From contig CAIYUV010000122.1 of assembly GCA_903929475.1 (NCBI GenBank), forward strand, positions 1-64,000: DNA of 64,000 nucleotides. The letters run 5' to 3'. The position numbers and the translations under genes were made by a program. A model generated the notes under the pieces. That model ran no database searches. It saw nothing but the letters and a program-made list of their open reading frames with translations, and had not been told where the DNA came from. This document shows, piece by piece, positions 1 to 64,000 of the stretch (its first letter is position 1; every line of letters starts with the position of its first letter). The stretch comes from an uncultured Spartobacteria bacterium. GTDB taxonomy: Bacteria; Verrucomicrobiota; Verrucomicrobiia; Chthoniobacterales; Chthoniobacteraceae.

Positions 1-138
1 AACGGAGGGGAGGATTTTTCGTCCGCAAATCACACCCTTCCGCCTTGACCACAATAAAGCATCCCGTCATCACTCACTCACACGCTTTTCCGCCATAGCT
101 TAATTTCTATCATCTCTGGCCGAAGAACGGGGTCCACC

Positions 139-357
139 TCAAACCTTCACGGAAGGTTCGGGCAACTGGTTGATGATCGGCTTTAGATCATTGGGAAGCT
201 TTTCCAAAATGGAACGCAGCGAAAGCGAAGCGACTTCCACGGCTCCGGCAGCCTCGGGATGATGCCGCGCGGAAGCGACAGCAACAGGAACTGGAGCGTG
301 AGCAGGTGCGGCTTTGAAGCCTGCCTTGCTGAAAAGTTGTTTGAGAAACGTGAACAT
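139..357 (-). CDS. Small hypothetical protein, 72 aa
   Basis: This short ORF has an ATG start and a basic, hydrophobic N-terminus (MFTFLKQLF), then an Ala/Pro/His-rich linker and a C-terminal stretch SLRSILEKLPNDLKPIINQL that reads like a compact helical segment. It is divergent from the response-regulator gene, whose promoter lies just upstream. The protein ends abruptly after PEPSVKV and no continuation is visible in the remaining 138 bases, so it could be a naturally short protein or the truncated head of a longer one. I do not recognise a named family. The real-gene call rests on ATG start, protein-like composition and position next to signalling genes. Confidence 0.45.
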   Translation of the reverse strand: MFTFLKQLFSKAGFKAAPAHAPVPVAVASARHHPEAAGAVEVASLSLRSILEKLPNDLKPIINQLPEPSVKV

Positions 358-453
358 CGTCGGGCGGTTTTTGCAAAAAGAGGGTTAGCAGCATGGGTGC
401 CACGCCGACTCTCGATACAAAAAAACTTTCTCGCCTGCTGGCGGCTTGCCCCC

Positions 454-462
454 TGCTATAAT
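454..462 (+). promoter_or_regulatory. Extended -10 promoter element
   Basis: The sequence TGCTATAAT is a perfect extended -10 (TGnTATAAT) on the + strand, 56 bases before the ATG of the response-regulator gene. No convincing -35 hexamer sits 16-18 bases upstream, which fits an extended -10 promoter. The assignment is by motif only. Confidence 0.5.
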
Positions 463-518
463 TTACTGTTCCTCCGCGTTGCAAATTTAAGCGCGAGCCT
501 TACACACCAACATTGCAC

Positions 519-1571
519 ATGGGCACCCGCCAAAAAATTCTCATTCTCGATGACGAACAGGATCTCCTGGAAATCTACCAGGAGATACTCGCGCGCCTGC
601 CCAGCCAGCCGGAAATCCGCACCGCCACGAACGGAAACGACGCCATCGCCCTCCTCGAAAACGAACCGTGCGCCCTGCTGCTCGTGGATTTGAACATGCC
701 GCAGATGGACGGCTTCCAAGTGCTCGCCATCGTCCGCCGCCGCTTCCCCACACTCCGCACCGTGGTGATGACGGGCGCGACCGAGGAAGATCTCCGCGCC
801 CGCGCCTACAGCATCGGCGTGGATCTTTATTTGGAAAAACCAAAGACGGGCCGCGAGATCATCTTCTTCGTGGACTGCATCGAGAGCCTGCTCGAACGCG
901 AGAATCAGGGCGGCTTCCGTGGCGTCCAGAGCAAGACTCTGCTCGATATTCTCCAAATGGAATGCATCACGCAAAACACCTGCGTTCTCAAAATCACCAG
1001 CGCACACGGCGAAGGTCGCGTGTGGATTCAGAAAGGCGAAATCATTGACGCCGCCGTCGAAGATAAAAGCGGAAAGCCCGCAATCGTGGAAATGCTCGCA
1101 TGGAAGGCGGGCAATTTTGAAATCCTGCCCTACGGCCTGCCGCGCCCGCGCAATATCTTCATCAACTACGAAAGCCTGCTCATGGAGACGGCCCAGACGA
1201 TGGATGAAGCTGTGGATGCCTCCGAAAATCCCGAGCAAACACCCGAAGGAATGCTCGCATCTTTCTCCCGTTTCACGGGCGTTCAATTTGCGATGGCCGT
1301 GGATCTCACTGGAAGTAAACACGAACACTGGGGCTGTGACGATCCTATCGCACTCGGCGATTGGATTTCCAAAACCGCCAAATCCTTCAAACAACTCGGC
1401 GCAAAAATCCAGGCAGGCGAACTCCTCGACATCGAATCCCTCGGCCAGCAACGCCACCTCTCCATTCTTTCCGGTGATGAAGAAGCCCTCGGCATCGGCT
1501 TCACACGCACACTCGGCATTGGTCAAATCCGCGAAACCCTCAAACAAATCGAAGCAAAATGGGCATTCTAA
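519..1571 (+). CDS. Response regulator: receiver + DUF4388/PatA-like + roadblock-like domain
   Basis: The N-terminal ~120 residues form a CheY-like receiver: acidic pair DDE near residue 11, phospho-acceptor Asp57 in LLVDLNMPQMDG, Thr in VVMTGAT and Lys107 in YLEKP. Residues ~130-210 (SKTLLDILQMECITQNTCVL.. then GEGRVWIQKGEIIDA) match the DUF4388/PatA N-terminal pattern. The C-terminal ~110 residues, with VQFAMAVDLTG and a long amphipathic end, look like a roadblock/LC7 fold. The ORF track starts at a TTG six bases upstream; the ATG at 519 is preferred. There is no DNA-binding domain, so output is probably by protein contact. The stop overlaps the next gene by 13 bases, so the two are co-expressed and probably interact. 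Confidence 0.85.
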   Translation: MGTRQKILILDDEQDLLEIYQEILARLPSQPEIRTATNGNDAIALLENEPCALLLVDLNMPQMDGFQVLAIVRRRFPTLRTVVMTGATEEDLRARAYSIGVDLYLEKPKTGREIIFFVDCIESLLERENQGGFRGVQSKTLLDILQMECITQNTCVLKITSAHGEGRVWIQKGEIIDAAVEDKSGKPAIVEMLAWKAGNFEILPYGLPRPRNIFINYESLLMETAQTMDEAVDASENPEQTPEGMLASFSRFTGVQFAMAVDLTGSKHEHWGCDDPIALGDWISKTAKSFKQLGAKIQAGELLDIESLGQQRHLSILSGDEEALGIGFTRTLGIGQIRETLKQIEAKWAF

Positions 1572-2275
1572 GACCGTTCTCCCGCACCACCGCCCCCATC
1601 AGCCACGACCGGCTTCCCGGCGGCTGCTTCGCCGTCCACCGCGGCGGCGTCGTCATTTCCTCCACACTTCCCAGTTCCTATTCGCAAAAACTCATCGCTG
1701 AAATCGCGCAAACCGTCCTTGAAGCCTTCAAGTCCGCCGTGGATGCCAATCTCCCGCTCAACGACCTGCACATCAGCTACAGCGGACTCAACATCCTCGC
1801 CCGCGAACTTCGCGGTGGCGCACTCATCTTCCTCAATCCACACCAGCCGAACTTCACACGCCCCAAACATCCTGCCGCCATGAGCTACAAAAACCTCGAC
1901 GAATTCATCCTCCACCTCGAAGCACACATCGAGTGCTGGAAGCAATTCAACCACTACGTGAACCTCGCCCGCGACAAAAAATTCACCCCCGAGGATGAGA
2001 GCCAGTTTCTCGATCTGAAAAGCCTCATCACCCAGGGCACCGAGGCCATCGCCGCAAGCGAGGCAAAAGGCGGCCCGCGCAAGGAAGACGTGCTTGCACT
2101 CTTCGCCAGCGCGCCCTCACTGCGCTACCTTTCCGAAATGAGCGAAAGCATCCCCGCCGTCGAAGGCCAGTGGCACCGCATCTACCTCGCCCTCCAGTCC
2201 CTCCTCGGCCAGCTCAAGGTGCAGCAAAACAAGACCGAGGAAAAAACCGGCTGGAGTCTGTTTGGTAAAAAGTAG
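1559..2275 (+). CDS. Roadblock/LC7-like protein, 238 aa
   Basis: Residues ~20-100 show the alternating strand/helix pattern of roadblock/LC7 (MglB-like) domains: GCFAVHRGGVVISSTLP, a helix ending in AFKSA, then LNDLHISYSGLNILAREL and a strand GALIFLNP. The rest is helical with no recognised domain and ends in a charged tail. In bacteria such domains often act as partners or activators of small Ras-like GTPases or as oligomerisation platforms in polarity and motility; no GTPase gene is visible here. It overlaps the preceding regulator gene by 13 bases, indicating translational coupling. It converges on the giant ThuA gene with only a 3-base gap between stop codons. Confidence 0.6.
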   Translation: MGILRPFSRTTAPISHDRLPGGCFAVHRGGVVISSTLPSSYSQKLIAEIAQTVLEAFKSAVDANLPLNDLHISYSGLNILARELRGGALIFLNPHQPNFTRPKHPAAMSYKNLDEFILHLEAHIECWKQFNHYVNLARDKKFTPEDESQFLDLKSLITQGTEAIAASEAKGGPRKEDVLALFASAPSLRYLSEMSESIPAVEGQWHRIYLALQSLLGQLKVQQNKTEEKTGWSLFGKK

Positions 2276-2278
2276 CGA

Positions 2279-5200
2279 TTACTTCCCGCTGGCCCACTGC
2301 ACTGCGTTTTTCAGCAGCGTTTGGTAGGCTTCGAGGTTGTGGGCGCGTTCGTCGTGGCCGAGGGTGAAGCCGACGATGCGGGCCTTTGGGTGTTTCACGA
2401 TGAAGACTTGTGGGAAGACTTTGCCGCTCTTGCGACTTGTCGCGGTGGCGAGGACTTCGATGGGCGTGGCGCCGGGATCGGGATTGTAGTTATAGAGTTC
2501 GTCGGTGATTTCAAACTCCGCTGGCACGCCCTTCGTGATCGGGTGTTCGGCGTTGGTGACTTTCGCCGTGAACGGTCCGAGCGCGTCGTGACCCTTCGTT
2601 CCGCCGCCGATGATTTCCTTGTTCCACTCGGGGAAGTTTCTCCACGCATACCAGCAGCCGGGATGGTGCGCGATGATGGCACCGCCGCGATTCGCGTAGT
2701 CGAGCAGCGCCTTCTTCGTCGCGGAACTGATGGGCTGGTTCGCGCTGAGCAACAGCACGTCAACGCGGTCGAGGATGGCGGGGATGCCGTTCAGGTTTTG
2801 CGTATAATCCACCCAGCCGGTGACGGGCGTGAGCGTGGCTTTGTCGGTGCCGCCGAAAAACTTCACGAAATCGTGCGACGAACCTCCGCCGACGATGAGC
2901 ACGCGCGGGCCGTTCGCGGGGCGGGCGGCAGGTGGCTGCGGGACAGGGTCGGTGAACTGCGGCTTGAAGCCTGCGTCTTCATCCACAGCAGCGCTCTTCG
3001 GCGCGGGCGCGGGCGCTGCGGCACCGTCACCTAACTCCGCAGTGATCGCCACGATGGTCGGCGCGGCGTTCGTGCCGAAGCTCTCCAGCACGATGCGATC
3101 GATCTCCGTCGCGGCGCTCAACTGCTTCGTGAACCAGCGCAACTGGCGCGCTTTCACGATGCCTTCGGCGAATTTCGAGCCGGGGACATCCACGCGGTTG
3201 ATGTAGTCGGAAAACTCGTTGCCGTTCTTGCACACGAACGTCTCGCTCGCGCCGCCGGTTGCGTGGACGGTGATTTTCAGCACGTCGCTGGTGTCCGTGC
3301 CTTCTTTCAAAAATCCCCAGCCAGTCACACCGCCGAGGAAGTGCAGCCTGCTCGCCCTGAATCCCACTTTCACTTCCACGCGCTGCGGCATCGTCTGCGC
3401 GACCGCGTTTGCCGGGCCGCCTTTGAGCACGACGATGTTCGACGCCGCTTTTTCAGGCGCGACGACATTGAATGGAATGGTGCCGATCATGACCGTGCCC
3501 GTCTTGCTGAACTCGAACGATTCGCCCTTCGCAGCGGCGCTGTTGTAAATGCCGCGCGAGGTGTTCGTGGTGAATGCGCTCTTGAGATCGAGCACGCGGA
3601 ACTTCCCGCCGTCCACGCTCTGCATGTAGGCGATGATGTCGCGCAGCGCTTCGCCGCCGAGTCCCTCGAAGCCCTCGGGCATGAGCGAGCGTCCGGTGTT
3701 CGAGCGCGATTTGAGATCGGCGACTTTCACCTCCTGGACTCCAGCGAGGCTCTTCAGCGTGATGCTCGCGGCGTTTTCCGCAGCGATGACTCCGGAGAAA
3801 AGCTGGCCGTCCTTCGTTTCGAGATTCCATGCGTTAAAGCTCGGGTCCACCTCGGCATTCGGGTCCACGATTGCGCCGAGTAATTCCGCTGCGCCGTGCG
3901 CGCCCATACCGGTGAGGCCGGGGCCGATGTCCGCTCCACCGTCGCCAAATTTATGGCAGATGGCGCAGGTCGTCGTGAAAAGCGCCTTGCCCTTCGCGGG
4001 ATCGCCTTTGCCTTCGACGACGGGGAGGAGCTTCGCGATGGCCTCCTTCTTCGCCTTCGTCTGCGGGTTCAATTCCGCGAGCATGTCGGTGGCGCGTTTG
4101 GCCACGCCTTTGTCGGGATGCGTGCGGAGACGCGCGGCGGTGGTCGGGCCGAGCTTCGTCACGTCCACGGCGTTGCTCTTCAGCGCATCGAGGAAAGCGA
4201 GCGTCCAGTCGGCGCGCTTGAGCAATGTGTCAAAAGCGGGAGCCTGCACGTCGGCGGGCAGTTTTTCATAGGCGGCGGAAAGCGCCGTGCCCACGCTCAC
4301 GTCGTCGGTTTCGCCGAGGGCGGCGATGAGGCCGCGCTGGAAGCCGGGCGTGCCGGCGGCGAGTTGTTTCACCACGGCGGGGAGAATCGTGGCGTCGCTG
4401 CTGCGGAGGCTGATGAGACTGCGCGCGGCGGCGAGACGCGTGGCGTCGTCGGCCTTTGCGTCTGCGACGGCGGAAAGGAGCGAGCCGGAGAGTTTGGCGA
4501 CCTCGCCTTTGAGCGCGCCGGCCTTGTCCCACTTCGCGGCGAGCGGGAGCACGCTGGAATTGGCTCCGCTCACAAGCAGCTTGGCGAGCGCGGCGGAAAG
4601 TTCCGGCGTCATCGCAGGCGCGTCTTTGAGTTTGCCGAGTTTTTCGAGAATCGCGCTCTTGAGCGCATCGGTGCTGGCGGGCTTGCCCGCGAGCGCGACG
4701 ACGAGCTTCGCCGCAGCATCCACATTGTTTCTCCACGCGATGGCGCTGGCGAGTTGCCCGACGAGCTGCGCGAACTGCGCTGGATCCGCGCTATCGAGCG
4801 CAGCCGCTATCGCCGCATCGGGAGCTTGATTGAGCGCGCCAACGGCGGCACTGCGCTGCCAGTCGTCGTCGAATTTGGACCAAGCGGTGGTGATAGTCTT
4901 GGCGGTCGTGGGCCAAACAACGCCTGCGGCAAAAGCACGAAGTGCAGCGAGACGAACTGTGGGATCAGCATCCTCAACAAGCTTTCCAATTTTCGGCTCG
5001 TAGTCTGTGTAAACGCTCATCCCTTTGGCGTAAGCCTCCAAAATCAGCGCGGCGTTTCTGCGAACCGAGGCATCTGTATCTTCAAATCCGGAAAGCATAT
5101 TAAAAGCGGTTGGGAAAATCGCTTGCTTGGTCCAGAGCGTGGCGATGCGAGCATCGGGTGATTTACTGGCTTCAAGCGGTCGCAGAGCAGCGAAAATCGC

Positions 5201-7423
5201 CGCTCTCGTGTCCTCTTTTTTGCCCGGTCCTGCCAATTCCACGAGCAACCTGCTCGCCGTCATCCGCATATGTGCGCTTGGAAACTCCAGCGCCTTCACC
5301 AACTCCGCAACTCCCGCCTTCGACAAATCCGGCACCGTGAGTTTTTTCGCGTCCTTGTGATCAATACGCCAGATGCGGCCGAAGTAGTGGTCGCGGTCGG
5401 GGCGCACGGCAGCGTTGGACTTGTTGTGATCGGGGCCGCGCGTGTCGTTGTGGATGACGGCCTGATTGTAAAAGTCGCCGATATACACCGCGCCGTCCGG
5501 GCCGACGCGCACTTCGATGGGACGCCACCACATGTCGCGGCTGCGGATGAACTCCGTCTCCTCGCGGCCCGGCAGTTTTTTCGCCGAGTAGGTGGAGCCG
5601 GCGGGCGTGAGGCGCTGGTGCGCAATGATGTTGATGGTCGGCTCGGTGCAGAAGTAATCGCCGTTGTATTCCGCCGGCCACGAACCGCCGTCGTAAATCG
5701 CGCAGCCCGCGCCCGCCGTGAAATCGCCCACTCGGTCAATCTGCACGTAGGCCATTTGCTCCCACGTCATCGCGGGGAAACTCTTTTGTGCGCCGATGAT
5801 GACGCTGGAACTTTGCGTGTTGCCCACTTTTCCGCGCGCCAGCGCATACTCGGGCAGGACGACCTGGCTGAGCAGCGTGCCGCTCGTCGGCTGCGTCCAG
5901 AAAAAGCGGTTGTCGCCGGTGATGTGGAGACCCCACGTGTTGCCGCCGCGCGAGCTGTATTGCTCGAAGGCGGAGCCGTCCGGTTTGAAGCGCACGACGC
6001 CGGAGCCGATGTTGCCGAATTTCTTGCTGCCGTCGGGGCTCGTCACGTCGCCTGCGCTGTAGCCGTGCGTGGCGTAGATCCAGCCATCCCAACCCCATCG
6101 CGGATTGTTGATGACCGCGTGAGTGTCGCGCGTGCCGAGGCCGGTGTAGAGTTTTTCGACTTTGCGCGCCTTGCCGTCCGGGCCCGGGTCGTGGATGAAA
6201 AGAATGTCCGGCGCCTGCGTGACGATGACGCCGTCCTTGTAAAAGACGAAGCCGGTGACGAGTTCGAGTCCTTCGTAAAAGACCTCTTTTTTGTCCATCA
6301 CACCGTCGCCTTTGCTCGATGTGAGGATGCTGATTTTGTCGAGAGCCTTGCGCTCCTGCTGGCCGGGCGTGGGGTCAATGCCGCCGTGATCCTTCCACTC
6401 CTTACCACGGTAATCCGGGCGCATCCCGCGACGGCCATTCGGATACTCGGGCGTCTCGGCGACCCACAAACGGCCCGCAGGATCCCAGTCGAAATTCATA
6501 GGCTTCGTGATGAGCGGCTCGGCGGCGACGAGCGTGAGTTTGAAATCCGGGTGAATCTCCAGCGCCTTGAGCGTGTCCTCGGGTTTCTGCGGCCCGCCCT
6601 CGGGATACGTGAGCGAGGCGACTTCCTCCTTCTTGCAAAATTCATCAATATTTTCGCGATGCGCTGCCCACGCAATCGAGCGCAGCAAAATCGCGCGATA
6701 GTGCGGCTTTTCAAAAGTGAAGTAGAGATGGCCGGGGATACTTACCACGGCACGGTATGGTTTCGTCCCGCCCTCGGTGGTCTTTTCGTAAGCCCACATC
6801 ATCGGCTGGATGTCGAAGACCTGCGCCTTGTTGCCGAGGCCCTTGCCGCCGCGCCCGTAGGGCGTGTAGGTCGTGGCCAGCACCTTCACGTCGGGCGAGA
6901 TGTCCATGTCGTAGTAAATCTCGTCATCAATGCGGAAATTCGAGGCTCCACGAGTGATGGGATGACCGCCGCCGATTTGCTGATTCTCCGTGTAGTAGAG
7001 GTCCATCATCCCCTCCTTGAACTTCGTCTTTCCCTGCACCCACGCGCCGCCGATAACCGATTTCCACCACGCCGGATCATTACTCACCGACGCCGTGTGG
7101 ATGACGACAAGCCCGCCGCCGCGCTTCGTGAACTCGGCGACATTCGCCTTCTGCTCCTCGGTCGCGTTGCCGCCATCCTGAGCATACATCACGAGCACGT
7201 CTGTCTGTTTGAGTTGCTCGGCGGTCGGCCAGTCCATCGCGCCGTCGGTTTTCATCCCGCGCTGCGCGAGCAACACCTTCCAGTCATTCAGAAATTTCTC
7301 GTGCTCATGCGCATTCGGCCCATGTGATTTTTTTCCACCACGGATGAATACCCGGAGCGGTTCGGCGGAGAAGGCGGAGAGTGAAAAACAGAGGAAGAGA
7401 CAGAGTTGAATGAAGCGTTTCAT
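2279..7423 (-). CDS. Giant secreted ThuA - PVC dehydrogenase - HEAT - cytochrome c - ThuA fusion
   Basis: About 1714 aa. The ATG at 7423 gives a clean signal peptide (MKRFIQLCLFLCFSLSAFSA); the ORF-track start 60 bases upstream would bury it. Order: ThuA-like domain (~22-250, VFIRGGKKSHG; EHEKF); a PVC-type membrane-bound dehydrogenase beta-propeller (~280-660, FDWDPAGRLWVAETPEYP); HEAT-like alpha repeats (~680-1130); a c-type haem domain with TCAICHKFG near residue 1155 and a likely Met ligand in SLMPEGFEGL; a beta-rich linker; and a second ThuA domain (~1500-1714, GPRVLIVGGGSSHDF). Family knowledge suggests periplasmic sugar or polyol oxidation with electrons passed to the haem; the substrate is unknown. 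A ThuA domain at both ends of one chain is unusual. Confidence 0.85.
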   Translation of the reverse strand: MKRFIQLCLFLCFSLSAFSAEPLRVFIRGGKKSHGPNAHEHEKFLNDWKVLLAQRGMKTDGAMDWPTAEQLKQTDVLVMYAQDGGNATEEQKANVAEFTKRGGGLVVIHTASVSNDPAWWKSVIGGAWVQGKTKFKEGMMDLYYTENQQIGGGHPITRGASNFRIDDEIYYDMDISPDVKVLATTYTPYGRGGKGLGNKAQVFDIQPMMWAYEKTTEGGTKPYRAVVSIPGHLYFTFEKPHYRAILLRSIAWAAHRENIDEFCKKEEVASLTYPEGGPQKPEDTLKALEIHPDFKLTLVAAEPLITKPMNFDWDPAGRLWVAETPEYPNGRRGMRPDYRGKEWKDHGGIDPTPGQQERKALDKISILTSSKGDGVMDKKEVFYEGLELVTGFVFYKDGVIVTQAPDILFIHDPGPDGKARKVEKLYTGLGTRDTHAVINNPRWGWDGWIYATHGYSAGDVTSPDGSKKFGNIGSGVVRFKPDGSAFEQYSSRGGNTWGLHITGDNRFFWTQPTSGTLLSQVVLPEYALARGKVGNTQSSSVIIGAQKSFPAMTWEQMAYVQIDRVGDFTAGAGCAIYDGGSWPAEYNGDYFCTEPTINIIAHQRLTPAGSTYSAKKLPGREETEFIRSRDMWWRPIEVRVGPDGAVYIGDFYNQAVIHNDTRGPDHNKSNAAVRPDRDHYFGRIWRIDHKDAKKLTVPDLSKAGVAELVKALEFPSAHMRMTASRLLVELAGPGKKEDTRAAIFAALRPLEASKSPDARIATLWTKQAIFPTAFNMLSGFEDTDASVRRNAALILEAYAKGMSVYTDYEPKIGKLVEDADPTVRLAALRAFAAGVVWPTTAKTITTAWSKFDDDWQRSAAVGALNQAPDAAIAAALDSADPAQFAQLVGQLASAIAWRNNVDAAAKLVVALAGKPASTDALKSAILEKLGKLKDAPAMTPELSAALAKLLVSGANSSVLPLAAKWDKAGALKGEVAKLSGSLLSAVADAKADDATRLAAARSLISLRSSDATILPAVVKQLAAGTPGFQRGLIAALGETDDVSVGTALSAAYEKLPADVQAPAFDTLLKRADWTLAFLDALKSNAVDVTKLGPTTAARLRTHPDKGVAKRATDMLAELNPQTKAKKEAIAKLLPVVEGKGDPAKGKALFTTTCAICHKFGDGGADIGPGLTGMGAHGAAELLGAIVDPNAEVDPSFNAWNLETKDGQLFSGVIAAENAASITLKSLAGVQEVKVADLKSRSNTGRSLMPEGFEGLGGEALRDIIAYMQSVDGGKFRVLDLKSAFTTNTSRGIYNSAAAKGESFEFSKTGTVMIGTIPFNVVAPEKAASNIVVLKGGPANAVAQTMPQRVEVKVGFRASRLHFLGGVTGWGFLKEGTDTSDVLKITVHATGGASETFVCKNGNEFSDYINRVDVPGSKFAEGIVKARQLRWFTKQLSAATEIDRIVLESFGTNAAPTIVAITAELGDGAAAPAPAPKSAAVDEDAGFKPQFTDPVPQPPAARPANGPRVLIVGGGSSHDFVKFFGGTDKATLTPVTGWVDYTQNLNGIPAILDRVDVLLLSANQPISSATKKALLDYANRGGAIIAHHPGCWYAWRNFPEWNKEIIGGGTKGHDALGPFTAKVTNAEHPITKGVPAEFEITDELYNYNPDPGATPIEVLATATSRKSGKVFPQVFIVKHPKARIVGFTLGHDERAHNLEAYQTLLKNAVQWASGK

Positions 7424-7516
7424 GAATGTTTCTAGCGGTTGGGAATTTGAAGCGGGCGTCGTGTGTAGCCCGCCCGCAGACAACCGCCAGCCTTTCCAAA
7501 AACTTAGGCGAAACCC

Positions 7517-8551
7517 CTAGCGCGTGATGAGCGCGCCCGTGGCCTGCTGATTCCAGCCGAGCGCCGCGACGAGTGCGCGCGAGCTAGACTGGCGTTCGAG
7601 GGCGTCGGCGGCGAGGACGACTTGCAGCAATGCTCCTGCGCCGATGGCTTCTCCGAGGAATTCTTTCGCAAAAAGATCGCGAGGAGCGGGCGATGGGAAA
7701 TGACGTGCGGTTGCAGCGCGAAGAAGCGCGTCCACCCACGTTCCGTTTGCACCGCTGGCTAAAATATCCACGCCTCCATCGGGCTTGAGCGCGGTGAAGA
7801 CGCGATCCAGCGCGGCGGAGGCTTCGCGACGGGAGATGAAACTTTCGCCGGGATGCGAGGCGATTTTGCCGCGACGACCATCGTGTCCGAGCAGCACGGC
7901 TGCCGCGCCTTCAGCGAGCAGCGCGCCTTTTCCCGGACGCGCGAGCCGCCAGTCGCGATGCGCTTCGATGAGCGCCCAGTCGAGTTCCTCGGCGGCGACG
8001 ACGAGGACGTGATCCGCGTCGCCAAGTTCGAGGAGTTGTGTGCCGAAGTGCAGCGCCTGCAAGCCGACCGTGCCATCGCCGACGAGCGTGTAAGTCGCGC
8101 CGTCCACGCCGAGCATCGCGGCGAGATGGCTGGCGGGTGCGTTGTAAACAGTCTCGGGAAACAGCATCGGGCTGGCGGCATTCGCGCCCTGTTTGACAAT
8201 CTGCTCGTAGAATCGCCGCGTGTATTGCACGCACCCGCTCGACACGCCGAACACGATGGCGAGCCGCGATTTTTGTGCGGGAGTAAACTCGGTGCCTCTA
8301 TCCGCCATCGCCGCCTTTCCCGCCGCAGCCGCGAGCAAACTGATCGCGCTCGAACGACGCAAACGTGGCTCGCGACCGAGGTGCGCGGTGTATTCCGCCG
8401 GCACCGGTGCTGCGCACAGTTTGCGACCAGTCTCGGGATTCGTGACTTCGACGACTGCCGCCCGCTCGCCTGCTTCGATGCGACGGCAGATCGTATCGAG
8501 ATCGCCACCGAGCGGAGTCACGCAGCCGATGCCAGCGATGCGTGCGCTCAT
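7517..8551 (-). CDS. Ketosynthase-like protein lacking catalytic residues (CLF-like)
   Basis: The fold follows beta-ketoacyl synthases: start MSARIAGIGCVTPLG, middle VFGVSSGCVQYTRRFYEQ, end KEFLGEAIGAGALLQ. Where active enzymes have the nucleophilic cysteine (compare NACASG in the neighbour) this protein reads GDGTVGLQ. The two catalytic histidine positions read ASGANGT and FLGEAIG. The Cys-His-His triad is therefore absent, as in chain-length factors of type II polyketide systems. The ATG at 8551 overlaps the stop of the active ketosynthase (ATGA), a coupling expected for a 1:1 heterodimer. The ORF-track extension upstream only overlaps that gene. Family assignment is good; the chain-length role is inferred. 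Confidence 0.8.
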   Translation of the reverse strand: MSARIAGIGCVTPLGGDLDTICRRIEAGERAAVVEVTNPETGRKLCAAPVPAEYTAHLGREPRLRRSSAISLLAAAAGKAAMADRGTEFTPAQKSRLAIVFGVSSGCVQYTRRFYEQIVKQGANAASPMLFPETVYNAPASHLAAMLGVDGATYTLVGDGTVGLQALHFGTQLLELGDADHVLVVAAEELDWALIEAHRDWRLARPGKGALLAEGAAAVLLGHDGRRGKIASHPGESFISRREASAALDRVFTALKPDGGVDILASGANGTWVDALLRAATARHFPSPAPRDLFAKEFLGEAIGAGALLQVVLAADALERQSSSRALVAALGWNQQATGALITR

Positions 8552-9759
8552 TCCCACGCCTCCTCGATGACTACGCTCGCATTCGTGCCGCCAAAGCCGA
8601 ACGAGTTCGACACTACGCAGCCAACTCGCGCAGTGCGTGCGGCGTTGGCGACGATGTTCAATTCCCACGCGGGATCCGGCTCGCGGTAGTTGATATTAGG
8701 CGGGAGAAATTGTCCGCGCAGCGCGAGCACGCTGAACACCGCCTCAATCGCACCCGCCGCGCCGAGTGAATGTCCCATCATTCCTTTCGTCGAACTCACC
8801 GGCACGCGCGCACCGAAAATCTTCGCGATGGCCGCGCCCTCGCTCGCGTCGTTGAACGGTGTCGCGGTTCCGTGCGCGTTGATGTAGTCCACTTCGCCGG
8901 GCGAAAGCGCGGCGTCTTCGAGCGCACGACGCATCGCCATCTCGGGGCCGATTCCGCTCGGGTGCGGCTGCGTGAGATGGTGATTGTCCGTCGAAATGCC
9001 GTAGCCCGTGACCTCCGCAAGAATCGTCGCACCGCGTAGCTGCGCAGTTTCAAAATCCTCCAGCGCGAGCACCGCCGCTCCTTCACCAAGCACAAGTCCG
9101 CTGCGAGCTTTGTCGAAAGGCCGCACCTTGTCCGTCGTCGCCGCTTGCAGGGAGTCGAAACCTACGAAGACCAGCTCCGAAATTGCATCGTAGCCGCCGC
9201 ACAACACGCGCCGGTATTTTCCCGACCGCACGAGGCGAAATGCGTGGCCGATAGCGTTGGAGCCGGACGCACACGCATTCGCGATAATCTGAACCGGCAC
9301 GCGAAAGCCGCCCGCCTCCATCGCATCGAGCGCCGGTTTCTGCGGCTGGTAGTTTGCCAGCCAGCGAGCGCGTTCTTTCGGTCGCCGCCGCTCGACCTGC
9401 GCACGATAGAACTGCTCGCCAAACGACATCCCGCCACTCGTCGTTCCGATGATCATGAACTCCGGTGCAAACGCCTCATCCGCCCGCAACGCCTCACGCG
9501 TCGCCCCAATCATCATCCTGCTCGCACGATGCAGCCCCTTCGTCATTCCAAATTCGCCATCCGTCATTTTCCCCACGCGCCCCGCCGATTTGCACCGGCA
9601 TTTCGTCGTGTCGAAAGCAGTCACCTCCGTCACGCAGTCGCACGCCTCGCGAAGCGCGTTCTCATTTTCCGCCACACCGAGGCCGAGCGGACTGACAATG
9701 CCGACAGCCGTCACAGCGACGCGACGGGCATTGAGTTGTGATCTGGTTGTTCGAGGCAC
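8548..9759 (-). CDS. Beta-ketoacyl-ACP synthase (FabF/KS-alpha type)
   Basis: A full-length 403 aa condensing enzyme. Catalytic Cys163 lies in NACASGSNA, the first His in INAHGTATPFND and the second in STKGMMGHSLGAAGA; the C-terminal SNSFGFGGTN is typical of FabF. It extends an acyl-ACP by two carbons using malonyl-ACP. The start is a GTG at 9759; no in-frame ATG lies close by. It is the first gene of a leftward pair whose second gene is a ketosynthase-like protein without active-site residues, so the two probably form a KS/CLF heterodimer. It is divergent from the GtrA-LolA-ACP operon with about 90 bp between starts, which probably holds both promoters. Confidence 0.92.
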   Translation of the reverse strand: MPRTTRSQLNARRVAVTAVGIVSPLGLGVAENENALREACDCVTEVTAFDTTKCRCKSAGRVGKMTDGEFGMTKGLHRASRMMIGATREALRADEAFAPEFMIIGTTSGGMSFGEQFYRAQVERRRPKERARWLANYQPQKPALDAMEAGGFRVPVQIIANACASGSNAIGHAFRLVRSGKYRRVLCGGYDAISELVFVGFDSLQAATTDKVRPFDKARSGLVLGEGAAVLALEDFETAQLRGATILAEVTGYGISTDNHHLTQPHPSGIGPEMAMRRALEDAALSPGEVDYINAHGTATPFNDASEGAAIAKIFGARVPVSSTKGMMGHSLGAAGAIEAVFSVLALRGQFLPPNINYREPDPAWELNIVANAARTARVGCVVSNSFGFGGTNASVVIEEAWE

Positions 9760-9855
9760 TGCCGGACGTTACGCGCAGCGGCGTGCGCAAGGCAACTGCG
9801 GGAGATGTTCAGCGCGAAGTTGGCAAGCGCGTCGCATTGCCCTATGCCGCGTGCG

Positions 9856-10308
9856 ATGGAAAACAACAACAACCGCGAAACTGCCACACAGCGCCAGCCT
9901 GTGACCCAACGGCTGCTGTGGTTCCTCGCCGGGGCGGTCGTGAACTACCTGCTGATCGCGACGCCTTTCAAATACCTGAGCAAGCACCATCCCGACTGGC
10001 CGACGCTGTTGATTTCGGCGTGCAGCCTCGGGGTAAGCACGACGTTTTTCTATTTTTGGAATTATTTCGTCAATTTCCGCACTGACTCGCGCAAGCGCGA
10101 CGCCTTTGCGCGCTACATCACTGCCGTGATTGTTCTCTGGCTTATCTCCACCGGTCTTCTTGCATTCTTCAAAAGTTTCAATGCTGGCTTCGCGCTAAAA
10201 CTCGGCAATTACCAAATCGATCTCGATGTCGTGGCTCTCCAGGCCTGCTTCGGGCCACTGAAATTTCTCGTCTATCACTATTGGGCCTTCCCCGTGGCGA
10301 AACATTGA
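9856..10308 (+). CDS. GtrA-like small membrane protein
   Basis: About 150 aa with four predicted membrane segments (LLWFLAGAVVNYLLI; TLLISACSLGVSTTFFYFWNYFV; YITAVIVLWLISTGLLAFF; ALQACFGPLKFLVYHYWAF). The pattern and the WNYFVNF motif between segments 2 and 3 match GtrA-family proteins, which are thought to help move lipid-linked sugars across the inner membrane. Starts at 9844 and 9856 are both possible; 9856 gives a short polar N-terminus (MENNNN). It opens the rightward operon of the biosynthetic locus, 14 bp before the LolA-like gene, suggesting that the product or a sugar decoration is handled at the membrane. Confidence 0.6.
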   Translation: MENNNNRETATQRQPVTQRLLWFLAGAVVNYLLIATPFKYLSKHHPDWPTLLISACSLGVSTTFFYFWNYFVNFRTDSRKRDAFARYITAVIVLWLISTGLLAFFKSFNAGFALKLGNYQIDLDVVALQACFGPLKFLVYHYWAFPVAKH

Positions 10309-10322
10309 ACAAGAGTTGCCGG

Positions 10323-10985
10323 ATGACGCGCCGACCGACTAAGTCTGTTCCCATGTTGCGCACGACCTTTCTCGCCGCCGTCCTCGCCTTCACCGCCGAT
10401 GCCGCGCCTCTGCCGCAGGCGCGCGCCAATGCGCTGCGCGATCAATTTGAAACACGACAGCGCGAGACGAAGACTTGGTCGGCAAATTTCACACAGACCG
10501 TTGCGATGCCGGGCATGCGCGAACCGGTCGTGAGCACTGGCACGCTGTCGTATCGCGCGCCGGAGCAACTGCGGCTCGATTTCACGAAGCCTGCGGATGA
10601 ATTCGTCCTCGCGCTGGGTGATCAGCTTTTTGTGCAAAAGGCGGGGAAAAAACCCGCGCTCAAATCGCTGAGCGGCGACAATGCGGGAAAACCCTTCCAG
10701 TCGCTGCTCGGCCTGCTGCGCGGCAAGCCGGTAGAGGAGGAGGCTTTTTACACAGCGGAAGTTTCGCGCGAGGCAGGTCGCTACATCGTGGTGCTCACGC
10801 GCAAGGCGGATGCCTCGGGCCGGATGCCGAAGCGCATCACCAACTCGATTGACGTGGAGTCGCTCGAAGTGCGCGAGGTGATTGTCGAACTGCCGAATGG
10901 TGGCACGCTCACGTATCGCTTCGACGAAATCGCACGCAACCGCCCGCTCGATGCAACCCGCTTCGCCGCACCCGCGATACGCTGA
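10323..10985 (+). CDS. LolA-like periplasmic lipid carrier
   Basis: The protein has a signal peptide (LRTTFLAAVLAFTADA). The mature part matches the LolA/LolB-like fold: TWSANFTQTVAMPGM, then TGTLSYRAPEQLRLDF, FVLALGDQLFVQKAG and a C-terminal VELPNGGTLTYRFDEI. Classic LolA ferries lipoproteins, but LolA-like proteins also sit in aryl-polyene and related lipid clusters, where they probably carry the acyl product to the outer membrane. Starts at 10323 or 10353 (MLRTTF) both give a usable signal peptide. The gene lies between a membrane protein and the ACP gene, so the pathway-specific carrier role is favoured over general lipoprotein transport. Confidence 0.75.
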   Translation: MTRRPTKSVPMLRTTFLAAVLAFTADAAPLPQARANALRDQFETRQRETKTWSANFTQTVAMPGMREPVVSTGTLSYRAPEQLRLDFTKPADEFVLALGDQLFVQKAGKKPALKSLSGDNAGKPFQSLLGLLRGKPVEEEAFYTAEVSREAGRYIVVLTRKADASGRMPKRITNSIDVESLEVREVIVELPNGGTLTYRFDEIARNRPLDATRFAAPAIR

Positions 10986-11036
10986 CGCATCCTTGCGCTT
11001 GTCACATTCCCGCCGCTGTCTAATGTCGGGCCGACA

Positions 11037-11330
11037 ATGAGTGAACGTCCGGACAACCTCGACGCCATGCCATGCGATCCCGCTACGATGCAGGTCGCAA
11101 CGCGCCTGCTGGGACGCATCCGCAGCGAACTGTTGGAACTCGACGGCTCCTTCGGCGTGGACTCCGATCTTTTCGCCGCGGGGCTCGACTCGATGGCGAT
11201 CATGCAACTCGTCCTTATGCTCGAGGACGAATTCAACGTGAAGTTGCCCGACTGCTCGATCACGCGCACGACTTTCGCCACCGCGCGCCAGATAGCCGAG
11301 GCCGTCGCCACGGCCCGCGCGCAATCCTGA
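11037..11330 (+). CDS. Acyl carrier protein
   Basis: A 97 aa carrier protein with the phosphopantetheine attachment motif DLFAAGLDSMAIMQLVLML; Ser52 is the modified residue. The acidic helix LMLEDEFNVKLPD following it is typical of ACPs that work with discrete ketosynthases. The N-terminal ~20 residues are an extension over the usual ~78 aa. The stop codon overlaps the start of the next gene (TGATG). Given its neighbours it should carry the growing chain for the KS/CLF pair and be loaded by the acyl-AMP ligase downstream. Confidence 0.93.
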   Translation: MSERPDNLDAMPCDPATMQVATRLLGRIRSELLELDGSFGVDSDLFAAGLDSMAIMQLVLMLEDEFNVKLPDCSITRTTFATARQIAEAVATARAQS

Positions 11331-12619
11331 TGCCCGTGACCCAGGCCGGACGGACGGAGTTGAGCGGCGCTGACTGGTTCCTTTTCAGCGTCGAACAAAT
11401 GATGCGCGCGACGGGACAGGGCGAGCACGCCGGACTCACCGTGCTGCGACTCGGGCCGGGTTTTGAAATTGATGCGCTCCGCTCCGCTGCCTCACGTCTC
11501 GCGGGCGCGAGTCCCATCGCCGCCGCACGGCTGCGCAAACCGATCCTCGGCGTCCCACGCTGGCAATGGGGCGCGGAGACACGCACAGATTTTCCCGTGG
11601 GCGAAGCGAGTGGCACGTGGAAAAACGCGGGCGATGAATTGCTGAACGCACCATCCGAGGCACCGGTGAAATTCGTCGTTCTGCCGGAGGCCGACGGACG
11701 CGCGACGGTGCTCGTGCGCTGGCGGCATGGATTGCTGGACGGAAAAGGCGTGGAGCTTTTCCTCGCCGAGATCGCGCGACTGGCAGACGGAAAAGCCGAG
11801 TCAACGCGCGAAAATTCGTGGGGCGTGTCCGCTCCGCGCACACAGGGCTGGCGGGCGTTTGCGCGTGAGGCGGGAAAATTCAAAGATCACTTTTATGCAC
11901 TGTCGAAACTCGGCATCCGCTCGCTCGGTGGCGCAGAGGCGCGGGCGGGGGCGGCGCGGTTTTGCGTCGAGGAATTCAATGCGGAGGAAACTGCTCGCAT
12001 CACCGCACGCGCGGAAAATGTGACGCACGGAGTTTTTCAAATGGGCTGGTTTCTCGCGGCGACAATGCGGATGCACCTCGCGGTGCTGGAGCGGCGCGGG
12101 GAGACGGCGGAGTCGTTTCAATCCGGCTGCGCGGTGCAGCAGCGCAAACGCGGCTCGCGTCATCCGATTTGGCAAAATCAAGTCTCACAGCTTTTCTTTC
12201 ACCTGCTCCCGGCGGAACTCGCAGACCACGCGAGTGCGGCGCGACGTCTCAATGAGCAATTCGGCGAGCAGACACGCCAGCGGCTCGATGCGGCGTTTGC
12301 GGCGATGACACGGCTTTTCCGGCGACTGCCGGCACGCTTGTATCTGCGTATGTTGCTGCGCAATTCCGGCGGTCATCTCACTTCGTTTTTCTTTTCGCAC
12401 ACCGGCGAATTCCTGCCGGAGTGCAAGACGTTCTGCGGCGCGCCTGTGGAGGATGGCTGGCACATTCCCTCGGTGAGCCAGCCACCGGGCACGGGCGTTT
12501 TTTTTAGCAATCGCGGTGGAAAACTCGCCGCGACGATCTCGTGGCGCGAAGGCTCGGTGAGTGATGAAGAACTAAAACTCATGCGCGCAAAGATGCGCGA
12601 GGATTTGCTCGGAATATGA
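11330..12619 (+). CDS. Condensation-domain-like acyltransferase
   Basis: About 429 aa. The diagnostic HxxxDG motif of the chloramphenicol-acetyltransferase/condensation superfamily is visible as RHGLLDGKGVELFL near residue 132. The C-terminal half contains the second lobe (GHLTSFFFSHTGEF, then FFSNRGGKLAATISW). Such stand-alone enzymes transfer an acyl group from a carrier protein to an alcohol or amine. The ORF-track start at 11072 lies inside the ACP gene; the ATG overlapping the ACP stop is the natural one. Immediate coupling to the ACP suggests it offloads or esterifies the ACP-bound chain; the acceptor is unknown. Confidence 0.7.
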   Translation: MPVTQAGRTELSGADWFLFSVEQMMRATGQGEHAGLTVLRLGPGFEIDALRSAASRLAGASPIAAARLRKPILGVPRWQWGAETRTDFPVGEASGTWKNAGDELLNAPSEAPVKFVVLPEADGRATVLVRWRHGLLDGKGVELFLAEIARLADGKAESTRENSWGVSAPRTQGWRAFAREAGKFKDHFYALSKLGIRSLGGAEARAGAARFCVEEFNAEETARITARAENVTHGVFQMGWFLAATMRMHLAVLERRGETAESFQSGCAVQQRKRGSRHPIWQNQVSQLFFHLLPAELADHASAARRLNEQFGEQTRQRLDAAFAAMTRLFRRLPARLYLRMLLRNSGGHLTSFFFSHTGEFLPECKTFCGAPVEDGWHIPSVSQPPGTGVFFSNRGGKLAATISWREGSVSDEELKLMRAKMREDLLGI

Positions 12620-13887
12620 AATGCGACGTTCTCATTCTCGGCGGCGGCGGCGCAGGTATCGCGGCGGCAGTTTCGGCAGCGCGGGCGGGCGCGCACACGG
12701 TGCTTGTTGAACGTCACGGCGCTCTCGGCGGGATGGCGACTGCGGCGCTCGTTCATTCGGTCTGCGGACTCTATCTGCTGCGCGCCGAACCGGGCGCGGT
12801 GCTCGCCAATCGCGGACTGCCGGGTGAATTTGTTGCGCGTCTAGTGCGCGCGGGAGCCTCTGCGGGCCCGGTGCGAATGGGACGGCTCGATGTGCTGCCA
12901 CACTCACCTCCGGGATTCGCCGCCGTGGCCGACGCAATCACGGCGGAGTGCGGGACGCTTGATGTGCTGCTGCACACGGAACTCATCGCCGCACATGGCA
13001 GCGGTCGCGTGGATTCGGTGGAAGTCATCTGCCGTGGCGCACGCATGGCGTTGGAGCCGCGCACCATCGCGGATGCGAGCGGCGATGCCGTGCTTGCCGC
13101 GCTCGCGGGCGCGGGCACCGAAATGGCGGAGTCGGCCCATCTCCAGCGGCCCGCGTTCATTTTCGCGCTGCACACGGTGGATGTCGCGGCGCTCGGCGAC
13201 GAGGGGCGCATCCATCTCGCGCATCAAATTGCGGAGGCAGTGCATGACGGACGGCTGGATCGCGGCGCGCTCGGGGCGCAGTTCCGCACGACCGGGTGCG
13301 GCTCGGAAGTTTATGTCACGGTGGATCTCGCGGGGCCGGAAAATTTTGATCCAACTTCGCCCGCACATTTGTCCGCGCTCGAAGTCACAGGACGAAAAAT
13401 CGCGGTGGAGCTGTTCGCTTTCCTCCGTGCAAATCACGCCGCGTTTGCACGCGCAGAGCTGGCGGCTTTTCCTGCGCGCGTGGGCATCCGCGAAAGTCGG
13501 CGCGTGCGCGGGGAAATTACCATCTCCGCCGACGATGTGCTGCGAGGCACGGAGTCGCACGATGTGGTCGCACTCGGAACATGGCCGATGGAGTTGCGCG
13601 AAAAGGCAACGGGGCCGCGCTGGCGTTTCCCGGAGGACAACCGCCCGACGCAAATCCCGCTCGGCGCTTTAAAAGCGGAGGGAATGGAAAATTTATGGAC
13701 GGCGGGGCGCTGCATTTCGTGCGAACACGAAGCACAGGCGGCACTGCGTGTGATTGGAACGTGCCTCGCCACGGGGCAGGCGGCGGGCATCGCCGCGGCA
13801 TCGCAGGCAAAGCACGGACGCGCACCGATGGCGGCGGATGTGCGGGCGCAAATCGAAACCGTGATGGGAGGCGAGACATGGCGTTGA
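12616..13887 (+). CDS. FAD-dependent oxidoreductase (PF12831-type)
   Basis: A 423 aa flavoprotein with an N-terminal dinucleotide-binding motif (LILGGGGAGIAAAVSAARAG), the adjacent ERHGALGGMA, and a C-terminal FAD loop (NLWTAGRCISCEHEAQAALR; GTCLATGQAAGIAA). This matches the FAD_oxidored family found in diverse secondary pathways. The start overlaps the previous stop by 4 bp and the end overlaps the next gene by 10 bp, so it is translated as part of the operon. It may desaturate or oxidise the ACP-bound chain; this is inferred from context. Confidence 0.8.
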   Translation: MKCDVLILGGGGAGIAAAVSAARAGAHTVLVERHGALGGMATAALVHSVCGLYLLRAEPGAVLANRGLPGEFVARLVRAGASAGPVRMGRLDVLPHSPPGFAAVADAITAECGTLDVLLHTELIAAHGSGRVDSVEVICRGARMALEPRTIADASGDAVLAALAGAGTEMAESAHLQRPAFIFALHTVDVAALGDEGRIHLAHQIAEAVHDGRLDRGALGAQFRTTGCGSEVYVTVDLAGPENFDPTSPAHLSALEVTGRKIAVELFAFLRANHAAFARAELAAFPARVGIRESRRVRGEITISADDVLRGTESHDVVALGTWPMELREKATGPRWRFPEDNRPTQIPLGALKAEGMENLWTAGRCISCEHEAQAALRVIGTCLATGQAAGIAAASQAKHGRAPMAADVRAQIETVMGGETWR

Positions 13888-15317
13888 ACGTGACCGTCCT
13901 TGTCGCCGCGCGTGCGGCAAACGATCCGGATCGCGTGGCGCTGCTGCACAGCGGACAGTCGTGGACTTATGGCGAACTGCTCGCGCGCGCGGATGCGATT
14001 GCGGCACGCCTGCGCGAATTGCTTCACGGCGAGCACAGCGCACGTGTGGCTTTGTTTTGCCCGAACGGGCCGGACTACGTCGCGCTCGCTCTGGGAATCC
14101 TGCGCGCCGGTGCGTGCCTTGTTCCCGTGGCATCCGAACTGGCGGTGCCGGAACGCACGGCACAAATCGCGCTCACTGCCCCGCGGCTCATGCTCGCAGC
14201 AGGAGCGCATCCGTGGCTGCCTGCGGCGGGCGTGGCGGAGGAAATTGCAGGCGTTCATTTTTCATGGTGCGCTGTGGATGCGACTCCTGCGTTTCCCGAG
14301 GATCATTTTGCCGCGCTCAATCCTGCGTTCGTCCGCTTCAGCTCGGGCACGACGGGGACGAGCAAGGGCATCGTGCTCGGACACGAGACGCTGCTTGCGC
14401 GCGTGCACTCGGCAAACCGGCGGCTCCAAATCACGCCGCTGGATCGCGTGCTGTGGACGCTGCCGATGGCGCATCATTTTGCAGTCACCATCATGCTCTA
14501 CATGATCGAGGGAGCGACGACAGTGCTTGAGGACTCGCACCTCGCCGCAGAGGTGCTCGCGACTGCGTGCGCGACGGGCGCGACGGTTTTCTACGGCTCA
14601 CCATTTCACCTCGCGCTGCTGGCGGCGGAAGGATCGGGGCGCGGCTGGCCATCGTTGCGCCTTGCCGTCGGCACGGCTGCGGCGGTGCCCGCGACGACCG
14701 CGCAGGCTTTTCAAAAACGCTACGGCATCGCGCCTGCGCAAGGTTTCGGAATCATCGAGGCCGGGCTGCCACTTTTGAACACCGATGCCGCCGTGACGAA
14801 GCCAACGAGCGTCGGGCGGCCCGATGACATCGCGGTGCGGCTGCGCGACGAGCACGGCGCCGACGTGGCGCGCGGGGAAATCGGCGAGATGTGGCTGCGC
14901 GGGCCTGGGATGTTTGATGCGTATCTCGCGCCGTGGTGCGAGCGGGCGCAGGCGACGGACGACGGCTGGTTCGCCACCGGCGACCTCGCGTGCCAAGATG
15001 AGGATGGTCACGTTTTCCTGCGCGGCCGGCGCAAGTCGGTGATCAATTTCGGCGGGATGAAATTTTTCCCGGAGGAAGTGGAGGCGGTGCTCAATGCACA
15101 TCCGGCGGTGCGTGAAAGTCGTGTGAGCGGCGAGGCGCACGAGCGATGGGGAATGGTGGCGGTGGCGGAGATTGTTCCCCGCGATGCAGCGCAGCCGCCG
15201 GCGGGCGCGGCGCTCGGCAAGCACTGCCGCGGGCAGCTCGCGGGCTACAAAGTGCCGGTGAAATTTCGTGTCGTCACCGAGTTGCCACGAACTGCGAGCG
15301 GAAAATTGAAACGATGA
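13878..15317 (+). CDS. Acyl/aryl-AMP ligase (ANL superfamily)
   Basis: 480 aa. The adenylate-forming signature is clear: VRFSSGTTGTSKGIVLGH (motif A3), GFGIIEAGLPL (A5), WFATGDLACQDEDG (A7), FLRGRRKSVINFGG (A8) and the catalytic lysine in PRTASGKLKR at the very C-terminus. Such enzymes activate a carboxylic acid as acyl-AMP and hand it to an ACP or CoA. Next to a free ACP and a KS/CLF pair this is probably the starter-unit ligase. The ORF-track start (13581) lies inside the previous gene; the ATG at 13878 is used. Substrate (fatty or aromatic acid) cannot be told from motifs alone. Confidence 0.88.
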   Translation: MALNVTVLVAARAANDPDRVALLHSGQSWTYGELLARADAIAARLRELLHGEHSARVALFCPNGPDYVALALGILRAGACLVPVASELAVPERTAQIALTAPRLMLAAGAHPWLPAAGVAEEIAGVHFSWCAVDATPAFPEDHFAALNPAFVRFSSGTTGTSKGIVLGHETLLARVHSANRRLQITPLDRVLWTLPMAHHFAVTIMLYMIEGATTVLEDSHLAAEVLATACATGATVFYGSPFHLALLAAEGSGRGWPSLRLAVGTAAAVPATTAQAFQKRYGIAPAQGFGIIEAGLPLLNTDAAVTKPTSVGRPDDIAVRLRDEHGADVARGEIGEMWLRGPGMFDAYLAPWCERAQATDDGWFATGDLACQDEDGHVFLRGRRKSVINFGGMKFFPEEVEAVLNAHPAVRESRVSGEAHERWGMVAVAEIVPRDAAQPPAGAALGKHCRGQLAGYKVPVKFRVVTELPRTASGKLKR

Positions 15318-15970
15318 GTGCGAGCACCCAAGAAATCGTAGTGCGAATTTCATCGCACTTTGAACGGCGCTGGATGCGTTTTTATTCGCGCGGTAAATTG
15401 CGCCACGACCCTGCTTTTCCGGCGGCTTTTGAGCGCATCGGCTCTTCTAAACTTCCACTGCTGGACATCGGCTGTGGAGTCGGACTGCTCGCTTTTTACC
15501 TTCGTGAATACGGCTTTGCGCCCGACATCGTGGGTCTGGATGTGGACAGAAATAAAATCTGCGAAGGTCAGGTGGTAGCCAGGAAACACTACGCAGGGAT
15601 CTCTCTGCACACGGGCGATGTTTCGGCGCAGCCGGAGTTCTCAGGCAATGTAGCCATGCTCGATGTGCTGCACTATTTACCAGCGGAGGCGCAGCAGCGT
15701 GCGCTTGCTGAAATGGCGCGAAGGGTTGCGCCGGGCGGATGGTGTTTCATTCGCACGACACCGCACGACGGGAGCTGGCGGTTTCGTTTCACTCAGATCG
15801 AAGAGTGGTTTGCGCGAGTGATCTCATGGAGCGCGCGACCTGTGGTCGTGTATCCCACGCTCGCGCAAATTCAGGCGTGTTTTCCAACGGCGGAGTTCGA
15901 TTCGGAAGTGCGCCCGCTGTGGGGGAGCACGCCGTTCAACAGTTGGCTGCTGGCTTTTCGGCGGCGCTAG
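15314..15970 (+). CDS. Class I SAM-dependent methyltransferase
   Basis: 218 aa with the SAM-binding motif LLDIGCGVGLLAFYL, an acidic ribose-binding residue in VGLDVDRNK, and motif IV-like NVAMLDVLHYLP followed by VAPGGWCFIRT. The start overlaps the ligase stop (ATGA). The 3' end overlaps the convergent patatin gene by 35 bp. As the last gene of the rightward operon it probably methylates the pathway product; methyltransferases are also regular members of aryl-polyene clusters. Confidence 0.82.
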   Translation: MSASTQEIVVRISSHFERRWMRFYSRGKLRHDPAFPAAFERIGSSKLPLLDIGCGVGLLAFYLREYGFAPDIVGLDVDRNKICEGQVVARKHYAGISLHTGDVSAQPEFSGNVAMLDVLHYLPAEAQQRALAEMARRVAPGGWCFIRTTPHDGSWRFRFTQIEEWFARVISWSARPVVVYPTLAQIQACFPTAEFDSEVRPLWGSTPFNSWLLAFRRR

Positions 15971-16829
15971 AAAGCGTCGCTGCAACGGTGCGCGCGGAGG
16001 ATGCGCCGAGCGCCATGAGATCGCGGGCGTAGTCGGGCCACGGCTTGGGCGGCGGAAGCGTAATGGGAATGCCGATGCGGGGGCGCCGTGAAATCGTTTC
16101 CGCTGTGACGACGATCTTGCCGGAGCGACGCGCGAGTTCGAGTTTCCACCTCAGCAACTCATCGGCGGTGAGTTGGTGTCCCGCGAGCATGGCTGCGGCG
16201 AAGTTGAAGCGATGTGTGCGTTCGCGCGAGCGAAGCTGCGAGTCGTAGATGATGCTGTGCGTGACGATGTGGGTGACTTCGGGATCATCTATCCACTGCT
16301 CGACGGGAACGGAGCTGCCGAGGCCGCCGTCCCACAGAAGTTCGTCCCCGATTTTTCGCGGAGCGATGATGCCGGGAAGTGCGCAGCTCGCGAGCATGGT
16401 TTCGACAAGCGGGCCGCAATTGCGAACTTCGACGCAATTGGTGCGGAGGTTGGTGACGGCGATGTGGAGGCGGGCGGCAGCGCAGTCCTCGATGCGGCGG
16501 TCACCTACGAGATCGCGCAGCATGCGCTCAAGATGCACACCTTTGATCAAAGCGGGAAAACCCGGCAGACCGAGCAGGACACAAGGCCCGCGAAAGGGTG
16601 TGCGCCATTCACGGAATTTACTGCGCAGCTCTGGGTGTGTGAAAGCGGCCTCCATTTCATCGAGACTGAGCCCGGCTGCGTAAAGGCCGGCGACAATGGC
16701 GCCTGCGGAAGAGCCCGCGACGCTCGCAGGGCCATGGCCTGCTGCGATGAGCCCGCGCAAAAATCCAAGATGCGTTGCGAAGCCAAGGAACGAGGAACCG
16801 AATGAAACGGCGAGGCGGGATTCAGGCAT
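15936..16829 (-). CDS. Patatin-like phospholipase/acyl hydrolase
   Basis: 297 aa from the ATG at 16829. It shows the patatin landmarks: nucleophile elbow VAGSSAGAIVAGLYA (GxSxG) and the Asp of the Ser-Asp dyad in LLWDGGLGSSVP. The oxyanion-hole glycine-rich loop near the start is weaker than usual (VSFGSSFLGFATHLGFL). These enzymes hydrolyse ester bonds in lipids and some act as acyltransferases. The start overlaps the stop of the upstream membrane-protein gene by 8 bp. It belongs to the leftward three-gene operon facing the ACP operon, so it may release or transesterify the lipid product. Confidence 0.8.
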   Translation of the reverse strand: MPESRLAVSFGSSFLGFATHLGFLRGLIAAGHGPASVAGSSAGAIVAGLYAAGLSLDEMEAAFTHPELRSKFREWRTPFRGPCVLLGLPGFPALIKGVHLERMLRDLVGDRRIEDCAAARLHIAVTNLRTNCVEVRNCGPLVETMLASCALPGIIAPRKIGDELLWDGGLGSSVPVEQWIDDPEVTHIVTHSIIYDSQLRSRERTHRFNFAAAMLAGHQLTADELLRWKLELARRSGKIVVTAETISRRPRIGIPITLPPPKPWPDYARDLMALGASSARTVAATLSSAAEKPAANC

Positions 16830-17796
16830 GAGTGGTGTCTGTCTTTTGCACGGAACGAAAGCGAAGGAAAACTGGAACGCCCGCAAACGCCCACGAAGCG
16901 GCGATGAGGAATCCGCTGAGCGAAATAAAAACCGCGGTGGCTGGCGCGATGCCGCAGAGCGGAGTGAGAAGGGCTTGCATTGTCGTTTCACGCAGACCGA
17001 GACCGGAGATGGTGACGGGTAGCATCGAGACGACATCCATCACCGGCATCACGCTAAAGGCGTCGCCTAGTGAAAGGTCTCCAGCGAAAGCGAGCGCCGT
17101 AAAATAATAGAGCAGGAAGTAGCAGGCGTGACTGGAGGCGGAGAGAACGAGCGCAGCACAAGCACGACGGCGATCGGCGAAAAATGTGTCGAAGACAGCG
17201 GCTATCTCAATGATGCGTGCACGGAGCGGAATCCATTGCGGAGTCCTGCGCAATAGTGGCGCGCGGCTGGAGATGAACCACACGAGCAGTGCGCCCGCTG
17301 CGACGCCGAGAAAGATAAGCACCGCGTGAAAGAGCGCGGCGGTTGCGGGAGTCTGGCGGAACCATTCACCGCGCTTCATGGCGACGATGAAGGTCCACAC
17401 GATGATGGAGACGAAACCGCTGAGGCGATCCATGAGCACCGCGAGCACGCCGCCCATTTTCCGCTGCGGAAATTGCAGCGCGAGGAATGCGATTTTCACC
17501 GCATCGCCGCCGGCCATGCCCGGGAGAAAGAGCGAGGTGAAGAGGCCGAGGAAGTGCAGCGCGGCAGCGCGGCGAAGCGGCAACGCAACGCCCGCGAGAT
17601 GAAGGCAGCACCACCAGCGGAGGAGGCTGGCGAGTTCGTTGAGGCCGGCGGCGATCCAAGCGGGAAGAAGCCACGCGGGCGCGGGCGGGCGCGGAAGTGC
17701 GGCGAGTTGTTCGCGCAATTTAGGATCGCGCAGCAGCCATGCGAAAAGCGCGATGGTGAGTGCGAGCCGGAGGATGAGCCAGAGGTAGCGTTTCAT
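16822..17796 (-). CDS. Lysylphosphatidylglycerol synthase-type membrane protein (UPF0104)
   Basis: 324 aa integral membrane protein with about eight hydrophobic helices. It has family features such as FTSLFLPGMAGGDAVKIAFL, VLMDRLSGF and a C-terminal TISGLGLRETTM. UPF0104/LPG-synthase-TM proteins are related to the flippase half of MprF and often accompany lipid or glycolipid biosynthesis. It sits 10 bp after the flavin oxidoreductase gene and overlaps the patatin gene. The combination argues for movement of a lipid product across the inner membrane. The substrate is unknown. Confidence 0.82.
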   Translation of the reverse strand: MKRYLWLILRLALTIALFAWLLRDPKLREQLAALPRPPAPAWLLPAWIAAGLNELASLLRWWCCLHLAGVALPLRRAAALHFLGLFTSLFLPGMAGGDAVKIAFLALQFPQRKMGGVLAVLMDRLSGFVSIIVWTFIVAMKRGEWFRQTPATAALFHAVLIFLGVAAGALLVWFISSRAPLLRRTPQWIPLRARIIEIAAVFDTFFADRRRACAALVLSASSHACYFLLYYFTALAFAGDLSLGDAFSVMPVMDVVSMLPVTISGLGLRETTMQALLTPLCGIAPATAVFISLSGFLIAASWAFAGVPVFLRFRSVQKTDTTHA

Positions 17797-17806
17797 CGTT
17801 CCTTTT

Positions 17807-19051
17807 TCAGACGATTGCTGACGCAGAAGGATCGCCGAGCCATGAGCCGTGGCGCGACATGAGTTTCACCAGCCCGCGCGAGTAGCGGGAGAGTGTGCTC
17901 GCGCCGGAGGCCATGCAGGCGATGTTGCGCTCCATGTGGCTTTGCATGAAACGGCTGATCGCGCCGGGATATTTTTTCCCGAGCGCGAGGCCGGTGTGAT
18001 ACATGGCGAAGATTCTGCCGTCGTAAAAATAGCCGATGAGTTCCTGCCATGCGCGCAGCCATGCGTCCATCTGCCGTGCGTATTTTGCGGGGGTCTCGAT
18101 GTTGTCGGCGAGGATTTCAGCAGAGCGCAATGCGAGCATGAGGCCGGGCGAAAGCATCGGATCCACAAAGCCGAATGCGTCGCCGACCATGACCCAGCCG
18201 GGGCCGTGGCCGCGCTCGGTGATGAGTTGGTAATTCGTGTAGCTCGCCACTTTCGTGAGTCGCTGGCGGTTTGCGCCTGCGGCGGAAAGCGCGGGGTCGC
18301 GAGCGATGGCGGCTTCGAGTCGCTGCTCTGGCGTTTCGCCAAGGCGGGCGGCTTCGTCGCGATTGATGACGACGCCGACGGAAAGACGATCTCGAAGCGG
18401 GATGCGCCAGCTCCAGCCGACGGCGAGACGCGTGATGACAATTTGCCCTCGTGGCTGCGGCTCCTCGAATCCGGCATAGTGAGCGAAATATGCGGCGTCT
18501 TTGCGTGTGCCGACGGTTGCCGGGATTTCGAGCACGCGCGCGAAGGTGCGTGCGCGGCCCGTGGCGTCCACGAGCAAGTCCGGCTGTTTGCCGCCGAGTG
18601 ATGGCGCAGCGGCGAGGGATTCAGCGGTGAGGTGCAGTGTGTCTGTGCCGGTGCGTTCGACTTTCGCGCGCTGCGCGACACGCGAGACACCGAGTTCGAT
18701 GGCGCGTTGCTCGATTATCGCATCGAACTCTGCACGCGGAACGTTGTAGGCGAAAGTCGGGAGCTTGCACTTGGAGACGGCCTGGAAGTTGAACGTGATC
18801 GTGCTGTCGGGGCCGAAGACGAATGTCGCACCGGGTTTGTGCAACCCGACTGCCGCGACACGCTCACGGACGCCGAGGCGATCCAGCATCGGGAGGATGG
18901 AGGGAATGAGTGATTCGCCGACGAGGAGGTCGGGCCGCGAGCCGTCGTCAAAAAGTGTAACGGAATAACCGCGCTGGATGAGATGGCAGGCAAGTGCGGA
19001 GCCGGATGGCCCGCTACCGAGGATAGCGACTGTATGGATGCGTTTTTTCAT
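17807..19051 (-). CDS. FAD-dependent oxidoreductase (geranylgeranyl reductase / halogenase-like)
   Basis: About 414 aa from ATG 19051; the ORF-track start is a GTG 15 bases upstream. The N-terminal FAD motif is VAILGSGPSGSALACHLIQRG, followed by VGESLIPSILPMLDRLG as in the tryptophan-halogenase/geranylgeranyl-reductase group. A second FAD motif is VMVGDAFGFVDPMLSPGLMLAL. The halogenase motif WxWxIP appears as WSWRIPLRD, but the catalytic lysine of true halogenases was not identified, so hydroxylation or reduction is equally possible. It opens the leftward operon. Related flavoproteins occur in flexirubin-type clusters, which supports a tailoring role. Confidence 0.78.
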   Translation of the reverse strand: MKKRIHTVAILGSGPSGSALACHLIQRGYSVTLFDDGSRPDLLVGESLIPSILPMLDRLGVRERVAAVGLHKPGATFVFGPDSTITFNFQAVSKCKLPTFAYNVPRAEFDAIIEQRAIELGVSRVAQRAKVERTGTDTLHLTAESLAAAPSLGGKQPDLLVDATGRARTFARVLEIPATVGTRKDAAYFAHYAGFEEPQPRGQIVITRLAVGWSWRIPLRDRLSVGVVINRDEAARLGETPEQRLEAAIARDPALSAAGANRQRLTKVASYTNYQLITERGHGPGWVMVGDAFGFVDPMLSPGLMLALRSAEILADNIETPAKYARQMDAWLRAWQELIGYFYDGRIFAMYHTGLALGKKYPGAISRFMQSHMERNIACMASGASTLSRYSRGLVKLMSRHGSWLGDPSASAIV

Positions 19052-19147
19052 CGCGCAAAATGCCACGCACTGCGCGGCGAAAGGCTGCGCGTTATGGTCG
19101 GCGGGGACGCGCGGTGCAATACGGGATGCGGCGGATGCGCCGTGCGA

Positions 19148-19324
19148 TCAGTAATTGCCCGCTCCAGGCATCATCGAACCAAAGGGCCCCGTGCCCTCCC
19201 ATCGCTCGGGTTTATTCCACGGAATCGTGGTGACTTGGTTGGGGTCTTTTTTTTCCTCGGTGCTTGCGCAGCCACCAAGGCTGAATAGCAGGCCGAGTAA
19301 AAGTGAATACGCAAGTGCTCGCAT
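19148..19324 (-). CDS. Small lipoprotein, 58 aa
   Basis: The ATG at 19324 gives MRALAYSLLLGLLFSLGGC, a textbook lipoprotein signal with lipobox LGGC. The mature peptide is only about 40 residues (ASTEEKKDPNQ.. ending GSMMPGAGNY) and shows no domain. It starts 7 bp after the coiled-coil gene and is surely co-transcribed with it. A small structural or adaptor role in the envelope is likely. The ORF-track extension to 19408 overlaps the upstream gene and destroys the signal peptide. Confidence 0.75.
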   Translation of the reverse strand: MRALAYSLLLGLLFSLGGCASTEEKKDPNQVTTIPWNKPERWEGTGPFGSMMPGAGNY

Positions 19325-19331
19325 GAGGAGA

Positions 19332-20249
19332 CTATTGATGTGGAAGCGCGAGGACAGGTGCGCCTGCGGGTGCGGGGGCACCTGCAACGACCGGCTTCTC
19401 CTCTTCAAATTTCACATTCTCATCACCAACATAAATGACTTCGTCGCCGGGTTGGACAAAACTACCGCGTATGAAAGTGGATGCCTGTATATCGGCGATG
19501 GACTGGTTGGTCTCGACATTCGTGATTTTCACTTTGCCGATGGCTTTGCCATCGCGGGCGACAATCATCATTCTTCCGGTTGCAGCACCTTGCTTGTCAC
19601 CAGTGCTGAGAACACAGAAGCCCCAACCTGGATTTACGGCCAAGACCTTGCCCTTGACGCCCTTTTGCATGACATGATCCTGATATTTCTTGATGACCTT
19701 TCCTTTGGTGGCGATTTCCGCTTCGTTCCGTTGTTTGTCAGCAGTGAGTCCGGCGATGATTGTCTCGTGCTCGGCCTTGATTTTTTCCAATTCAACAATC
19801 TTGGCGTCCTGATCCTTGACCTTGGCAGCCATGGTGGCGATTTGCTCCTTGATGGCCTCAATGGCCTTGGCTGGATCTAAATTTTCGCTCTTCGGAATTC
19901 CGAGCGCTTCGGCGATCTTTGTCTGCATGTCTTCCAAAGCAGCCTTCTGCGCATCACGCTCGGCAGTGACGGCGGCCAGCTTTGACTCAGTGCTGGCGAG
20001 TTTATCCTCGGTGTCGCGGAGCTTAGTTTTGGTTTCTTCGAGTTCTTTCTCGGTCTTCGTCAGCAAGGCCTCCACCTTGTCGTATTCGCCCTTCGTCCTC
20101 TTCAGCTCCCTCTTCGTATCCTCAAGAATGCCGTGTGTCTTCAAACCTATCTCTTGCAGATTGGTGACGCGCTTTTCGCTCTCAACGCCGAGCCATATAG
20201 CAACTCCGGCGATGATAATCGTGAGAATGGAAAATATTTTCGGGGCCAT
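19332..20249 (-). CDS. Membrane-anchored coiled-coil protein with C-terminal beta domain
   Basis: 305 aa. One N-terminal membrane helix (FSILTIIIAGVAIWLGVE) is followed by about 160 residues of heptad-patterned coiled coil rich in Lys/Glu. Then comes a beta-rich region (GKVLAVNPGWGFCVLSTGDKQGA.., MMIVARDGKAIGKVKITNV) and a Pro/Ala tail. The beta part resembles the small barrels seen in envelope proteins that span the periplasm. I do not recognise a named family. It is transcribed together with the downstream small lipoprotein and is divergent from the SRP RNA/Pal region, so an envelope-structural role is plausible. Confidence 0.65.
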   Translation of the reverse strand: MAPKIFSILTIIIAGVAIWLGVESEKRVTNLQEIGLKTHGILEDTKRELKRTKGEYDKVEALLTKTEKELEETKTKLRDTEDKLASTESKLAAVTAERDAQKAALEDMQTKIAEALGIPKSENLDPAKAIEAIKEQIATMAAKVKDQDAKIVELEKIKAEHETIIAGLTADKQRNEAEIATKGKVIKKYQDHVMQKGVKGKVLAVNPGWGFCVLSTGDKQGAATGRMMIVARDGKAIGKVKITNVETNQSIADIQASTFIRGSFVQPGDEVIYVGDENVKFEEEKPVVAGAPAPAGAPVLALPHQ

Positions 20250-20423
20250 GTTTGTTTGAGGTGTTTGTTAAAAATGTTGTTGCTGAGGGCGGCGTAGGTA
20301 AGTGCGCCCTTTCAAAGTGATCGCCTTTTAAGCCGTGGTCTTTTTAATTGGCAAGGGGTTTCCACTAAATCTTCCTGACTTTTCATTTTGCATCATTCGC
20401 CGGGCCTGCCACTGTCCGCGCCT

Positions 20424-20517
20424 CCGTCAGGGGCCACGGACTGAAGGCTAGCCAACCCCGCCAGGGCCGGAAGGCAGCAACGGCAGCTTGCCCTTCTTTG
20501 TCGTGGTTCCCTGACGG
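20424..20517 (+). ncRNA. ffs: Signal recognition particle RNA (small bacterial type)
   Basis: The conserved SRP RNA apical region is present: GGGCCGGAAGGCAGCAACGG, containing the GGAAGGCAGCA asymmetric loop/tetraloop signature. The ends pair: CCGTCAGGGGCCACGGA at the 5' side matches TCGTGGTTCCCTGACGG at the 3' side, giving one long hairpin of about 94 nt. That is the size of the small, Alu-less bacterial 4.5S-type RNA. It is followed by a T-rich run (ACTTTCTTTTTCTC) that may end transcription. Confidence 0.9.
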
Positions 20518-20592
20518 ACTTTCTTTTTCTCACTGAAATGGCCCAGCATTTCGCTCGACGAACGCCGCTCCCCTCGGCAAGCAGTGCCTACG

Positions 20593-21099
20593 ATGAAACC
20601 GCACCATTTTCTCCCACTCCTCGCCGCGTTTGCACTCTCCGCCTGCTCCACCACCCGCAAAGGCGCGGGCGGCGGCGGTGCCGATGGCGACTACGTGAGC
20701 GGCACCCCGCTCGGCACTCCGCTGCCCGACAGACAAGAAGGCGTGTCCTTCCTCGGCGCCAATGTGGATCGCTCGAAATTCCCACCCGTGTATTTCGGTT
20801 TCGACAGCACGAGCCTGAGCGCGGGTGAAAAGGCGAAACTTCACGGCGTGGCGGAAGCCGCCAAGAGCGGGAGCACGATCATCATCGCGGGCTTCACAGA
20901 CGAGCGCGGCACACCGGAATACAACCGCGGCCTCGGCGAGCGCCGCGCGCTCACGGTGCGCGAGGAATTGATTGCACTCGGCGCAGGCGCAGGGCGTTTG
21001 CAGACCGTGAGCTTCGGCGAGGAAATGCCCGCCGACTCCGGCAGCGGCGAATCCGCATGGGCGAAAAACCGCCGCGCGGAATTCGGCGTGACGCGCTAG
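20593..21099 (+). CDS. OmpA/Pal-like peptidoglycan-associated lipoprotein
   Basis: 168 aa from ATG 20593. Lipoprotein signal ending in AFALSAC, then a Gly-rich linker, then an OmpA-C domain: VYFGFDSTSLSAGEKAKL, TIIIAGFTDERGTPEYNRGLGERRA (peptidoglycan-binding pattern) and the end WAKNRRAEFGVTR. Pal tethers the outer membrane to peptidoglycan, normally as part of Tol-Pal; no tol genes are next to it here. It is alone on the + strand between ffs and convergent recA. The ORF-track GTG start nine bases upstream is less likely. Confidence 0.85.
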   Translation: MKPHHFLPLLAAFALSACSTTRKGAGGGGADGDYVSGTPLGTPLPDRQEGVSFLGANVDRSKFPPVYFGFDSTSLSAGEKAKLHGVAEAAKSGSTIIIAGFTDERGTPEYNRGLGERRALTVREELIALGAGAGRLQTVSFGEEMPADSGSGESAWAKNRRAEFGVTR

Positions 21100-21105
21100 C
21101 GCCCG

Positions 21106-22158
21106 CTACTTTTTCCCAGCAGCCGCGTCTTCGTTCAGCTTCGCCTGCACGACGGCGTAAAGCTCCTCGTAGAGCTTCGTGTCCGTCTTCAGCAATTCCT
21201 TCGCAGCGTCACGACCCTGCGCGAGCTGATTGCCTTTGTAGCTGAGCCACGAACCGCGTTTTTCCACGATGCCCTTTTCCAGCGCGAGGTCGAGCAGCGC
21301 GCCGGTCGAGGAAATGCCCTCGTTATACATGATGTCGAACTCGCACTCGCAGAATGGCGGCGCGATTTTGTTCTTCACGATTTTCACCTTCGTGCGGTTG
21401 CCCGTCACCACGCCGTCGTTCGATTTGATCGCGCCGATGCGGCGGATGTCCACGCGCACGCTGGAGTAAAATTTCAGCGCCTTGCCGCCGGGTGTCGTCT
21501 CCGGGTTGCCAAACATCACGCCGATCTTCTCGCGGATCTGGTTCGTGAAAACACACACCGTCCGCGCCTTTGAAATCAGCGCCGTCAGCTTGCGCAACGC
21601 CGCGCTCATCAGCCGCGCCTGCGCGCCCACCGTGCTGTCGCCGATCTCGCCCTCGAGCTCCTGCTTCGTCACGAGCGCCGCCACCGAGTCGAGCACGATC
21701 ACATCAAGCGCATTCGAGCGAACCAGCGTCTCCACGATGCGCAGGGCCTCCTCGCCACTGCTCGGCTGAGACACGAGCAAATCGTCCAGATTCACGCCCA
21801 GCTTCTTCGCATATTGCGGGTCGAGCGCGTGCTCCACGTCAATGAACGCCGCCAGCCCGCCGCGCTTCTGCGCCTGCGCGATGAGAGTGAGCGTGAGCGT
21901 CGTCTTGCCCGACGACTCCGGCCCGAAAACTTCGCACACACGTCCGCGCGGAAACCCGCCCGCACCCAGCGCGCGATCGATGAGAATGTTGCCCGTCGGG
22001 ATCACCTCCACATCCATCTGCTGCGAATCCCCGAGGCGCATGATGGCCCCCTCGCCAAAATCCTTCGCAATCGTCTGGAGGACGAGATCGAGATTCTTGT
22101 TACGTGCTGCGATCACTTTGCTTTCTTTCGTTTCGTCGGTTTCTGAAGCTTTGGCCAT
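21106..22158 (-). CDS. recA: Recombinase RecA
   Basis: 350 aa, standard length. Walker A is [12 protein letters not shown], the RecA signature [27 protein letters not shown] is intact, and loop L2-type residues [10 protein letters not shown] follow. RecA coats single-stranded DNA, drives homologous recombination and triggers the SOS response. The start at ATG 22158 (MAKASETDE) is preferred over the longer ORF to 22290, whose N-terminus is not RecA-like. No LexA box was recognised upstream, but LexA motifs in this phylum are poorly known to me. Confidence 0.97.
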
Positions 22159-22312
22159 GGTAGATGAGTGCTGTGGGTTGGTGTGAAATTGAACGCCCCG
22201 TGAGTATGCCCCACACGCCGCCGGGGAAAGCGAAAACATCCGTAAAAAAAACGCAGCCTGCTTATTTTCCAGCATATCATCCCACTTCACCTGAAAGATT
22301 GAGACACTCCCT

Positions 22313-22744
22313 CTATTTAGCCTCGGCTTTCGGAAGCTCTGCTTTTTGAACTGAAGGCTTTGCCCACTTCTCGTTCGGCAAGATCACCTTCATCGGCCAA
22401 ACCGCGTCTTCGGGAAACACTCTATACCCGACGCGATTCACTATAATACTGAGGCTTTGAAAACCCGGATTCCCAAACTGTATTTTACAAACTCCTTTAG
22501 CATCCGGTGTGAACTTTCTCGGATTGTTAGACCCATACCACACCCCGACAAAGTAGTTTAATACCGTCTTCCCATCCGAATCGGTCACAATGAGACGCGT
22601 ATCCTCGTTCCGAACGTCGGCTGTCTCTACGGCCATCGAGCGCAGAATGGCGACCGCGAAAACGCAAAACGCTACCCACAATCTTACGCTTGTTCGCTGG
22701 AGAATGTGCTCGCACGAGTATGATGGACTATCGAGAGAGAGCAT
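22313..22744 (-). CDS. Hypothetical exported protein
   Basis: The 3' part of a longer ORF looks like a real gene: a hydrophobic segment ([19 protein letters not shown]) followed by about 105 residues with a compact beta pattern ([25 protein letters not shown].., [26 protein letters not shown]). This could be a signal peptide plus an immunoglobulin-like or carboxypeptidase-regulatory-like domain. The ORF-track N-terminal half (22913-23320) is antisense to the archaemetzincin gene and is rejected. The start is uncertain; ATGs at 22744 and 22752 are both plausible. Base composition is less GC-rich than its neighbours. No family recognised. Confidence 0.5.
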
Positions 22745-22912
22745 GGAGACATGGGTAGTTGGTTTGCCTCCCAAAGTCCATGTGAGATTCAAAGCCAAGA
22801 GCACAGTGCAACCGCCCCCAAGGGAAAGAGAAAACATCCGTGATATCCCCTTTCCCCTCCTCCTAACAACAAAGCCACGGGCACCCGCCGGGTGCTGTGC
22901 TAAATTCCCGCT

Positions 22913-23800
22913 ATGAAACACTGGCTCGCCCCGTTTGTCGTCGCCCTCTTCATCGCCGCCGCTGCCGCTCAGGAAGCTCCATCGCTCCAGACTTTGCGCA
23001 CGGACGCCGCGAAGCTCCAGCCGCTCATGCAAAAGAAAACGCGGCCCGCCGCCGGTGACTGGCTCACGGAGCATCCCGAGGACGGACAGACGTTTGATCA
23101 ATACCTCGCCTCGAATCCAAACCGCCCGACTGCCGAGCGCACGACACTTTACATCCAGCCCATCGGCGATTTCACCAAAGCGCAGGAGCCGCTCGTGAAA
23201 GACACGGCGGAAATCCTGCGCATCCACTTCGGCGTGCCGGTGAAAATCCTCGACGCCCTGCCGGACGCCGCGATTCCCGACCGCGCACGCCGCACGCATC
23301 CCAAGTGGGGCATGAAGCAATTCCTCAGCGCCTACATTTTGGAAAGCGTGCTGCTGCCGCGCCGCCCGAAGGACGCCGTCGCGGTGCTCGGCCTCACGGC
23401 GACGGATCTTTTTCCGCAGCCCTCATGGAATTTCGTCTTCGGCGAGGCATCGCTCGAAGAACGCGTCGGCGTGTGGTCGCTCGCCCGCTACGGCGATGTG
23501 GAGAAAGACTACGCCACCGTGCTTCGCCGCACGCTGCAAGTGGCGACGCACGAAACCGGCCACATGTTCGGCATCGAACACTGCACGCTCCACGAATGCG
23601 GCATGAACGGCTCCAACAATCTCGCCGAAAGCGACCGCGCTCCGATGCCCTTCTGCTCCGAGTGCGATCTGAAACTCTGGTGGGCCTGCCGCCTTGATCC
23701 CGCAGCTCGCTACACCGCCCTCGCCGATTTCGCAAAAGCCCACGGGCTCGCAAAAGAGGAAGCCCAATGGAGACGCCGTGCGGAGGTGCTGAAAAAGTAG
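22913..23800 (+). CDS. Secreted archaemetzincin-like metalloprotease
   Basis: 295 aa with a signal peptide (MKHWLAPFVVALFIAAAAAQ). The zinc-binding core reads HETGHMFGIEHCTLHECGM and is followed 16 residues later by CSEC. This matches the archaemetzincin (M54) pattern HExxHxxGxxHCx4CxM..CxxC, which adds a second structural zinc site. Upstream, TLYIQPIGDF and FVFGEASLEERVGVWSLARYG also fit the family. Archaemetzincins are best known from archaea and animals; exported bacterial forms are less described. The substrate is unknown. It converges on the DUF6288-like gene with a 14 bp gap. Confidence 0.85.
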   Translation: MKHWLAPFVVALFIAAAAAQEAPSLQTLRTDAAKLQPLMQKKTRPAAGDWLTEHPEDGQTFDQYLASNPNRPTAERTTLYIQPIGDFTKAQEPLVKDTAEILRIHFGVPVKILDALPDAAIPDRARRTHPKWGMKQFLSAYILESVLLPRRPKDAVAVLGLTATDLFPQPSWNFVFGEASLEERVGVWSLARYGDVEKDYATVLRRTLQVATHETGHMFGIEHCTLHECGMNGSNNLAESDRAPMPFCSECDLKLWWACRLDPAARYTALADFAKAHGLAKEEAQWRRRAEVLKK

Positions 23801-23814
23801 GCCGAGGGTTAAGA

Positions 23815-26205
23815 TTACTGTTTCCCTTCGCCAGTAGGATAGATGCTGATCAATGCAGGCGGGTTTTTGTCGACTTCGGCGGCGGCGATGATTTCGCGGA
23901 GCTTGGCGATTTGTGGGGTGAGGCCGTGGCTGGTAGCCTCGTCCACGGTCCATGTGCGCTCGATTTCCCGGAGCACGGGCAGCGCGTGGGCGCCGTATTC
24001 CTTGAGCGCGTCGAGGCAGACGGCGATGCGCTCGCCGGATCCCCAGTTACGCCAGTCCATCGCAGTGAAGGCGAGCGGGATTCCTTCTTTGATGCGGTAT
24101 TTTGTGAGTAATTTCACGCCTGCGAGGCGGACTCCGCCGGCGAACATTTCTCCGCTCGGGGCTTTTTCGGCGATGGATTTCACGATGTCCGGTGCGAGTG
24201 CGCGCACGTCGTCGAGCGTGAGGAATTGGTAGGTGGAACGGAGGCAGCCGCGAGCGCGTCCGTCGTCGGTCGTGGCTACGCTGCGGATGGCGGGATAGAG
24301 CAGGCTGCGGTCAACGCCTTCTATGGATCGGGCCAGCAATCCATCGCCGCCAAGTGCGCCACGCGGGTAGAAGAGCGAGAATGCGAGGCCGCGCCGCTGG
24401 AAGCCGCGAGGGTCTTTGGGGTCCTGACGCGCACAGGCTTTGAGCATCGCGGGGATGGCCGGGCGTGCGGGTTCGCCGATGCCCGCGAGCGCTTCGGCGG
24501 CGCAGACGCGGAGCCATATGTCGTCGTGATCGAGCAGACGGATCAAAACGGGCACGGCTGCGGCACCGCGCGCCTTGAGTTCTTTCACCGCCTGACACGC
24601 GCCAATGCGCGCCTGAGCGTCGTTGCCTTCGAGCAGTTGGAGCAGGGCGGACGTCACGTCCTCCTTCTTTTTCGCAATGGCCTCGGCAGCCCGCGTGCGC
24701 ACAACCAGCGACCAGCTTCCCAGTTCCTTCATCAGCGCGGGGAGATCCAGCTTTTCGTAATCCATGTTGCGCCCCGCTTCGATGGCCTCCTTCACGTCCT
24801 TTTCGCTCAGCCATGTATCCGACTTCGCGTCCTTGCCGGTGAGGAAAAGTTTCCGCAACGGCAGCGCGTAAGTGAGCATGTAGCCAGTCGTGGAATCCCA
24901 ATAGCCGCCGCCACCGCCGCCGAGCCCTTGATAAACGAAATCGCCCTTCCAAGTGCGCGCCAGATCGTAATACCAGCGCATCTCTTTGAGGAATGCCGAC
25001 GCCGCCTTCGGCCCGCCGCGCGCCACGCCCATCCCGGACCATTGGTGGCTGAATTGATTCCCCGTGTGCCCCTCCTCGCGGTCTTCGTAGGACGCCGTGA
25101 TCAGCTTCGTGTAAAACTGCGAGCCTCCCTTCATCCCTTGCAGATCAAAGATGAGCGCCGCCTGACAATTCTTCCCGTTGTCGTCGTGGCAATTCAGCGT
25201 CGGGTTGTGATCGCCGTAGGGAATCGTGCCCTTTCCCACGTAGTAACTCAGAAAATCATTCGCCCGTTTCAGCGCCGCAGCGATTTCACCGTCCTTGTCC
25301 TCGATGCCGCACTTCGTCGCGAGGATCAGCCCCATGTGGCAGACGAGCCCCGCTTGATTCAGCGCGCCGTAGCCGGGGATGTTGCCGTGAATCACGCCGC
25401 CATTCAGATCCGTCCACGTCATGTTCGAGCCCCACGTGCCGATGCGGCTTTGCCCCAGTGCGATGAAGTGCGCGTATTCCTGAATCGCTGGCAGGACATA
25501 CTTGTCGCCGGTTGCGAGATAGTATTCCGAGAGAAAGACGCACGTGTAGCCCGTGATCCAGCCGCCGGGATTTCCGGGCACCCATTTATCAATCGGGAAA
25601 TGCGGATTCTGAGGAGCGACCTCATGCGCCTTCGCTTTCAGCAACTCGGCATACTGCGGATCGCCCGACGCCAGCAGTGCGAGGTAGCCGACGAGACACC
25701 GCCCGTAATCCTTGTTCTCCACGATGCGCTTGCAGCCTTCCTCCAAAATCTTGCGCGATTTCGCGCAATCATACGGAGCCGTCTCCGCATAGGAACCCAT
25801 CACCTTCAGCTTCACCACCACATCCTTCTGCTCGCCCTTGCGCCACACCATCAGCGCCAGCGCGCCGTCCTTTTCCGCGCCGTCAATCGCCCGGCCAAAC
25901 ACCCGGCGCGCATCCTCGCTGAAAAGTTTCCTCGCCACGCCGAGGATCACATCGCCAACCTGCATCACCCCGTCCGCAGGCGAGCCGGCGTCAATTTTCG
26001 TCACCAAAATCTGCCGCGCATCATCCGTGTAATTGTCCTTCACAAACATCCACCCCCGCATCCCCGTCGGCCCCAGATTCCAATCCCCTTTTCCCTCCGC
26101 CGCCTTCGGCTCCTTCGTCAAATCCGGCGGCACCGCAGGCTGCGCCGCATCAGCGAAACAAGCCGCCGCTACCAGCATCGCCATCGCCAAAATACGAGTG
26201 AACAT
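23815..26205 (-). CDS. Exported PDZ + DUF6288-like + HEAT-repeat protein
   Basis: About 796 aa from ATG 26205, with signal peptide MFTRILAMAMLVAAACFADA. Residues ~40-135 form a PDZ-like domain (VTKIDAGSPADGVMQVGDVILGVARKLF). A long alpha-helical region with Trp/Gly motifs (GGWITGYTCVFLSEYYLATGD; GTIPYGDHNPTLNCHDDNGKN) resembles the DUF6288 family common in planctomycetes and verrucomicrobia. HEAT-like repeats follow (~500-600). An alternative ATG at 26244 overlaps the previous stop as ATGA and would lengthen the signal peptide by 13 residues; coupling favours it, peptide shape favours 26205. Function unknown, possibly glycan-related given the neighbouring esterase. Confidence 0.7.
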   Translation of the reverse strand: MFTRILAMAMLVAAACFADAAQPAVPPDLTKEPKAAEGKGDWNLGPTGMRGWMFVKDNYTDDARQILVTKIDAGSPADGVMQVGDVILGVARKLFSEDARRVFGRAIDGAEKDGALALMVWRKGEQKDVVVKLKVMGSYAETAPYDCAKSRKILEEGCKRIVENKDYGRCLVGYLALLASGDPQYAELLKAKAHEVAPQNPHFPIDKWVPGNPGGWITGYTCVFLSEYYLATGDKYVLPAIQEYAHFIALGQSRIGTWGSNMTWTDLNGGVIHGNIPGYGALNQAGLVCHMGLILATKCGIEDKDGEIAAALKRANDFLSYYVGKGTIPYGDHNPTLNCHDDNGKNCQAALIFDLQGMKGGSQFYTKLITASYEDREEGHTGNQFSHQWSGMGVARGGPKAASAFLKEMRWYYDLARTWKGDFVYQGLGGGGGGYWDSTTGYMLTYALPLRKLFLTGKDAKSDTWLSEKDVKEAIEAGRNMDYEKLDLPALMKELGSWSLVVRTRAAEAIAKKKEDVTSALLQLLEGNDAQARIGACQAVKELKARGAAAVPVLIRLLDHDDIWLRVCAAEALAGIGEPARPAIPAMLKACARQDPKDPRGFQRRGLAFSLFYPRGALGGDGLLARSIEGVDRSLLYPAIRSVATTDDGRARGCLRSTYQFLTLDDVRALAPDIVKSIAEKAPSGEMFAGGVRLAGVKLLTKYRIKEGIPLAFTAMDWRNWGSGERIAVCLDALKEYGAHALPVLREIERTWTVDEATSHGLTPQIAKLREIIAAAEVDKNPPALISIYPTGEGKQ

Positions 26206-26240
26206 CTCAAAAGTCCCCGCCCTGCATTTTGTGAAACGCC

Positions 26241-27338
26241 TCATTTCGACTTCATCAATTCCAGCATCGTGTCGGCGAATTGCTTTCCGAGCAGGATGAA
26301 GAAGCGGCCTTCGCCGTTGTAGTGAAAGCCCATGTTCGATGTGGAGCGTTGCAGCAGCGCTTTTTCCTCAGGGGTGTGCGGGTCTTTTTTGAAATCGCGG
26401 GTGTGCAGCCATTCACCAGCGGTCAGCTCCACTACTTTCGGATGCAGCAGTGGCGCGCTCTCGAACGCCTTCACGTTTCCTTTGAACTCCTCGACCGTGT
26501 TCACGAAGCGTTGCCCCTCGCGCACGTCCTTCTGCTTTGGGTTGATTGTTCCTTCGTTCAGCGGGCCGTTCACACCCATCACGCCGACGGCCACTTTCAT
26601 ATTCGGCGCGTTGAATTCCTTCCGCAAATCCTTGATCAGCATCACGAGGTTTTTGCCGTATTCCTTGCGACCCGTTTCGTCGAACATGTCGTTATAGCCC
26701 TGAAACCAGACGAGCCCCGCGATTTCATAGCCGGTCTTTTCGTCGTAGGCGGGGAAGAGTTTTTTTAAATCGCGCACCGTGTCGTGCGTGTTCTGCACCA
26801 GCGCGCGATACATCTCGCCGACTTCCTCGGGCTTCACATTCGGCAGCGGCCCCGCACTCGGCGGACGCCAGTTTTGGTGCAGGCTCGTGCCGCCCTCCGC
26901 CACTTTGATCAAAAGCACCTGCTCATCCAGCGCCTCACCCATGAAATAGCCGAACCCGTATTCCGGCCCGATTTTTCCACCGAGTGTCGCGGCATCCTTC
27001 CGCGCGCCGAGCCCCGGCTGGAGTTTGTCGAAAGGCGCGCCGTTGCTCACCACCCACACGTCATCACGGGTCACGAGCGTCTTGCCGTCGGGTTTGAATT
27101 TTTTAAGCAACGCCGCCCGCGCCGGGTCCTGGTCCTCGCCGAGAAAATCAATCGTAGGCAAAGTCGCGTGCCCCTCCATGTTCGACTGACCCGCGAGCAG
27201 GAAAATCTTCAGCGGCCCCTTCGCAAGCTTGCCCGTAGCCACATCTTCCGCCCGTCCTCCCGAAGCGAACAGCACAGCCAGCGCACACATTGCAGTGATA
27301 GTTTTGACGAAGGATCGAAAAATGGCGGGTGATTTCAT
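26241..27338 (-). CDS. Secreted SASA-type carbohydrate acetylesterase
   Basis: 365 aa from ATG 27338 with a signal peptide (ITAMCALAVLFASGGRA). The SGNH-type nucleophile block is FLLAGQSNMEG, followed by VLLIKVAEGGTSL, LVWFQGYNDMFD and a C-terminal FHYNGEGRFFIL that should hold the catalytic His. This matches the SASA (sialate O-acetylesterase/acetylxylan esterase) family that removes acetyl groups from polysaccharides. The ORF-track start lies 51 bases upstream without a signal peptide. It is the first gene of a two-gene leftward operon with the DUF6288-like protein. Confidence 0.82.
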   Translation of the reverse strand: MKSPAIFRSFVKTITAMCALAVLFASGGRAEDVATGKLAKGPLKIFLLAGQSNMEGHATLPTIDFLGEDQDPARAALLKKFKPDGKTLVTRDDVWVVSNGAPFDKLQPGLGARKDAATLGGKIGPEYGFGYFMGEALDEQVLLIKVAEGGTSLHQNWRPPSAGPLPNVKPEEVGEMYRALVQNTHDTVRDLKKLFPAYDEKTGYEIAGLVWFQGYNDMFDETGRKEYGKNLVMLIKDLRKEFNAPNMKVAVGVMGVNGPLNEGTINPKQKDVREGQRFVNTVEEFKGNVKAFESAPLLHPKVVELTAGEWLHTRDFKKDPHTPEEKALLQRSTSNMGFHYNGEGRFFILLGKQFADTMLELMKSK

Positions 27339-27372
27339 GGGTGGGTTATTTGTGAGATTTGCGCAGAAAGTG

Positions 27373-27594
27373 TCAGTCAAAATCATCAAGTGTTTTCCTC
27401 AGTTCGCTCGCTCCAGACCGATAACGAATGACCGTTAGTGATTTACCACCGTTGTAGCAACGCACTTGAAGTAGGAAATTAATAGCGACAACACCAATCA
27501 GTGCCACAATAGGAAATGCAACGCCGTTATGGTCAAATACCGCGAGGCAGAATACGATTCAAACGATCACACTGAGAGAGCTGAAAATCACCAT
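27373..27594 (-). pseudogene. Stop-interrupted small membrane-protein frame in AT-rich islet
   Basis: An ATG at 27594 opens MVIFSSLSVIV and is then cut by TGA (27559-27561). The same frame continues for about 60 codons with a strong membrane helix (AFPIVALIGVVAINFLL) and a basic tail ending KTLDDFD. The two hydrophobic pieces would together make a small two-helix membrane protein. It lies downstream of the Imm74-like gene on the same strand and shares its low GC content. It may be a decayed gene, or chance; no family recognised. Confidence 0.3.
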
Positions 27595-27612
27595 GTGCGG
27601 CGGCGAAATAAA

Positions 27613-27903
27613 CTAAGGCCATTGAATGTGAACCGTAGTGTTTCTCCATTGCAATGCGGCACAAATATTATTGAGAATTTCGACTCGTTTTTCCGCAGTA
27701 ATTTCTTCCTTATTGTGAGGCGATTCCCAAACTTTTACGGAACTTTTCCATACGACGATGCTTGGTGCGTCAGTCATTAAAATCTCAGATTCAATATGCA
27801 TTGTCTTTTTCCCTTCGCGATATTTCATCCCTGTTCGTCCAAGCAATTGAACAGAAAATCCTGTATCACTCACGATCCAGTTAGTGCAGGGAATAGAAAA
27901 CAT
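27613..27903 (-). CDS. Imm74-like immunity protein, orphan
   Basis: 96 aa. The pattern GMKYREGKKTMHIESEIL.., then VWKSSVKVWESPHN and EKRVEILNNICAALQW, matches my recollection of the Imm74 family: a strand-rich start with Y-x-E-G, a central SI-x-x-W-x-x-P motif, and a helix ending N-I-x-x-A-L-x-W. Imm74 proteins neutralise toxins of polymorphic toxin systems. No toxin gene lies beside it. The gene and its flanks are clearly more AT-rich than the surrounding chromosome, suggesting acquisition. The + strand ORF at 27529 is its antisense shadow. Confidence 0.6.
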   Translation of the reverse strand: MFSIPCTNWIVSDTGFSVQLLGRTGMKYREGKKTMHIESEILMTDAPSIVVWKSSVKVWESPHNKEEITAEKRVEILNNICAALQWRNTTVHIQWP

Positions 27904-27954
27904 AGACCATTTATAGCCTGTTCTGTTTATCGCTACGTCACATAAAGAAGTCCG

Positions 27955-29139
27955 CTACGCACTCGGCAGCGGCTGCATCGGCTCGGCTTCGGCTTCGTAG
28001 TTGATGCCTTCCAGTCCGAAACCGAAGAGCTTCAAAAATTCCGCACGGTATCCGGCGATGTCGCTGATGTCGGCGAGGTTTTCGGTGCTCACTTTCTCCC
28101 ATAGCGCGGCGACTTCGGCCTGGATGTCCTCGCGCATTTCCCAATCGTCGATGCGGATGCGGCCATCTTCGTCGGGTTGCGGATTTCCGGCGAGGCGCGT
28201 GGCGAAGAGCCGCTGGATTTGCTCGATACAACCTTCGTGGAGGCCCTTTGCCTTCATCACACGATAGAGCAGCGAAATGTAGAGCGGCACAACGGGAATC
28301 GCGCTGCTCGCCTGCGTGACGAGTGCTTTGTTCACGCTCACCCATGCGCGGCCTTCCTTGTCGGCGAGCTTTGCCGAAATGCGGTCGGCGGTTTCTTCGA
28401 GATGTTCCTTCGCGCGACCGATGGTGCCGTTGCGATAAATCGCCCACGTGAGCGACGGCCCGATGTAGCTGTAGGCGACCGTGACGACGCCCGGCGCGAG
28501 CACGCCCGCAGCTTCCAAAGCGTCCATCCACATCTCCCAATCTTCGCCGCCCATGACCGCGACCGTGTCCGCGATGTCCGCATCGCTTGCGGGCTCGATG
28601 TTCACTTCGCTCACGATGCCGCGATCGGTGTCCACGGTCTTGTTGGAATACGCTGCGCCGATGGGTTTCAGGCAGCTTTTGTGCGTGACGCCCGTGCGCG
28701 GATTCGTGCGGCGGGGCGAGGCGAGGGAGTAAATGACGGCGTCCACCTGACCGAGGTCGGCCTTGATTGTGGCGATGACCTGCTCCTTCACCGCGTCGGA
28801 AAATGCGTCGCCATTGATGCTCTTCGCATACAGACCGGCGGCGTGCGCCTCGCGCTCGAAGGCGACCGAGTTATACCATCCCGCCGTGCCCGTGCGATCC
28901 GGCTCCGGTGGTTTTTCAAAGAACACGCCGAGTGTGGCTGCGCCGCCCGCAAACGCTGGAACGATGCGGCTCGCGAGGCCGTAGCCGGTGCTGGAACCAA
29001 TCACGAGCACACGCTTTGGCGCGCTCGCGATGGGGCCTTTGCTGCGCACGTATTCGATTTGCTGGCGCACGTGGGCCGCGCAGCCGTCGGGGTGCGATGT
29101 AGTGCAGATGAAACCGCGAATCTTGGGCTTGATGATCAT
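27955..29139 (-). CDS. fabV: Enoyl-[ACP] reductase FabV
   Basis: 394 aa, typical for FabV. The protein starts MIIKPKIRGFICTTSHPDGC, has the nucleotide-binding loop VLVIGSSTGYGLASRI, and carries the FabV active-site Tyr-x8-Lys pattern in the region VAYSYIGPSLTWAIYRNGTIGRAKEHLE. It catalyses the last NAD(P)H-dependent reduction step of fatty acid elongation; FabV enzymes are often resistant to triclosan. It is transcribed alone, divergent from the gene at 29236. It may supply reduced acyl chains to the distant KS/CLF locus, but no direct link is seen. Confidence 0.95.
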   Translation of the reverse strand: MIIKPKIRGFICTTSHPDGCAAHVRQQIEYVRSKGPIASAPKRVLVIGSSTGYGLASRIVPAFAGGAATLGVFFEKPPEPDRTGTAGWYNSVAFEREAHAAGLYAKSINGDAFSDAVKEQVIATIKADLGQVDAVIYSLASPRRTNPRTGVTHKSCLKPIGAAYSNKTVDTDRGIVSEVNIEPASDADIADTVAVMGGEDWEMWMDALEAAGVLAPGVVTVAYSYIGPSLTWAIYRNGTIGRAKEHLEETADRISAKLADKEGRAWVSVNKALVTQASSAIPVVPLYISLLYRVMKAKGLHEGCIEQIQRLFATRLAGNPQPDEDGRIRIDDWEMREDIQAEVAALWEKVSTENLADISDIAGYRAEFLKLFGFGLEGINYEAEAEPMQPLPSA

Positions 29140-29235
29140 GCTCAGACGGTGCGCGAGCGCCGCGCGGGGCGTCGAGGTTTTTTCTGGTGTGAACCATTGT
29201 TGGAAATGCGGGAACGGCCCGCTAGCATCCGCGAT

Positions 29236-30027
29236 GTGAAACTTCGTGGCATCCTTTTGATCCTATCCATTTTCGTCGGCTCAGCGCTGGCGCAGAAACC
29301 AACACCCAAGCCTGCGCCCGCTCCCGCGCTCGATGAAAACACGGCGCTCGGCGCGCTGCGTCAGCTCCCGAAGGACGCTGCAAAACGTCTCGCCCGCATC
29401 GAAGCGCGCGACGGCAACCCGTGGCCGCAGCGCTGGTATTTGCTCGTGCATGATCCCGCCCAGCCGCGCGGGTTGCGCGAATTTGTCTTCGCCGACGGCA
29501 AGCTCGTCACCGCACGCACGCTCTCGCAATTCGCCGACACGCTGAAAGCGACCGACGTCATCGGCGACACCGTCGCAAAAGTGAACAGCGATCAGGCCGC
29601 CGGCATCGCCGGGCAATACGCGCTCACCAACGCCGTGCGCCTCGGCACCGTGAACTACGAACTTTCCAAAACGAGCGCCGGAATCGTGTGGCAGCTCACC
29701 TGCCTCGATCCGCAGGGCAACCAGCTCGGAGTCCTCATCGTCAACGCCACGAAGGGCGGCGTGCTCAGCCACGAGGGTTTTGAAAAAGCACCCGTCACCG
29801 CAGCGCCCGCACCAACTCCCGAACCGAAAACCGTCGCGCCGCGTCCCGTCGTCACTGCCACGCCCGCGCCAAAACAAACGCCGAAGCCTGCGCCTAAACC
29901 CGCCGAGGCAGAGCCGCCAAAACCCGTCATCATTTCCACACCCGCAGCAACCCCGGCACCCACTCCAAAGCCCGGCGTCGGCAAACGTGTCGGCGATTCG
30001 GTGCGTAAACTTTTCGGCAGCGAATAG
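29236..30027 (+). CDS. Exported proline-rich hypothetical protein
   Basis: About 263 aa from a GTG at 29236, the first in-frame start giving a signal peptide (VKLRGILLILSIFVGSALAQ); the ORF-track start lies far upstream antisense to fabV. The central ~140 residues have a regular alpha/beta pattern (WYLLVHDPAQPRGLREFVFADGKLVTARTLSQF; SDQAAGIAGQYALTN), and the C-terminal third is a Pro/Ala/Lys-rich tail typical of wall-spanning linkers. No family recognised. The stop is one base before the ATG of the GlcD-type oxidase gene, so both are co-transcribed, though functional linkage is unclear. Confidence 0.65.
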   Translation: MKLRGILLILSIFVGSALAQKPTPKPAPAPALDENTALGALRQLPKDAAKRLARIEARDGNPWPQRWYLLVHDPAQPRGLREFVFADGKLVTARTLSQFADTLKATDVIGDTVAKVNSDQAAGIAGQYALTNAVRLGTVNYELSKTSAGIVWQLTCLDPQGNQLGVLIVNATKGGVLSHEGFEKAPVTAAPAPTPEPKTVAPRPVVTATPAPKQTPKPAPKPAEAEPPKPVIISTPAATPAPTPKPGVGKRVGDSVRKLFGSE

Positions 30028-30028
30028 C

Positions 30029-31402
30029 ATGACTCCTCTCGCCCGCTCGCTCACAAAACTGCTCGGCCAAGGCATCGTCCGCGACGACCCGGCCACGCTC
30101 GCCACGCACGCGACGGATCGCTGGTTCGCATCCCGCAAGCCGGATGTTGTCGTGCTCGCAAAGACCCGCGCACACGTCGAAGCGACGCTCGCTTTCGCCA
30201 ACAAACGCGGAATCCCCGTGACTCCACGCGGCGCGGGCTACGGCTACGTCGGCGGCTGCGTGCCGTCGCACGGCGGCATCGCGCTCAGCGTCGCGCGCAT
30301 GAACCGCATCAAGGAAATCCACGTCGCCAATGGAGTCGCAGTCGTGCAGCCGGGCGTCATCACCGGCGAGTTGCAGGCGGCAGTGCGAGCAAAGGGACTT
30401 TTCTATCCGCCCGATCCCGCGTCGCTCGCCGATTGCAGCATCGGCGGCAACATCGCCACCAACGCCGGCGGGCCGCGCTGTTTGAAATACGGCGTCACGC
30501 GCCACTACGTGCTCGGCCTCGAAGTCGTGCTCGCCGACGGGCGCGTCCTCCACTGCGGCGGGCGCACTCACAAAAACAAACAGGGCTTTGATCTCATCGG
30601 TTCCTTCGTCGGCAGCGAAGGACTGCTCGGCGTCGTCACCGAAGCCACGCTGCGCCTGCTCCCCCACCCTCCCGCACGCGCCACGCTCGCCGCGAGCTTC
30701 CGCACTTTCCGCGCAGCAGCGGATGCCGTGCAGCAAATTTTCGCCGCCGGATTCCTGCCGTGCGCACTGGAAATCGCCGACCCTTTCACGCTGAAAAGCG
30801 CACGCGAATTCCTCGGACGCGAGATCGCACCCGGCGCGCAATCGCTCGTGCTCGTCGAATTGGATGGCCAGGTGGACTCCGTGAAAAGCGAGTCCGCCGC
30901 CGTCGCAAAACTACTGCGGAAAATTGACGCCATCCGCGTGCTCAGCGCATTCGGCGACGAGGAATCCGAAAAACTCTGGGGCCTCCGCCGCGCCTACAGC
31001 GCATCGCTCAAAGCCACCGGCCTCACGAAGCTGAACGAAGACATCGTCGTCCCGCGTGGCCAGCTAGTCGCGCTCGCGGAATTTGGCGAACACCTCGCAA
31101 AAAAACACGGTTACCCCGTCGCGTGCTTCGGCCACGCGGGCGATGGCAACATCCACGTCAACATCATGGCCGCGAACTACCACGAAGACCGCCGCGTGAA
31201 AGCCAAAGTGGATCGCGCGCTCGACGAACTTTTTACATGGGTGCTGAAACACGACGGTGTCATCACCGGCGAACACGGCATCGGCCTCGCCAAAAAACCA
31301 TGGTGGCCCCAAGCCTTGGACAAAGTAGGCCGCGACGTCCACCGCGCCCTCAAAACCGCGCTCGATCCAAAAGGAATCCTGAACCCCGGAAAGTTCGTCT
31401 GA
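30029..31402 (+). CDS. GlcD-type FAD-linked 2-hydroxyacid oxidase/dehydrogenase
   Basis: 457 aa. FAD-binding PCMH domain at the N-terminal half: VTPRGAGYGYVGGCVP, PPDPASLADCSIGGNIATNAGG and FVGSEGLLGVVTEATLRL. FAD-oxidase C-terminal domain: CFGHAGDGNIHVNIM with the flavin-proximal His, and VITGEHGIGLAKKPW, ending LDPKGILNPGKFV. The family oxidises glycolate or D-lactate. No glcE/glcF partners flank it, so a single-subunit D-lactate or 2-hydroxyacid dehydrogenase is likeliest. The start at 30029 excludes the ORF-track extension that lies in the previous gene. Confidence 0.88.
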   Translation: MTPLARSLTKLLGQGIVRDDPATLATHATDRWFASRKPDVVVLAKTRAHVEATLAFANKRGIPVTPRGAGYGYVGGCVPSHGGIALSVARMNRIKEIHVANGVAVVQPGVITGELQAAVRAKGLFYPPDPASLADCSIGGNIATNAGGPRCLKYGVTRHYVLGLEVVLADGRVLHCGGRTHKNKQGFDLIGSFVGSEGLLGVVTEATLRLLPHPPARATLAASFRTFRAAADAVQQIFAAGFLPCALEIADPFTLKSAREFLGREIAPGAQSLVLVELDGQVDSVKSESAAVAKLLRKIDAIRVLSAFGDEESEKLWGLRRAYSASLKATGLTKLNEDIVVPRGQLVALAEFGEHLAKKHGYPVACFGHAGDGNIHVNIMAANYHEDRRVKAKVDRALDELFTWVLKHDGVITGEHGIGLAKKPWWPQALDKVGRDVHRALKTALDPKGILNPGKFV

Positions 31403-31405
31403 GCC

Positions 31406-32413
31406 CTACGCCACGTTCACCACACTTGCGCGGCCGCTTTTTTGCGTCGCGACGATCTCGTCGTGGATCCATGCGTAGGTCTTTTCGAGGCCGGCGCGCA
31501 GGCGGATGTTTGGCTCCCAGCTGAATACTTTTTGGATGAGCGTGTTGTCAGAGTTGCGACCGTTCACGCCCTTCGGTGCGTCGAGTTTGTAGCGGCGTTT
31601 CAGCTTGATGCCCGCGATGTCCTCCACCACATCCACGAGCTGGTTGATGCTTACTTTTTCCGAGCTGCCGATGTTGATCGGCTCGATGAAATCGGAGCGC
31701 GTAAGCATCTGCGTGCCGTGTAAGCAGTCGTCAATATACATGAAGCTGCGCGTCTGGTGTCCGTCGCCCCAAATCTCGATGTCGTGCTTCCCGCTCAGCT
31801 TCGCCTGGATGACTTTGCGGCACACCGCCGCCGGAGCTTTCTCGCGTCCGCCGTCGTAAGTCCCGTTCGGGCCATAGACGTTGTGATACCGCGCCACGCG
31901 CGTCGGGATTTTGAAGTCCTCGCGGAAATGCCGGCACATGCGCTCGCTGAAAAGCTTCTCCCAGCCGTAGCCATCCTCGGGCAGCGCCGGATACGCATCC
32001 GCCTCCGCAAGCGCCGTCACGTTGGGGTCCTTCTGCTTGTCGCCGTTATACACGCACGCGCTCGATGCGTAGAAAAACCGCTCCACGCCGCCCGCCTTCC
32101 GGGCCGCCATGAGCAGGTGCGTGTTGATGAGCACCGTCAACATGCACAGCCCCTTGTTCAATTCGATGAAACCCATCCCACCCATGTCCGCCGCCAGATT
32201 GTAAATCCAGTCGCAGCCCGGCACCACTTTCTCGCAAGCATCGAGCCGGCTCAGATCGAGGTGAAAATTCTCCACGTCATCGAAACGCTGATACCATTGG
32301 TCGAAAGGCTTGATGTCCACCGCGCAGATGGACTTCGCGCCCTGTCGGCGCAAATCAGCAACAAGATGACCGCCGATAAAACCACCGGCACCGCAAACGA
32401 GGACTTTGTTCAT
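31406..32413 (-). CDS. NAD-dependent epimerase, GDP-mannose 3,5-epimerase-like
   Basis: 335 aa from ATG 32413. Extended SDR: NAD loop VLVCGAGGFIGGHLV, YNLAADMGGMGFIE, catalytic Ser/Tyr/Lys in FYASSACVYN and DGYGWEKLFSERM, and MYIDDCLHG. AADMGGMGFI and the GYGWEKL core are close to plant-type GDP-mannose 3,5-epimerases, which convert GDP-mannose to GDP-L-galactose/gulose. Related sugar epimerases cannot be excluded. Convergent with the GlcD-type gene (3 bp gap). It fits with the WecG-like transferase and the sugar nucleotidyltransferase elsewhere in the window as surface-glycan machinery. Confidence 0.83.
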   Translation of the reverse strand: MNKVLVCGAGGFIGGHLVADLRRQGAKSICAVDIKPFDQWYQRFDDVENFHLDLSRLDACEKVVPGCDWIYNLAADMGGMGFIELNKGLCMLTVLINTHLLMAARKAGGVERFFYASSACVYNGDKQKDPNVTALAEADAYPALPEDGYGWEKLFSERMCRHFREDFKIPTRVARYHNVYGPNGTYDGGREKAPAAVCRKVIQAKLSGKHDIEIWGDGHQTRSFMYIDDCLHGTQMLTRSDFIEPINIGSSEKVSINQLVDVVEDIAGIKLKRRYKLDAPKGVNGRNSDNTLIQKVFSWEPNIRLRAGLEKTYAWIHDEIVATQKSGRASVVNVA

Positions 32414-32484
32414 AGAGTTTCTTGGAAAAAGGGGCCGCAACTCTCGTCATCCGCGCTCACACTGCAAGCGGAGAGTTCACGCCT

Positions 32485-32841
32485 TCATTTCGTAAATCTG
32501 TCAATGATCCCGAAACCGAGCGCGGCGATGAAACCGTTCACCATAGCAAATGCGCCCCACCAAACAGGAATGCCTACAATCCGTAGGGGCCATCTTTTCT
32601 CACGGAAAGAAAAGACGACTGCCGGAACCAATGTAGCCACATAAAATACCATCGCCGAAAGTAACAGCGCATGGAAACCAGCATCTTGGTATGTGGGTGG
32701 GTGGCTCGCTAATTTTGCGCGAAAGAACGCGTATGACACTGGATAGACAATGGCAACGGCAAGCGTTGGTAAAAACACTATCAACCACTGCCAGTATTTT
32801 AGGCCAAATAAACGCGGTGATGTGCTGGGAGATTCATTCAT
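32485..32841 (-). CDS. Small membrane protein, three TM segments
   Basis: 118 aa. Three hydrophobic segments are clear: YWQWLIVFLPTLAVAIVYPVSYAFF, FHALLLSAMVFYVATLVPAVVFSF and GIPVWWGAFAMVNGFIAALGFG. The ATG overlaps the stop of the WecG-like gene (ATGA), so it is the third gene of the cca-wecG operon. No family recognised; base composition is less GC-rich than the operon. The long ORF-track entry 32485-33432 is antisense-frame noise fused to this real gene. Confidence 0.65.
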   Translation of the reverse strand: MNESPSTSPRLFGLKYWQWLIVFLPTLAVAIVYPVSYAFFRAKLASHPPTYQDAGFHALLLSAMVFYVATLVPAVVFSFREKRWPLRIVGIPVWWGAFAMVNGFIAALGFGIIDRFTK

Positions 32842-33626
32842 GAAAGCGGATGATTCTCTTCGCCGATAGGATACTTTTTCAGGCCGGTGCGCTGGAGGAA
32901 GATTCGGAAGAGGTAGGTGGGGACGATGACGGCGTAGCGTTTCCAAAGGCGGCGCGGGTCGCTGAGGACGCGGTGGAACCATTGGAGGCCGACGCGCATC
33001 ATCCAGCGAGGGGCTTCTTTGATGCGGCCTGTGTGGAAGTCGAATGCGGCGCCGACTCCGAACATGAGGGTGGTTTCGAGCTTGGGGAGATTTTCGGCCA
33101 TGAAGCGCTCTTGTTTTGGCGTGCTGAGGCCGACCCAGATGATGTCGGTTTTTTTCTGCGCGATGTCGGCGGAAAGCGCGGCCTGCTCGGCTTCGTTGAG
33201 AGGGCGAAAGGGCGGGCAGTAGGTGCCGAGGATGCGGACGCCGGGGAAGCGGCGCTGCAATTCGTCGCGCAGCGCGTCGGCGACTCCGGGTGCTCCGCCG
33301 TAGAAATAGTGCGTGTATTTTCCGTCCTGCGTAGCGGCCATGATGCGGAGCATGAGGTCGGGGCCATAGACGCGGCTGACCCACTGGCCGAGCTGTCGGC
33401 GGCCCTGCCAGACGAGAGGCATTCCGTCGCACGTGTTGAGAAAGGCGTTGTTGAGGATCTGGCGAAAGGCCGGGTCGTTCTGTGCTTCATGCACGCCGTG
33501 GACGCCGGTGACGCAGATGTATCCTTTTTGCCGCTGTGCGCAGGCTTCGAGCGTGGCGGCTGTGGCGATGTCGAGATCCATGGCGCTCATGGCGACACCG
33601 AGGACGTTGAATTTCTGAATGTCCAT
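32838..33626 (-). CDS. WecG/TagA/CpsF family glycosyltransferase
   Basis: 262 aa, usual size. Diagnostic motifs: FLNTCDGMPLVWQGRR (TagA/WecG active-site aspartate region), SRVYGPDLMLRIM, YFYGGAPGVADAL, and DIIWVGLSTPKQERFM, with GVGAAFDFHTG and RAPRWMMRVGLQWFHRVL near the C-terminus. The enzymes add N-acetylmannosaminuronic acid, ManNAc or related sugars to polyprenyl-linked intermediates at the inner face of the membrane. It lies 6 bp after the CCA-enzyme gene and overlaps a small membrane protein. Other pathway genes are not adjacent. Confidence 0.9.
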   Translation of the reverse strand: MDIQKFNVLGVAMSAMDLDIATAATLEACAQRQKGYICVTGVHGVHEAQNDPAFRQILNNAFLNTCDGMPLVWQGRRQLGQWVSRVYGPDLMLRIMAATQDGKYTHYFYGGAPGVADALRDELQRRFPGVRILGTYCPPFRPLNEAEQAALSADIAQKKTDIIWVGLSTPKQERFMAENLPKLETTLMFGVGAAFDFHTGRIKEAPRWMMRVGLQWFHRVLSDPRRLWKRYAVIVPTYLFRIFLQRTGLKKYPIGEENHPLS

Positions 33627-33632
33627 GCAGGG

Positions 33633-34940
33633 CTAAATGTTTTCTTTGATCCACTCTATGGCGGCATCGCGCGTGGTGAGGGTGCCTTCGAGCTGGAGGT
33701 TGGCGACGGTATCGAGGATTTGCTTAAAACGCGGGCCGGGGGTGATGCCGAGTTTCATGAGGTCGTGGCCGTTAACGAGGGGCGGAGGGATGAGCGGGGC
33801 GGCGGCAAATTCTTCGCGCTTGGCGCGGATGAAATCGTAGTTGTCCAACATGCCGTGGCTGCTGGTGCAATCCACGCGGTGGAGTTCGAGTTCGTCGTCG
33901 AAACCGTCGCGCGCCATGAAGCGTTTGAGCTTGGCGACGCGCATTTCCTTCACGTCTTTGAAGACCATGTGATTGGCGACGGCGGAGACGGTGGCATCAA
34001 TTTCCGCACGGCTGAAACGAAGGCGCGTGAGGATTTCTTCGGTCATCGTCGCGCCGATCTTGTCGTGGCCGTTGAAGCGAATGCGGCCTGTGGGGTCCAC
34101 GTTGTAGGTGGCGGGTTTGCCGATGTCGTGAAGCAGGACGCTAAAGACGAGCGGCACGCTGACTCGCTCTGGCAACAGCGCGAGCATGGCGCGTGTGTGA
34201 ACGAAGACGTCGCCCTCGGGGTGAAATTGCGGCGGCTGTTCGCAGCCGCGCAGGATGAGAATTTCCGGCAGGACGTGCTGCATCAGGCCACTCTCGACGA
34301 GGAGGTCGAAGCCGCGCACGCGTGCGGGGGAGAGGAAGATTTTCACCAGCTCGTCGCGGATACGCTCGGCGCTCACGTCGTGAATGTCGCGCGCGTGTTC
34401 GAGGACGGCGGCCCATGTTTTGGGTTCGATTTCAAAGCCGAGCACTGCGGCGAAACGAACGGCACGAAGCAGGCGGAGTTTGTCTTCGCGAAAACGCGCG
34501 ACGGGATCGCCGATGGCACGGATGAGGCGGGCGGCGAGATCCACGCGGCCCGCGACGTAGTCTATGACTTCGCCAGCGATGGGATCGTAGAAGAGGCCGT
34601 TGATGGTGAAGTCGCGGCGCTCGGCATCGGTCTGCGGGTTGCTGAAGGTAACTTCCGTGGGGCGGCGACCATCCACGTATGCGCCGTCGCTGCGGAAGGT
34701 GGCGATTTGAAAGTCGTGATCATTTTCGTGGACGACGATGACGCCGAAATGCGCGCCGACCGCATAGGTGCGCGGGAAAAGCGCCTGAACTTGCTCGGGT
34801 CGTGCATCGGTCGCGATGTCGTAGTCGTGCGGCTCGTGGCCGAGGAGCATGTCGCGCACGCTGCCACCGGCATAGAGCGCGGTGTAGCCGGCCTCGCGGA
34901 GGCGGCTGACGAGCGAACGTGCGGTGGCTTCAAGTGACAT
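33633..34940 (-). CDS. CCA tRNA nucleotidyltransferase / poly(A) polymerase family, with HD domain
   Basis: 435 aa. Class II nucleotidyltransferase head: ALYAGGSVRDMLLG, HDYDIATDARPEQV with the metal-binding DxD, then RRDFTINGLFYDP and the tRNA-binding block FREDKLRLLRAVRFAAVLGFEI. Residues ~245-330 carry an HD phosphohydrolase-like domain (VLLHDIGKPAT and HD in NGHDKIGATM). The enzyme adds or repairs the 3'-CCA of tRNAs; poly(A)-adding paralogues share the fold and cannot be fully excluded. First gene of an operon with wecG-like and a small membrane protein. Confidence 0.9.
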   Translation of the reverse strand: MSLEATARSLVSRLREAGYTALYAGGSVRDMLLGHEPHDYDIATDARPEQVQALFPRTYAVGAHFGVIVVHENDHDFQIATFRSDGAYVDGRRPTEVTFSNPQTDAERRDFTINGLFYDPIAGEVIDYVAGRVDLAARLIRAIGDPVARFREDKLRLLRAVRFAAVLGFEIEPKTWAAVLEHARDIHDVSAERIRDELVKIFLSPARVRGFDLLVESGLMQHVLPEILILRGCEQPPQFHPEGDVFVHTRAMLALLPERVSVPLVFSVLLHDIGKPATYNVDPTGRIRFNGHDKIGATMTEEILTRLRFSRAEIDATVSAVANHMVFKDVKEMRVAKLKRFMARDGFDDELELHRVDCTSSHGMLDNYDFIRAKREEFAAAPLIPPPLVNGHDLMKLGITPGPRFKQILDTVANLQLEGTLTTRDAAIEWIKENI

Positions 34941-34989
34941 GGCTTGCGAAGATAGCCAAATACCCCGGTGCGTGCGCGAGTGAAATGCC

Positions 34990-35025
34990 GGAAAAAGAAG
35001 AAGGCCGGAGTTTCCTCCGGCCTTC
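34990..35025 (-). terminator. Rho-independent terminator
   Basis: A perfect 11 bp stem GAAGGCCGGAG / CTCCGGCCTTC with a 4-base loop is followed, on the minus strand, by CTTTTTC. It lies just past the stop of the leftward coiled-coil gene pair and upstream of the CCA-enzyme start, so it should end the 35966-35058 transcript. Confidence 0.85.
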
Positions 35026-35057
35026 GACTGTTTGAATTTCGCGAGCGATGAAGCGAC

Positions 35058-35507
35058 TCAGGGATTCTTTTTCTCTTCCTTCTTGTCTTCCTTCTTGTCT
35101 TCCTTCTTCTCCTCTTTTTTGTCGTCCTTCTTGTCCTTCTTTTCGGTGGCGGCAGGGCCGGAATCTGTGGAGGCGATGCCGTAGGTTTTCACAATGAGCT
35201 GGGCGTCCTTGTCTCCGCTATCGGCGATTTCAAGAAGGTCTTTCATGATTTCACCAAACTGCTTTTGCGTCTGCTCGGCTATGGCGACGTTTTGCTTGTT
35301 TTGTTCGAGCGACTTCTCGTTGTTCTCGCGCTGCTTCTTCCGTGCTTCAATTACTTCCTTGTTGTATTTGTTCTGCCACTCGAGGTTCTCGGCGGTTTGT
35401 TTTGCGCCCCCGTAGTTGAGGTAGAAAAATAGCGAAAATGCCAGGGCGATGAGTGTCAGCGGGAGGTGGATGCTGAAAAATGGGTTCTGTTCTTCTTTGG
35501 TGTCCAT
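35058..35507 (-). CDS. Membrane-anchored coiled-coil protein with charged tail
   Basis: 149 aa. A single membrane helix (IHLPLTLIALAFSLFFYLNYG) near the N-terminus, then a polar coiled-coil segment (~35-90) rich in Gln/Asn/Glu, and a C-terminal Lys/Glu/Asp-rich repeat tail (KKDDKKEEKKEDKK). It resembles the upstream gene in architecture but not in sequence tail. The short, low-complexity tail could bind nucleic acid, anionic polymer or a partner. It is the second gene of a two-gene leftward operon closed by the terminator at 34990-35025. No family recognised. Confidence 0.65.
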   Translation of the reverse strand: MDTKEEQNPFFSIHLPLTLIALAFSLFFYLNYGGAKQTAENLEWQNKYNKEVIEARKKQRENNEKSLEQNKQNVAIAEQTQKQFGEIMKDLLEIADSGDKDAQLIVKTYGIASTDSGPAATEKKDKKDDKKEEKKEDKKEDKKEEKKNP

Positions 35508-35519
35508 GGTAGTAAAAAT

Positions 35520-35966
35520 TTAGCGTGCTGGTGCTGGTGTGGCAGCCGGGGCTACAGCAGGTGCTGGCGCACTTGCTCCTCCTTGTTGGGCTTTGAGTTT
35601 CTCGGCCTGCTCGTCAATTTGCTTCACCTGCTCGGGTTTGAGGATAAAGCCGTCAAGCTTCTGGCGGATGAGGATTTTTTCGAGCTTTTCGTTCTTATTC
35701 TTGGCAGCGAAATAACCGATATTGGTAAGGATTTCGCGTCCTAGCTTCTGAGCGATATTGGCTCCCGTCTGGATGATCTGTTGCTGGCGATTAATATCTT
35801 GCTGTTGAATCGAGATGGCGTCATCGAGACTTTTAATCTCCTGCTGCTGCTTGAGGATATCGCCGGAGATTTGCTGATTGGAACGGCCTTTGTATAAATA
35901 AAGACCGCTAAAAGCGAGGCAGACGACTGCCATGATGGTGGATACGAAGAAGGGGATATTTTTCAT
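35520..35966 (-). CDS. Membrane-anchored coiled-coil protein
   Basis: 148 aa. N-terminal membrane helix FFVSTIMAVVCLAFSGLYLY, a Gln-rich coiled coil (~30-75: QQQEIKSLDDAISIQQQDI), a more globular part (REILTNIGYFAAKNKNEKLEKIL) and a Pro/Ala tail. Size and layout match the downstream gene 12 bp away, so the pair probably arose by duplication or works as a complex facing the periplasm. No family recognised. Confidence 0.65.
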   Translation of the reverse strand: MKNIPFFVSTIMAVVCLAFSGLYLYKGRSNQQISGDILKQQQEIKSLDDAISIQQQDINRQQQIIQTGANIAQKLGREILTNIGYFAAKNKNEKLEKILIRQKLDGFILKPEQVKQIDEQAEKLKAQQGGASAPAPAVAPAATPAPAR

Positions 35967-36032
35967 TTTGGGCGCGGAGGTATCGGCTTGGAGCAGGGCT
36001 CAGTCAAGTATTTGTAACGGAAAAATTCACCT

Positions 36033-37145
36033 CTATTTTCCGGGTTGCTGTTCGCGCATTTTCACGCCGAGGATGATTTTTTGCGCCTCGGCGCGGATGC
36101 CGGCGCGTATCTGGCGGTCAGCCTCCTGCGCGGCGGCGCTCGCCATTTCATCCACGGGCAGGACGACTGTAGTCACGGGGATGCACGACGGGATTTCGCC
36201 TGCGTGGTCTGCGAGGGCAAGGACGACAAGCTTGGAGGCGAGACCCTTGGCGTGAATGCGCGCGGCGAGGCCACAAGCGGCGGCTTCGCTGAGAGCGAAG
36301 ACGGCGGTGGGAGAAGGGGTGTGCGCAAGTAGGGAATCGAAAGCCGCGACGCCTGCGGCAAAACTGAGGTCGCCCTGAAAAATATTTTGCGCGGCGATAT
36401 TGAGGCTGAGTTCCACCGTTGCGTGGCCGATCGCGCTGTTCAATTCCGCCAGCCGTGGCTCGGGGTTGCCGAATGGCCCGCCGACGATGGCCACGTGCTT
36501 GTGCCCGCTTTTTATGAAATGTCCGAAAGCTAGGCGCGCGGCGGCGAGGTAGTCGGGCACGATGCTCGTGGTGCCCGGAAATTGCGTCTCGTGCCCGAGT
36601 ATGATGACCGGACATCCGCGCCGCTGCGCAATTCTACAAAGCGACGCGCTGGCTGTGCCGAGTGAGATGAATTTGGAACTCGTGCCGTTCTTGAGCGGCG
36701 GCGGGAGGCTGTCGTCATCGGCGGTGTATTCGCGCGCCTCGTCGTAAAAGGAGACCGTGATGTTGCGCTGCGGTGATGCGGCGATGACCGCACCGGCGAC
36801 GCGGGCGACGAAGGGATTTGCCAGACCGCCGGGCACTTTCGTGGAGACGAGCAGGCTGGTGTCGCCGACTTCGGGATACATCCGCACGACGGCGCGCAGA
36901 TCGTTCGGAACATAGTTCATCTCGCGGCAGACTTTGAAAACGCGCTCGCGTGTTTTTTCGCTCACTCGGATGCCGTAGTCGCGATCGTTGAGCAGCGAGG
37001 AAATTGCACCCTGAGAGACGCCCGCCGCCCTGGCGATGTGCGCCATGGTGATGGGCTTGGACAGACCGGCGCTGTTGCGCACGATCCGTGGGTCTGGGAC
37101 TCCGCCGCCCTGCGCGGGAAGTCCTCCCTCTGTGGGCAAATTCAT
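36033..37145 (-). CDS. LacI-family transcriptional regulator
   Basis: 370 aa. HTH of LacI type at ~33-60: TMAHIARAAGVSQGAISSLLN, hinge region after RVSEKTRERVFKVCREMNYVPN. The rest is a periplasmic-binding-protein-like effector domain (GCPVIILGHETQFPG; HVAIVGGPFGNPEP; AVFALSEAAACGLAARI; VPVTTVVLPVDEMASAA). It has a 32-residue extension before the HTH. It is divergent from the MMPL exporter gene with ~150 bp between starts and may control it; ligand unknown. Confidence 0.9.
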   Translation of the reverse strand: MNLPTEGGLPAQGGGVPDPRIVRNSAGLSKPITMAHIARAAGVSQGAISSLLNDRDYGIRVSEKTRERVFKVCREMNYVPNDLRAVVRMYPEVGDTSLLVSTKVPGGLANPFVARVAGAVIAASPQRNITVSFYDEAREYTADDDSLPPPLKNGTSSKFISLGTASASLCRIAQRRGCPVIILGHETQFPGTTSIVPDYLAAARLAFGHFIKSGHKHVAIVGGPFGNPEPRLAELNSAIGHATVELSLNIAAQNIFQGDLSFAAGVAAFDSLLAHTPSPTAVFALSEAAACGLAARIHAKGLASKLVVLALADHAGEIPSCIPVTTVVLPVDEMASAAAQEADRQIRAGIRAEAQKIILGVKMREQQPGK

Positions 37146-37292
37146 GACCTGCTATAAGTGCGGCTCGATGCGAAAAAACAAGAGCAAACTTGGGCTGACC
37201 GATGAAAAAGCCGTGCACCCGCATGGCACGCGGGCTTGCAGTGGGCGGCGCTCGCTGCGAGACGGAGGCGATGCGAACGGAAAATTTGTCAC

Positions 37293-39635
37293 ATGGCGTC
37301 CACTCACGCTGACTCCGTAAAGAAGCGGCGTCACGCATGGCGTCCGCGAATCATCGTCGTGCTGGCGCTGCTCGCAGGCGCGGTGTGGGCGGGTTGCACG
37401 ATCCGGCTGGAAACTGAACTGCTCGCACTGCTGCCGCCGGACTTGCCGAGCGTGCGCGGGCTCGATGGCTTTCAGCGCCAGTTCGCCAGCGACCGCGAAG
37501 TGGTGCTCGTGGCCGAGGAAAATCTGCCCGCAGCGGAACGCGAGGAGTTTTTCCGGAAACTCAAGCCCGCCCTCGCGGCTCTGCCGGGCGTCGAGTCCGT
37601 GGAAAGCACAGGCGGCGAGTGGCTGAAATCCGCACCGCAGCTCGCAGCCTGGGCCGTCTGGAATCTCCCGCCGGAGCAATTTGCAAAAGTCACCGCCTCG
37701 CTTACCGATGAACGCGTCAAACAGCGTCTCGCGGAACTCCCCTCGATCCTCGCCGGCGCCCTCGATCCCGAGGAAATGGCGAAGCGGCAGTTCGATCCCC
37801 TCGACTTGCTCGACGCACTCGGCGGAGGCGGAGACGACAGCGGCTTCCAATGGACGGGGCAGGCTGCAAAATCCCTCACGATCACATCCTCGCACCCGCT
37901 CATTGCATTCCAGGACTGCGCGAGTTTCTGCAATGCAATCCAGTCCGCCATCCAGCGCGCACTTCCCGGTGAAAAGCGGCTGCTGCTCACGGGAAGGCCC
38001 GCATTTACCGCCGAAATCTCCACACAAATGCGCAGCGACATGATCCTCATGATGGTCGTCGCGACCGTGCTCGTGAGCGCGGCGTTCTGGGCCTTCTACC
38101 GCACCGTGCGGCCGCTCGGCTGGATACTCCTCGGCCAGTTCCTCGCACTCGGCGTCGGCCTCATCACCGCGCGGCTCGGCGCAGGGTCGCTGAATGTCAT
38201 CAGCATGGGCTTCGCCTGCATTCTCCTTGGGATCAGCATGGACTACAGCATCCTCGTCTATCACCACTTTGCCTCGCCGCTTCGCGAAGATCACCACGTC
38301 TGGGAGCGCTTGAAACACGGCATCTGGTTCAGCGCCGTCACGACTGCCGCCGCGTTTCTCGTGCTCGCGTTCTCATCGCTCCCGGGCCTCCGCCAGCTCG
38401 CGATGCTTGTCGCCTCGGGCCTGGTTGCCTCCGCGTGGTTCGCCACATGGCTGCTGCCGGCAGCGTGGGCCACGCGCATTCCGAAACCGCTCCCCTTCCT
38501 CCAGCGCGCGAGCGACGCGATGGCCCGCACGATGGACCGCCGCGGACTCCTTTTGCTCGTCATCGTGATCCTCGCCGCACTCCCCGTCGGCTGGAAGCTC
38601 CTCCGCAACCCCGCCTCCCTCTACGCGCCCGAGTTGGACAACCTCCAGCCCTCCACCAGCGCCGCATTTCGCGGACAACTCATCCTCGCAAAAAACGACC
38701 CCTCCTTCCGCGACGCCATCTACCTCGTCCAGGCACCTTCCTGGGATGCCGTAAAAGACGCATCCGCCGAAATCACCAACCGTGTCGCCCCCGGGCGCAT
38801 CTCGCCGATGAACGGCTTCCTCCCCTCCCCGAAAAACCAGACCGCAAATCGCAAATTGTGGCCCGCCTCCCCGCAAACCACCGCCGCCCGCCTGCGAAAA
38901 GCCTTCGCAGACGCCGGCCTCGGCAGCGAGTGGAGCGAATCCACCATCACCTTCGCAGAAACGCTCGACCATGCCGGTTCCAGCGAAGCCTTTCACGCCG
39001 TCCAGCCACTCCTTTCCAAGCTCTTCACGGAAAAAACCGGCCAGTGCCGCGCCATCATCCGCGTCCCCGACGCCGGCGAACACCCCATCCCCGCCGCCGG
39101 CCTCGCCATCGCCGGAGCGGACGTGATGCCCGTGAGCTGGGTCGCCCTCAAAGAAGAACTCAACCGCACCTCCACCGGCGACCTCGGGCGCCTTGGCGGA
39201 TGGGCCCTCGTCGCCATCGCCGCACTCTGCGCCCTCGCCCAGCGTTCCCTGCGAATGGTGCTCTTGAATTTCGCCGCGCTCGTCATTTCCCTCCTCCTGC
39301 TCGCCGCTTTGCTTTCAATCACCGGCACACAACTCAGCGCACTCTCCCTCCTCTGCGTCCCGCTGCTCCTCGGCCTCGTCGTGGACTACAGCCTCCACGT
39401 CCTCATGGCCCTAGAACATGAACACGGCGACTTCCGCCAGCTCTACGCCCACATCGGCGCCCCCATATTACTCACCGGCCTCTCCTCGTGCATCGGCTTC
39501 GGCGCACCCATGCTCACCAGCCAGCCCGCATTGCAAAACTTCGGCCTCGTCATGGACCTCGGCATCATCGCCGCCGTCACCTCCTGCCTCTTCCTCCTCC
39601 CCGTCCTCGCCCGCATCACCGCACGGCGGAAATGA
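37293..39635 (+). CDS. MMPL/RND-family exporter
   Basis: About 780 aa from ATG 37293 (the ORF-track start 57 bases upstream is less natural). One N-terminal helix (IIVVLALLAGAVWAGC), a large periplasmic loop (~40-260) and a helix bundle with the MMPL hallmark SMGFACILLGISMDYSILVYHHFASPL. A second periplasmic loop and bundle follow, including SLLCVPLLLGLVVDYSLHVLMALEHE. The repeated GxxxDYS motif in both halves marks the proton-relay helices. MMPL proteins export lipids; one is standard in aryl-polyene clusters, so this could serve the 7.5-19 kb locus despite the distance. Substrate is inferred only. Confidence 0.88.
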   Translation: MASTHADSVKKRRHAWRPRIIVVLALLAGAVWAGCTIRLETELLALLPPDLPSVRGLDGFQRQFASDREVVLVAEENLPAAEREEFFRKLKPALAALPGVESVESTGGEWLKSAPQLAAWAVWNLPPEQFAKVTASLTDERVKQRLAELPSILAGALDPEEMAKRQFDPLDLLDALGGGGDDSGFQWTGQAAKSLTITSSHPLIAFQDCASFCNAIQSAIQRALPGEKRLLLTGRPAFTAEISTQMRSDMILMMVVATVLVSAAFWAFYRTVRPLGWILLGQFLALGVGLITARLGAGSLNVISMGFACILLGISMDYSILVYHHFASPLREDHHVWERLKHGIWFSAVTTAAAFLVLAFSSLPGLRQLAMLVASGLVASAWFATWLLPAAWATRIPKPLPFLQRASDAMARTMDRRGLLLLVIVILAALPVGWKLLRNPASLYAPELDNLQPSTSAAFRGQLILAKNDPSFRDAIYLVQAPSWDAVKDASAEITNRVAPGRISPMNGFLPSPKNQTANRKLWPASPQTTAARLRKAFADAGLGSEWSESTITFAETLDHAGSSEAFHAVQPLLSKLFTEKTGQCRAIIRVPDAGEHPIPAAGLAIAGADVMPVSWVALKEELNRTSTGDLGRLGGWALVAIAALCALAQRSLRMVLLNFAALVISLLLLAALLSITGTQLSALSLLCVPLLLGLVVDYSLHVLMALEHEHGDFRQLYAHIGAPILLTGLSSCIGFGAPMLTSQPALQNFGLVMDLGIIAAVTSCLFLLPVLARITARRK

Positions 39636-39794
39636 GACGCGTGTCCCTTGCGACCATAGAGCCCGTGCAGTCCAGCGGCACTCCCCAAAGACAAATGGAC
39701 TCCGTGGACACGATGGACAGGGAAACTCCCCCCTCGCTCCGTGGGCGTTTGCGCCGTCCCCGGCCCTGATTGTGGCTGGATGGGGAAATGGAAC
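39636..39794 (+). other. Non-coding stretch before the 21 bp array
   Basis: No credible gene. It contains short ATGGAC-type repeats (ACAAATGGACTCCGTGGAC, ACGATGGACAGG) but nothing else recognised. ORFs called here (39418-39807, 39741-39932) are extensions of other frames. Confidence 0.4.
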
Positions 39795-40670
39795 GCCGAA
39801 TCGGTGAAAGATTGCGGCCTACGGGTGGAAAATTGCGAGCTACGATGCCACGCTTGCGGCAAATTTGAAGAATTTTACCGGAAAACGGTGAAGTATCGCT
39901 GGAAAACCGTGGAATCTTGCTGGAAAACGTGAAAAGCGAGCGGCCTACTGGAAGTGTGGAATGGCAAAAAGTAAGTGTCTAGCACGAGATGCAACTTATT
40001 TTATGCGCAAAAGACTTTGTATTTTTTAAAAAACAGACTGCATTTTGCTCAAAATAGAATTTCTAGTTCTTAATGCATACTTTCTTTCCATAAATGCAGT
40101 ATTGCTCGTGCTAAATGCAGCGTGTCTCGGACTAGATGTAGACTAACTTTAGCTTAATGCAGAGTTTATTTATCTAAATGCAGTATTTCTTTACAGAAAT
40201 GCAGTTTGCATTTAATACAAGTAACACTGCATTTTACTCAAGTCACACTGCATTTCGCATAAGATTTCTTACATTTGCTATAAGTTTCTTTGCATTTGCT
40301 GCAATAACTCGTGCATTTTATGTGAGAAAGTCTGCATTTAGTGCTAGCAACTCTGCATTTTAAGCGAGACTTTTTAAAGTTGCCGCAAGTGACCTTAAAG
40401 TTGCCACGAATGTTCTCCGAGTTATCGCAAGTAATCTCCGAGTTGCCATGAGTGTTCTCCGGGTTGCCGCAAGTGTCCTACAAGTTGTCGTAAGCGTTCT
40501 CCGAGTGGGCGCAAATGATCTCCGAGTTGCCATGAGTGTTCTCCGGGTTGCCGCAGGTGTCCTCCAAGTTGCCGTAAGCGTTCTCCGAGTGGGCGCAAGT
40601 GATCTCCGGGTTGCCGCAGGTGTCCTCCAAGTTGCCGCAAATTATCTCCGGGTAGCCATAAGGGTCGTCT
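39795..40670. repeat. Degenerate 21 bp-period tandem array, about 41 units
   Basis: The stretch keeps a 21 bp period while the motif drifts. Block A (~39795-39960) repeats GATTGCGGCCTAC / TCGCTGGAAAA-like cores. Block B (~39989-40370, AT-rich) has ATGCAG at 40073, 40094, 40115, 40136(variant), 40157(variant), 40178(variant), 40199, then the reverse complement GCATTT at 40208, 40229, 40250, 40271(variant), 40292, 40313, 40334, 40355. Block C (~40379-40670, GC-rich) has GTTGCC-type cores at 40379, 40400, 40421, 40442 and onward with TCTCCGAGTTGCC consensus. No indel breaks the lattice from 40073 to ~40660. The ORFs in this stretch (72, 143, 83, 61 aa) are by-products of a period divisible by three. 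Confidence 0.9.
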
Positions 40671-40706
40671 CGGCCGCTAATCCCCATGCGTCGTCTGCGA
40701 TTCGAG

Positions 40707-40934
40707 GAACGCCAACGGCGTTCAATCATTCAGCCCAGGGTTGGCGCGACGAAGGAGCGCCTACCCTGGGTAACGGGAGAGCGGCATCAACCCTGAAAGG
40801 GTTGAATCCATTCGTGCAACCGCCGGTGGATTCAACCCCGTTGGGGTTGTGGTTTTGTCGGGGCGCTATCCCAGGGTAGCCACGACTGCGTCGCGTCAAC
40901 CCTGGGCTGATAGATGGAACGCCGTCAGCGTTCC
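40707..40934. repeat. Cluster of palindromes (REP-like element)
   Basis: A chain of inverted repeats: GAACGCCAACGGCGTTC at the left end and GGAACGCCGTCAGCGTTCC at the right end, CCAGGGTTGG..CCTACCCTGG, TCAACCCTGAAAGGGTTGA, CAACCCCGTTGGGGTTG, and CCCAGGGTAGCC..CAACCCTGGG. The outer and inner pairs are themselves roughly mirrored about the centre. Such hairpin-rich intergenic elements are frequent in GC-rich environmental bacteria. ORF 40726-41244 and others crossing it are not believed. Confidence 0.75.
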
Positions 40935-41096
40935 CACACAGGCCAGCCACCACTCGCCTTGCCTCTTCTGCGTTCCCACACAGGCCAGATGCCACTCGCC
41001 TTGCGTCGTCTGCGTTTCCACACAGGCCAGCCGCCGTTCGCCTTTCCCCTTCTGCGTTCCGACACTGGCCATCCGCCGTTCGGCTTTCCCGTTTGC
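40929..41096 (+). repeat. 42 bp tandem repeat, 4 copies
   Basis: Four head-to-tail units start at 40929, 40971, 41013 and 41055, each opening with CGTTCCCACACAGGCCAG-like sequence and closing with a T/C-rich CTTCTG-type end. Copies 1-3 are close; copy 4 is more diverged. The unit is exactly twice 21 bp, the period of the array 260 bp to the left, though the sequences are unrelated by eye. It ends 14 bp before the stop of the protease gene. Confidence 0.85.
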
Positions 41097-41110
41097 TCAG
41101 TAATCGCCCC

Positions 41111-41932
41111 TTATTTCGCGGGCGCTGGTTCGGCGGGCGGGGTCGGTGTTCCCGTTTTGGCGGCTTCTTCGAGGGTTTCGCGGACAAATTTCGCGTGCAA
41201 CACGTCGCCGATGCCGAGGGGGTAGTGGACGGAGCGCTCTTCATACTTGGTGTTGATTTTTTCGTCGCTGCGGAATTGCGCGATGACCATGCCGATGACC
41301 ACCGGGTGGCCGTCGCCGCCGGGGATGAAGGCAGGCCCGCCGCTGTCGCCGTCGAACGCCGTGAAGTCGGCGAGAAAGGTGTGCTTTTTGCCGTAAGGCA
41401 GCAGCGGGTGGCTGGCGATGATCCCCTGCCGCGCGACGGGGTAGCCCGCTTCGTTGGCCTCGAAGGTCGTGGGGTAGGTGAGCACGAAGAGCTGGCTGGT
41501 CACGCCGAGCGCTGCGGCTTTCAGGCGTGCTTCGTCGGCGAGCGCGTTCATGGGCACCGTCGGCGCGGGCACCGGGAGCGCGCTCGTGATTCGCAGCACG
41601 GCTACGTCGTCTTTCGGATGGCGCACCCACAGCGCCTTGCCGGCGTTTTTGATCTCCACCTTGTGCTCGCGCTTTTTGAAAGTGCCGTCTTCGCGCCGCT
41701 CGCGCAGCACGAGCGTCGCCTTGTCCGCCTTCATGCCTTCGAAAACATGCGCTGCGGTGACGAGATAGATCGCTTCATCCGGCGCATCGCGCTTTACGAG
41801 GAAGCAAGTGCCCGTCACCGCCGGGTCCCACACTTTGAAAGTCGCCTCGACCATCTCCGTCGCCGAATCGGCAGAGGCAGTGAGCGCAAAACCGAGGATG
41901 CCGAGGAGCGTTGTGAAAAGAGAAAGTTTCAT
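41111..41932 (-). CDS. Exported trypsin-like serine protease
   Basis: 273 aa from ATG 41932, with signal peptide MKLSLFTTLLGILGFALTASA. The catalytic triad of the chymotrypsin fold is visible: His in YLVTAAHVFEG, Asp in HPKDDVAVLRI, Ser in FDGDSGGPAFIPGG. No PDZ domain follows, and the protein ends in a Pro/Ala tail. The target is unknown. The ORF-track start lies 87 bases upstream without a signal peptide. Its 3' end abuts the 42 bp repeat block. Confidence 0.85.
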   Translation of the reverse strand: MKLSLFTTLLGILGFALTASADSATEMVEATFKVWDPAVTGTCFLVKRDAPDEAIYLVTAAHVFEGMKADKATLVLRERREDGTFKKREHKVEIKNAGKALWVRHPKDDVAVLRITSALPVPAPTVPMNALADEARLKAAALGVTSQLFVLTYPTTFEANEAGYPVARQGIIASHPLLPYGKKHTFLADFTAFDGDSGGPAFIPGGDGHPVVIGMVIAQFRSDEKINTKYEERSVHYPLGIGDVLHAKFVRETLEEAAKTGTPTPPAEPAPAK

Positions 41933-42143
41933 CCGAGGAAAATGGTTCGCATGGCGCGGGGAGTAGAGCGCCCCCGCAGCGATGTGAACAGCGGGAAGTG
42001 TTACTTGCGGCGGCGTCACTGCACATCACTTCCGCATCTTAGTCACTTTTTGCACGCGACCCGCTAATAATTACGCCAGAAATACTGGACACCTCTCGCA
42101 CGCTTCCCCACCGTCCCGCGCCTTACCCCCGCTCACACATACC

Positions 42144-43409
42144 ATGAAACTCAACGTCACCACTAAAACATGGCTCCTCGCGCTGCCGTTCATCGCAGCC
42201 CTCCTCTCCGCCACTCCCGCCAGTGCGCAGGCACCAGCCGCTGCCCCGGCTGCAAAAAAGGACAAGAAATCGAAATCCACGCCCGCCGAGAAAGCCGCGA
42301 AGGCCGCGAAATCCGAGGCGACACGCGCCGCATTCTTCAAAAGCACGAGCGACAAGATTCCCACCATCAATGTCACCATCGCTCCGTCGCCCGGTGCCGT
42401 GAAGCCCCTCACGCCGCTCATGACGGAGCCGAAGAAATACGTCAAAGCGTCCATCAACATCGGGCCCTATAATTTCGCCAACGTCGGCATCCACCTCCGC
42501 GGCGGTCTCGGCAGCTTCCGCAACGTCAACGACAAGGCCGGGTTCACGGTCAACATGGGCAAATTCGCTGAGAAAAAGGATTTCTTCGGCATGGATAAAT
42601 GGGCGCTCGTCAATTCCGCACAGGACGGCAGCTACCTCTCCCTCCTCGTCGCCAATGAAATGCTCCGCGAATCCGGCGTCCCCGCCCCGCGCATCAGCCA
42701 CGCCATCGTGAACCTCAATGGAATGCCCAAAGGTTTCTACTGCATCCAGGAGGGTTACGATTCCAACTACTTCCAGATTCATTTCAAAAACGGCGACGGC
42801 AATTTCTACGATCCCGGCTTCAAGAGAGACATTGATCAGCCCTTCGAACTCGTCCGCACCAAGGACGACGTCAAAGACAACGCCGATGTCAAAGCCCTCC
42901 TCGCCGCAGCCCGCATCGGCGACCCCAACCAGCGCTTTACCGAAATGGCAAAGCTCATGGACATGGATACCTTCATCAGCGGCTTCTGCATCCAGGCCAT
43001 CCTCGGCGACTGGGACGGCTACGTTTTCAATCGAAACAACTACCGCGTCTATCACAACCCGGCGACCAACAAAATCTTCATCCTCCCGCACGGCCTCGAC
43101 CAGGAATTTGGCAACGCCGACCAAGGCCCGCTCGTCCCGCCGATGCAATCAATCCTCGGCCCCGCAGTCTTCAACACTCCCGAAGGCAAGGCGCGCTACC
43201 TGAAACGCATGGGCGAAATCAACACTACCGTCATGGACACCGACAAATGGCTCAAGCGCCTCGATGCCCTGCAAGCCAAACTCCAGCCCGCCATCGCCAG
43301 CGTGGACGCCAAAGCCGGAGCCGACTACCCCAACCAAGTCAACCGTCTCCGCGAGTTCTTCAAAGTGCGCCCCAAGAGCATTGACCGCCAGCTCAAGGCC
43401 GCGAAGTAA
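42144..43409 (+). CDS. Exported CotH-kinase-like protein
   Basis: 421 aa with signal peptide (LALPFIAALLSATPASAQA) and a Lys/Ala-rich linker. The CotH core is recognisable: VGIHLRGGLGSFRNVNDKAGFTVNMGK, WALVNSAQDGSYLSLLVANEML, PAPRISHAIVNLNGMPKGFYCIQEGYD, and the metal/nucleotide-site pattern YVFNRNNYRVYHNP..IFILPHGLDQEF. CotH proteins are atypical kinases first known from Bacillus spore coats; exported versions in non-spore-formers are common but little studied. The gene stands alone. Confidence 0.85.
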   Translation: MKLNVTTKTWLLALPFIAALLSATPASAQAPAAAPAAKKDKKSKSTPAEKAAKAAKSEATRAAFFKSTSDKIPTINVTIAPSPGAVKPLTPLMTEPKKYVKASINIGPYNFANVGIHLRGGLGSFRNVNDKAGFTVNMGKFAEKKDFFGMDKWALVNSAQDGSYLSLLVANEMLRESGVPAPRISHAIVNLNGMPKGFYCIQEGYDSNYFQIHFKNGDGNFYDPGFKRDIDQPFELVRTKDDVKDNADVKALLAAARIGDPNQRFTEMAKLMDMDTFISGFCIQAILGDWDGYVFNRNNYRVYHNPATNKIFILPHGLDQEFGNADQGPLVPPMQSILGPAVFNTPEGKARYLKRMGEINTTVMDTDKWLKRLDALQAKLQPAIASVDAKAGADYPNQVNRLREFFKVRPKSIDRQLKAAK

Positions 43410-43523
43410 GCGGGGTTTTATTGTAGCCAGAATGGTATTTTGCAGAAGGCAGGGATCTGCATCCGCTTTCGCGGCTCGGCGCTCCCGATTGACGCCGCCC
43501 CTGCTCTGCGGCAGGCTGGCGCG

Positions 43524-43886
43524 GTGAAATCAATCCTCACACTGCTTTTGCTCCTCGCCGCCGTGCTGCCTTCCGGCGCGGGCGAGCGGGTCGTGCTTTA
43601 TGTGACACTGCTGGAAAATACGACCACCGAACTGAGCGACGGCGCGAAGTGGCAGATGGACAAGGGCGACTGCTTTCCCGTCGTTTCCTACAAGGAATCG
43701 CACACCATGGTGATCCTCCAGCTCGCGAGCGCGACGTTCATGATCCCGGCGGTAAAAACACGGGTCGTCTCGGAAAAAGAACTGCCCGTGGCAATCGCCA
43801 ATTATCGCGCAAACGTGAGCACCTACATCAACGGCGTCGCCGCCCGGTGGCGCGCAGCGGCGGAATCCGGAAAGGCGCCGCAATGA
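43524..43886 (+). CDS. Small exported hypothetical protein
   Basis: 120 aa from a GTG at 43524 that gives a signal peptide (VKSILTLLLLLAAVLPSGAG); the ORF-track start 84 bases upstream masks it. The mature part has alternating strands (RVVLYVTLLENTTTELSDGAKWQM; CFPVVSYKESHTMVILQLASATFMIP) and a helical end. The stop overlaps the glutaredoxin start (ATGA), so it leads a four-gene operon. No family recognised. Confidence 0.6.
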   Translation: MKSILTLLLLLAAVLPSGAGERVVLYVTLLENTTTELSDGAKWQMDKGDCFPVVSYKESHTMVILQLASATFMIPAVKTRVVSEKELPVAIANYRANVSTYINGVAARWRAAAESGKAPQ

Positions 43887-44125
43887 AACTCTTCGTCAAA
43901 GTCTGGTGCCCGTGGTGCGTCTCGGCGCGCGAGTGGCTCGACAAGCGCGGCTACCAATACGAACTCGTGGACGTGGAGGAAAACGACGCCGATTACGAAG
44001 AGATGCGCCGCATTTCCGGCCAGAGCAAAACGCCGACGCTACTCACGCACGACGGTCTCGTGCTGCCGGATTTCGGCCCTGAGGAACTGGCTGCTTTCAT
44101 CAAGGAAAACAACATCACGCCCTAG
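43883..44125 (+). CDS. Glutaredoxin-like protein
   Basis: 80 aa, the size of classic glutaredoxins. Redox motif CPWC (Cys9, Cys12) in VKVWCPWCVSAREWL, cis-proline in SKTPTLL, and the C-terminal helix ELAAFIKEN. It reduces disulphides or glutathionylated proteins in the cytoplasm. Start overlaps the preceding stop; 3 bp gap to the next gene. The ORF-track start is inside the previous gene. Confidence 0.88.
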   Translation: MKLFVKVWCPWCVSAREWLDKRGYQYELVDVEENDADYEEMRRISGQSKTPTLLTHDGLVLPDFGPEELAAFIKENNITP

Positions 44126-44128
44126 GAA

Positions 44129-44944
44129 ATGTTCGACCTTCTGCTCATCGCTGGCGTGTTTGTGCTCAGCCTTTCGCTGCGCTCGCTGAACAGCGTCCTC
44201 CTTCGCAAACTGGGCACATTTGGTTTTCTCGCCACGTCGTTCCTCATCGGCTGGCGCTTCACGGAATCCTGGCCGATGGGGATTTTGTTCGCGAGCTTCT
44301 GGCTCGTGTGGCCGTGGTATGAACTCATCACGCGCGTGCGCAAAATCAAAATGCCTGCGGACAAAACGCTGCGGCACAAAACGCCGCCGCACCGCGAATT
44401 TTTCCCCGCGCTCGCCGACCTGACCGAGGAGATCGAGGGCGAAGGCTACGAACATCTCGAAGACCTCGGGCGCGATTGGGACGAGACCCAGCAGTTCTTC
44501 CGCATCTTTCACAAAAACGACGAGCGCGCGCAGGCGGTCATCTGCCTCATCGAGCAGGAAAGCTACGCGTTTTACTACATCCGCCTCATCTCCCGTGCGC
44601 AGGACGGGACGGTGTGGACGACGTGGAATTATCCATTTTCGCTCAACCTCAAAGTCGCCCCCGAGTGGCGCATGAATCGCGAGAGCGGCGACAAAACTTT
44701 CATCCAGCTCCTCGACAGCCACCGCGCCTGCCTCGAACGCAACGGAGTCCGCCCGGAAAATCTTCTCGAAACAAATCCTCTGGAACTTGCCGATCAGCTT
44801 CAGTCCGAGCAGCAGGCGCAAATCGCGCACAACGTCACCGCCGGCATCCTCGCCAAGGGCAAGGACGGCGAGATCCGCTACACATGGCGCGGGCTGCTAT
44901 TTATCTGGCTGCAATTTCTCCGCGACCTCGTGAGACTCCACTAG
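44129..44944 (+). CDS. Hypothetical protein with N-terminal membrane segments
   Basis: 271 aa. Two N-terminal hydrophobic segments (FDLLLIAGVFVLSLSLRSL; GFLATSFLIGWRF..GILFASFWLVWPWY) precede a cytoplasmic ~190-residue domain that starts FPALADLTEEIEGEGYEHLEDLGRDWDETQQFFRIF and includes VICLIEQESYAFYYIRLISRAQDGTVWTTWNYPFSLNL. No known family recognised. It lies between glutaredoxin and deoC with gaps of 3 and 2 bp, a tight operon of apparently unrelated functions. Confidence 0.65.
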   Translation: MFDLLLIAGVFVLSLSLRSLNSVLLRKLGTFGFLATSFLIGWRFTESWPMGILFASFWLVWPWYELITRVRKIKMPADKTLRHKTPPHREFFPALADLTEEIEGEGYEHLEDLGRDWDETQQFFRIFHKNDERAQAVICLIEQESYAFYYIRLISRAQDGTVWTTWNYPFSLNLKVAPEWRMNRESGDKTFIQLLDSHRACLERNGVRPENLLETNPLELADQLQSEQQAQIAHNVTAGILAKGKDGEIRYTWRGLLFIWLQFLRDLVRLH

Positions 44945-44946
44945 TC

Positions 44947-45822
44947 ATGCCCGCGATTGATCAAGTGATGGCCAAGGAACGCGCATCCGCGTTCACCAAA
45001 CGCAGCATCAAAAACGCGTCGAAACTCGCTGGCCTGAAAATGGTCGTCTCGATGATGGACCTCACCACGCTCGAGGGAAAAGACACGCCCGGCAAAGTCG
45101 CCTACCTCTGCCGCAAAGCCATCCAGCCCGCAGAGCCGCGCCTCGGAGTTCCATCGTGCGCAGCCGTCTGTGTTTATCCGAATCTCGTCCGTGCCGCGCG
45201 CCCGTTCGTTGGCGACAGCGGCGTGAAAGTCGCGGCAGTCGCCACCGCATTTCCCAGCGGCGCGATGCCACTGCGCGTGAAGCTCGCCGACGTCCGCATG
45301 GCCGTGGTTTTCGGCGCGGATGAAATAGACATGGTCATCGATCGCGGCGCATTCCTCGCGGGCGAACATGGGCGCGTGAGCGATGAAATCGCCGCCGTGA
45401 AAGAAGCATGCGGCCACGCGCACTTGAAGGTGATTTTGGAAACCGGCGAGCTGCACAGCTACGACAACGTCCGCATCGCCAGCGATCTCGCCATGCACGC
45501 AGGCGCGGATTTCATCAAGACCAGCACCGGTAAAGTCGCGCCCGCCGCCACGCTGCCCGTCACGCTCGTCATGCTCGAAGCAATCCGCGATTTCTTTTTC
45601 GCCACAGGCCGCCGCATCGGCATGAAGCCCGCAGGCGGCATCCGCACCGCAAAGGAATCACTCTCCTACCTCGTGATGCTCGCCGAGACGCTCGGCGACG
45701 ACTGGATGACGCCCGACCTGTTCCGCTTCGGAGCCAGCACCCTCGCAAACGACGTCGTCATGCAAATCGCAAAACTCACCGACGGCAGCTACCAGGGCGC
45801 GGATTATTTTTCGCAGCCGTAG
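44947..45822 (+). CDS. deoC: Deoxyribose-phosphate aldolase
   Basis: 291 aa. The Schiff-base lysine is in ADFIKTSTGK, and GMKPAGGIRTAKE carries the second active-site lysine. Further family motifs: VCVYPNLV, VAAVATAFPSGAMP, EIDMVIDRGAFLAG and KVILETGEL. The enzyme cleaves 2-deoxyribose-5-phosphate to glyceraldehyde-3-phosphate and acetaldehyde. The ~40-residue N-terminal extension is as in longer DeoC variants. Start at ATG 44947; the longer ORF is out of place. Confidence 0.93.
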   Translation: MPAIDQVMAKERASAFTKRSIKNASKLAGLKMVVSMMDLTTLEGKDTPGKVAYLCRKAIQPAEPRLGVPSCAAVCVYPNLVRAARPFVGDSGVKVAAVATAFPSGAMPLRVKLADVRMAVVFGADEIDMVIDRGAFLAGEHGRVSDEIAAVKEACGHAHLKVILETGELHSYDNVRIASDLAMHAGADFIKTSTGKVAPAATLPVTLVMLEAIRDFFFATGRRIGMKPAGGIRTAKESLSYLVMLAETLGDDWMTPDLFRFGASTLANDVVMQIAKLTDGSYQGADYFSQP

Positions 45823-45839
45823 CCTGAAGTCGCTTGCGC

Positions 45840-46018
45840 AAGGAGCGGCGACATTCCTGTCGCCGACCTCCAAATGCGAAGCACAAACTTTCCAACGCCG
45901 CGCCGGGAAGATCAGGCGCTACGCGCAAATATGGACGGCGACAGGAACCGAGCTTGCGAGATAGCCTGCCATAGGCAGCCCGCAGGGCGAGCGTAGCGAG
46001 GCAATGTCGCCGCTCCTT
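45840..46018. repeat. 179 bp MITE-like inverted-repeat element
   Basis: Perfect 16 bp terminal inverted repeats (AAGGAGCGGCGACATT at 45840, AATGTCGCCGCTCCTT ending 46018). A second nested pair lies inside (ATTCCTGTCGCC / GGCGACAGGAA at 45937-45947), and the interior is palindromic (GCCTGCCATAGGCAG). No ORF. It fills the convergent gap between deoC and the cytochrome/WD40 gene and ends 1 bp before that gene's stop codon. Confidence 0.85.
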
Positions 46019-46019
46019 G

Positions 46020-49000
46020 TTAACTGCTCGCTGATTTCGATCCTTTCTTCGTCGCCTCGTATTGAACACGGAGTTTTTCCGCCTCGGCTTTTGCGGCGGT
46101 TATTTCCTTCGCCAGCGCAGCAGCGGCCTTCTCGGCGGCGGCTTTGTTTTTCACAGCATCCTTTTCAAGTTGCGGGATGCGCGCCTTGAGTTCGACGATT
46201 TGCTTTTTTGCCTCCTCGACGGACTTCTTCGTTTCGTCGAGAGCCTTTTGCGCGGGCGAGATTTTATCGGCGTCGCGCTTTGCTTCCGTCTGTGCTTTCT
46301 TCACGGCTTCGATCAATTCCGGCATAACAACGACCGGCTTGCCGACGGGTTTTTCCTTCGTAGCAACGAGTGCCTCCTCGGCTTTGGCGACGACTTGCTT
46401 TTGCGCCTGAACCAGCCCGTTGGTCTTTGTGTATTCCGGCGTGCCCTCGGCAAACTTCGCACGCTCGGCTCGGAGACGCGCAAGTTCCGCCGTCGCTTCC
46501 TCTAATTTTTTCGTCAGCCCGGCGTTTTCGCCGACGGGTTTTTCCGGCGAAGCTGCCACCGTTTTGTTGTCAGCGACGGCTTTCTCCGCATTCGCAAGTG
46601 CGCTCTTCGCAACTTCAGCAGTCTGTTTTGCCGCTACGAGTGACTGCTCTTTGGCTGCGATGGTTTTTGGAGCGGCGGAGACAGTTTGTTGCGCTGCCGC
46701 GAGACCTTGTTTCGTCAATTCGACCTGACGGAAAGCGTCCTTCGCGGCAGCCACGGTCTCGTCGTATTTCGCCTGCTTGTCGGCGGCGTTTTGCTTCGCG
46801 TTGAAAACAGTCTGGTAAATCTGCGCGCGCTTCCACCGCTCCACGCCCGCCCTCGACGCGCTGATGCGGGCGTTTGCTGCATCAAGCTCTCCTTTGGTTT
46901 TGGCAAACACCTGCTCCGCCTCGGTCTGTGACGGCGAGGGCTTGGCTGGTGTTTGCAGTTTCTGAATATCGGCTTCCGCAGCGGTTATGTTTTTCGTGGC
47001 CGCCTCGATTTGCCTTGGCGCATCAGCCTTCAATTTCCTCATCTCCGTCTGTGCTTGCTGGAGCTGCTGAGAAACAGCCTCCACATTTTTTTGTGCGGCT
47101 GTGATTGCACTTTTTGCAGCCTCGGATTCCGCAGGATTTCCACTCACTCCCCCGCCCTGATTTGCAGCGGCAAGCGCCTGCTCGGCCTTGCTGATTTCCG
47201 GCTTGAGCGCCTGCACCACTTCGTTGGCGCGTGCGTATTCTGGTGTGCCTTGTGAAAATTTCGCGCGCTCATCGCGGCGTCTGGCGATCTCGGCGTTCAA
47301 CTCATCGAGCTTCTTTTTCACAGCAGCCCGCGCGGAATCATCCGCAGGCGCGGCAGTGGTCTTCTGCTGCTCAACGCCCGTGGCGCGCGCTTTTGCGACG
47401 GCGTCCTTCGCCTTGGCCAGTTCGGCAGTGAGTTCGTTCACCGTTTTCTCCGCACTGGCAGATGCGATTTTTATCGCTTCGATTTGCTTCGCCTTCCCGG
47501 CCTTGCGCGCCTCGGCGGCGGTGATGTCCGCCTTGCGTTTCGACTCTGCGGCTTCTTTCTCCCATTTCACCCTGGCCTCCGCTTTTGCGAGGGCCTCCTG
47601 TAATGCGGGCAGCGCGTCGCTGTTCTCAGTGATCGCTTTTTCCGCGGCGGCAATTTGCTCGGCGATGGCGGGCGGATTCGTATCCAGCGCACCGACGCGT
47701 TTGCCATCGAGCGAGCAGACGCGCACTTCACCCGTCCAGTCAGTCGCGATGACTCGCTCGCCATTCAGCGTGCAGCGGACAGCGAGGTCGCCGAACGCCT
47801 CGGTCGTCGCGATTTGTTTTCCGCCCGCATCCCAAATCTTCACAAGCTTGTCGCGCCCGCACGTGGCCAGCCGCCCGTCGGGCGAAAACTCCGCCCACAG
47901 CACGCCGCCATTGTGCGCGGCCCAGCTTTTCATCTCCGTGCCGTCTTTGACATTCCACAGCGTCACTTTCCCGTCCTCGCTCGCGCTCGCGAGCACGCCG
48001 GGCATAAACGCCAGAGCCGTTACGCCCGCCTTGTGCCCGGCGAGCGAGTTGAAAAGCTTCGGCTCCGCGCCCGTCTCCCACACTTCGATGCCACCGTTGC
48101 GGTCGCCCGAGGCGAGATATTTTCCATCCGGGCTGAAAGCGATCGCAGTCACCCACTCGGTGTGTTTTTTGATCATCGCGGTCTGTTTGCCGTCTTTCGT
48201 CTGGAAAATTTTCAGTCGCCTGTCCGCGCCGCCGAGCGCGACGAACTGATGGTCCGGCGAAATGTCCGCCGCCAGCACGGCGTCCGTTTCATTGCCCACG
48301 GTGCCCGCTCGCTCGCCCGTCGCCACGTCCCAAAGCACGACCCTGCCCGACTTCCCGCCAAGACCGCCCGCGGCGAGCAGCAGCTTCGCATTGCGCGAAA
48401 AACGCAGCACATTCGGAAACCCCTCGGGGAACGCCAGCACGCCGAGCCGCTCGGTGGTCTCGGTGTTGAAAAGGAACACCTGTCTTTGCCCTCCAACCGC
48501 CACGAGCGGGGCCCACGGACTCGCGGCCATCGCGAGAATCACGTTTCCCTGACGCGCACGCACAAACGGCTCCATCGGCAAATCGCCCGGCATTGGCGGC
48601 GGGCCGTCGGGTCGTTTGAGCGAAACGATTGCGGCGTCCACTTTGTTCGCGGCGACCTGCGCCGGTTTGCTGCCGGGATTTTCGAGCGCAAAACCGGCGA
48701 TCCAGTTTTTCAGCAACGCGATTTCGCCCTCGCTCAGCTTGTCGCCCTTCGGCGGCATCTTCGGATCCTCCACTTGCATGCAGACTTTATACATCAGCGA
48801 TCCGTCCGCATTTCCCGGTTTGATGACAGGGCCGTTCTCGCTGCCGGCGAGCGCGCCCGCGTAAGTCGTCAGATCGAGTCCCGCTTTTTTTTTGTCGGGG
48901 TTGTGGCAGTTCGTGCAGATGTTGCGGAAGATGGGCGCGATGTGCTCGGCATACGTCACCTTCGCCGGTGCCTGCGCATTTGCGGCGGAGCAAACGACGA

Positions 49001-49034
49001 GCATTGCTGTGGTGATGGGAAGGAGCGTCTTCAC
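46020..49034 (-). CDS. Exported cytochrome c (PSC-type) + WD40 propeller + long coiled coil
   Basis: About 1004 aa from a GTG at 49034 giving a signal peptide (LLPITTAMLVVCSAANAQA). The TTG at 49097 used by the ORF track is unlikely. Residues ~25-115 form a planctomycete-type cytochrome c domain: IFRNICTNCHNPDKKKAGLDL with haem site CTNCH and the Met ligand in DPKMPPKGDKLS. Residues ~150-450 are WD40 repeats (FSPDGKYLASGDRNGGIEVWE; SEDGKVTLWN). The rest, over 500 residues, is Ala/Lys/Glu-rich coiled coil. Function unknown; periplasmic electron transfer or scaffolding is plausible. The stop abuts the MITE-like element. Confidence 0.82.
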   Translation of the reverse strand: MKTLLPITTAMLVVCSAANAQAPAKVTYAEHIAPIFRNICTNCHNPDKKKAGLDLTTYAGALAGSENGPVIKPGNADGSLMYKVCMQVEDPKMPPKGDKLSEGEIALLKNWIAGFALENPGSKPAQVAANKVDAAIVSLKRPDGPPPMPGDLPMEPFVRARQGNVILAMAASPWAPLVAVGGQRQVFLFNTETTERLGVLAFPEGFPNVLRFSRNAKLLLAAGGLGGKSGRVVLWDVATGERAGTVGNETDAVLAADISPDHQFVALGGADRRLKIFQTKDGKQTAMIKKHTEWVTAIAFSPDGKYLASGDRNGGIEVWETGAEPKLFNSLAGHKAGVTALAFMPGVLASASEDGKVTLWNVKDGTEMKSWAAHNGGVLWAEFSPDGRLATCGRDKLVKIWDAGGKQIATTEAFGDLAVRCTLNGERVIATDWTGEVRVCSLDGKRVGALDTNPPAIAEQIAAAEKAITENSDALPALQEALAKAEARVKWEKEAAESKRKADITAAEARKAGKAKQIEAIKIASASAEKTVNELTAELAKAKDAVAKARATGVEQQKTTAAPADDSARAAVKKKLDELNAEIARRRDERAKFSQGTPEYARANEVVQALKPEISKAEQALAAANQGGGVSGNPAESEAAKSAITAAQKNVEAVSQQLQQAQTEMRKLKADAPRQIEAATKNITAAEADIQKLQTPAKPSPSQTEAEQVFAKTKGELDAANARISASRAGVERWKRAQIYQTVFNAKQNAADKQAKYDETVAAAKDAFRQVELTKQGLAAAQQTVSAAPKTIAAKEQSLVAAKQTAEVAKSALANAEKAVADNKTVAASPEKPVGENAGLTKKLEEATAELARLRAERAKFAEGTPEYTKTNGLVQAQKQVVAKAEEALVATKEKPVGKPVVVMPELIEAVKKAQTEAKRDADKISPAQKALDETKKSVEEAKKQIVELKARIPQLEKDAVKNKAAAEKAAAALAKEITAAKAEAEKLRVQYEATKKGSKSASS

Positions 49035-49146
49035 GTTCGTATATTTGAAAGCGGCAAGGGCGGTTTGAATTAGCGGATTTTTCCAGAGTAACAGCAATCA
49101 CTCATTGCCCTCGCCGCACAGCACCGGGTCGGCAATAATGCCGCGC

Positions 49147-50007
49147 ATGAGTAACGCACCGCGCACAGCCTTTATCCTCGGTGCCGGGCTGGGCACGCGG
49201 CTGCGACCGCTGACGGCACGGCGCCCGAAACCGCTCATTCCCGTGGGTGGAAAGCCGCTGATCTGTCATGCGTTCGATCATTTGCTGGCGCTGGGCGTGG
49301 AGCGTTTCGTGGTGAACACGCACTGGTGCGCGGAGCGGTATGCGGAGTTTTTTCCGAAAGGGACTTACAAGAGCGCGCCCATAGTTTTTGTCCACGAATC
49401 GCCCGAAGTGCTGGAGACAGCGGGCGGGATTTGGAACGCACGCGCTCATTTAGGAGACGGACCATTCGTTGTTTATAACGGGGACATCCTCAGTGACGTC
49501 CCGCTGGAACGTGCGTGGGCGCATCACACGGCCAGCGGAAATGAAGTGACGCTCGTTTTGCGCTCGCACGGCGGAAATCAGAACGTGTCGTTCGACGCGG
49601 GCCGCGTGCTGGATTTACGACGCGCACTAAGTCCGGACATCGTTCCGGGCCATGTGTTCACGGGGATTTATTTTGTAGAGCCGGGCTTCATCGCGCGTAT
49701 TCCGGCGGGTGTGAAAATGTCGGTGGTTCCGATTTTTCACACGATGATCCGCGAGGGTGCGAAACTCGGAGGCATCGTGCTCGACGAAGGCGAATGGCGC
49801 GATCTCGGGACTCGCGACGAATATCTCGCCGCTTGCACCGCCATCGGCGAACCGCCCGCTGCTCCATCACAAATCGGCGAATGCGCGGTGCTGCGCGATT
49901 GCATCATCTGGCCCGGCGGCGAAGTCGCGCCCGGCGCGCGGTTGACGCGCTGTATCGTGACCGACGGCGCGCACGCAGAGGGCGAGTGGGTGGACAGGGA
50001 TTTCTGA
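49147..50007 (+). CDS. Sugar-1-phosphate nucleotidyltransferase
   Basis: 286 aa from ATG 49147. The nucleotidyltransferase signature GAGLGTRLRPLTARRPKPLIPVGGKPL is complete, and VVYNGDILSD holds the metal-binding Asp. A short C-terminal hexapeptide-like region (GECAVLRDCIIWPGGEVAPGARLTRCIV) follows. Mannose-1-phosphate guanylyltransferase or the MurU-type N-acetylmuramate-1-P uridylyltransferase are the best guesses; the family makes GDP- or UDP-sugars. With the GDP-mannose-epimerase-like gene it points to GDP-sugar chemistry. Confidence 0.85.
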   Translation: MSNAPRTAFILGAGLGTRLRPLTARRPKPLIPVGGKPLICHAFDHLLALGVERFVVNTHWCAERYAEFFPKGTYKSAPIVFVHESPEVLETAGGIWNARAHLGDGPFVVYNGDILSDVPLERAWAHHTASGNEVTLVLRSHGGNQNVSFDAGRVLDLRRALSPDIVPGHVFTGIYFVEPGFIARIPAGVKMSVVPIFHTMIREGAKLGGIVLDEGEWRDLGTRDEYLAACTAIGEPPAAPSQIGECAVLRDCIIWPGGEVAPGARLTRCIVTDGAHAEGEWVDRDF

Positions 50008-50010
50008 GCG

Positions 50011-51183
50011 TCACCGCGCGCTCGCCGATGCCAGCGAACGCAGCAGACGCGCGACCACCGCCTCCCGCCGCAGCAGGTGCGGCAACAATTTTCCCGGCAG
50101 AGCGCCGAGCAGCGGGATGTTCAATAAACGAAATAAACGCCCAGCCAGCCGCGATGGACGCACACCGCGCTCATTCGCGGACCGCCGCGCAGACTCGTAG
50201 GCAGCGACGAGATTTTTTTCCCCTGCGAGAATCAGCCGTGCAAGCGCGACGGCGTCCGCGATGGCCATGTTCGCTCCCTGCCCGCCGGCGGGCGTGACCG
50301 GGTGGATCGCATCGCCGAGCAGCACCGCGCCCTCGACGCCATAGCGCTCCGCGTGTCCCCACGGACGGCGAATGCGCGTGAAGCCGTGCGGAAATCCGCA
50401 CGCGCGCAATTCCTGCGGCACTTCGGCGGCGTGTGAAAAGATCTGCTCCAATTCCGCGGCAAGCACATCATCCGCGCAACCGGCGCGGACAACACCCAGA
50501 GCCGCCGCCGCCGCACCGGGCAATGGCATGACGCCAAACGCCATCAACCCACCGCCACGCTGCGCGGGAAAATACAGTCGCACCACGTCCGGTGCCCACT
50601 GTGCGGGCCACGGCAGCCCGCGCACGATGAACTCCACGGGAAACTCCCGGCGCTCAATACCAATGCCGCAACCCTCGAGCACCCGCGATTCACCGCCATC
50701 ATCGCCGACGGTGAGCGCGGCCTCCACCTCGAAGGTCTCGCCGTTTTCAATAACACGCGCCTGCAAACCGCACACGCGCATACCATCGCGCAGCAGTCCG
50801 ATCACTTCGACGCCACGCCGCACCTCTGCGCCGCAGATTCCGAGCAGGGTTTCGCGTGTGTGATTTGGCTGGGTAAGAAAAGGCTGCACGCCCGCGCGGG
50901 CGAGTGTCACGCGCGTGACGAACGGCTCGACGCGTCCGCCTTGATCCACGGTGATGCCCCCGAGCGGGCGCAGGCACTCGCTTTCCCAAAATTCGCGGGG
51001 CTTCAGTGCAAAAAGCGCAGCGGCAGCGGGTGGCCAGAGAACCTCCGGGCGCAAAAACGGCGGCGGCCCCTTTGCCCGCTCAACGATGAGCACGCGCTTC
51101 CCGCCGCGCACCAGCAGCGCCGCGAGCAGCGTGCCGCCGATGCCTCCACCGGCGATGACCACATCTGTTTGAATAACAGCCAT
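50011..51183 (-). CDS. FAD-dependent monooxygenase (UbiH/PHBH-like)
   Basis: 390 aa from ATG 51183. FAD motif VVIAGGGIGGTLLAALLVRGG, middle motif LTVGDDGGESRV and the FAD/NAD loop GAVLLGDAIHPVTPAGGQGANMAIADAVALA, which is the classic class A flavin monooxygenase signature. Likely aromatic or polyketide hydroxylation; substrate unknown. It begins 31 bp after the histidine-kinase stop and is probably the third gene of that operon. The ORF-track start (51306) overlaps the kinase. Confidence 0.88.
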   Translation of the reverse strand: MAVIQTDVVIAGGGIGGTLLAALLVRGGKRVLIVERAKGPPPFLRPEVLWPPAAAALFALKPREFWESECLRPLGGITVDQGGRVEPFVTRVTLARAGVQPFLTQPNHTRETLLGICGAEVRRGVEVIGLLRDGMRVCGLQARVIENGETFEVEAALTVGDDGGESRVLEGCGIGIERREFPVEFIVRGLPWPAQWAPDVVRLYFPAQRGGGLMAFGVMPLPGAAAAALGVVRAGCADDVLAAELEQIFSHAAEVPQELRACGFPHGFTRIRRPWGHAERYGVEGAVLLGDAIHPVTPAGGQGANMAIADAVALARLILAGEKNLVAAYESARRSANERGVRPSRLAGRLFRLLNIPLLGALPGKLLPHLLRREAVVARLLRSLASASAR

Positions 51184-51214
51184 GCGTGAAATCTCGTCTG
51201 AGGAAAACCCGGCG

Positions 51215-52582
51215 TCACGCTTTTGTCGCGGGCTTTCCAGGAGAACGGAGACGAATTTCAAATTCGGTGATTTCCTCGTCCGAGCGCAGCAATCGTAAAT
51301 CGCCACCCTGCGCTCGTGCGAGTTCGCGTGCGATGCTGAGGCCGAGACCGTGACCGACGCGCTGTTCGTCGCTCTCGCCGCGCGTGAAGCGGTTGAAAAT
51401 AATCGGCATTTTTTCGCCGGGGATCGGCGTGCCGGTGCTCGCGACGATAATGAATACGCCGTCCTCGTCGGTGCCTGCGCTGACGTTGATGAGCCCGCCG
51501 TCGCGATTATATTTCACCGCGTTTTCGAGAAGGTTCAGCAGCACCTGCTCGACGCGCGCCTCGTCGGCGATGGCAGGAATTTTTTCCGGCAGGTCGTGCT
51601 CGATGCGGAGTTTGCGCTGGGCGGCGAGGACTTCGGCATCTTCGAGACAACCTTCGATGAGTTGACGCAAATCGGTTTCCACCGCTTTGACGACAAGACG
51701 CCCGGCATCGGCGCGCGCGAGGAGGAGCAGACCCTCAGCCAGCGAGGAAAGACGGCGCGTCTGCTGGAGGAGTTCATCCAGCTCGCGACAATGCTCGGGC
51801 GAAAGGCCGGGCTGCCGCATGAGGGACTCGATGCACGAACGCATGACGGTGATTGGCGTCTTGAGTTGGTGTGATGCGTCGGATGAGAAGCGAACGGCTT
51901 GAGTATATCCTTTTTCGAGCTGCTCGAACGTTTTGTTGAGCACCTCGGTGAGTTCGTGGATTTCATCATTCGCAGCAGGCACAGGCAGCCGCTGGTGCAG
52001 ATCTTCCGTGGTGATGCGCCGCGCGGCATCGGTGATTTTTTTCACAGGCCGCAGAGCGCGGACGGCCACCAGCAGTCCGCCCGCGAGACTGAACAGCAGG
52101 ATCGCCGGCAGCGAAATGATGATGGCGTGTGAGACACGGGTGAGCGTGGCATCGTCATTCGCGAGCGACGCGCCGAGGTGGAGGGTGAGCGATTTGTGAT
52201 AGTAGGTGCCGACACGGTAGGGCCGTTCGCGGAAAGTGAATTCGTGCAACTCCGGCTGGCCGTCATGAAGGCCCGTGTCCTTGAGGTTGGGGGAGCGGTA
52301 GAGCGTCTGTTTGTTTGCGCCGATGATCTCGATCAAATGCGAGGCGGCGGACGGCGGCATGAGATCGTCCGCGATGAAAGTGCGCGCTTCAGCGGGGCCG
52401 CCGGGGCGTTGATCGAGGTTCCAAAAAATCTCGCTCGCCACGCGATCCATGCGCTGATCCAAAATCTCCATCAGTTCGTATTGGAGAAAGTAGCGGATGC
52501 CGAAGAGCGCAAGCCCCATCGCTCCGCCGGCCATCAGTGCGGACCAAAGCGCGACTTTGACCCGCAAGGGCAGTGCGCTCAT
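51215..52582 (-). CDS. Sensor histidine kinase
   Basis: 455 aa. TM1 ~10-30, a periplasmic sensor region ~35-150, TM2 ~152-172 (AIIISLPAILLFSLAGGLLVAV), HAMP (RALRPVKKITDAARRITTEDLHQRL), HisKA with the phospho-acceptor His in FSSDASHQLKTPITVM, and HATPase with N box LLNLLENAVKYNRD and G box GHGLGLSIARELA. Start overlaps the regulator stop (ATGA). The signal sensed is unknown. Confidence 0.93.
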   Translation of the reverse strand: MSALPLRVKVALWSALMAGGAMGLALFGIRYFLQYELMEILDQRMDRVASEIFWNLDQRPGGPAEARTFIADDLMPPSAASHLIEIIGANKQTLYRSPNLKDTGLHDGQPELHEFTFRERPYRVGTYYHKSLTLHLGASLANDDATLTRVSHAIIISLPAILLFSLAGGLLVAVRALRPVKKITDAARRITTEDLHQRLPVPAANDEIHELTEVLNKTFEQLEKGYTQAVRFSSDASHQLKTPITVMRSCIESLMRQPGLSPEHCRELDELLQQTRRLSSLAEGLLLLARADAGRLVVKAVETDLRQLIEGCLEDAEVLAAQRKLRIEHDLPEKIPAIADEARVEQVLLNLLENAVKYNRDGGLINVSAGTDEDGVFIIVASTGTPIPGEKMPIIFNRFTRGESDEQRVGHGLGLSIARELARAQGGDLRLLRSDEEITEFEIRLRSPGKPATKA

Positions 52583-53256
52583 GCCGCCGGCGCTTCGATT
52601 TTATAGCCGACGTTGCGCACTGTCTGGATGAGCTTCACGGGGAAATCCTCATCCACCTTACGGCGCACGCGCTGGATATACACGTCCACGGCGTTCGTTT
52701 CGTCATCGAGCGCGCTCTTCCACACGTGCTCGCACAATTCCGTGCGCGTAAAGGCGCGGCCCATGTGGCGCATGAGGAAATTGAGCAGCCCGAATTCGCG
52801 CAGCGAGAGGTAGAGTTTGGTCGTGCCGCGAATCACATCGCGTGTGGTTTCATTCAACACGAGATCGCCGACGCGCAGCAGCGGCGAACTGTCGGTGCCC
52901 TTGCGCCGGGTGAGCGCATTCACACGGGCGATCAATTCCTCCATCGCAAACGGCTTCGGTAAATAATCGTCGGCGCCGAGATCGAGGCCGCTGATGCGGT
53001 CGGGCAGTTCGCCGCGTGCAGTGATGATGAGCACCGGCGTGGCGACGCTGCGGTTGCGGATGGCTCGGAGGATTTCGATGCCGTCGCAACCCGGCAGCGC
53101 CAGATCGAGAAGGATGATGTCAAACGGGCGGGTCGTTGCGGCTTTGAGACCTTCGTCGCCTTTGTGAATGGTCTCCACCGTGTGGCCCTCGGCTGTTAGG
53201 GCTTTCGCGATGTAACGGGCGATTTTTTCTTCGTCTTCGACTAGTAGTATTTTCAT
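52579..53256 (-). CDS. OmpR/PhoB-type response regulator
   Basis: 225 aa. Receiver: acidic pair DEE, phospho-acceptor Asp51 in IILLDLALPGCDG, Thr in VLIITARGE and Lys in DDYLPKPFAMEEL. C-terminal winged helix: LSLREFGLLNFLMRHMGRAFTRTELCEHVWKSALDDETNAVDVYIQRVRRKVDE. Pairs with the kinase gene it overlaps; first gene of the operon that also holds the FAD monooxygenase. Confidence 0.95.
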   Translation of the reverse strand: MKILLVEDEEKIARYIAKALTAEGHTVETIHKGDEGLKAATTRPFDIILLDLALPGCDGIEILRAIRNRSVATPVLIITARGELPDRISGLDLGADDYLPKPFAMEELIARVNALTRRKGTDSSPLLRVGDLVLNETTRDVIRGTTKLYLSLREFGLLNFLMRHMGRAFTRTELCEHVWKSALDDETNAVDVYIQRVRRKVDEDFPVKLIQTVRNVGYKIEAPAA

Positions 53257-53394
53257 GGGAGGTGAGTGTTATTTTTCAAATACATGAGCAGTTTCCGCCG
53301 ATGTGCAATAACGGCGTTGATTGCTAACGAATTTTTTACAACTCCCGCACGAAGTCCTGACAACTCCGTTATCACAGTGCGCTACGTTCGCGGC

Positions 53395-54534
53395 ATGAAA
53401 ACAACACGCACACTAGCCATCGCCACGCTCGCTCTCTGCGGGCTTTCCTTCACCCACGCTTCGGACGCCAAGTCCGACCAGCCGGTAGTTTAAATCGCCA
53501 TCCTGCTCGATAACTCGGGCAGCATGAGCGGGCTGATCGCACAGGCAAAAACGCAGCTCTGGAATATCGTCAACGAATTCATCTCCGCCAAACAGGACGG
53601 CAAAGCGCCGCGCGTGCAGGTCGCGCTTTTTGAATACGGGCTGAATAATGCACCTTCGAATGTCGGCTATATCCACCAGCTTTCGCCGCTCACGGACGAC
53701 CTCGATAAACTGAGCGAACAACTTTTCTCCATCTCGCAGAAAAATGCCGGCAGCGAGGAGTATTGCGGCTGGGTCATCCGCGATGCGGTGGAGAAACTCG
53801 AATGGGACAATTCGCCGAAGACTTACAAGGCGATCTTCATCGCAGGCAATGAACCTTTCACGCAAGGGCCGGTGAAATACACCGTCGCGTGCAAGGCAGC
53901 GATCTCGAAGGGAATCATCGTGAACACCATCCACTGCGGCCCGGAAAACGAGGGCATCAGCGGCATGTGGAAGGACGCGGCGGCAATTTCCGACGGACGT
54001 TTTCTCATCATCAACCACAACGCGCAGGTCGCCGCGATCCCTGCACCGCAGGATAAGGACATCGCCGAATTAAACGCAAAACTGAACACGACCTACGTGG
54101 CCTACGGTGCAAAAGGTGCAGAAGGTAAAGGCAGGCAGATCGCTCAGGACGCGAACGCCGCTGCGGCACCGGCAGCCCCCGAAGTGATTGCCAAGCGTGC
54201 CGCGAGCAAAGCCTCCGCGAACTACGACAATGGTTCATGGGATATAGTGGATCGCGCAAAGCAGAAAGGCTTCGACATCAGCAAGGTCGCGGATGCGGAA
54301 CTACCGGAGGAAATGCGGAAGATGAGCGTGGAAGAGCGCAAGACCTACGTGGAAAAGAAACGCACCGAGCGCGAGGAACTCCAAAAGAAACTCAGCAGCC
54401 TCGCAGCCGAGCGCGACAAATACGTCGCAGAAAAACAAAAGGAGCTGAGCAAGAATCCGACGCTCGCGAGCGCAGTCACCACCGCCGTGCGCGAACAGGC
54501 GGAGAAAAAGGGCATGAGCTTCGAGAAGAAATAG
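53395..54534 (+). pseudogene. von Willebrand factor A-domain protein with in-frame TAA
   Basis: ATG 53395 opens a signal peptide (MKTTRTLAIATLALCGLSFT) and reads to SDQPVV, where TAA at 53491-53493 interrupts the frame. The next residues, in the same frame, are IAILLDNSGSMSGLIAQAK, the vWA MIDAS motif DxSxS. The frame then runs for ~345 further residues with vWA content (VQVALFEYGL; YKAIFIAGNEPF; IIVNTIHCG) and a helical Lys/Glu-rich C-terminus. One C-to-T change (CAA to TAA) would explain the stop. Restart at ATG 53524 would lack the signal peptide and the MIDAS motif, so the protein is probably non-functional as read, unless the stop is a sequencing error or read through. Confidence 0.85.
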
Positions 54535-54538
54535 CGGG

Positions 54539-55549
54539 CTATTTTAAGAGCCAGTCGGCCCAACCCGGCGACTCGGTAAGTTCAACTTTGTCCGCAGGCT
54601 GGCGCTGAAAAAACGCGGCGGCCTTCCACCGGGCGACGAGCTTCAGGCCTTGTTCGGGACCAATCACGCTGCACGCGGTCGAGATGCCCGCCGTCAGGCC
54701 GTCGCGGGCGATCACGGTCACGAGATTGTGGTCGGTGAGAGGCTGGCCTGTGCGTGGATCGAGGATGTGCGAGTAGCGCTTCCCGCCGATCTCCAGTCGC
54801 TGAAACCGATCTCCGCTCGTCGAAATTGCAGCATTCGCAATCTCCACGACAGGCGGCGCCGGTTTGGGCGCATCACCCTCCGCGTCGAGCGAACCAATCT
54901 CCACGCGCCAGCCTTTTCGGCCCGGCGGCGCGTCGCCCGCAACCGTGTCTCCACCAGCAGCCACTAGTGAAATAGGTAGTCCTTTTTCCTTCAACACTCT
55001 CACTGCCTGATCGCAAGCATAGCCCTTCGCGATGGAGCCGAGATCTAAGCGCATCTGTGGAGCGAGCAAATCCACTGTGCGCTTTTTTTCATCCAGTCGC
55101 ATTTTTTTAAAGCCAACGCGGTCTCGCATCTCCGCGACCAATTCTTGTGACGGCAGTTCCTTCTTCCGCCGTGCCCGCCGCCAAACGCTCGTGAGCGGCC
55201 CGCAAGTCACGTCGAATGCTCCATCCGTCTGCACCGCCAGTTTCTGCGCGCGTGATAGCACCGTCCACAAATCTTCGCTAACCTTCACCGCTTTGCCTCC
55301 GCCCGAGCTTTGCGAAAGTTTCGCCAGTTCGCTGTCGTCCTCGTAATCGCTGAAGATTGCATTCAACGCCTCGATGCGTGTGAACGCTGCATCCGCCGCT
55401 GCACTCGCATCACTTTCCTTTTCAGCAAAGATCGTGATCTGAAATGGAACTCCCATCTCCGCTTTCTCAAACGCAAACTTTTGCAATTCCACCGCCCTTG
55501 CAGAGAGCGCTGCGCAGATGGTGACAAGAAAGCGAATTGTTTTCAGCAT
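54539..55549 (-). CDS. apbE: FAD:protein FMN transferase ApbE
   Basis: 336 aa with an N-terminal signal (IRFLVTICAALSARA). ApbE motifs: FAFEKAEMGVPFQITIF, DGAFDVTCGPL, LDLGSIAKGYACDQAV, LVAAGGDTVAGD and YSHILDPRTGQPL, with the C-terminal VTVIARDGLTAGISTACSVIG. It transfers FMN covalently to threonine in partner flavoproteins outside the membrane. It starts 4 bp after the mutS stop on the same strand. No Rnf/Nqr or NosR partner is visible in the window. Confidence 0.92.
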   Translation of the reverse strand: MLKTIRFLVTICAALSARAVELQKFAFEKAEMGVPFQITIFAEKESDASAAADAAFTRIEALNAIFSDYEDDSELAKLSQSSGGGKAVKVSEDLWTVLSRAQKLAVQTDGAFDVTCGPLTSVWRRARRKKELPSQELVAEMRDRVGFKKMRLDEKKRTVDLLAPQMRLDLGSIAKGYACDQAVRVLKEKGLPISLVAAGGDTVAGDAPPGRKGWRVEIGSLDAEGDAPKPAPPVVEIANAAISTSGDRFQRLEIGGKRYSHILDPRTGQPLTDHNLVTVIARDGLTAGISTACSVIGPEQGLKLVARWKAAAFFQRQPADKVELTESPGWADWLLK

Positions 55550-55553
55550 CGGC

Positions 55554-58103
55554 TCAAAGCAGATTCATCTGTGGCGGCATCGCCTGCATTGCTTTCTCAG
55601 CTGCCTTTTTTCCGCGTGGTTTGCCGTGTTTTTTTGGCGCTGGCGCTTCCGCGAGCATGGGTTTGCCGTCAGCGGTGAGTTCGTGCTGCTCGAGGTTGGA
55701 GAGGATTTCTTTTGCGCGTGCGATGACGCGCGCGGGGAGACCGGCGAGGCGGGCGACTTGGATGCCGTAGCTTTTGTCCGCGCCACCGGCGACGATTTTG
55801 CGGAGGAAGATGATCGCGTCGTTCCATTCGCGGACTGCGATGTGCCAGTTTTTCACGCTGCTGCGGGTGAGCGCGAGTTCGGTGAGTTCGTGGTAGTGCG
55901 TGGCGAAGAGCGTGCGGCACTTGGGTTCGTCGTGGAGAAATTCGGCGACGCTCCACGCGATGCTGAGGCCGTCAAACGTGCTCGTGCCGCGGCCGATTTC
56001 ATCAAGGATGACGAGGCTGCGCGCGGTGGCATTGTTGCAGATGTTGGCGGTTTCGTTCATCTCGACCATGAAGGTGCTCTGCCCGCGCGAGAGATCGTCG
56101 TTCGCACCAACGCGGGTGAAAATGCGGTCGGCGATTCCGATTTCCGCCTGCTTCGCGGGAACCCACGAGCCGATTTGCGCCATGAGGACGAGCAGCGCGA
56201 CCTGGCGGATGTAGGTGCTTTTGCCGGCCATGTTCGGGCCTGTGATGATGAGTAGCCGGTTCGCGGTTTCGTCGAGCGATGTGTCGTTGGGGACGAATTT
56301 TTCCTCCACGAGCGATTGATCCAAAACGGGGTGGCGTCCGTCGGTGATGCGGATGCGAAGTTCGTCGCTGAGTTGCGGGCGGCAGTAGCCGAAAAGGCGC
56401 GCGGTTTCCGCGAGGCCGGCGATGACATCGAGCGTGGCGACGGCGGATGCTGTGGCTTGTAGCGGGGTGAGTTCGCGCAGGACTTCGTCGCGGAGCTGGA
56501 GGAAGAGTTCGTATTCGAGCGCCTGCGAACGTTCGTCGGCACCGAGGATTTTGCTTTCGACCTCCTTCAACTCCGGCGTGATGAAGCGCTCGCCGTTGGC
56601 GATGGTTTGCTTGCGGTGCCACGTGGGCGGGACGGAACTGAGATTGGATTTTGTGACTTCGATAAAATAGCCAAAGACGCTCGTGTAACGGATTTTCAGC
56701 GACTTGATTCCGGTCTCCTCGATGGTTTTTTGTTGAAGCTGGGCCATCCAATCCTTGCCGGCGCGCGAGGCGTGGCGGAGTTCGTCGAGCGGGGCGTGGT
56801 AGCCGTCGCGGAAGATGCCGCCTTCCTTGGTCATCGCAGTCGGTTCGTCCACCATGGCTTTTGTCAAAAGCTCGACGATGTGCGGGAGCGTGTGCAGGTC
56901 GGCGTGGATGCTTGCGGCCAGTTGCAGATTACCGCTGGGTGCGGACGATGTGACAAGCGCATCCGGCCCTCGCAGGAGCGATTCGAGGTCGGTGCGAAGC
57001 TGCGGGATTTGTTCGAGCGAAGTGCGGAGGACTTGCAGGTCGCGCGCATTTCCGCCGGTTTGTGTGAGGCGACCGATGGTGCGCTCAAGATCGCGGATGC
57101 CTTTCAAAGTTTCGCGCAAATTTCCGAGGATGAATGGCTCGGCAATGAAGCGGCCGATGAGTTCCTGCCGTGCGTGGAGCACGGCGAGATCGCAGAGCGG
57201 ATGGAGAATCCAGTCACGCATCTTGCGCGCGCCCATCGGCGTGTGCGTGCGGTCCAGACAGCCAAGCAGCGAGGTGTCGCGGCCGCCGCCACGCGCGACG
57301 ACGAGTTCGAGGTTCGCCTGCGTTGCGGCGTCCACGATCATGAACTGCGAATTGCGATATGCAGCGAGCCGGGTGATGTGGCTGAGCGAGCGGCGCAGTT
57401 CTTTTAAATAGTTGATGATGGCGCCCGCCGCGCACTGCGCCGCCGGCATTTCGGCACAGCCAAATCCATCGAGCGACTGCACTTTGAAATGATCGCGCAG
57501 CGTGTAGTAGGCGTGGTCGGCGAGAAACGTGTAGCCGTCGCGGAGCTGGATGCCGTGAATTTCGCGGTAAAGCGCGGCGTGCTCGTCGCTCACGATCACC
57601 TCGGCGGGCTGGACGCGCGCGATTTCGTCGGCGAGCGCGGCGTCATCGGCAAGCTCGGTGAAGCGGAAATCGCCGGTGGTGAGATCCACAAATGCAAAAC
57701 CGTGCGCGCCTTTTTCGCCGGGATGAATTGCGGCGAGGAAGTTGTTCCGTTTCGCATCCAGCATCTGCAAATCTGCGACGGTGCCCGGCGAGACGATATG
57801 GGTGATCTCGCGCTGGACGATCTGCCCCGGCTTCGGCTCGCTCACCTGGTCGCAAATCGCGACGCGCTTCCCCGCTTTGATCAGCCGCCTCATGTAGCCA
57901 TCGCACGCGTGATGCGGGATGCCGCACATCGGCGTGCCGTTTCGCTTCGTGAGCGCGACATTGAGGATCGCTGAGGCCTCCTTGGCGTCTTCAAAGAACA
58001 TCTCGTAAAAGTCGCCGAGCCGGAAAAGCAGCAGGGTATCCGGCGGCAAAGTGCGCCGGATGCCTTGGTATTGCTGCATCATCGGGGTCAGGTGTTCGGA
58101 CAT
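55554..58103 (-). CDS. mutS: DNA mismatch repair protein MutS
   Basis: 849 aa, standard length. Mismatch-recognition Phe-x-Glu in FRLGDFYEMFFEDAKEA near the N-terminus, Walker A GPNMAGKSTYIRQ near residue 620, and the downstream LDEIGRGTSTFDGLSIAWSVAEFL and THYHELTEL. It binds mismatched DNA and starts repair with MutL. A Lys/Ala-rich C-terminal tail (KKHGKPRGKKAAEK) is present. The gene after it on the same strand is apbE, 4 bp away. Confidence 0.97.
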   Translation of the reverse strand: MSEHLTPMMQQYQGIRRTLPPDTLLLFRLGDFYEMFFEDAKEASAILNVALTKRNGTPMCGIPHHACDGYMRRLIKAGKRVAICDQVSEPKPGQIVQREITHIVSPGTVADLQMLDAKRNNFLAAIHPGEKGAHGFAFVDLTTGDFRFTELADDAALADEIARVQPAEVIVSDEHAALYREIHGIQLRDGYTFLADHAYYTLRDHFKVQSLDGFGCAEMPAAQCAAGAIINYLKELRRSLSHITRLAAYRNSQFMIVDAATQANLELVVARGGGRDTSLLGCLDRTHTPMGARKMRDWILHPLCDLAVLHARQELIGRFIAEPFILGNLRETLKGIRDLERTIGRLTQTGGNARDLQVLRTSLEQIPQLRTDLESLLRGPDALVTSSAPSGNLQLAASIHADLHTLPHIVELLTKAMVDEPTAMTKEGGIFRDGYHAPLDELRHASRAGKDWMAQLQQKTIEETGIKSLKIRYTSVFGYFIEVTKSNLSSVPPTWHRKQTIANGERFITPELKEVESKILGADERSQALEYELFLQLRDEVLRELTPLQATASAVATLDVIAGLAETARLFGYCRPQLSDELRIRITDGRHPVLDQSLVEEKFVPNDTSLDETANRLLIITGPNMAGKSTYIRQVALLVLMAQIGSWVPAKQAEIGIADRIFTRVGANDDLSRGQSTFMVEMNETANICNNATARSLVILDEIGRGTSTFDGLSIAWSVAEFLHDEPKCRTLFATHYHELTELALTRSSVKNWHIAVREWNDAIIFLRKIVAGGADKSYGIQVARLAGLPARVIARAKEILSNLEQHELTADGKPMLAEAPAPKKHGKPRGKKAAEKAMQAMPPQMNLL

Positions 58104-58203
58104 CGGGGAAGCAGACTAGCGGCTGGCGATTCGCGGGCAAGCAGAGGCACGAAAGGTGTGATTTTTTTCTCAAAATCGTATGGCGCAGCCCGAGATGCTC
58201 CAC

Positions 58204-58231
58204 TTGCAATGTAATTACCCACCTGTATTGT
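58204..58231 (+). promoter_or_regulatory. Possible sigma70-type promoter
   Basis: TTGCAA and TGTATTGT (extended -10 type) are separated by 16 bp, just upstream of the large surface-protein gene. The predicted transcript would start a few bases before its ATG. Weak evidence, motif only. Confidence 0.3.
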
Positions 58232-58244
58232 CCCGCACCTTTCT

Positions 58245-60689
58245 ATGCGCCACTGGCTGCACTTTATCCTCAGCTTTATTTCTCTGACCCTCGTTCACGG
58301 GCAGGCGTTTTTACCTTTTCCAACAAATTTTCCGCCCAGTTTTTCCTTTGATGAAACTTACCGAGACGAAGTGATCGGAGACCCGTTCTCTCCGGGTGAT
58401 TATCTCACGAGATCACGGGGCACCATCACAATCGGCGCCACCGGTTCGCTGGATGGTTTTGATGTCAGCAACCCTGATAATCTGGATATTTTCAGCCCTT
58501 ACGAAATTACCATTGGCGAGTTCACCATGAGCGGAACCCTCGGAGACGATCCAGATTACGACCCTCTCGACAGCAAACACAATCGTTCGATCACCATCCC
58601 AGTTCTGGGCTACGACGACAATGGGAACGAAGTGAATGCAGGCTCCATGAATATCGCGTGGACATCCGCACGAGTGAACTTTTCTTTCAGCGTATCAGAC
58701 CCGCTTCTCTATGGAGTTGATCAGCCTTTAACATCGGTTGTCAGTGGCGACTACTACCCCGATGTGAACGAGCCGAGCATTAATCGAAATGATCTTCTGG
58801 CAAAGATGGTATTCGGTCCTTTTGGTATGGATATAAGGAGCTGCTACATCCTTGGCAGCGCAAGCGCCAAGCCTGATCCGCAGGGCCGTGTAACGGACAA
58901 CCTCTCGGATGTTCATGTCTATGGGGCGATTGATAGTATTGCTCCGATAGTGACAATTACCCAGCCAGCCGCCAATGCAATCGTGACCACCAATGACGTC
59001 ACTGTGGACGGCAAATACAATATCGTGGGCAAGGCTTCGGATACGCGTTCCATCTTTGGTCAGACAATGCCGGGTGCTGTTGATACCGTGGAGGTGCAGG
59101 TCGGCACACAGGCAAATCCAGGGACTTTTATGTTGGCACAACTCGATAATGCCGGAAACTGGATATTGCCAAACGCCCAACTCGACCCCGGAAAAAACCG
59201 CGTCTCCGTGCGCGCCACGGACATAGACGGTAATGCGATCACCACAGCACCGAGGGAGTTCACTTTTAGCAAGCAGGGCACCATATCCGTCACTTGCGCC
59301 GCGACAGGCTACAGCATGGCTGACAACGGAAAGGTCGCAGGCACGGTCACCGGTGCATTTTTCGTATCGCCGGGCAAAAAAATCACGATGGTCGTCGGTC
59401 AGGTGCCTTTTCAGGATTCGCGCGGCGGCGTGACGGCCGGCCAGATTTTTTCGGTAAAAGCCACACCCGCACCCGGCTCGGTTTTCAACGGGTGGGTGGG
59501 GAAAATCAACAACGTCACCGTGCTGACCGCAGTCACCGAGACGCTCGATTTCGAGACAAAACCAAATTTGGTTCTTACGGCCAATTTCGTTCCCGATCCC
59601 TTCATCACCAACATTCGCGGCAGTTACTATGGACTTGTCACTGGCGGCAGCGCGGTCGAGCGGGGATTGTTCAAGCTAGTCCTCTCAAAATCCGGTCTTT
59701 TTACGGGCACTGTGCAAATCGGCACCCTTACGTTCCCGCTCAAGGGCAAGATTCTCGGCAACGGGTTTTGGACAACCACCATCAAGAAAAAGGGCGGTGC
59801 TGCATACACCATCACATTGAACCTCACCTTGAGCCAGGCCGGAGACCGGCAGATCAGCGGTGCCGTCACAGCCACCGGTATCAATTCCACAATCACTGCG
59901 GACCTCAATGACTGGCACAAACCCAAGGGCGTTGACCTTGGCAAAGTTTCCGATGCTTATGCGGGATTTTACAACGTGCTCATGCCCCCGGCACTCACCA
60001 ACAACGACGCGAACTTCCCAACTGGAATTGGTTATGGTCGTGCGAACATTGGCAAGCTCGGCACTGTGAAATTCGTAGGCAAATTCGGGGACGGCTCGCC
60101 TGTAACAGCGGGCACCAAACTCGCCAAGCGCAATTCGGGCGCTGTAGTTTTCCCATTATTTTTTGCGCTGGATAAATTGCACGGCAATGTTTCCGGACTC
60201 GTAACCTATGACAATACACAGCCTAGCAGCGATCTGACGGCATCCCTAGACTGGGCCGAGCCGCTCACCACAGGCGCAGACCCGGATCCATTCATCGGAA
60301 ATATCGCGCTTCACGGCTCCCACTACGTAAAGCCCGCTTCCAATACACGCATCATTCTTCAATCAACAGGCGGCATCGGAAAATTATCTCTCGCAGCGCC
60401 ATCATACACAAAACCGGCCAAACCGCCGGCCGTGGATCTTGCCCTGAATTTCAATGCCGCGACGCTCGATGCCACAAAGCAAAGCGTCGGGCCACTCGGG
60501 GCGGAATTGGTAACACTCAAATTCAATACAAGCACCGGTCTTTTCACCGGCAGCTACAAGGATGCCCTGCTGAAAAAAGTCATTCCATTCTCTGGAGCAG
60601 CTTCACGCAAGGCAAACAGCGGGGCAGGCGAAGCGGGTGGTGTTTTTTTGCGTGGCAACAGTTCAGGTAGCATTCGTTTTGGACCATAG
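58245..60689 (+). CDS. Large secreted beta-rich surface protein
   Basis: 814 aa with a signal peptide (MRHWLHFILSFISLTLVHGQA). The N-terminal third is beta-rich and acidic. Around 230-345 an Ig/Big-like domain (APIVTITQPAANAIVTTNDVT..NAGNWILPNAQLDPGKNRVSVRATDIDGN) is followed by an InlB-repeat-like segment (VFNGWVG..LTANFVPDPF). The C-terminal 340 residues contain repeated GxFTGTV / GLFTGSY-type modules typical of verrucomicrobial surface proteins. Base composition is less GC-rich than housekeeping neighbours. Adhesion or matrix role is inferred. A prepilin-like gene follows. Confidence 0.7.
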   Translation: MRHWLHFILSFISLTLVHGQAFLPFPTNFPPSFSFDETYRDEVIGDPFSPGDYLTRSRGTITIGATGSLDGFDVSNPDNLDIFSPYEITIGEFTMSGTLGDDPDYDPLDSKHNRSITIPVLGYDDNGNEVNAGSMNIAWTSARVNFSFSVSDPLLYGVDQPLTSVVSGDYYPDVNEPSINRNDLLAKMVFGPFGMDIRSCYILGSASAKPDPQGRVTDNLSDVHVYGAIDSIAPIVTITQPAANAIVTTNDVTVDGKYNIVGKASDTRSIFGQTMPGAVDTVEVQVGTQANPGTFMLAQLDNAGNWILPNAQLDPGKNRVSVRATDIDGNAITTAPREFTFSKQGTISVTCAATGYSMADNGKVAGTVTGAFFVSPGKKITMVVGQVPFQDSRGGVTAGQIFSVKATPAPGSVFNGWVGKINNVTVLTAVTETLDFETKPNLVLTANFVPDPFITNIRGSYYGLVTGGSAVERGLFKLVLSKSGLFTGTVQIGTLTFPLKGKILGNGFWTTTIKKKGGAAYTITLNLTLSQAGDRQISGAVTATGINSTITADLNDWHKPKGVDLGKVSDAYAGFYNVLMPPALTNNDANFPTGIGYGRANIGKLGTVKFVGKFGDGSPVTAGTKLAKRNSGAVVFPLFFALDKLHGNVSGLVTYDNTQPSSDLTASLDWAEPLTTGADPDPFIGNIALHGSHYVKPASNTRIILQSTGGIGKLSLAAPSYTKPAKPPAVDLALNFNAATLDATKQSVGPLGAELVTLKFNTSTGLFTGSYKDALLKKVIPFSGAASRKANSGAGEAGGVFLRGNSSGSIRFGP

Positions 60690-60794
60690 CACTCAGCGGC
60701 TATTTCAATCCTTCTGTCACACGCTTGTTGCATACCGACACTTGACCTGCTGGCATTGAGGACGGAATTTTCATCCGACTCCCAAAACATATCC

Positions 60795-61568
60795 ATGCGT
60801 TTCTGCCGCCAACAACTGAATATCGCCTTCACTTTACTCGAGCTCGTCGTCGTCATCGCGATTATATCTATTCTGGCAGCGTTCCTCTTCCCAATTTTCG
60901 GGAGCACCAAACAAAGATCAAACCAGACCATCTCGCTCAACAACCTCAAACAGTGGGGCGTTGCCCTCAATCGCTCCCTCGGCGATAACAACGGCCTTAT
61001 GCCGTCCGACGGTCAGGGCAGCAGCAGCATCAAACTTTATGACACCAATGCCTGGTTCAATCGGTTACCTCCATACATTGACGAAAAACCACTATCAGAC
61101 CCCTACTATGTGACAAATCCACCGAAGCCCGGCAACCGGAGCGTCTGGATCAATCCCGCCGTTCCCAAGGATGACGGTATGCAATACGTCAAGCCGCCGC
61201 AGAAATTCCTGTTCTGCTACTCGATGAATTATTTTCTCAGCAACAGCGCTGAACCCACACAGCCCATCAGTCGCATCGAATATACTTCAACCACCGTTTT
61301 TATGGCCGAAAAAAACGACGATTTCGCCAACTGCAACCCGAAGTATATCAAAGCCTACTTTGGTTCCGACGCCCCCGGAGCTGCCGAAACAGACAAGAAT
61401 AACGCTGCCCATTTTCTTTTCTGTGACGGGCACGTCGAACTCATAAAACGCGCGATCTTTGATCCGAATTTTTCGCCAAACACGAACGACAACCCGAGTT
61501 CGATCAACACGACAAACATCAATACGCATTTCACCTTCATCCCCTATCCCGGGGCGAAGTCTTCGTAG
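60795..61568 (+). CDS. Prepilin-like protein with type IV pilin N-terminus
   Basis: 257 aa from ATG 60795. Class III-type leader MRFCRQQLNIAFTLLELVVVIAIISILAA: cleavage after Ala, mature N-terminus FTLLELVVVIAIISILAA with the conserved Glu5 (prepilin peptidase site). The body resembles the H-X9-DG/DUF1559-like proteins of planctomycetes and verrucomicrobia, with FLFCDGHVELI near the end. Such proteins are numerous in this phylum; pseudopilin or surface roles are assumed. It lies ~100 bp after the large surface-protein gene. Confidence 0.85.
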   Translation: MRFCRQQLNIAFTLLELVVVIAIISILAAFLFPIFGSTKQRSNQTISLNNLKQWGVALNRSLGDNNGLMPSDGQGSSSIKLYDTNAWFNRLPPYIDEKPLSDPYYVTNPPKPGNRSVWINPAVPKDDGMQYVKPPQKFLFCYSMNYFLSNSAEPTQPISRIEYTSTTVFMAEKNDDFANCNPKYIKAYFGSDAPGAAETDKNNAAHFLFCDGHVELIKRAIFDPNFSPNTNDNPSSINTTNINTHFTFIPYPGAKSS

Positions 61569-61583
61569 AGGCGCGGCGCGGCT

Positions 61584-62399
61584 TTACCGTGCGAAAAACG
61601 GGTTATTCTTCTGCTCCTCGCCCACGCTCGTGAGCGGGCCGTGGCCGGGACAGATCACGGTGACGGGCGGCAGTGTCAGGATTTGCTCGATGTTGTTCTT
61701 CACCGCATCGGCGTAGCTCACGCCGCCGCCGCCCATGCTGCCGGCAAAAATGCTGTCGCCGACGATCGCCACAGGCCGCGCCAGCCCGCTAATGACGTAG
61801 GTGATTCCACCCGGCGAGTGACCCCACGTGAGACGGCTCTCCACTTTCAGCCCGCCAAACTGCCAGCTCTGGCCCGGTGCAAAAATATGCGCGACTGCGA
61901 CCGGTTCGCGATCCCCGGCCCACACCTCGGCCCCGGTTTTTTCGCGCAGGCGGTCGAGGTCAAAAATATGATCCCCGTGCGTGTGCGTGATGAAAATGTG
62001 CCGCACGTTGAGGCCGCGCGACTGCGCCTCGGCGAGGATGCCACTTGCATCCGCACCTGTGTCGAAAACAGCCGCGTCCTTCGTGACGGGGTCCCAGACG
62101 AGATACGCATTCACCGTCATGTCCTCGTAAGGCGTGTTGAATTGTGCCAGCCCGTCGAGCGTGACCGGCACTGGAAAATACCGCTTCTCCGCGAGCGCCG
62201 TCAGCGCACCGGCGCACAGTCCGAGCACCGGCGCAATCTTCGCCGCTGCTGCGCTGCTGAAATCCCCAGCTCGAAGCGTCTGCAAATCCGGCAAGCCGAT
62301 GCCAGCGCGTTGAGCAAGTGATTGGTCATCGAGATGCAGCCCCCGCATGGCCTTGCCGATGATGTCTGTGAAAGTGTCTTCGAGTGGGATAGTAGGCAT
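61584..62399 (-). CDS. Metallo-beta-lactamase-fold hydrolase with N-terminal HTH-like domain
   Basis: 271 aa from ATG 62399. The first ~65 residues (DIIGKAMRGLHLDDQSLAQRAGIGLPDLQTLRAGD) have an XRE-like helix-turn-helix pattern. The rest is a glyoxalase-II-type metallohydrolase: THTHGDHIFDL (HxHxDH), WGHSPGGITYVI, AIVGDSIFAGS and CPGHGPLTS. The hydrolase probably acts on a thioester such as S-lactoylglutathione; the HTH fusion is uncommon. It is divergent from coaX. Confidence 0.85.
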   Translation of the reverse strand: MPTIPLEDTFTDIIGKAMRGLHLDDQSLAQRAGIGLPDLQTLRAGDFSSAAAAKIAPVLGLCAGALTALAEKRYFPVPVTLDGLAQFNTPYEDMTVNAYLVWDPVTKDAAVFDTGADASGILAEAQSRGLNVRHIFITHTHGDHIFDLDRLREKTGAEVWAGDREPVAVAHIFAPGQSWQFGGLKVESRLTWGHSPGGITYVISGLARPVAIVGDSIFAGSMGGGGVSYADAVKNNIEQILTLPPVTVICPGHGPLTSVGEEQKNNPFFAR

Positions 62400-62524
62400 G
62401 AGCGCAAAGTAAATTGCCCGCGCACCGCCTGTCGAGTTTTTGGAAGCGCCGAAGCCCATGTCCATCGAATCCCTCCCCACGTATTTCGTGGACAACACCC
62501 ACTGTGCTCGCGTGCAATCCCTCC

Positions 62525-63271
62525 ATGCCCGCCGCCGAGTTCCTGCTGATTGATAACAGCAACTCTTTCACAAAATTTGCCCTCGCCTCACGCGACGCCA
62601 TCGGCCCCGTGCGAAAACTCCGCACCTCCGCACTCGACGCCACGAGCCTGCACCACATCCTTCGAGGCTGGCGCTTCGCACGCATCGTCATGTGCAGCGT
62701 CGTGCCGGAAAAAAGCGCGCTCATTTCGCAGTGCCTCGACGGCCTCCCGCTCCACCTCGTCTCGCACCGCAGCAAACTCGGCGTCGGCATCCAATATCCC
62801 CGCCCGCGCAGCATCGGCGCGGATCGCCTCGCCAACGCCGCCAGCGCCGCCGCGTTCCACGGCACGCCTTGCGTCGTCGTAGATTTTGGCACCGCAGTCA
62901 CGTTCGACATTTTGAGCAGTGCAAAAAAATACATCGGCGGCGTCATCGCGCCCGGCCTCGAAGCGATGACCGATTACCTGCATCAGCGCACCGCGCTCCT
63001 GCCGAAAATCACACTGCTCGAACCGCCCGGCCCCATCGGAAAATCCACCCGCCACGCCATGCTCGCCGGTGCCGTCTATGGCTACCGTGGCCTCGTGCGG
63101 GAAATCCTCGCGGAAATCCGCGGCAAACTCGGCGTGCGCAAAATGAAAGTCGTCGCCACCGGCGGCTACGCCTCGCTCATCGCCGCAGGCGTCCGCGAAA
63201 TTTCCACCGTCCACGAAAACCTCACGCTGGAAGGCCTTCGCCTCATCGGCGGATTGAACTTTCGTTCGTAG
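62525..63271 (+). CDS. coaX: Type III pantothenate kinase
   Basis: 248 aa from ATG 62525; the ORF-track start overlaps the divergent metallohydrolase region. CoaX motifs: LLIDNSNSFTKFALA (phosphate-binding P-loop-like region), RSIGADRLANAASAA, VVVDFGTAVTFDIL and IGGVIAPGLEAM. It phosphorylates pantothenate in the first step of CoA biosynthesis. It converges on recG with a 6 bp gap. Confidence 0.92.
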   Translation: MPAAEFLLIDNSNSFTKFALASRDAIGPVRKLRTSALDATSLHHILRGWRFARIVMCSVVPEKSALISQCLDGLPLHLVSHRSKLGVGIQYPRPRSIGADRLANAASAAAFHGTPCVVVDFGTAVTFDILSSAKKYIGGVIAPGLEAMTDYLHQRTALLPKITLLEPPGPIGKSTRHAMLAGAVYGYRGLVREILAEIRGKLGVRKMKVVATGGYASLIAAGVREISTVHENLTLEGLRLIGGLNFRS

Positions 63272-63277
63272 CCCCGC

Positions 63278-64000
63278 TCACGAAACCTGCGCGAGAATCG
63301 TGCGGCGCGTTTCGTTCAGCAGCACGCGACACCCGGCGTGCCCGGGCCTTTCGAGCTTCGGATCCTGCTCAAAAATCAAATACGCGTGGTTGCGCGCCAG
63401 CTTCATCAAATCCGCATCGCGGAAAAGATCGCCCAGTCTGAGTGGCGGCAGTCCGCTCTGCGCCGTGCCGAGTAAATCCCCCGCACCGCGCAGGCGAAGA
63501 TCCGCCTCCGCAATTTCAAATCCATCGTTCGTCTTTTCCAACACGCGGAGTTTTTCCATCGCCTCCTCCTCGTCTGTTCCTGTGATAAGAATGCAGTAAC
63601 TCTTGTGCTCGCCGCGCCCGATGCGTCCGCGGAGCTGGTGGATCTGCGCGAGGCCAAAACGCTCCGCGTTTTCAATAAGCATCACGTTTGCGTTCGGCAC
63701 ATCCACGCCCACCTCGATCACCGTCGTCGCAATGAGCGCCTTCGTCTCGCCGGAGCGGAAGCGCGTCATGATCGCATCCTTCTCCTCCGGCGGCACGCGG
63801 CCGTGGATGAGTTCGCATTTCAACGGCGCCAGCAACTCGCTCCATTTCGCAAACTCCGCAGTCGCCGCCTTCGCCTCCAGCTTTTCGCTCTCCTCGATCA
63901 GCGGATAAACGATGTAGCACTGCCGCCCGGCGTCGAGTTGCTCGCGGATGAATTTCGCCGCCTCCGGCAATTTCGATGGCGCGCGCACTCCTGTGATGAT
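63278..64000 (-). CDS. recG: ATP-dependent DNA helicase RecG, C-terminal part (runs off window)
   Basis: Only the C-terminal ~240 residues are in the window; the frame is open at the right edge. Helicase motifs IV-VI are visible: CELIHGRVPPEEKDAIMTRFRSGETKALIATTVIEVGVDVPNAN and GLAQIHQLRGRIGRGEHKSYC. The C-terminal RecG block DGFEIAEADLRLRGAGDLLGTAQSGLP follows. RecG remodels stalled replication forks and branched DNA. The GTG at 63988 in the ORF track is not the true start. Confidence 0.92.
   Translation of the reverse strand: MITGVRAPSKLPEAAKFIREQLDAGRQCYIVYPLIEESEKLEAKAATAEFAKWSELLAPLKCELIHGRVPPEEKDAIMTRFRSGETKALIATTVIEVGVDVPNANVMLIENAERFGLAQIHQLRGRIGRGEHKSYCILITGTDEEEAMEKLRVLEKTNDGFEIAEADLRLRGAGDLLGTAQSGLPPLRLGDLFRDADLMKLARNHAYLIFEQDPKLERPGHAGCRVLLNETRRTILAQVS

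Follow-up and report, generated by a model that had tools for sequence, protein, structure and literature searches.

The window, a stretch of 64,000 nucleotides, lies on the 92 kb contig C122 of a draft Verrucomicrobiota genome (G000; 4.5 Mb in 295 contigs) and carries on its plus strand, at 53395–54534, a 380-codon frame that is open throughout but for an interior TAA at 53491–53493, in the middle of the contig (53.5 kb of 92 kb). Translation of 53395–54534 reads MKTTRTLAIATLALCGLSFTHASDAKSDQPVV, a stop, and then IAILLDNSGSMSGL...SFEKK up to the final stop, that is, 32 codons, TAA, a further 346 open codons and, at the end, TAG. The interior TAA, followed by the base A, has a signal-peptide-like start on its 5' side and, on its 3' side, the DNSGS motif of a vWA domain; the protein after it begins IAILLDNSGSM. 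Undivided, the frame is predicted to encode an exported protein with a vWA domain and a helical extension at its C terminus. The features are as follows:

53395–53490, plus strand: first 32 codons of the vWA gene (5' fragment), resembling a signal peptide (MKTTRTLAIATLALCGLSFTHAS-DAKSDQPVV), with the same residues in the related genome G007
53491–53493, plus strand: premature TAA, at a codon that is CAA or CAG (Gln) in orthologues
53494–54534, plus strand: 3' remainder of the vWA gene (346 codons and TAG), with a vWA domain bearing DNSGS and a helical C-terminal extension
53378–53639, no strand: identity tract of 262 bp, in which G007 is identical except for the stop-making base; the flanks are ∼87% identical
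53524–53526, plus strand: first in-frame ATG past the stop, a possible restart, lying 3' of DNSGS; the same ATG is present in G007

The vWA gene stands alone, with a divergent two-component regulator pair on one side (51215–53256, minus strand) and a convergent ApbE gene on the other (54539–55549). The regulator adjoins the vWA gene also in G008, in G002 and in G007, the nearest relative, which matches the freshwater Chthoniobacteraceae MAG record RH-23may17-247. The gene is single-copy, no second copy being present in the G000 assembly, and the species of the window is represented by one genome in the collections searched.

Several other differences from G007 were recorded. A 431-aa gene on the minus strand (50011–51306; FAD-dependent oxidoreductase-like by eye) is absent at the collinear place in G007, where the alignment jumps from 10756 to 10776 opposite window positions 50013–51237. 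At 58245–60689, a secreted-looking 814-aa gene shows 74% identity and a dS of about 1.5, against 0.35–0.7 nearby, with synteny kept. On contig C52 (48520–49710, in locus L116), a CusB-like membrane-fusion gene matches G007 only to residue 398 of 526 and is, judged from this alignment, truncated or rearranged in G000. Contig C142 carries a dispersed repeat of ∼130 bp (L119:7944–8086) that matches itself on both strands (palindromic), with about 15 copies across G007 contigs, including one in L032 near 15447.

The initial annotation had described a vWA frame split by a single TAA before the MIDAS motif, and translation together with the conserved downstream protein confirms this, although the sequence after the stop runs to 346 residues and not the further 340 it gave. 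Its expectation of a glutamine codon at the site was borne out by the relatives, which have CAA or CAG in all eight genus and family orthologues; only the direction of the change had been misstated, as it is TAA-to-CAA, not CAA-to-TAA, that restores glutamine. Gln was likewise found at this position in 25 of 25 further class-level loci read and in 18 of 19 wider homologues from genome_contigs (the sole exception being GAC), with some loci counted in more than one of these lists. A stop at this codon occurs in no orthologue (0 of 8 near orthologues). Because the relatives carry a Gln codon, and G007 (protein identity 91%) has CAA between identical adjacent codons, the change is, by alignment, a private single C-to-T nonsense substitution.

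The downstream part is conserved over its full length, with 91% identity to G007, 67–72% to six other genomes of the genus and 62% to one genome of another genus of the family, and more distant family members were found across the class. By reading of the sequences, a similar hydrophobic leader opens every genus and family orthologue. Compared with G007, the whole frame has a dN of 0.050 and a dS of 0.463, and the resulting dN/dS of 0.108 indicates that it is not a chance open frame. Besides the TAA it carries no other lesion, which, with the low dN/dS, is as expected if the loss is young. No signal of relaxed selection was seen on the G000 branch, to which an outgroup assigned 9 synonymous and 11 non-synonymous changes, against 9 and 8 for G007. 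A paralogue sharing the lesion was considered and rejected: of the interior-stop flags, which fall in L011, L045, G339, G277 and G176, the two examined, those in L011 and L045, are normal gene ends.

The family occurs in Verrucomicrobiota, Planctomycetes, Bacteroidetes and others. Pfam VWA (PF00092) matches the window's member at E = 1.6e-4, with a score that falls short of the gathering score; of the 18 alignment members, 17 match at E values up to 0.01; no close sequence relative of the family was found in the PDB. For the downstream part, AlphaFold2 predicts a vWA fold (pLDDT 89) whose first strand, residues 2–6, lies directly past the stop, and Foldseek matched this model to many vWA and integrin I domains (E = 6e-6 to 1e-4), including BatB, integrins and VWF.

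vWA domains generally bind partner proteins via a metal at the MIDAS, which in its full canonical form comprises DxSxS, then Thr, then Asp (PMC9976466). The DxSxS loop is present in the family, all 18 sequences sharing D6, S8 and S10. In the third loop they share GNE (G118, N119 and E120), and no Thr is invariant among them, so the metal site may not be of the standard kind and is possibly modified in this family. Two distant homologues, L010 and L011, have VGDA where the vWA family of window positions 53494–54531 has GNE.

As in a nonsense pseudogene, the interior stop thus lies in a frame that the orthologues keep open. Among 76 shared genes (30,181 codons), the vWA gene is the only one with a genuine interior stop; other stop flags were over-extended start choices, frame-end stops or shadow frames, and for three of the flagged genes the check went down to single residues. 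Since no other genuine interior stop was found in these 76 genes, the assembly is not generally error-ridden.

This sole interior stop falls just where, over the 98 kb compared, the identity island is strongest. Within the 262 bp of 53378–53639, 261 bases are identical to G007 and the single difference is the stop-making base, whereas the flanks differ by about 13% (34 mismatches expected in the tract, 1 observed). The edges of the tract are abrupt and mismatch-dense, and relative to its flanks it is the strongest island in the G000–G007 alignment (score 34, the next reaching 21). Over codons 1–82 the two genomes differ only in the stop and in the third base of codon 82, where the tract ends; among the other codons that specify the same residue in both, about 31% (83 of 265) are silently different. 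At four-fold sites, excluding one at the tract edge, 0 of 44 differ inside the tract and 46 of 119 elsewhere in the gene (Fisher p = 3e-8). This contrast is absent from other species pairs (e.g. 13/30 vs 57/90 and 15/27 vs 49/89), and the identity is therefore not due to sequence constraint. Because the stop is the only difference in the tract, it arose after whatever event gave the two genomes the same 5' end. Two histories would fit these data: either the 5' end passed between species not long ago and was mutated afterwards, or it is a patch introduced by chimeric assembly, with one wrong base.

Divergence from G007 is mosaic elsewhere too, with blocks of about 92–95% and about 70% identity, which suggests recombination between the species. 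Low-divergence blocks of several kb were seen at window positions 43475–45827 and at C122 72412–76021 (dS 0.12–0.19, against a background of 0.35–0.7); the small first gene of the former has a dS of 0.68.

With moderate confidence, we favor a recent private C-to-T nonsense substitution in a single-copy exported-vWA gene, leaving a young null allele, or pseudogene, in the population sampled. A 262-bp stretch would have been exchanged recently between the window's species and that of G007, after which the C-to-T change would have turned the Gln codon into TAA, the base being real in the living population. The ribosome would then release a 32-residue leader peptide, and no vWA domain would be made. 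Provided that the base is real, the gene is most sensibly read as having lost its function, the absence of the protein being something we infer from the sequence. What speaks against the null allele is that it needs two independent rare events at one place, where a single assembly patch, causing both, would be more expected.

Such a patch is a strong competitor, to which we assign a somewhat less than even chance. A co-occurring G007-like strain may have supplied the read or k-mer path that closed a thin-coverage gap, with one wrong base, or the stop may be a plain consensus error, the living gene being intact in either case. The near-identical 262-bp island with its abrupt edges amid about 13% divergence would be accounted for in this way, as would the location within it of the one interior stop of 76 genes; the genome is a draft of 295 contigs, the tract is probably about as long as a short-read insert, and about 2.7% of random single changes in the stretch would create a stop. 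A patch would, however, need k-mers shared between both species at both edges, and assemblers usually discard single-copy k-mers. Moreover, short recombination tracts are common in bacteria, and the divergence from G007 is not mosaic at this gene only.

We consider it very unlikely that the stop belongs to a standing on/off polymorphism of the lake population, in which short gene-conversion tracts would shuttle the 5' end and null and intact alleles would be exchanged repeatedly between species.

Similarly improbable is programmed read-through or internal restart yielding a secreted and a cytoplasmic form. Read-through with a restart form was one of four possibilities listed in the initial annotation; the other three, a recent nonsense mutation, a strain-specific loss and a sequencing error, all keep substantial probability. 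The frame is intact past the stop and a modest hairpin follows it (z = −2.0), but the stop is present in no orthologue, and G007 carries the same hairpin sequence after a sense codon. TAA is also the least leaky stop, with reported read-through of about 1e-5 to 9e-4 in enteric bacteria (PMC6764699), a low rate at which any read-through product would be made. Neither the stop nor its context (TAA followed by A) is of a leaky kind. No Rfam match and no repeats were found near the stop. No stop-reading anticodon (TTA, CTA or TCA) is present among the 45 tRNAs found, a set that is incomplete (no Asp tRNA was seen) and in which three Gln tRNAs have the anticodon CTG and one has TTG. Restart at the ATG at 53524, residue 11 of the downstream part and thus past the motif, would give a product without the first beta strand, the DxSxS loop and the signal peptide, and inspection found no Shine–Dalgarno-like sequence upstream of this ATG.

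The idea that TAA is read as Gln in G000, or by a suppressor tRNA, agrees with the Gln codon expected at the site but has a negligible probability, as TAA ends 34 of 77 G000 genes in the compared regions and is interior to no other shared gene, which, with no stop-reading tRNA found, all but rules out a changed genetic code, and no suppressor is among the 45 tRNAs, a set from which, like the Asp tRNA, a suppressor gene might be missing.

The favored explanation, a recent one-base nonsense change, is thus an ordinary one, with no sign of programmed use. If real, the null allele means that an exported vWA protein kept by most members of the genus has recently been lost here. The locus is mostly of value as a warning: an isolated interior stop in a draft genome from a metagenome can sit exactly in a seemingly borrowed stretch, and it is the relatives that expose it.

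The protein resembles known vWA proteins (PF00092; BatB, 3ibs; the Bacteroides aerotolerance protein, 4jdu) in its predicted vWA fold and in the DxSxS loop after the first strand. It differs from Bat proteins, which have membrane helices, in its leader and helical C-terminal extension, and from the usual vWA domain in the lack of an invariant Thr and in the invariant GNE where, by alignment, the downstream MIDAS Asp sits. In common with known bacterial single-base nonsense pseudogenes, the gene combines one substitution, a frame intact on both sides, intact orthologues and otherwise purifying selection. Unlike in those pseudogenes, the short tract around the stop is almost the same as in another species, and this makes an assembly patch likelier here; the placement of the stop within a stretch apparently shared with another species is what the present case adds.
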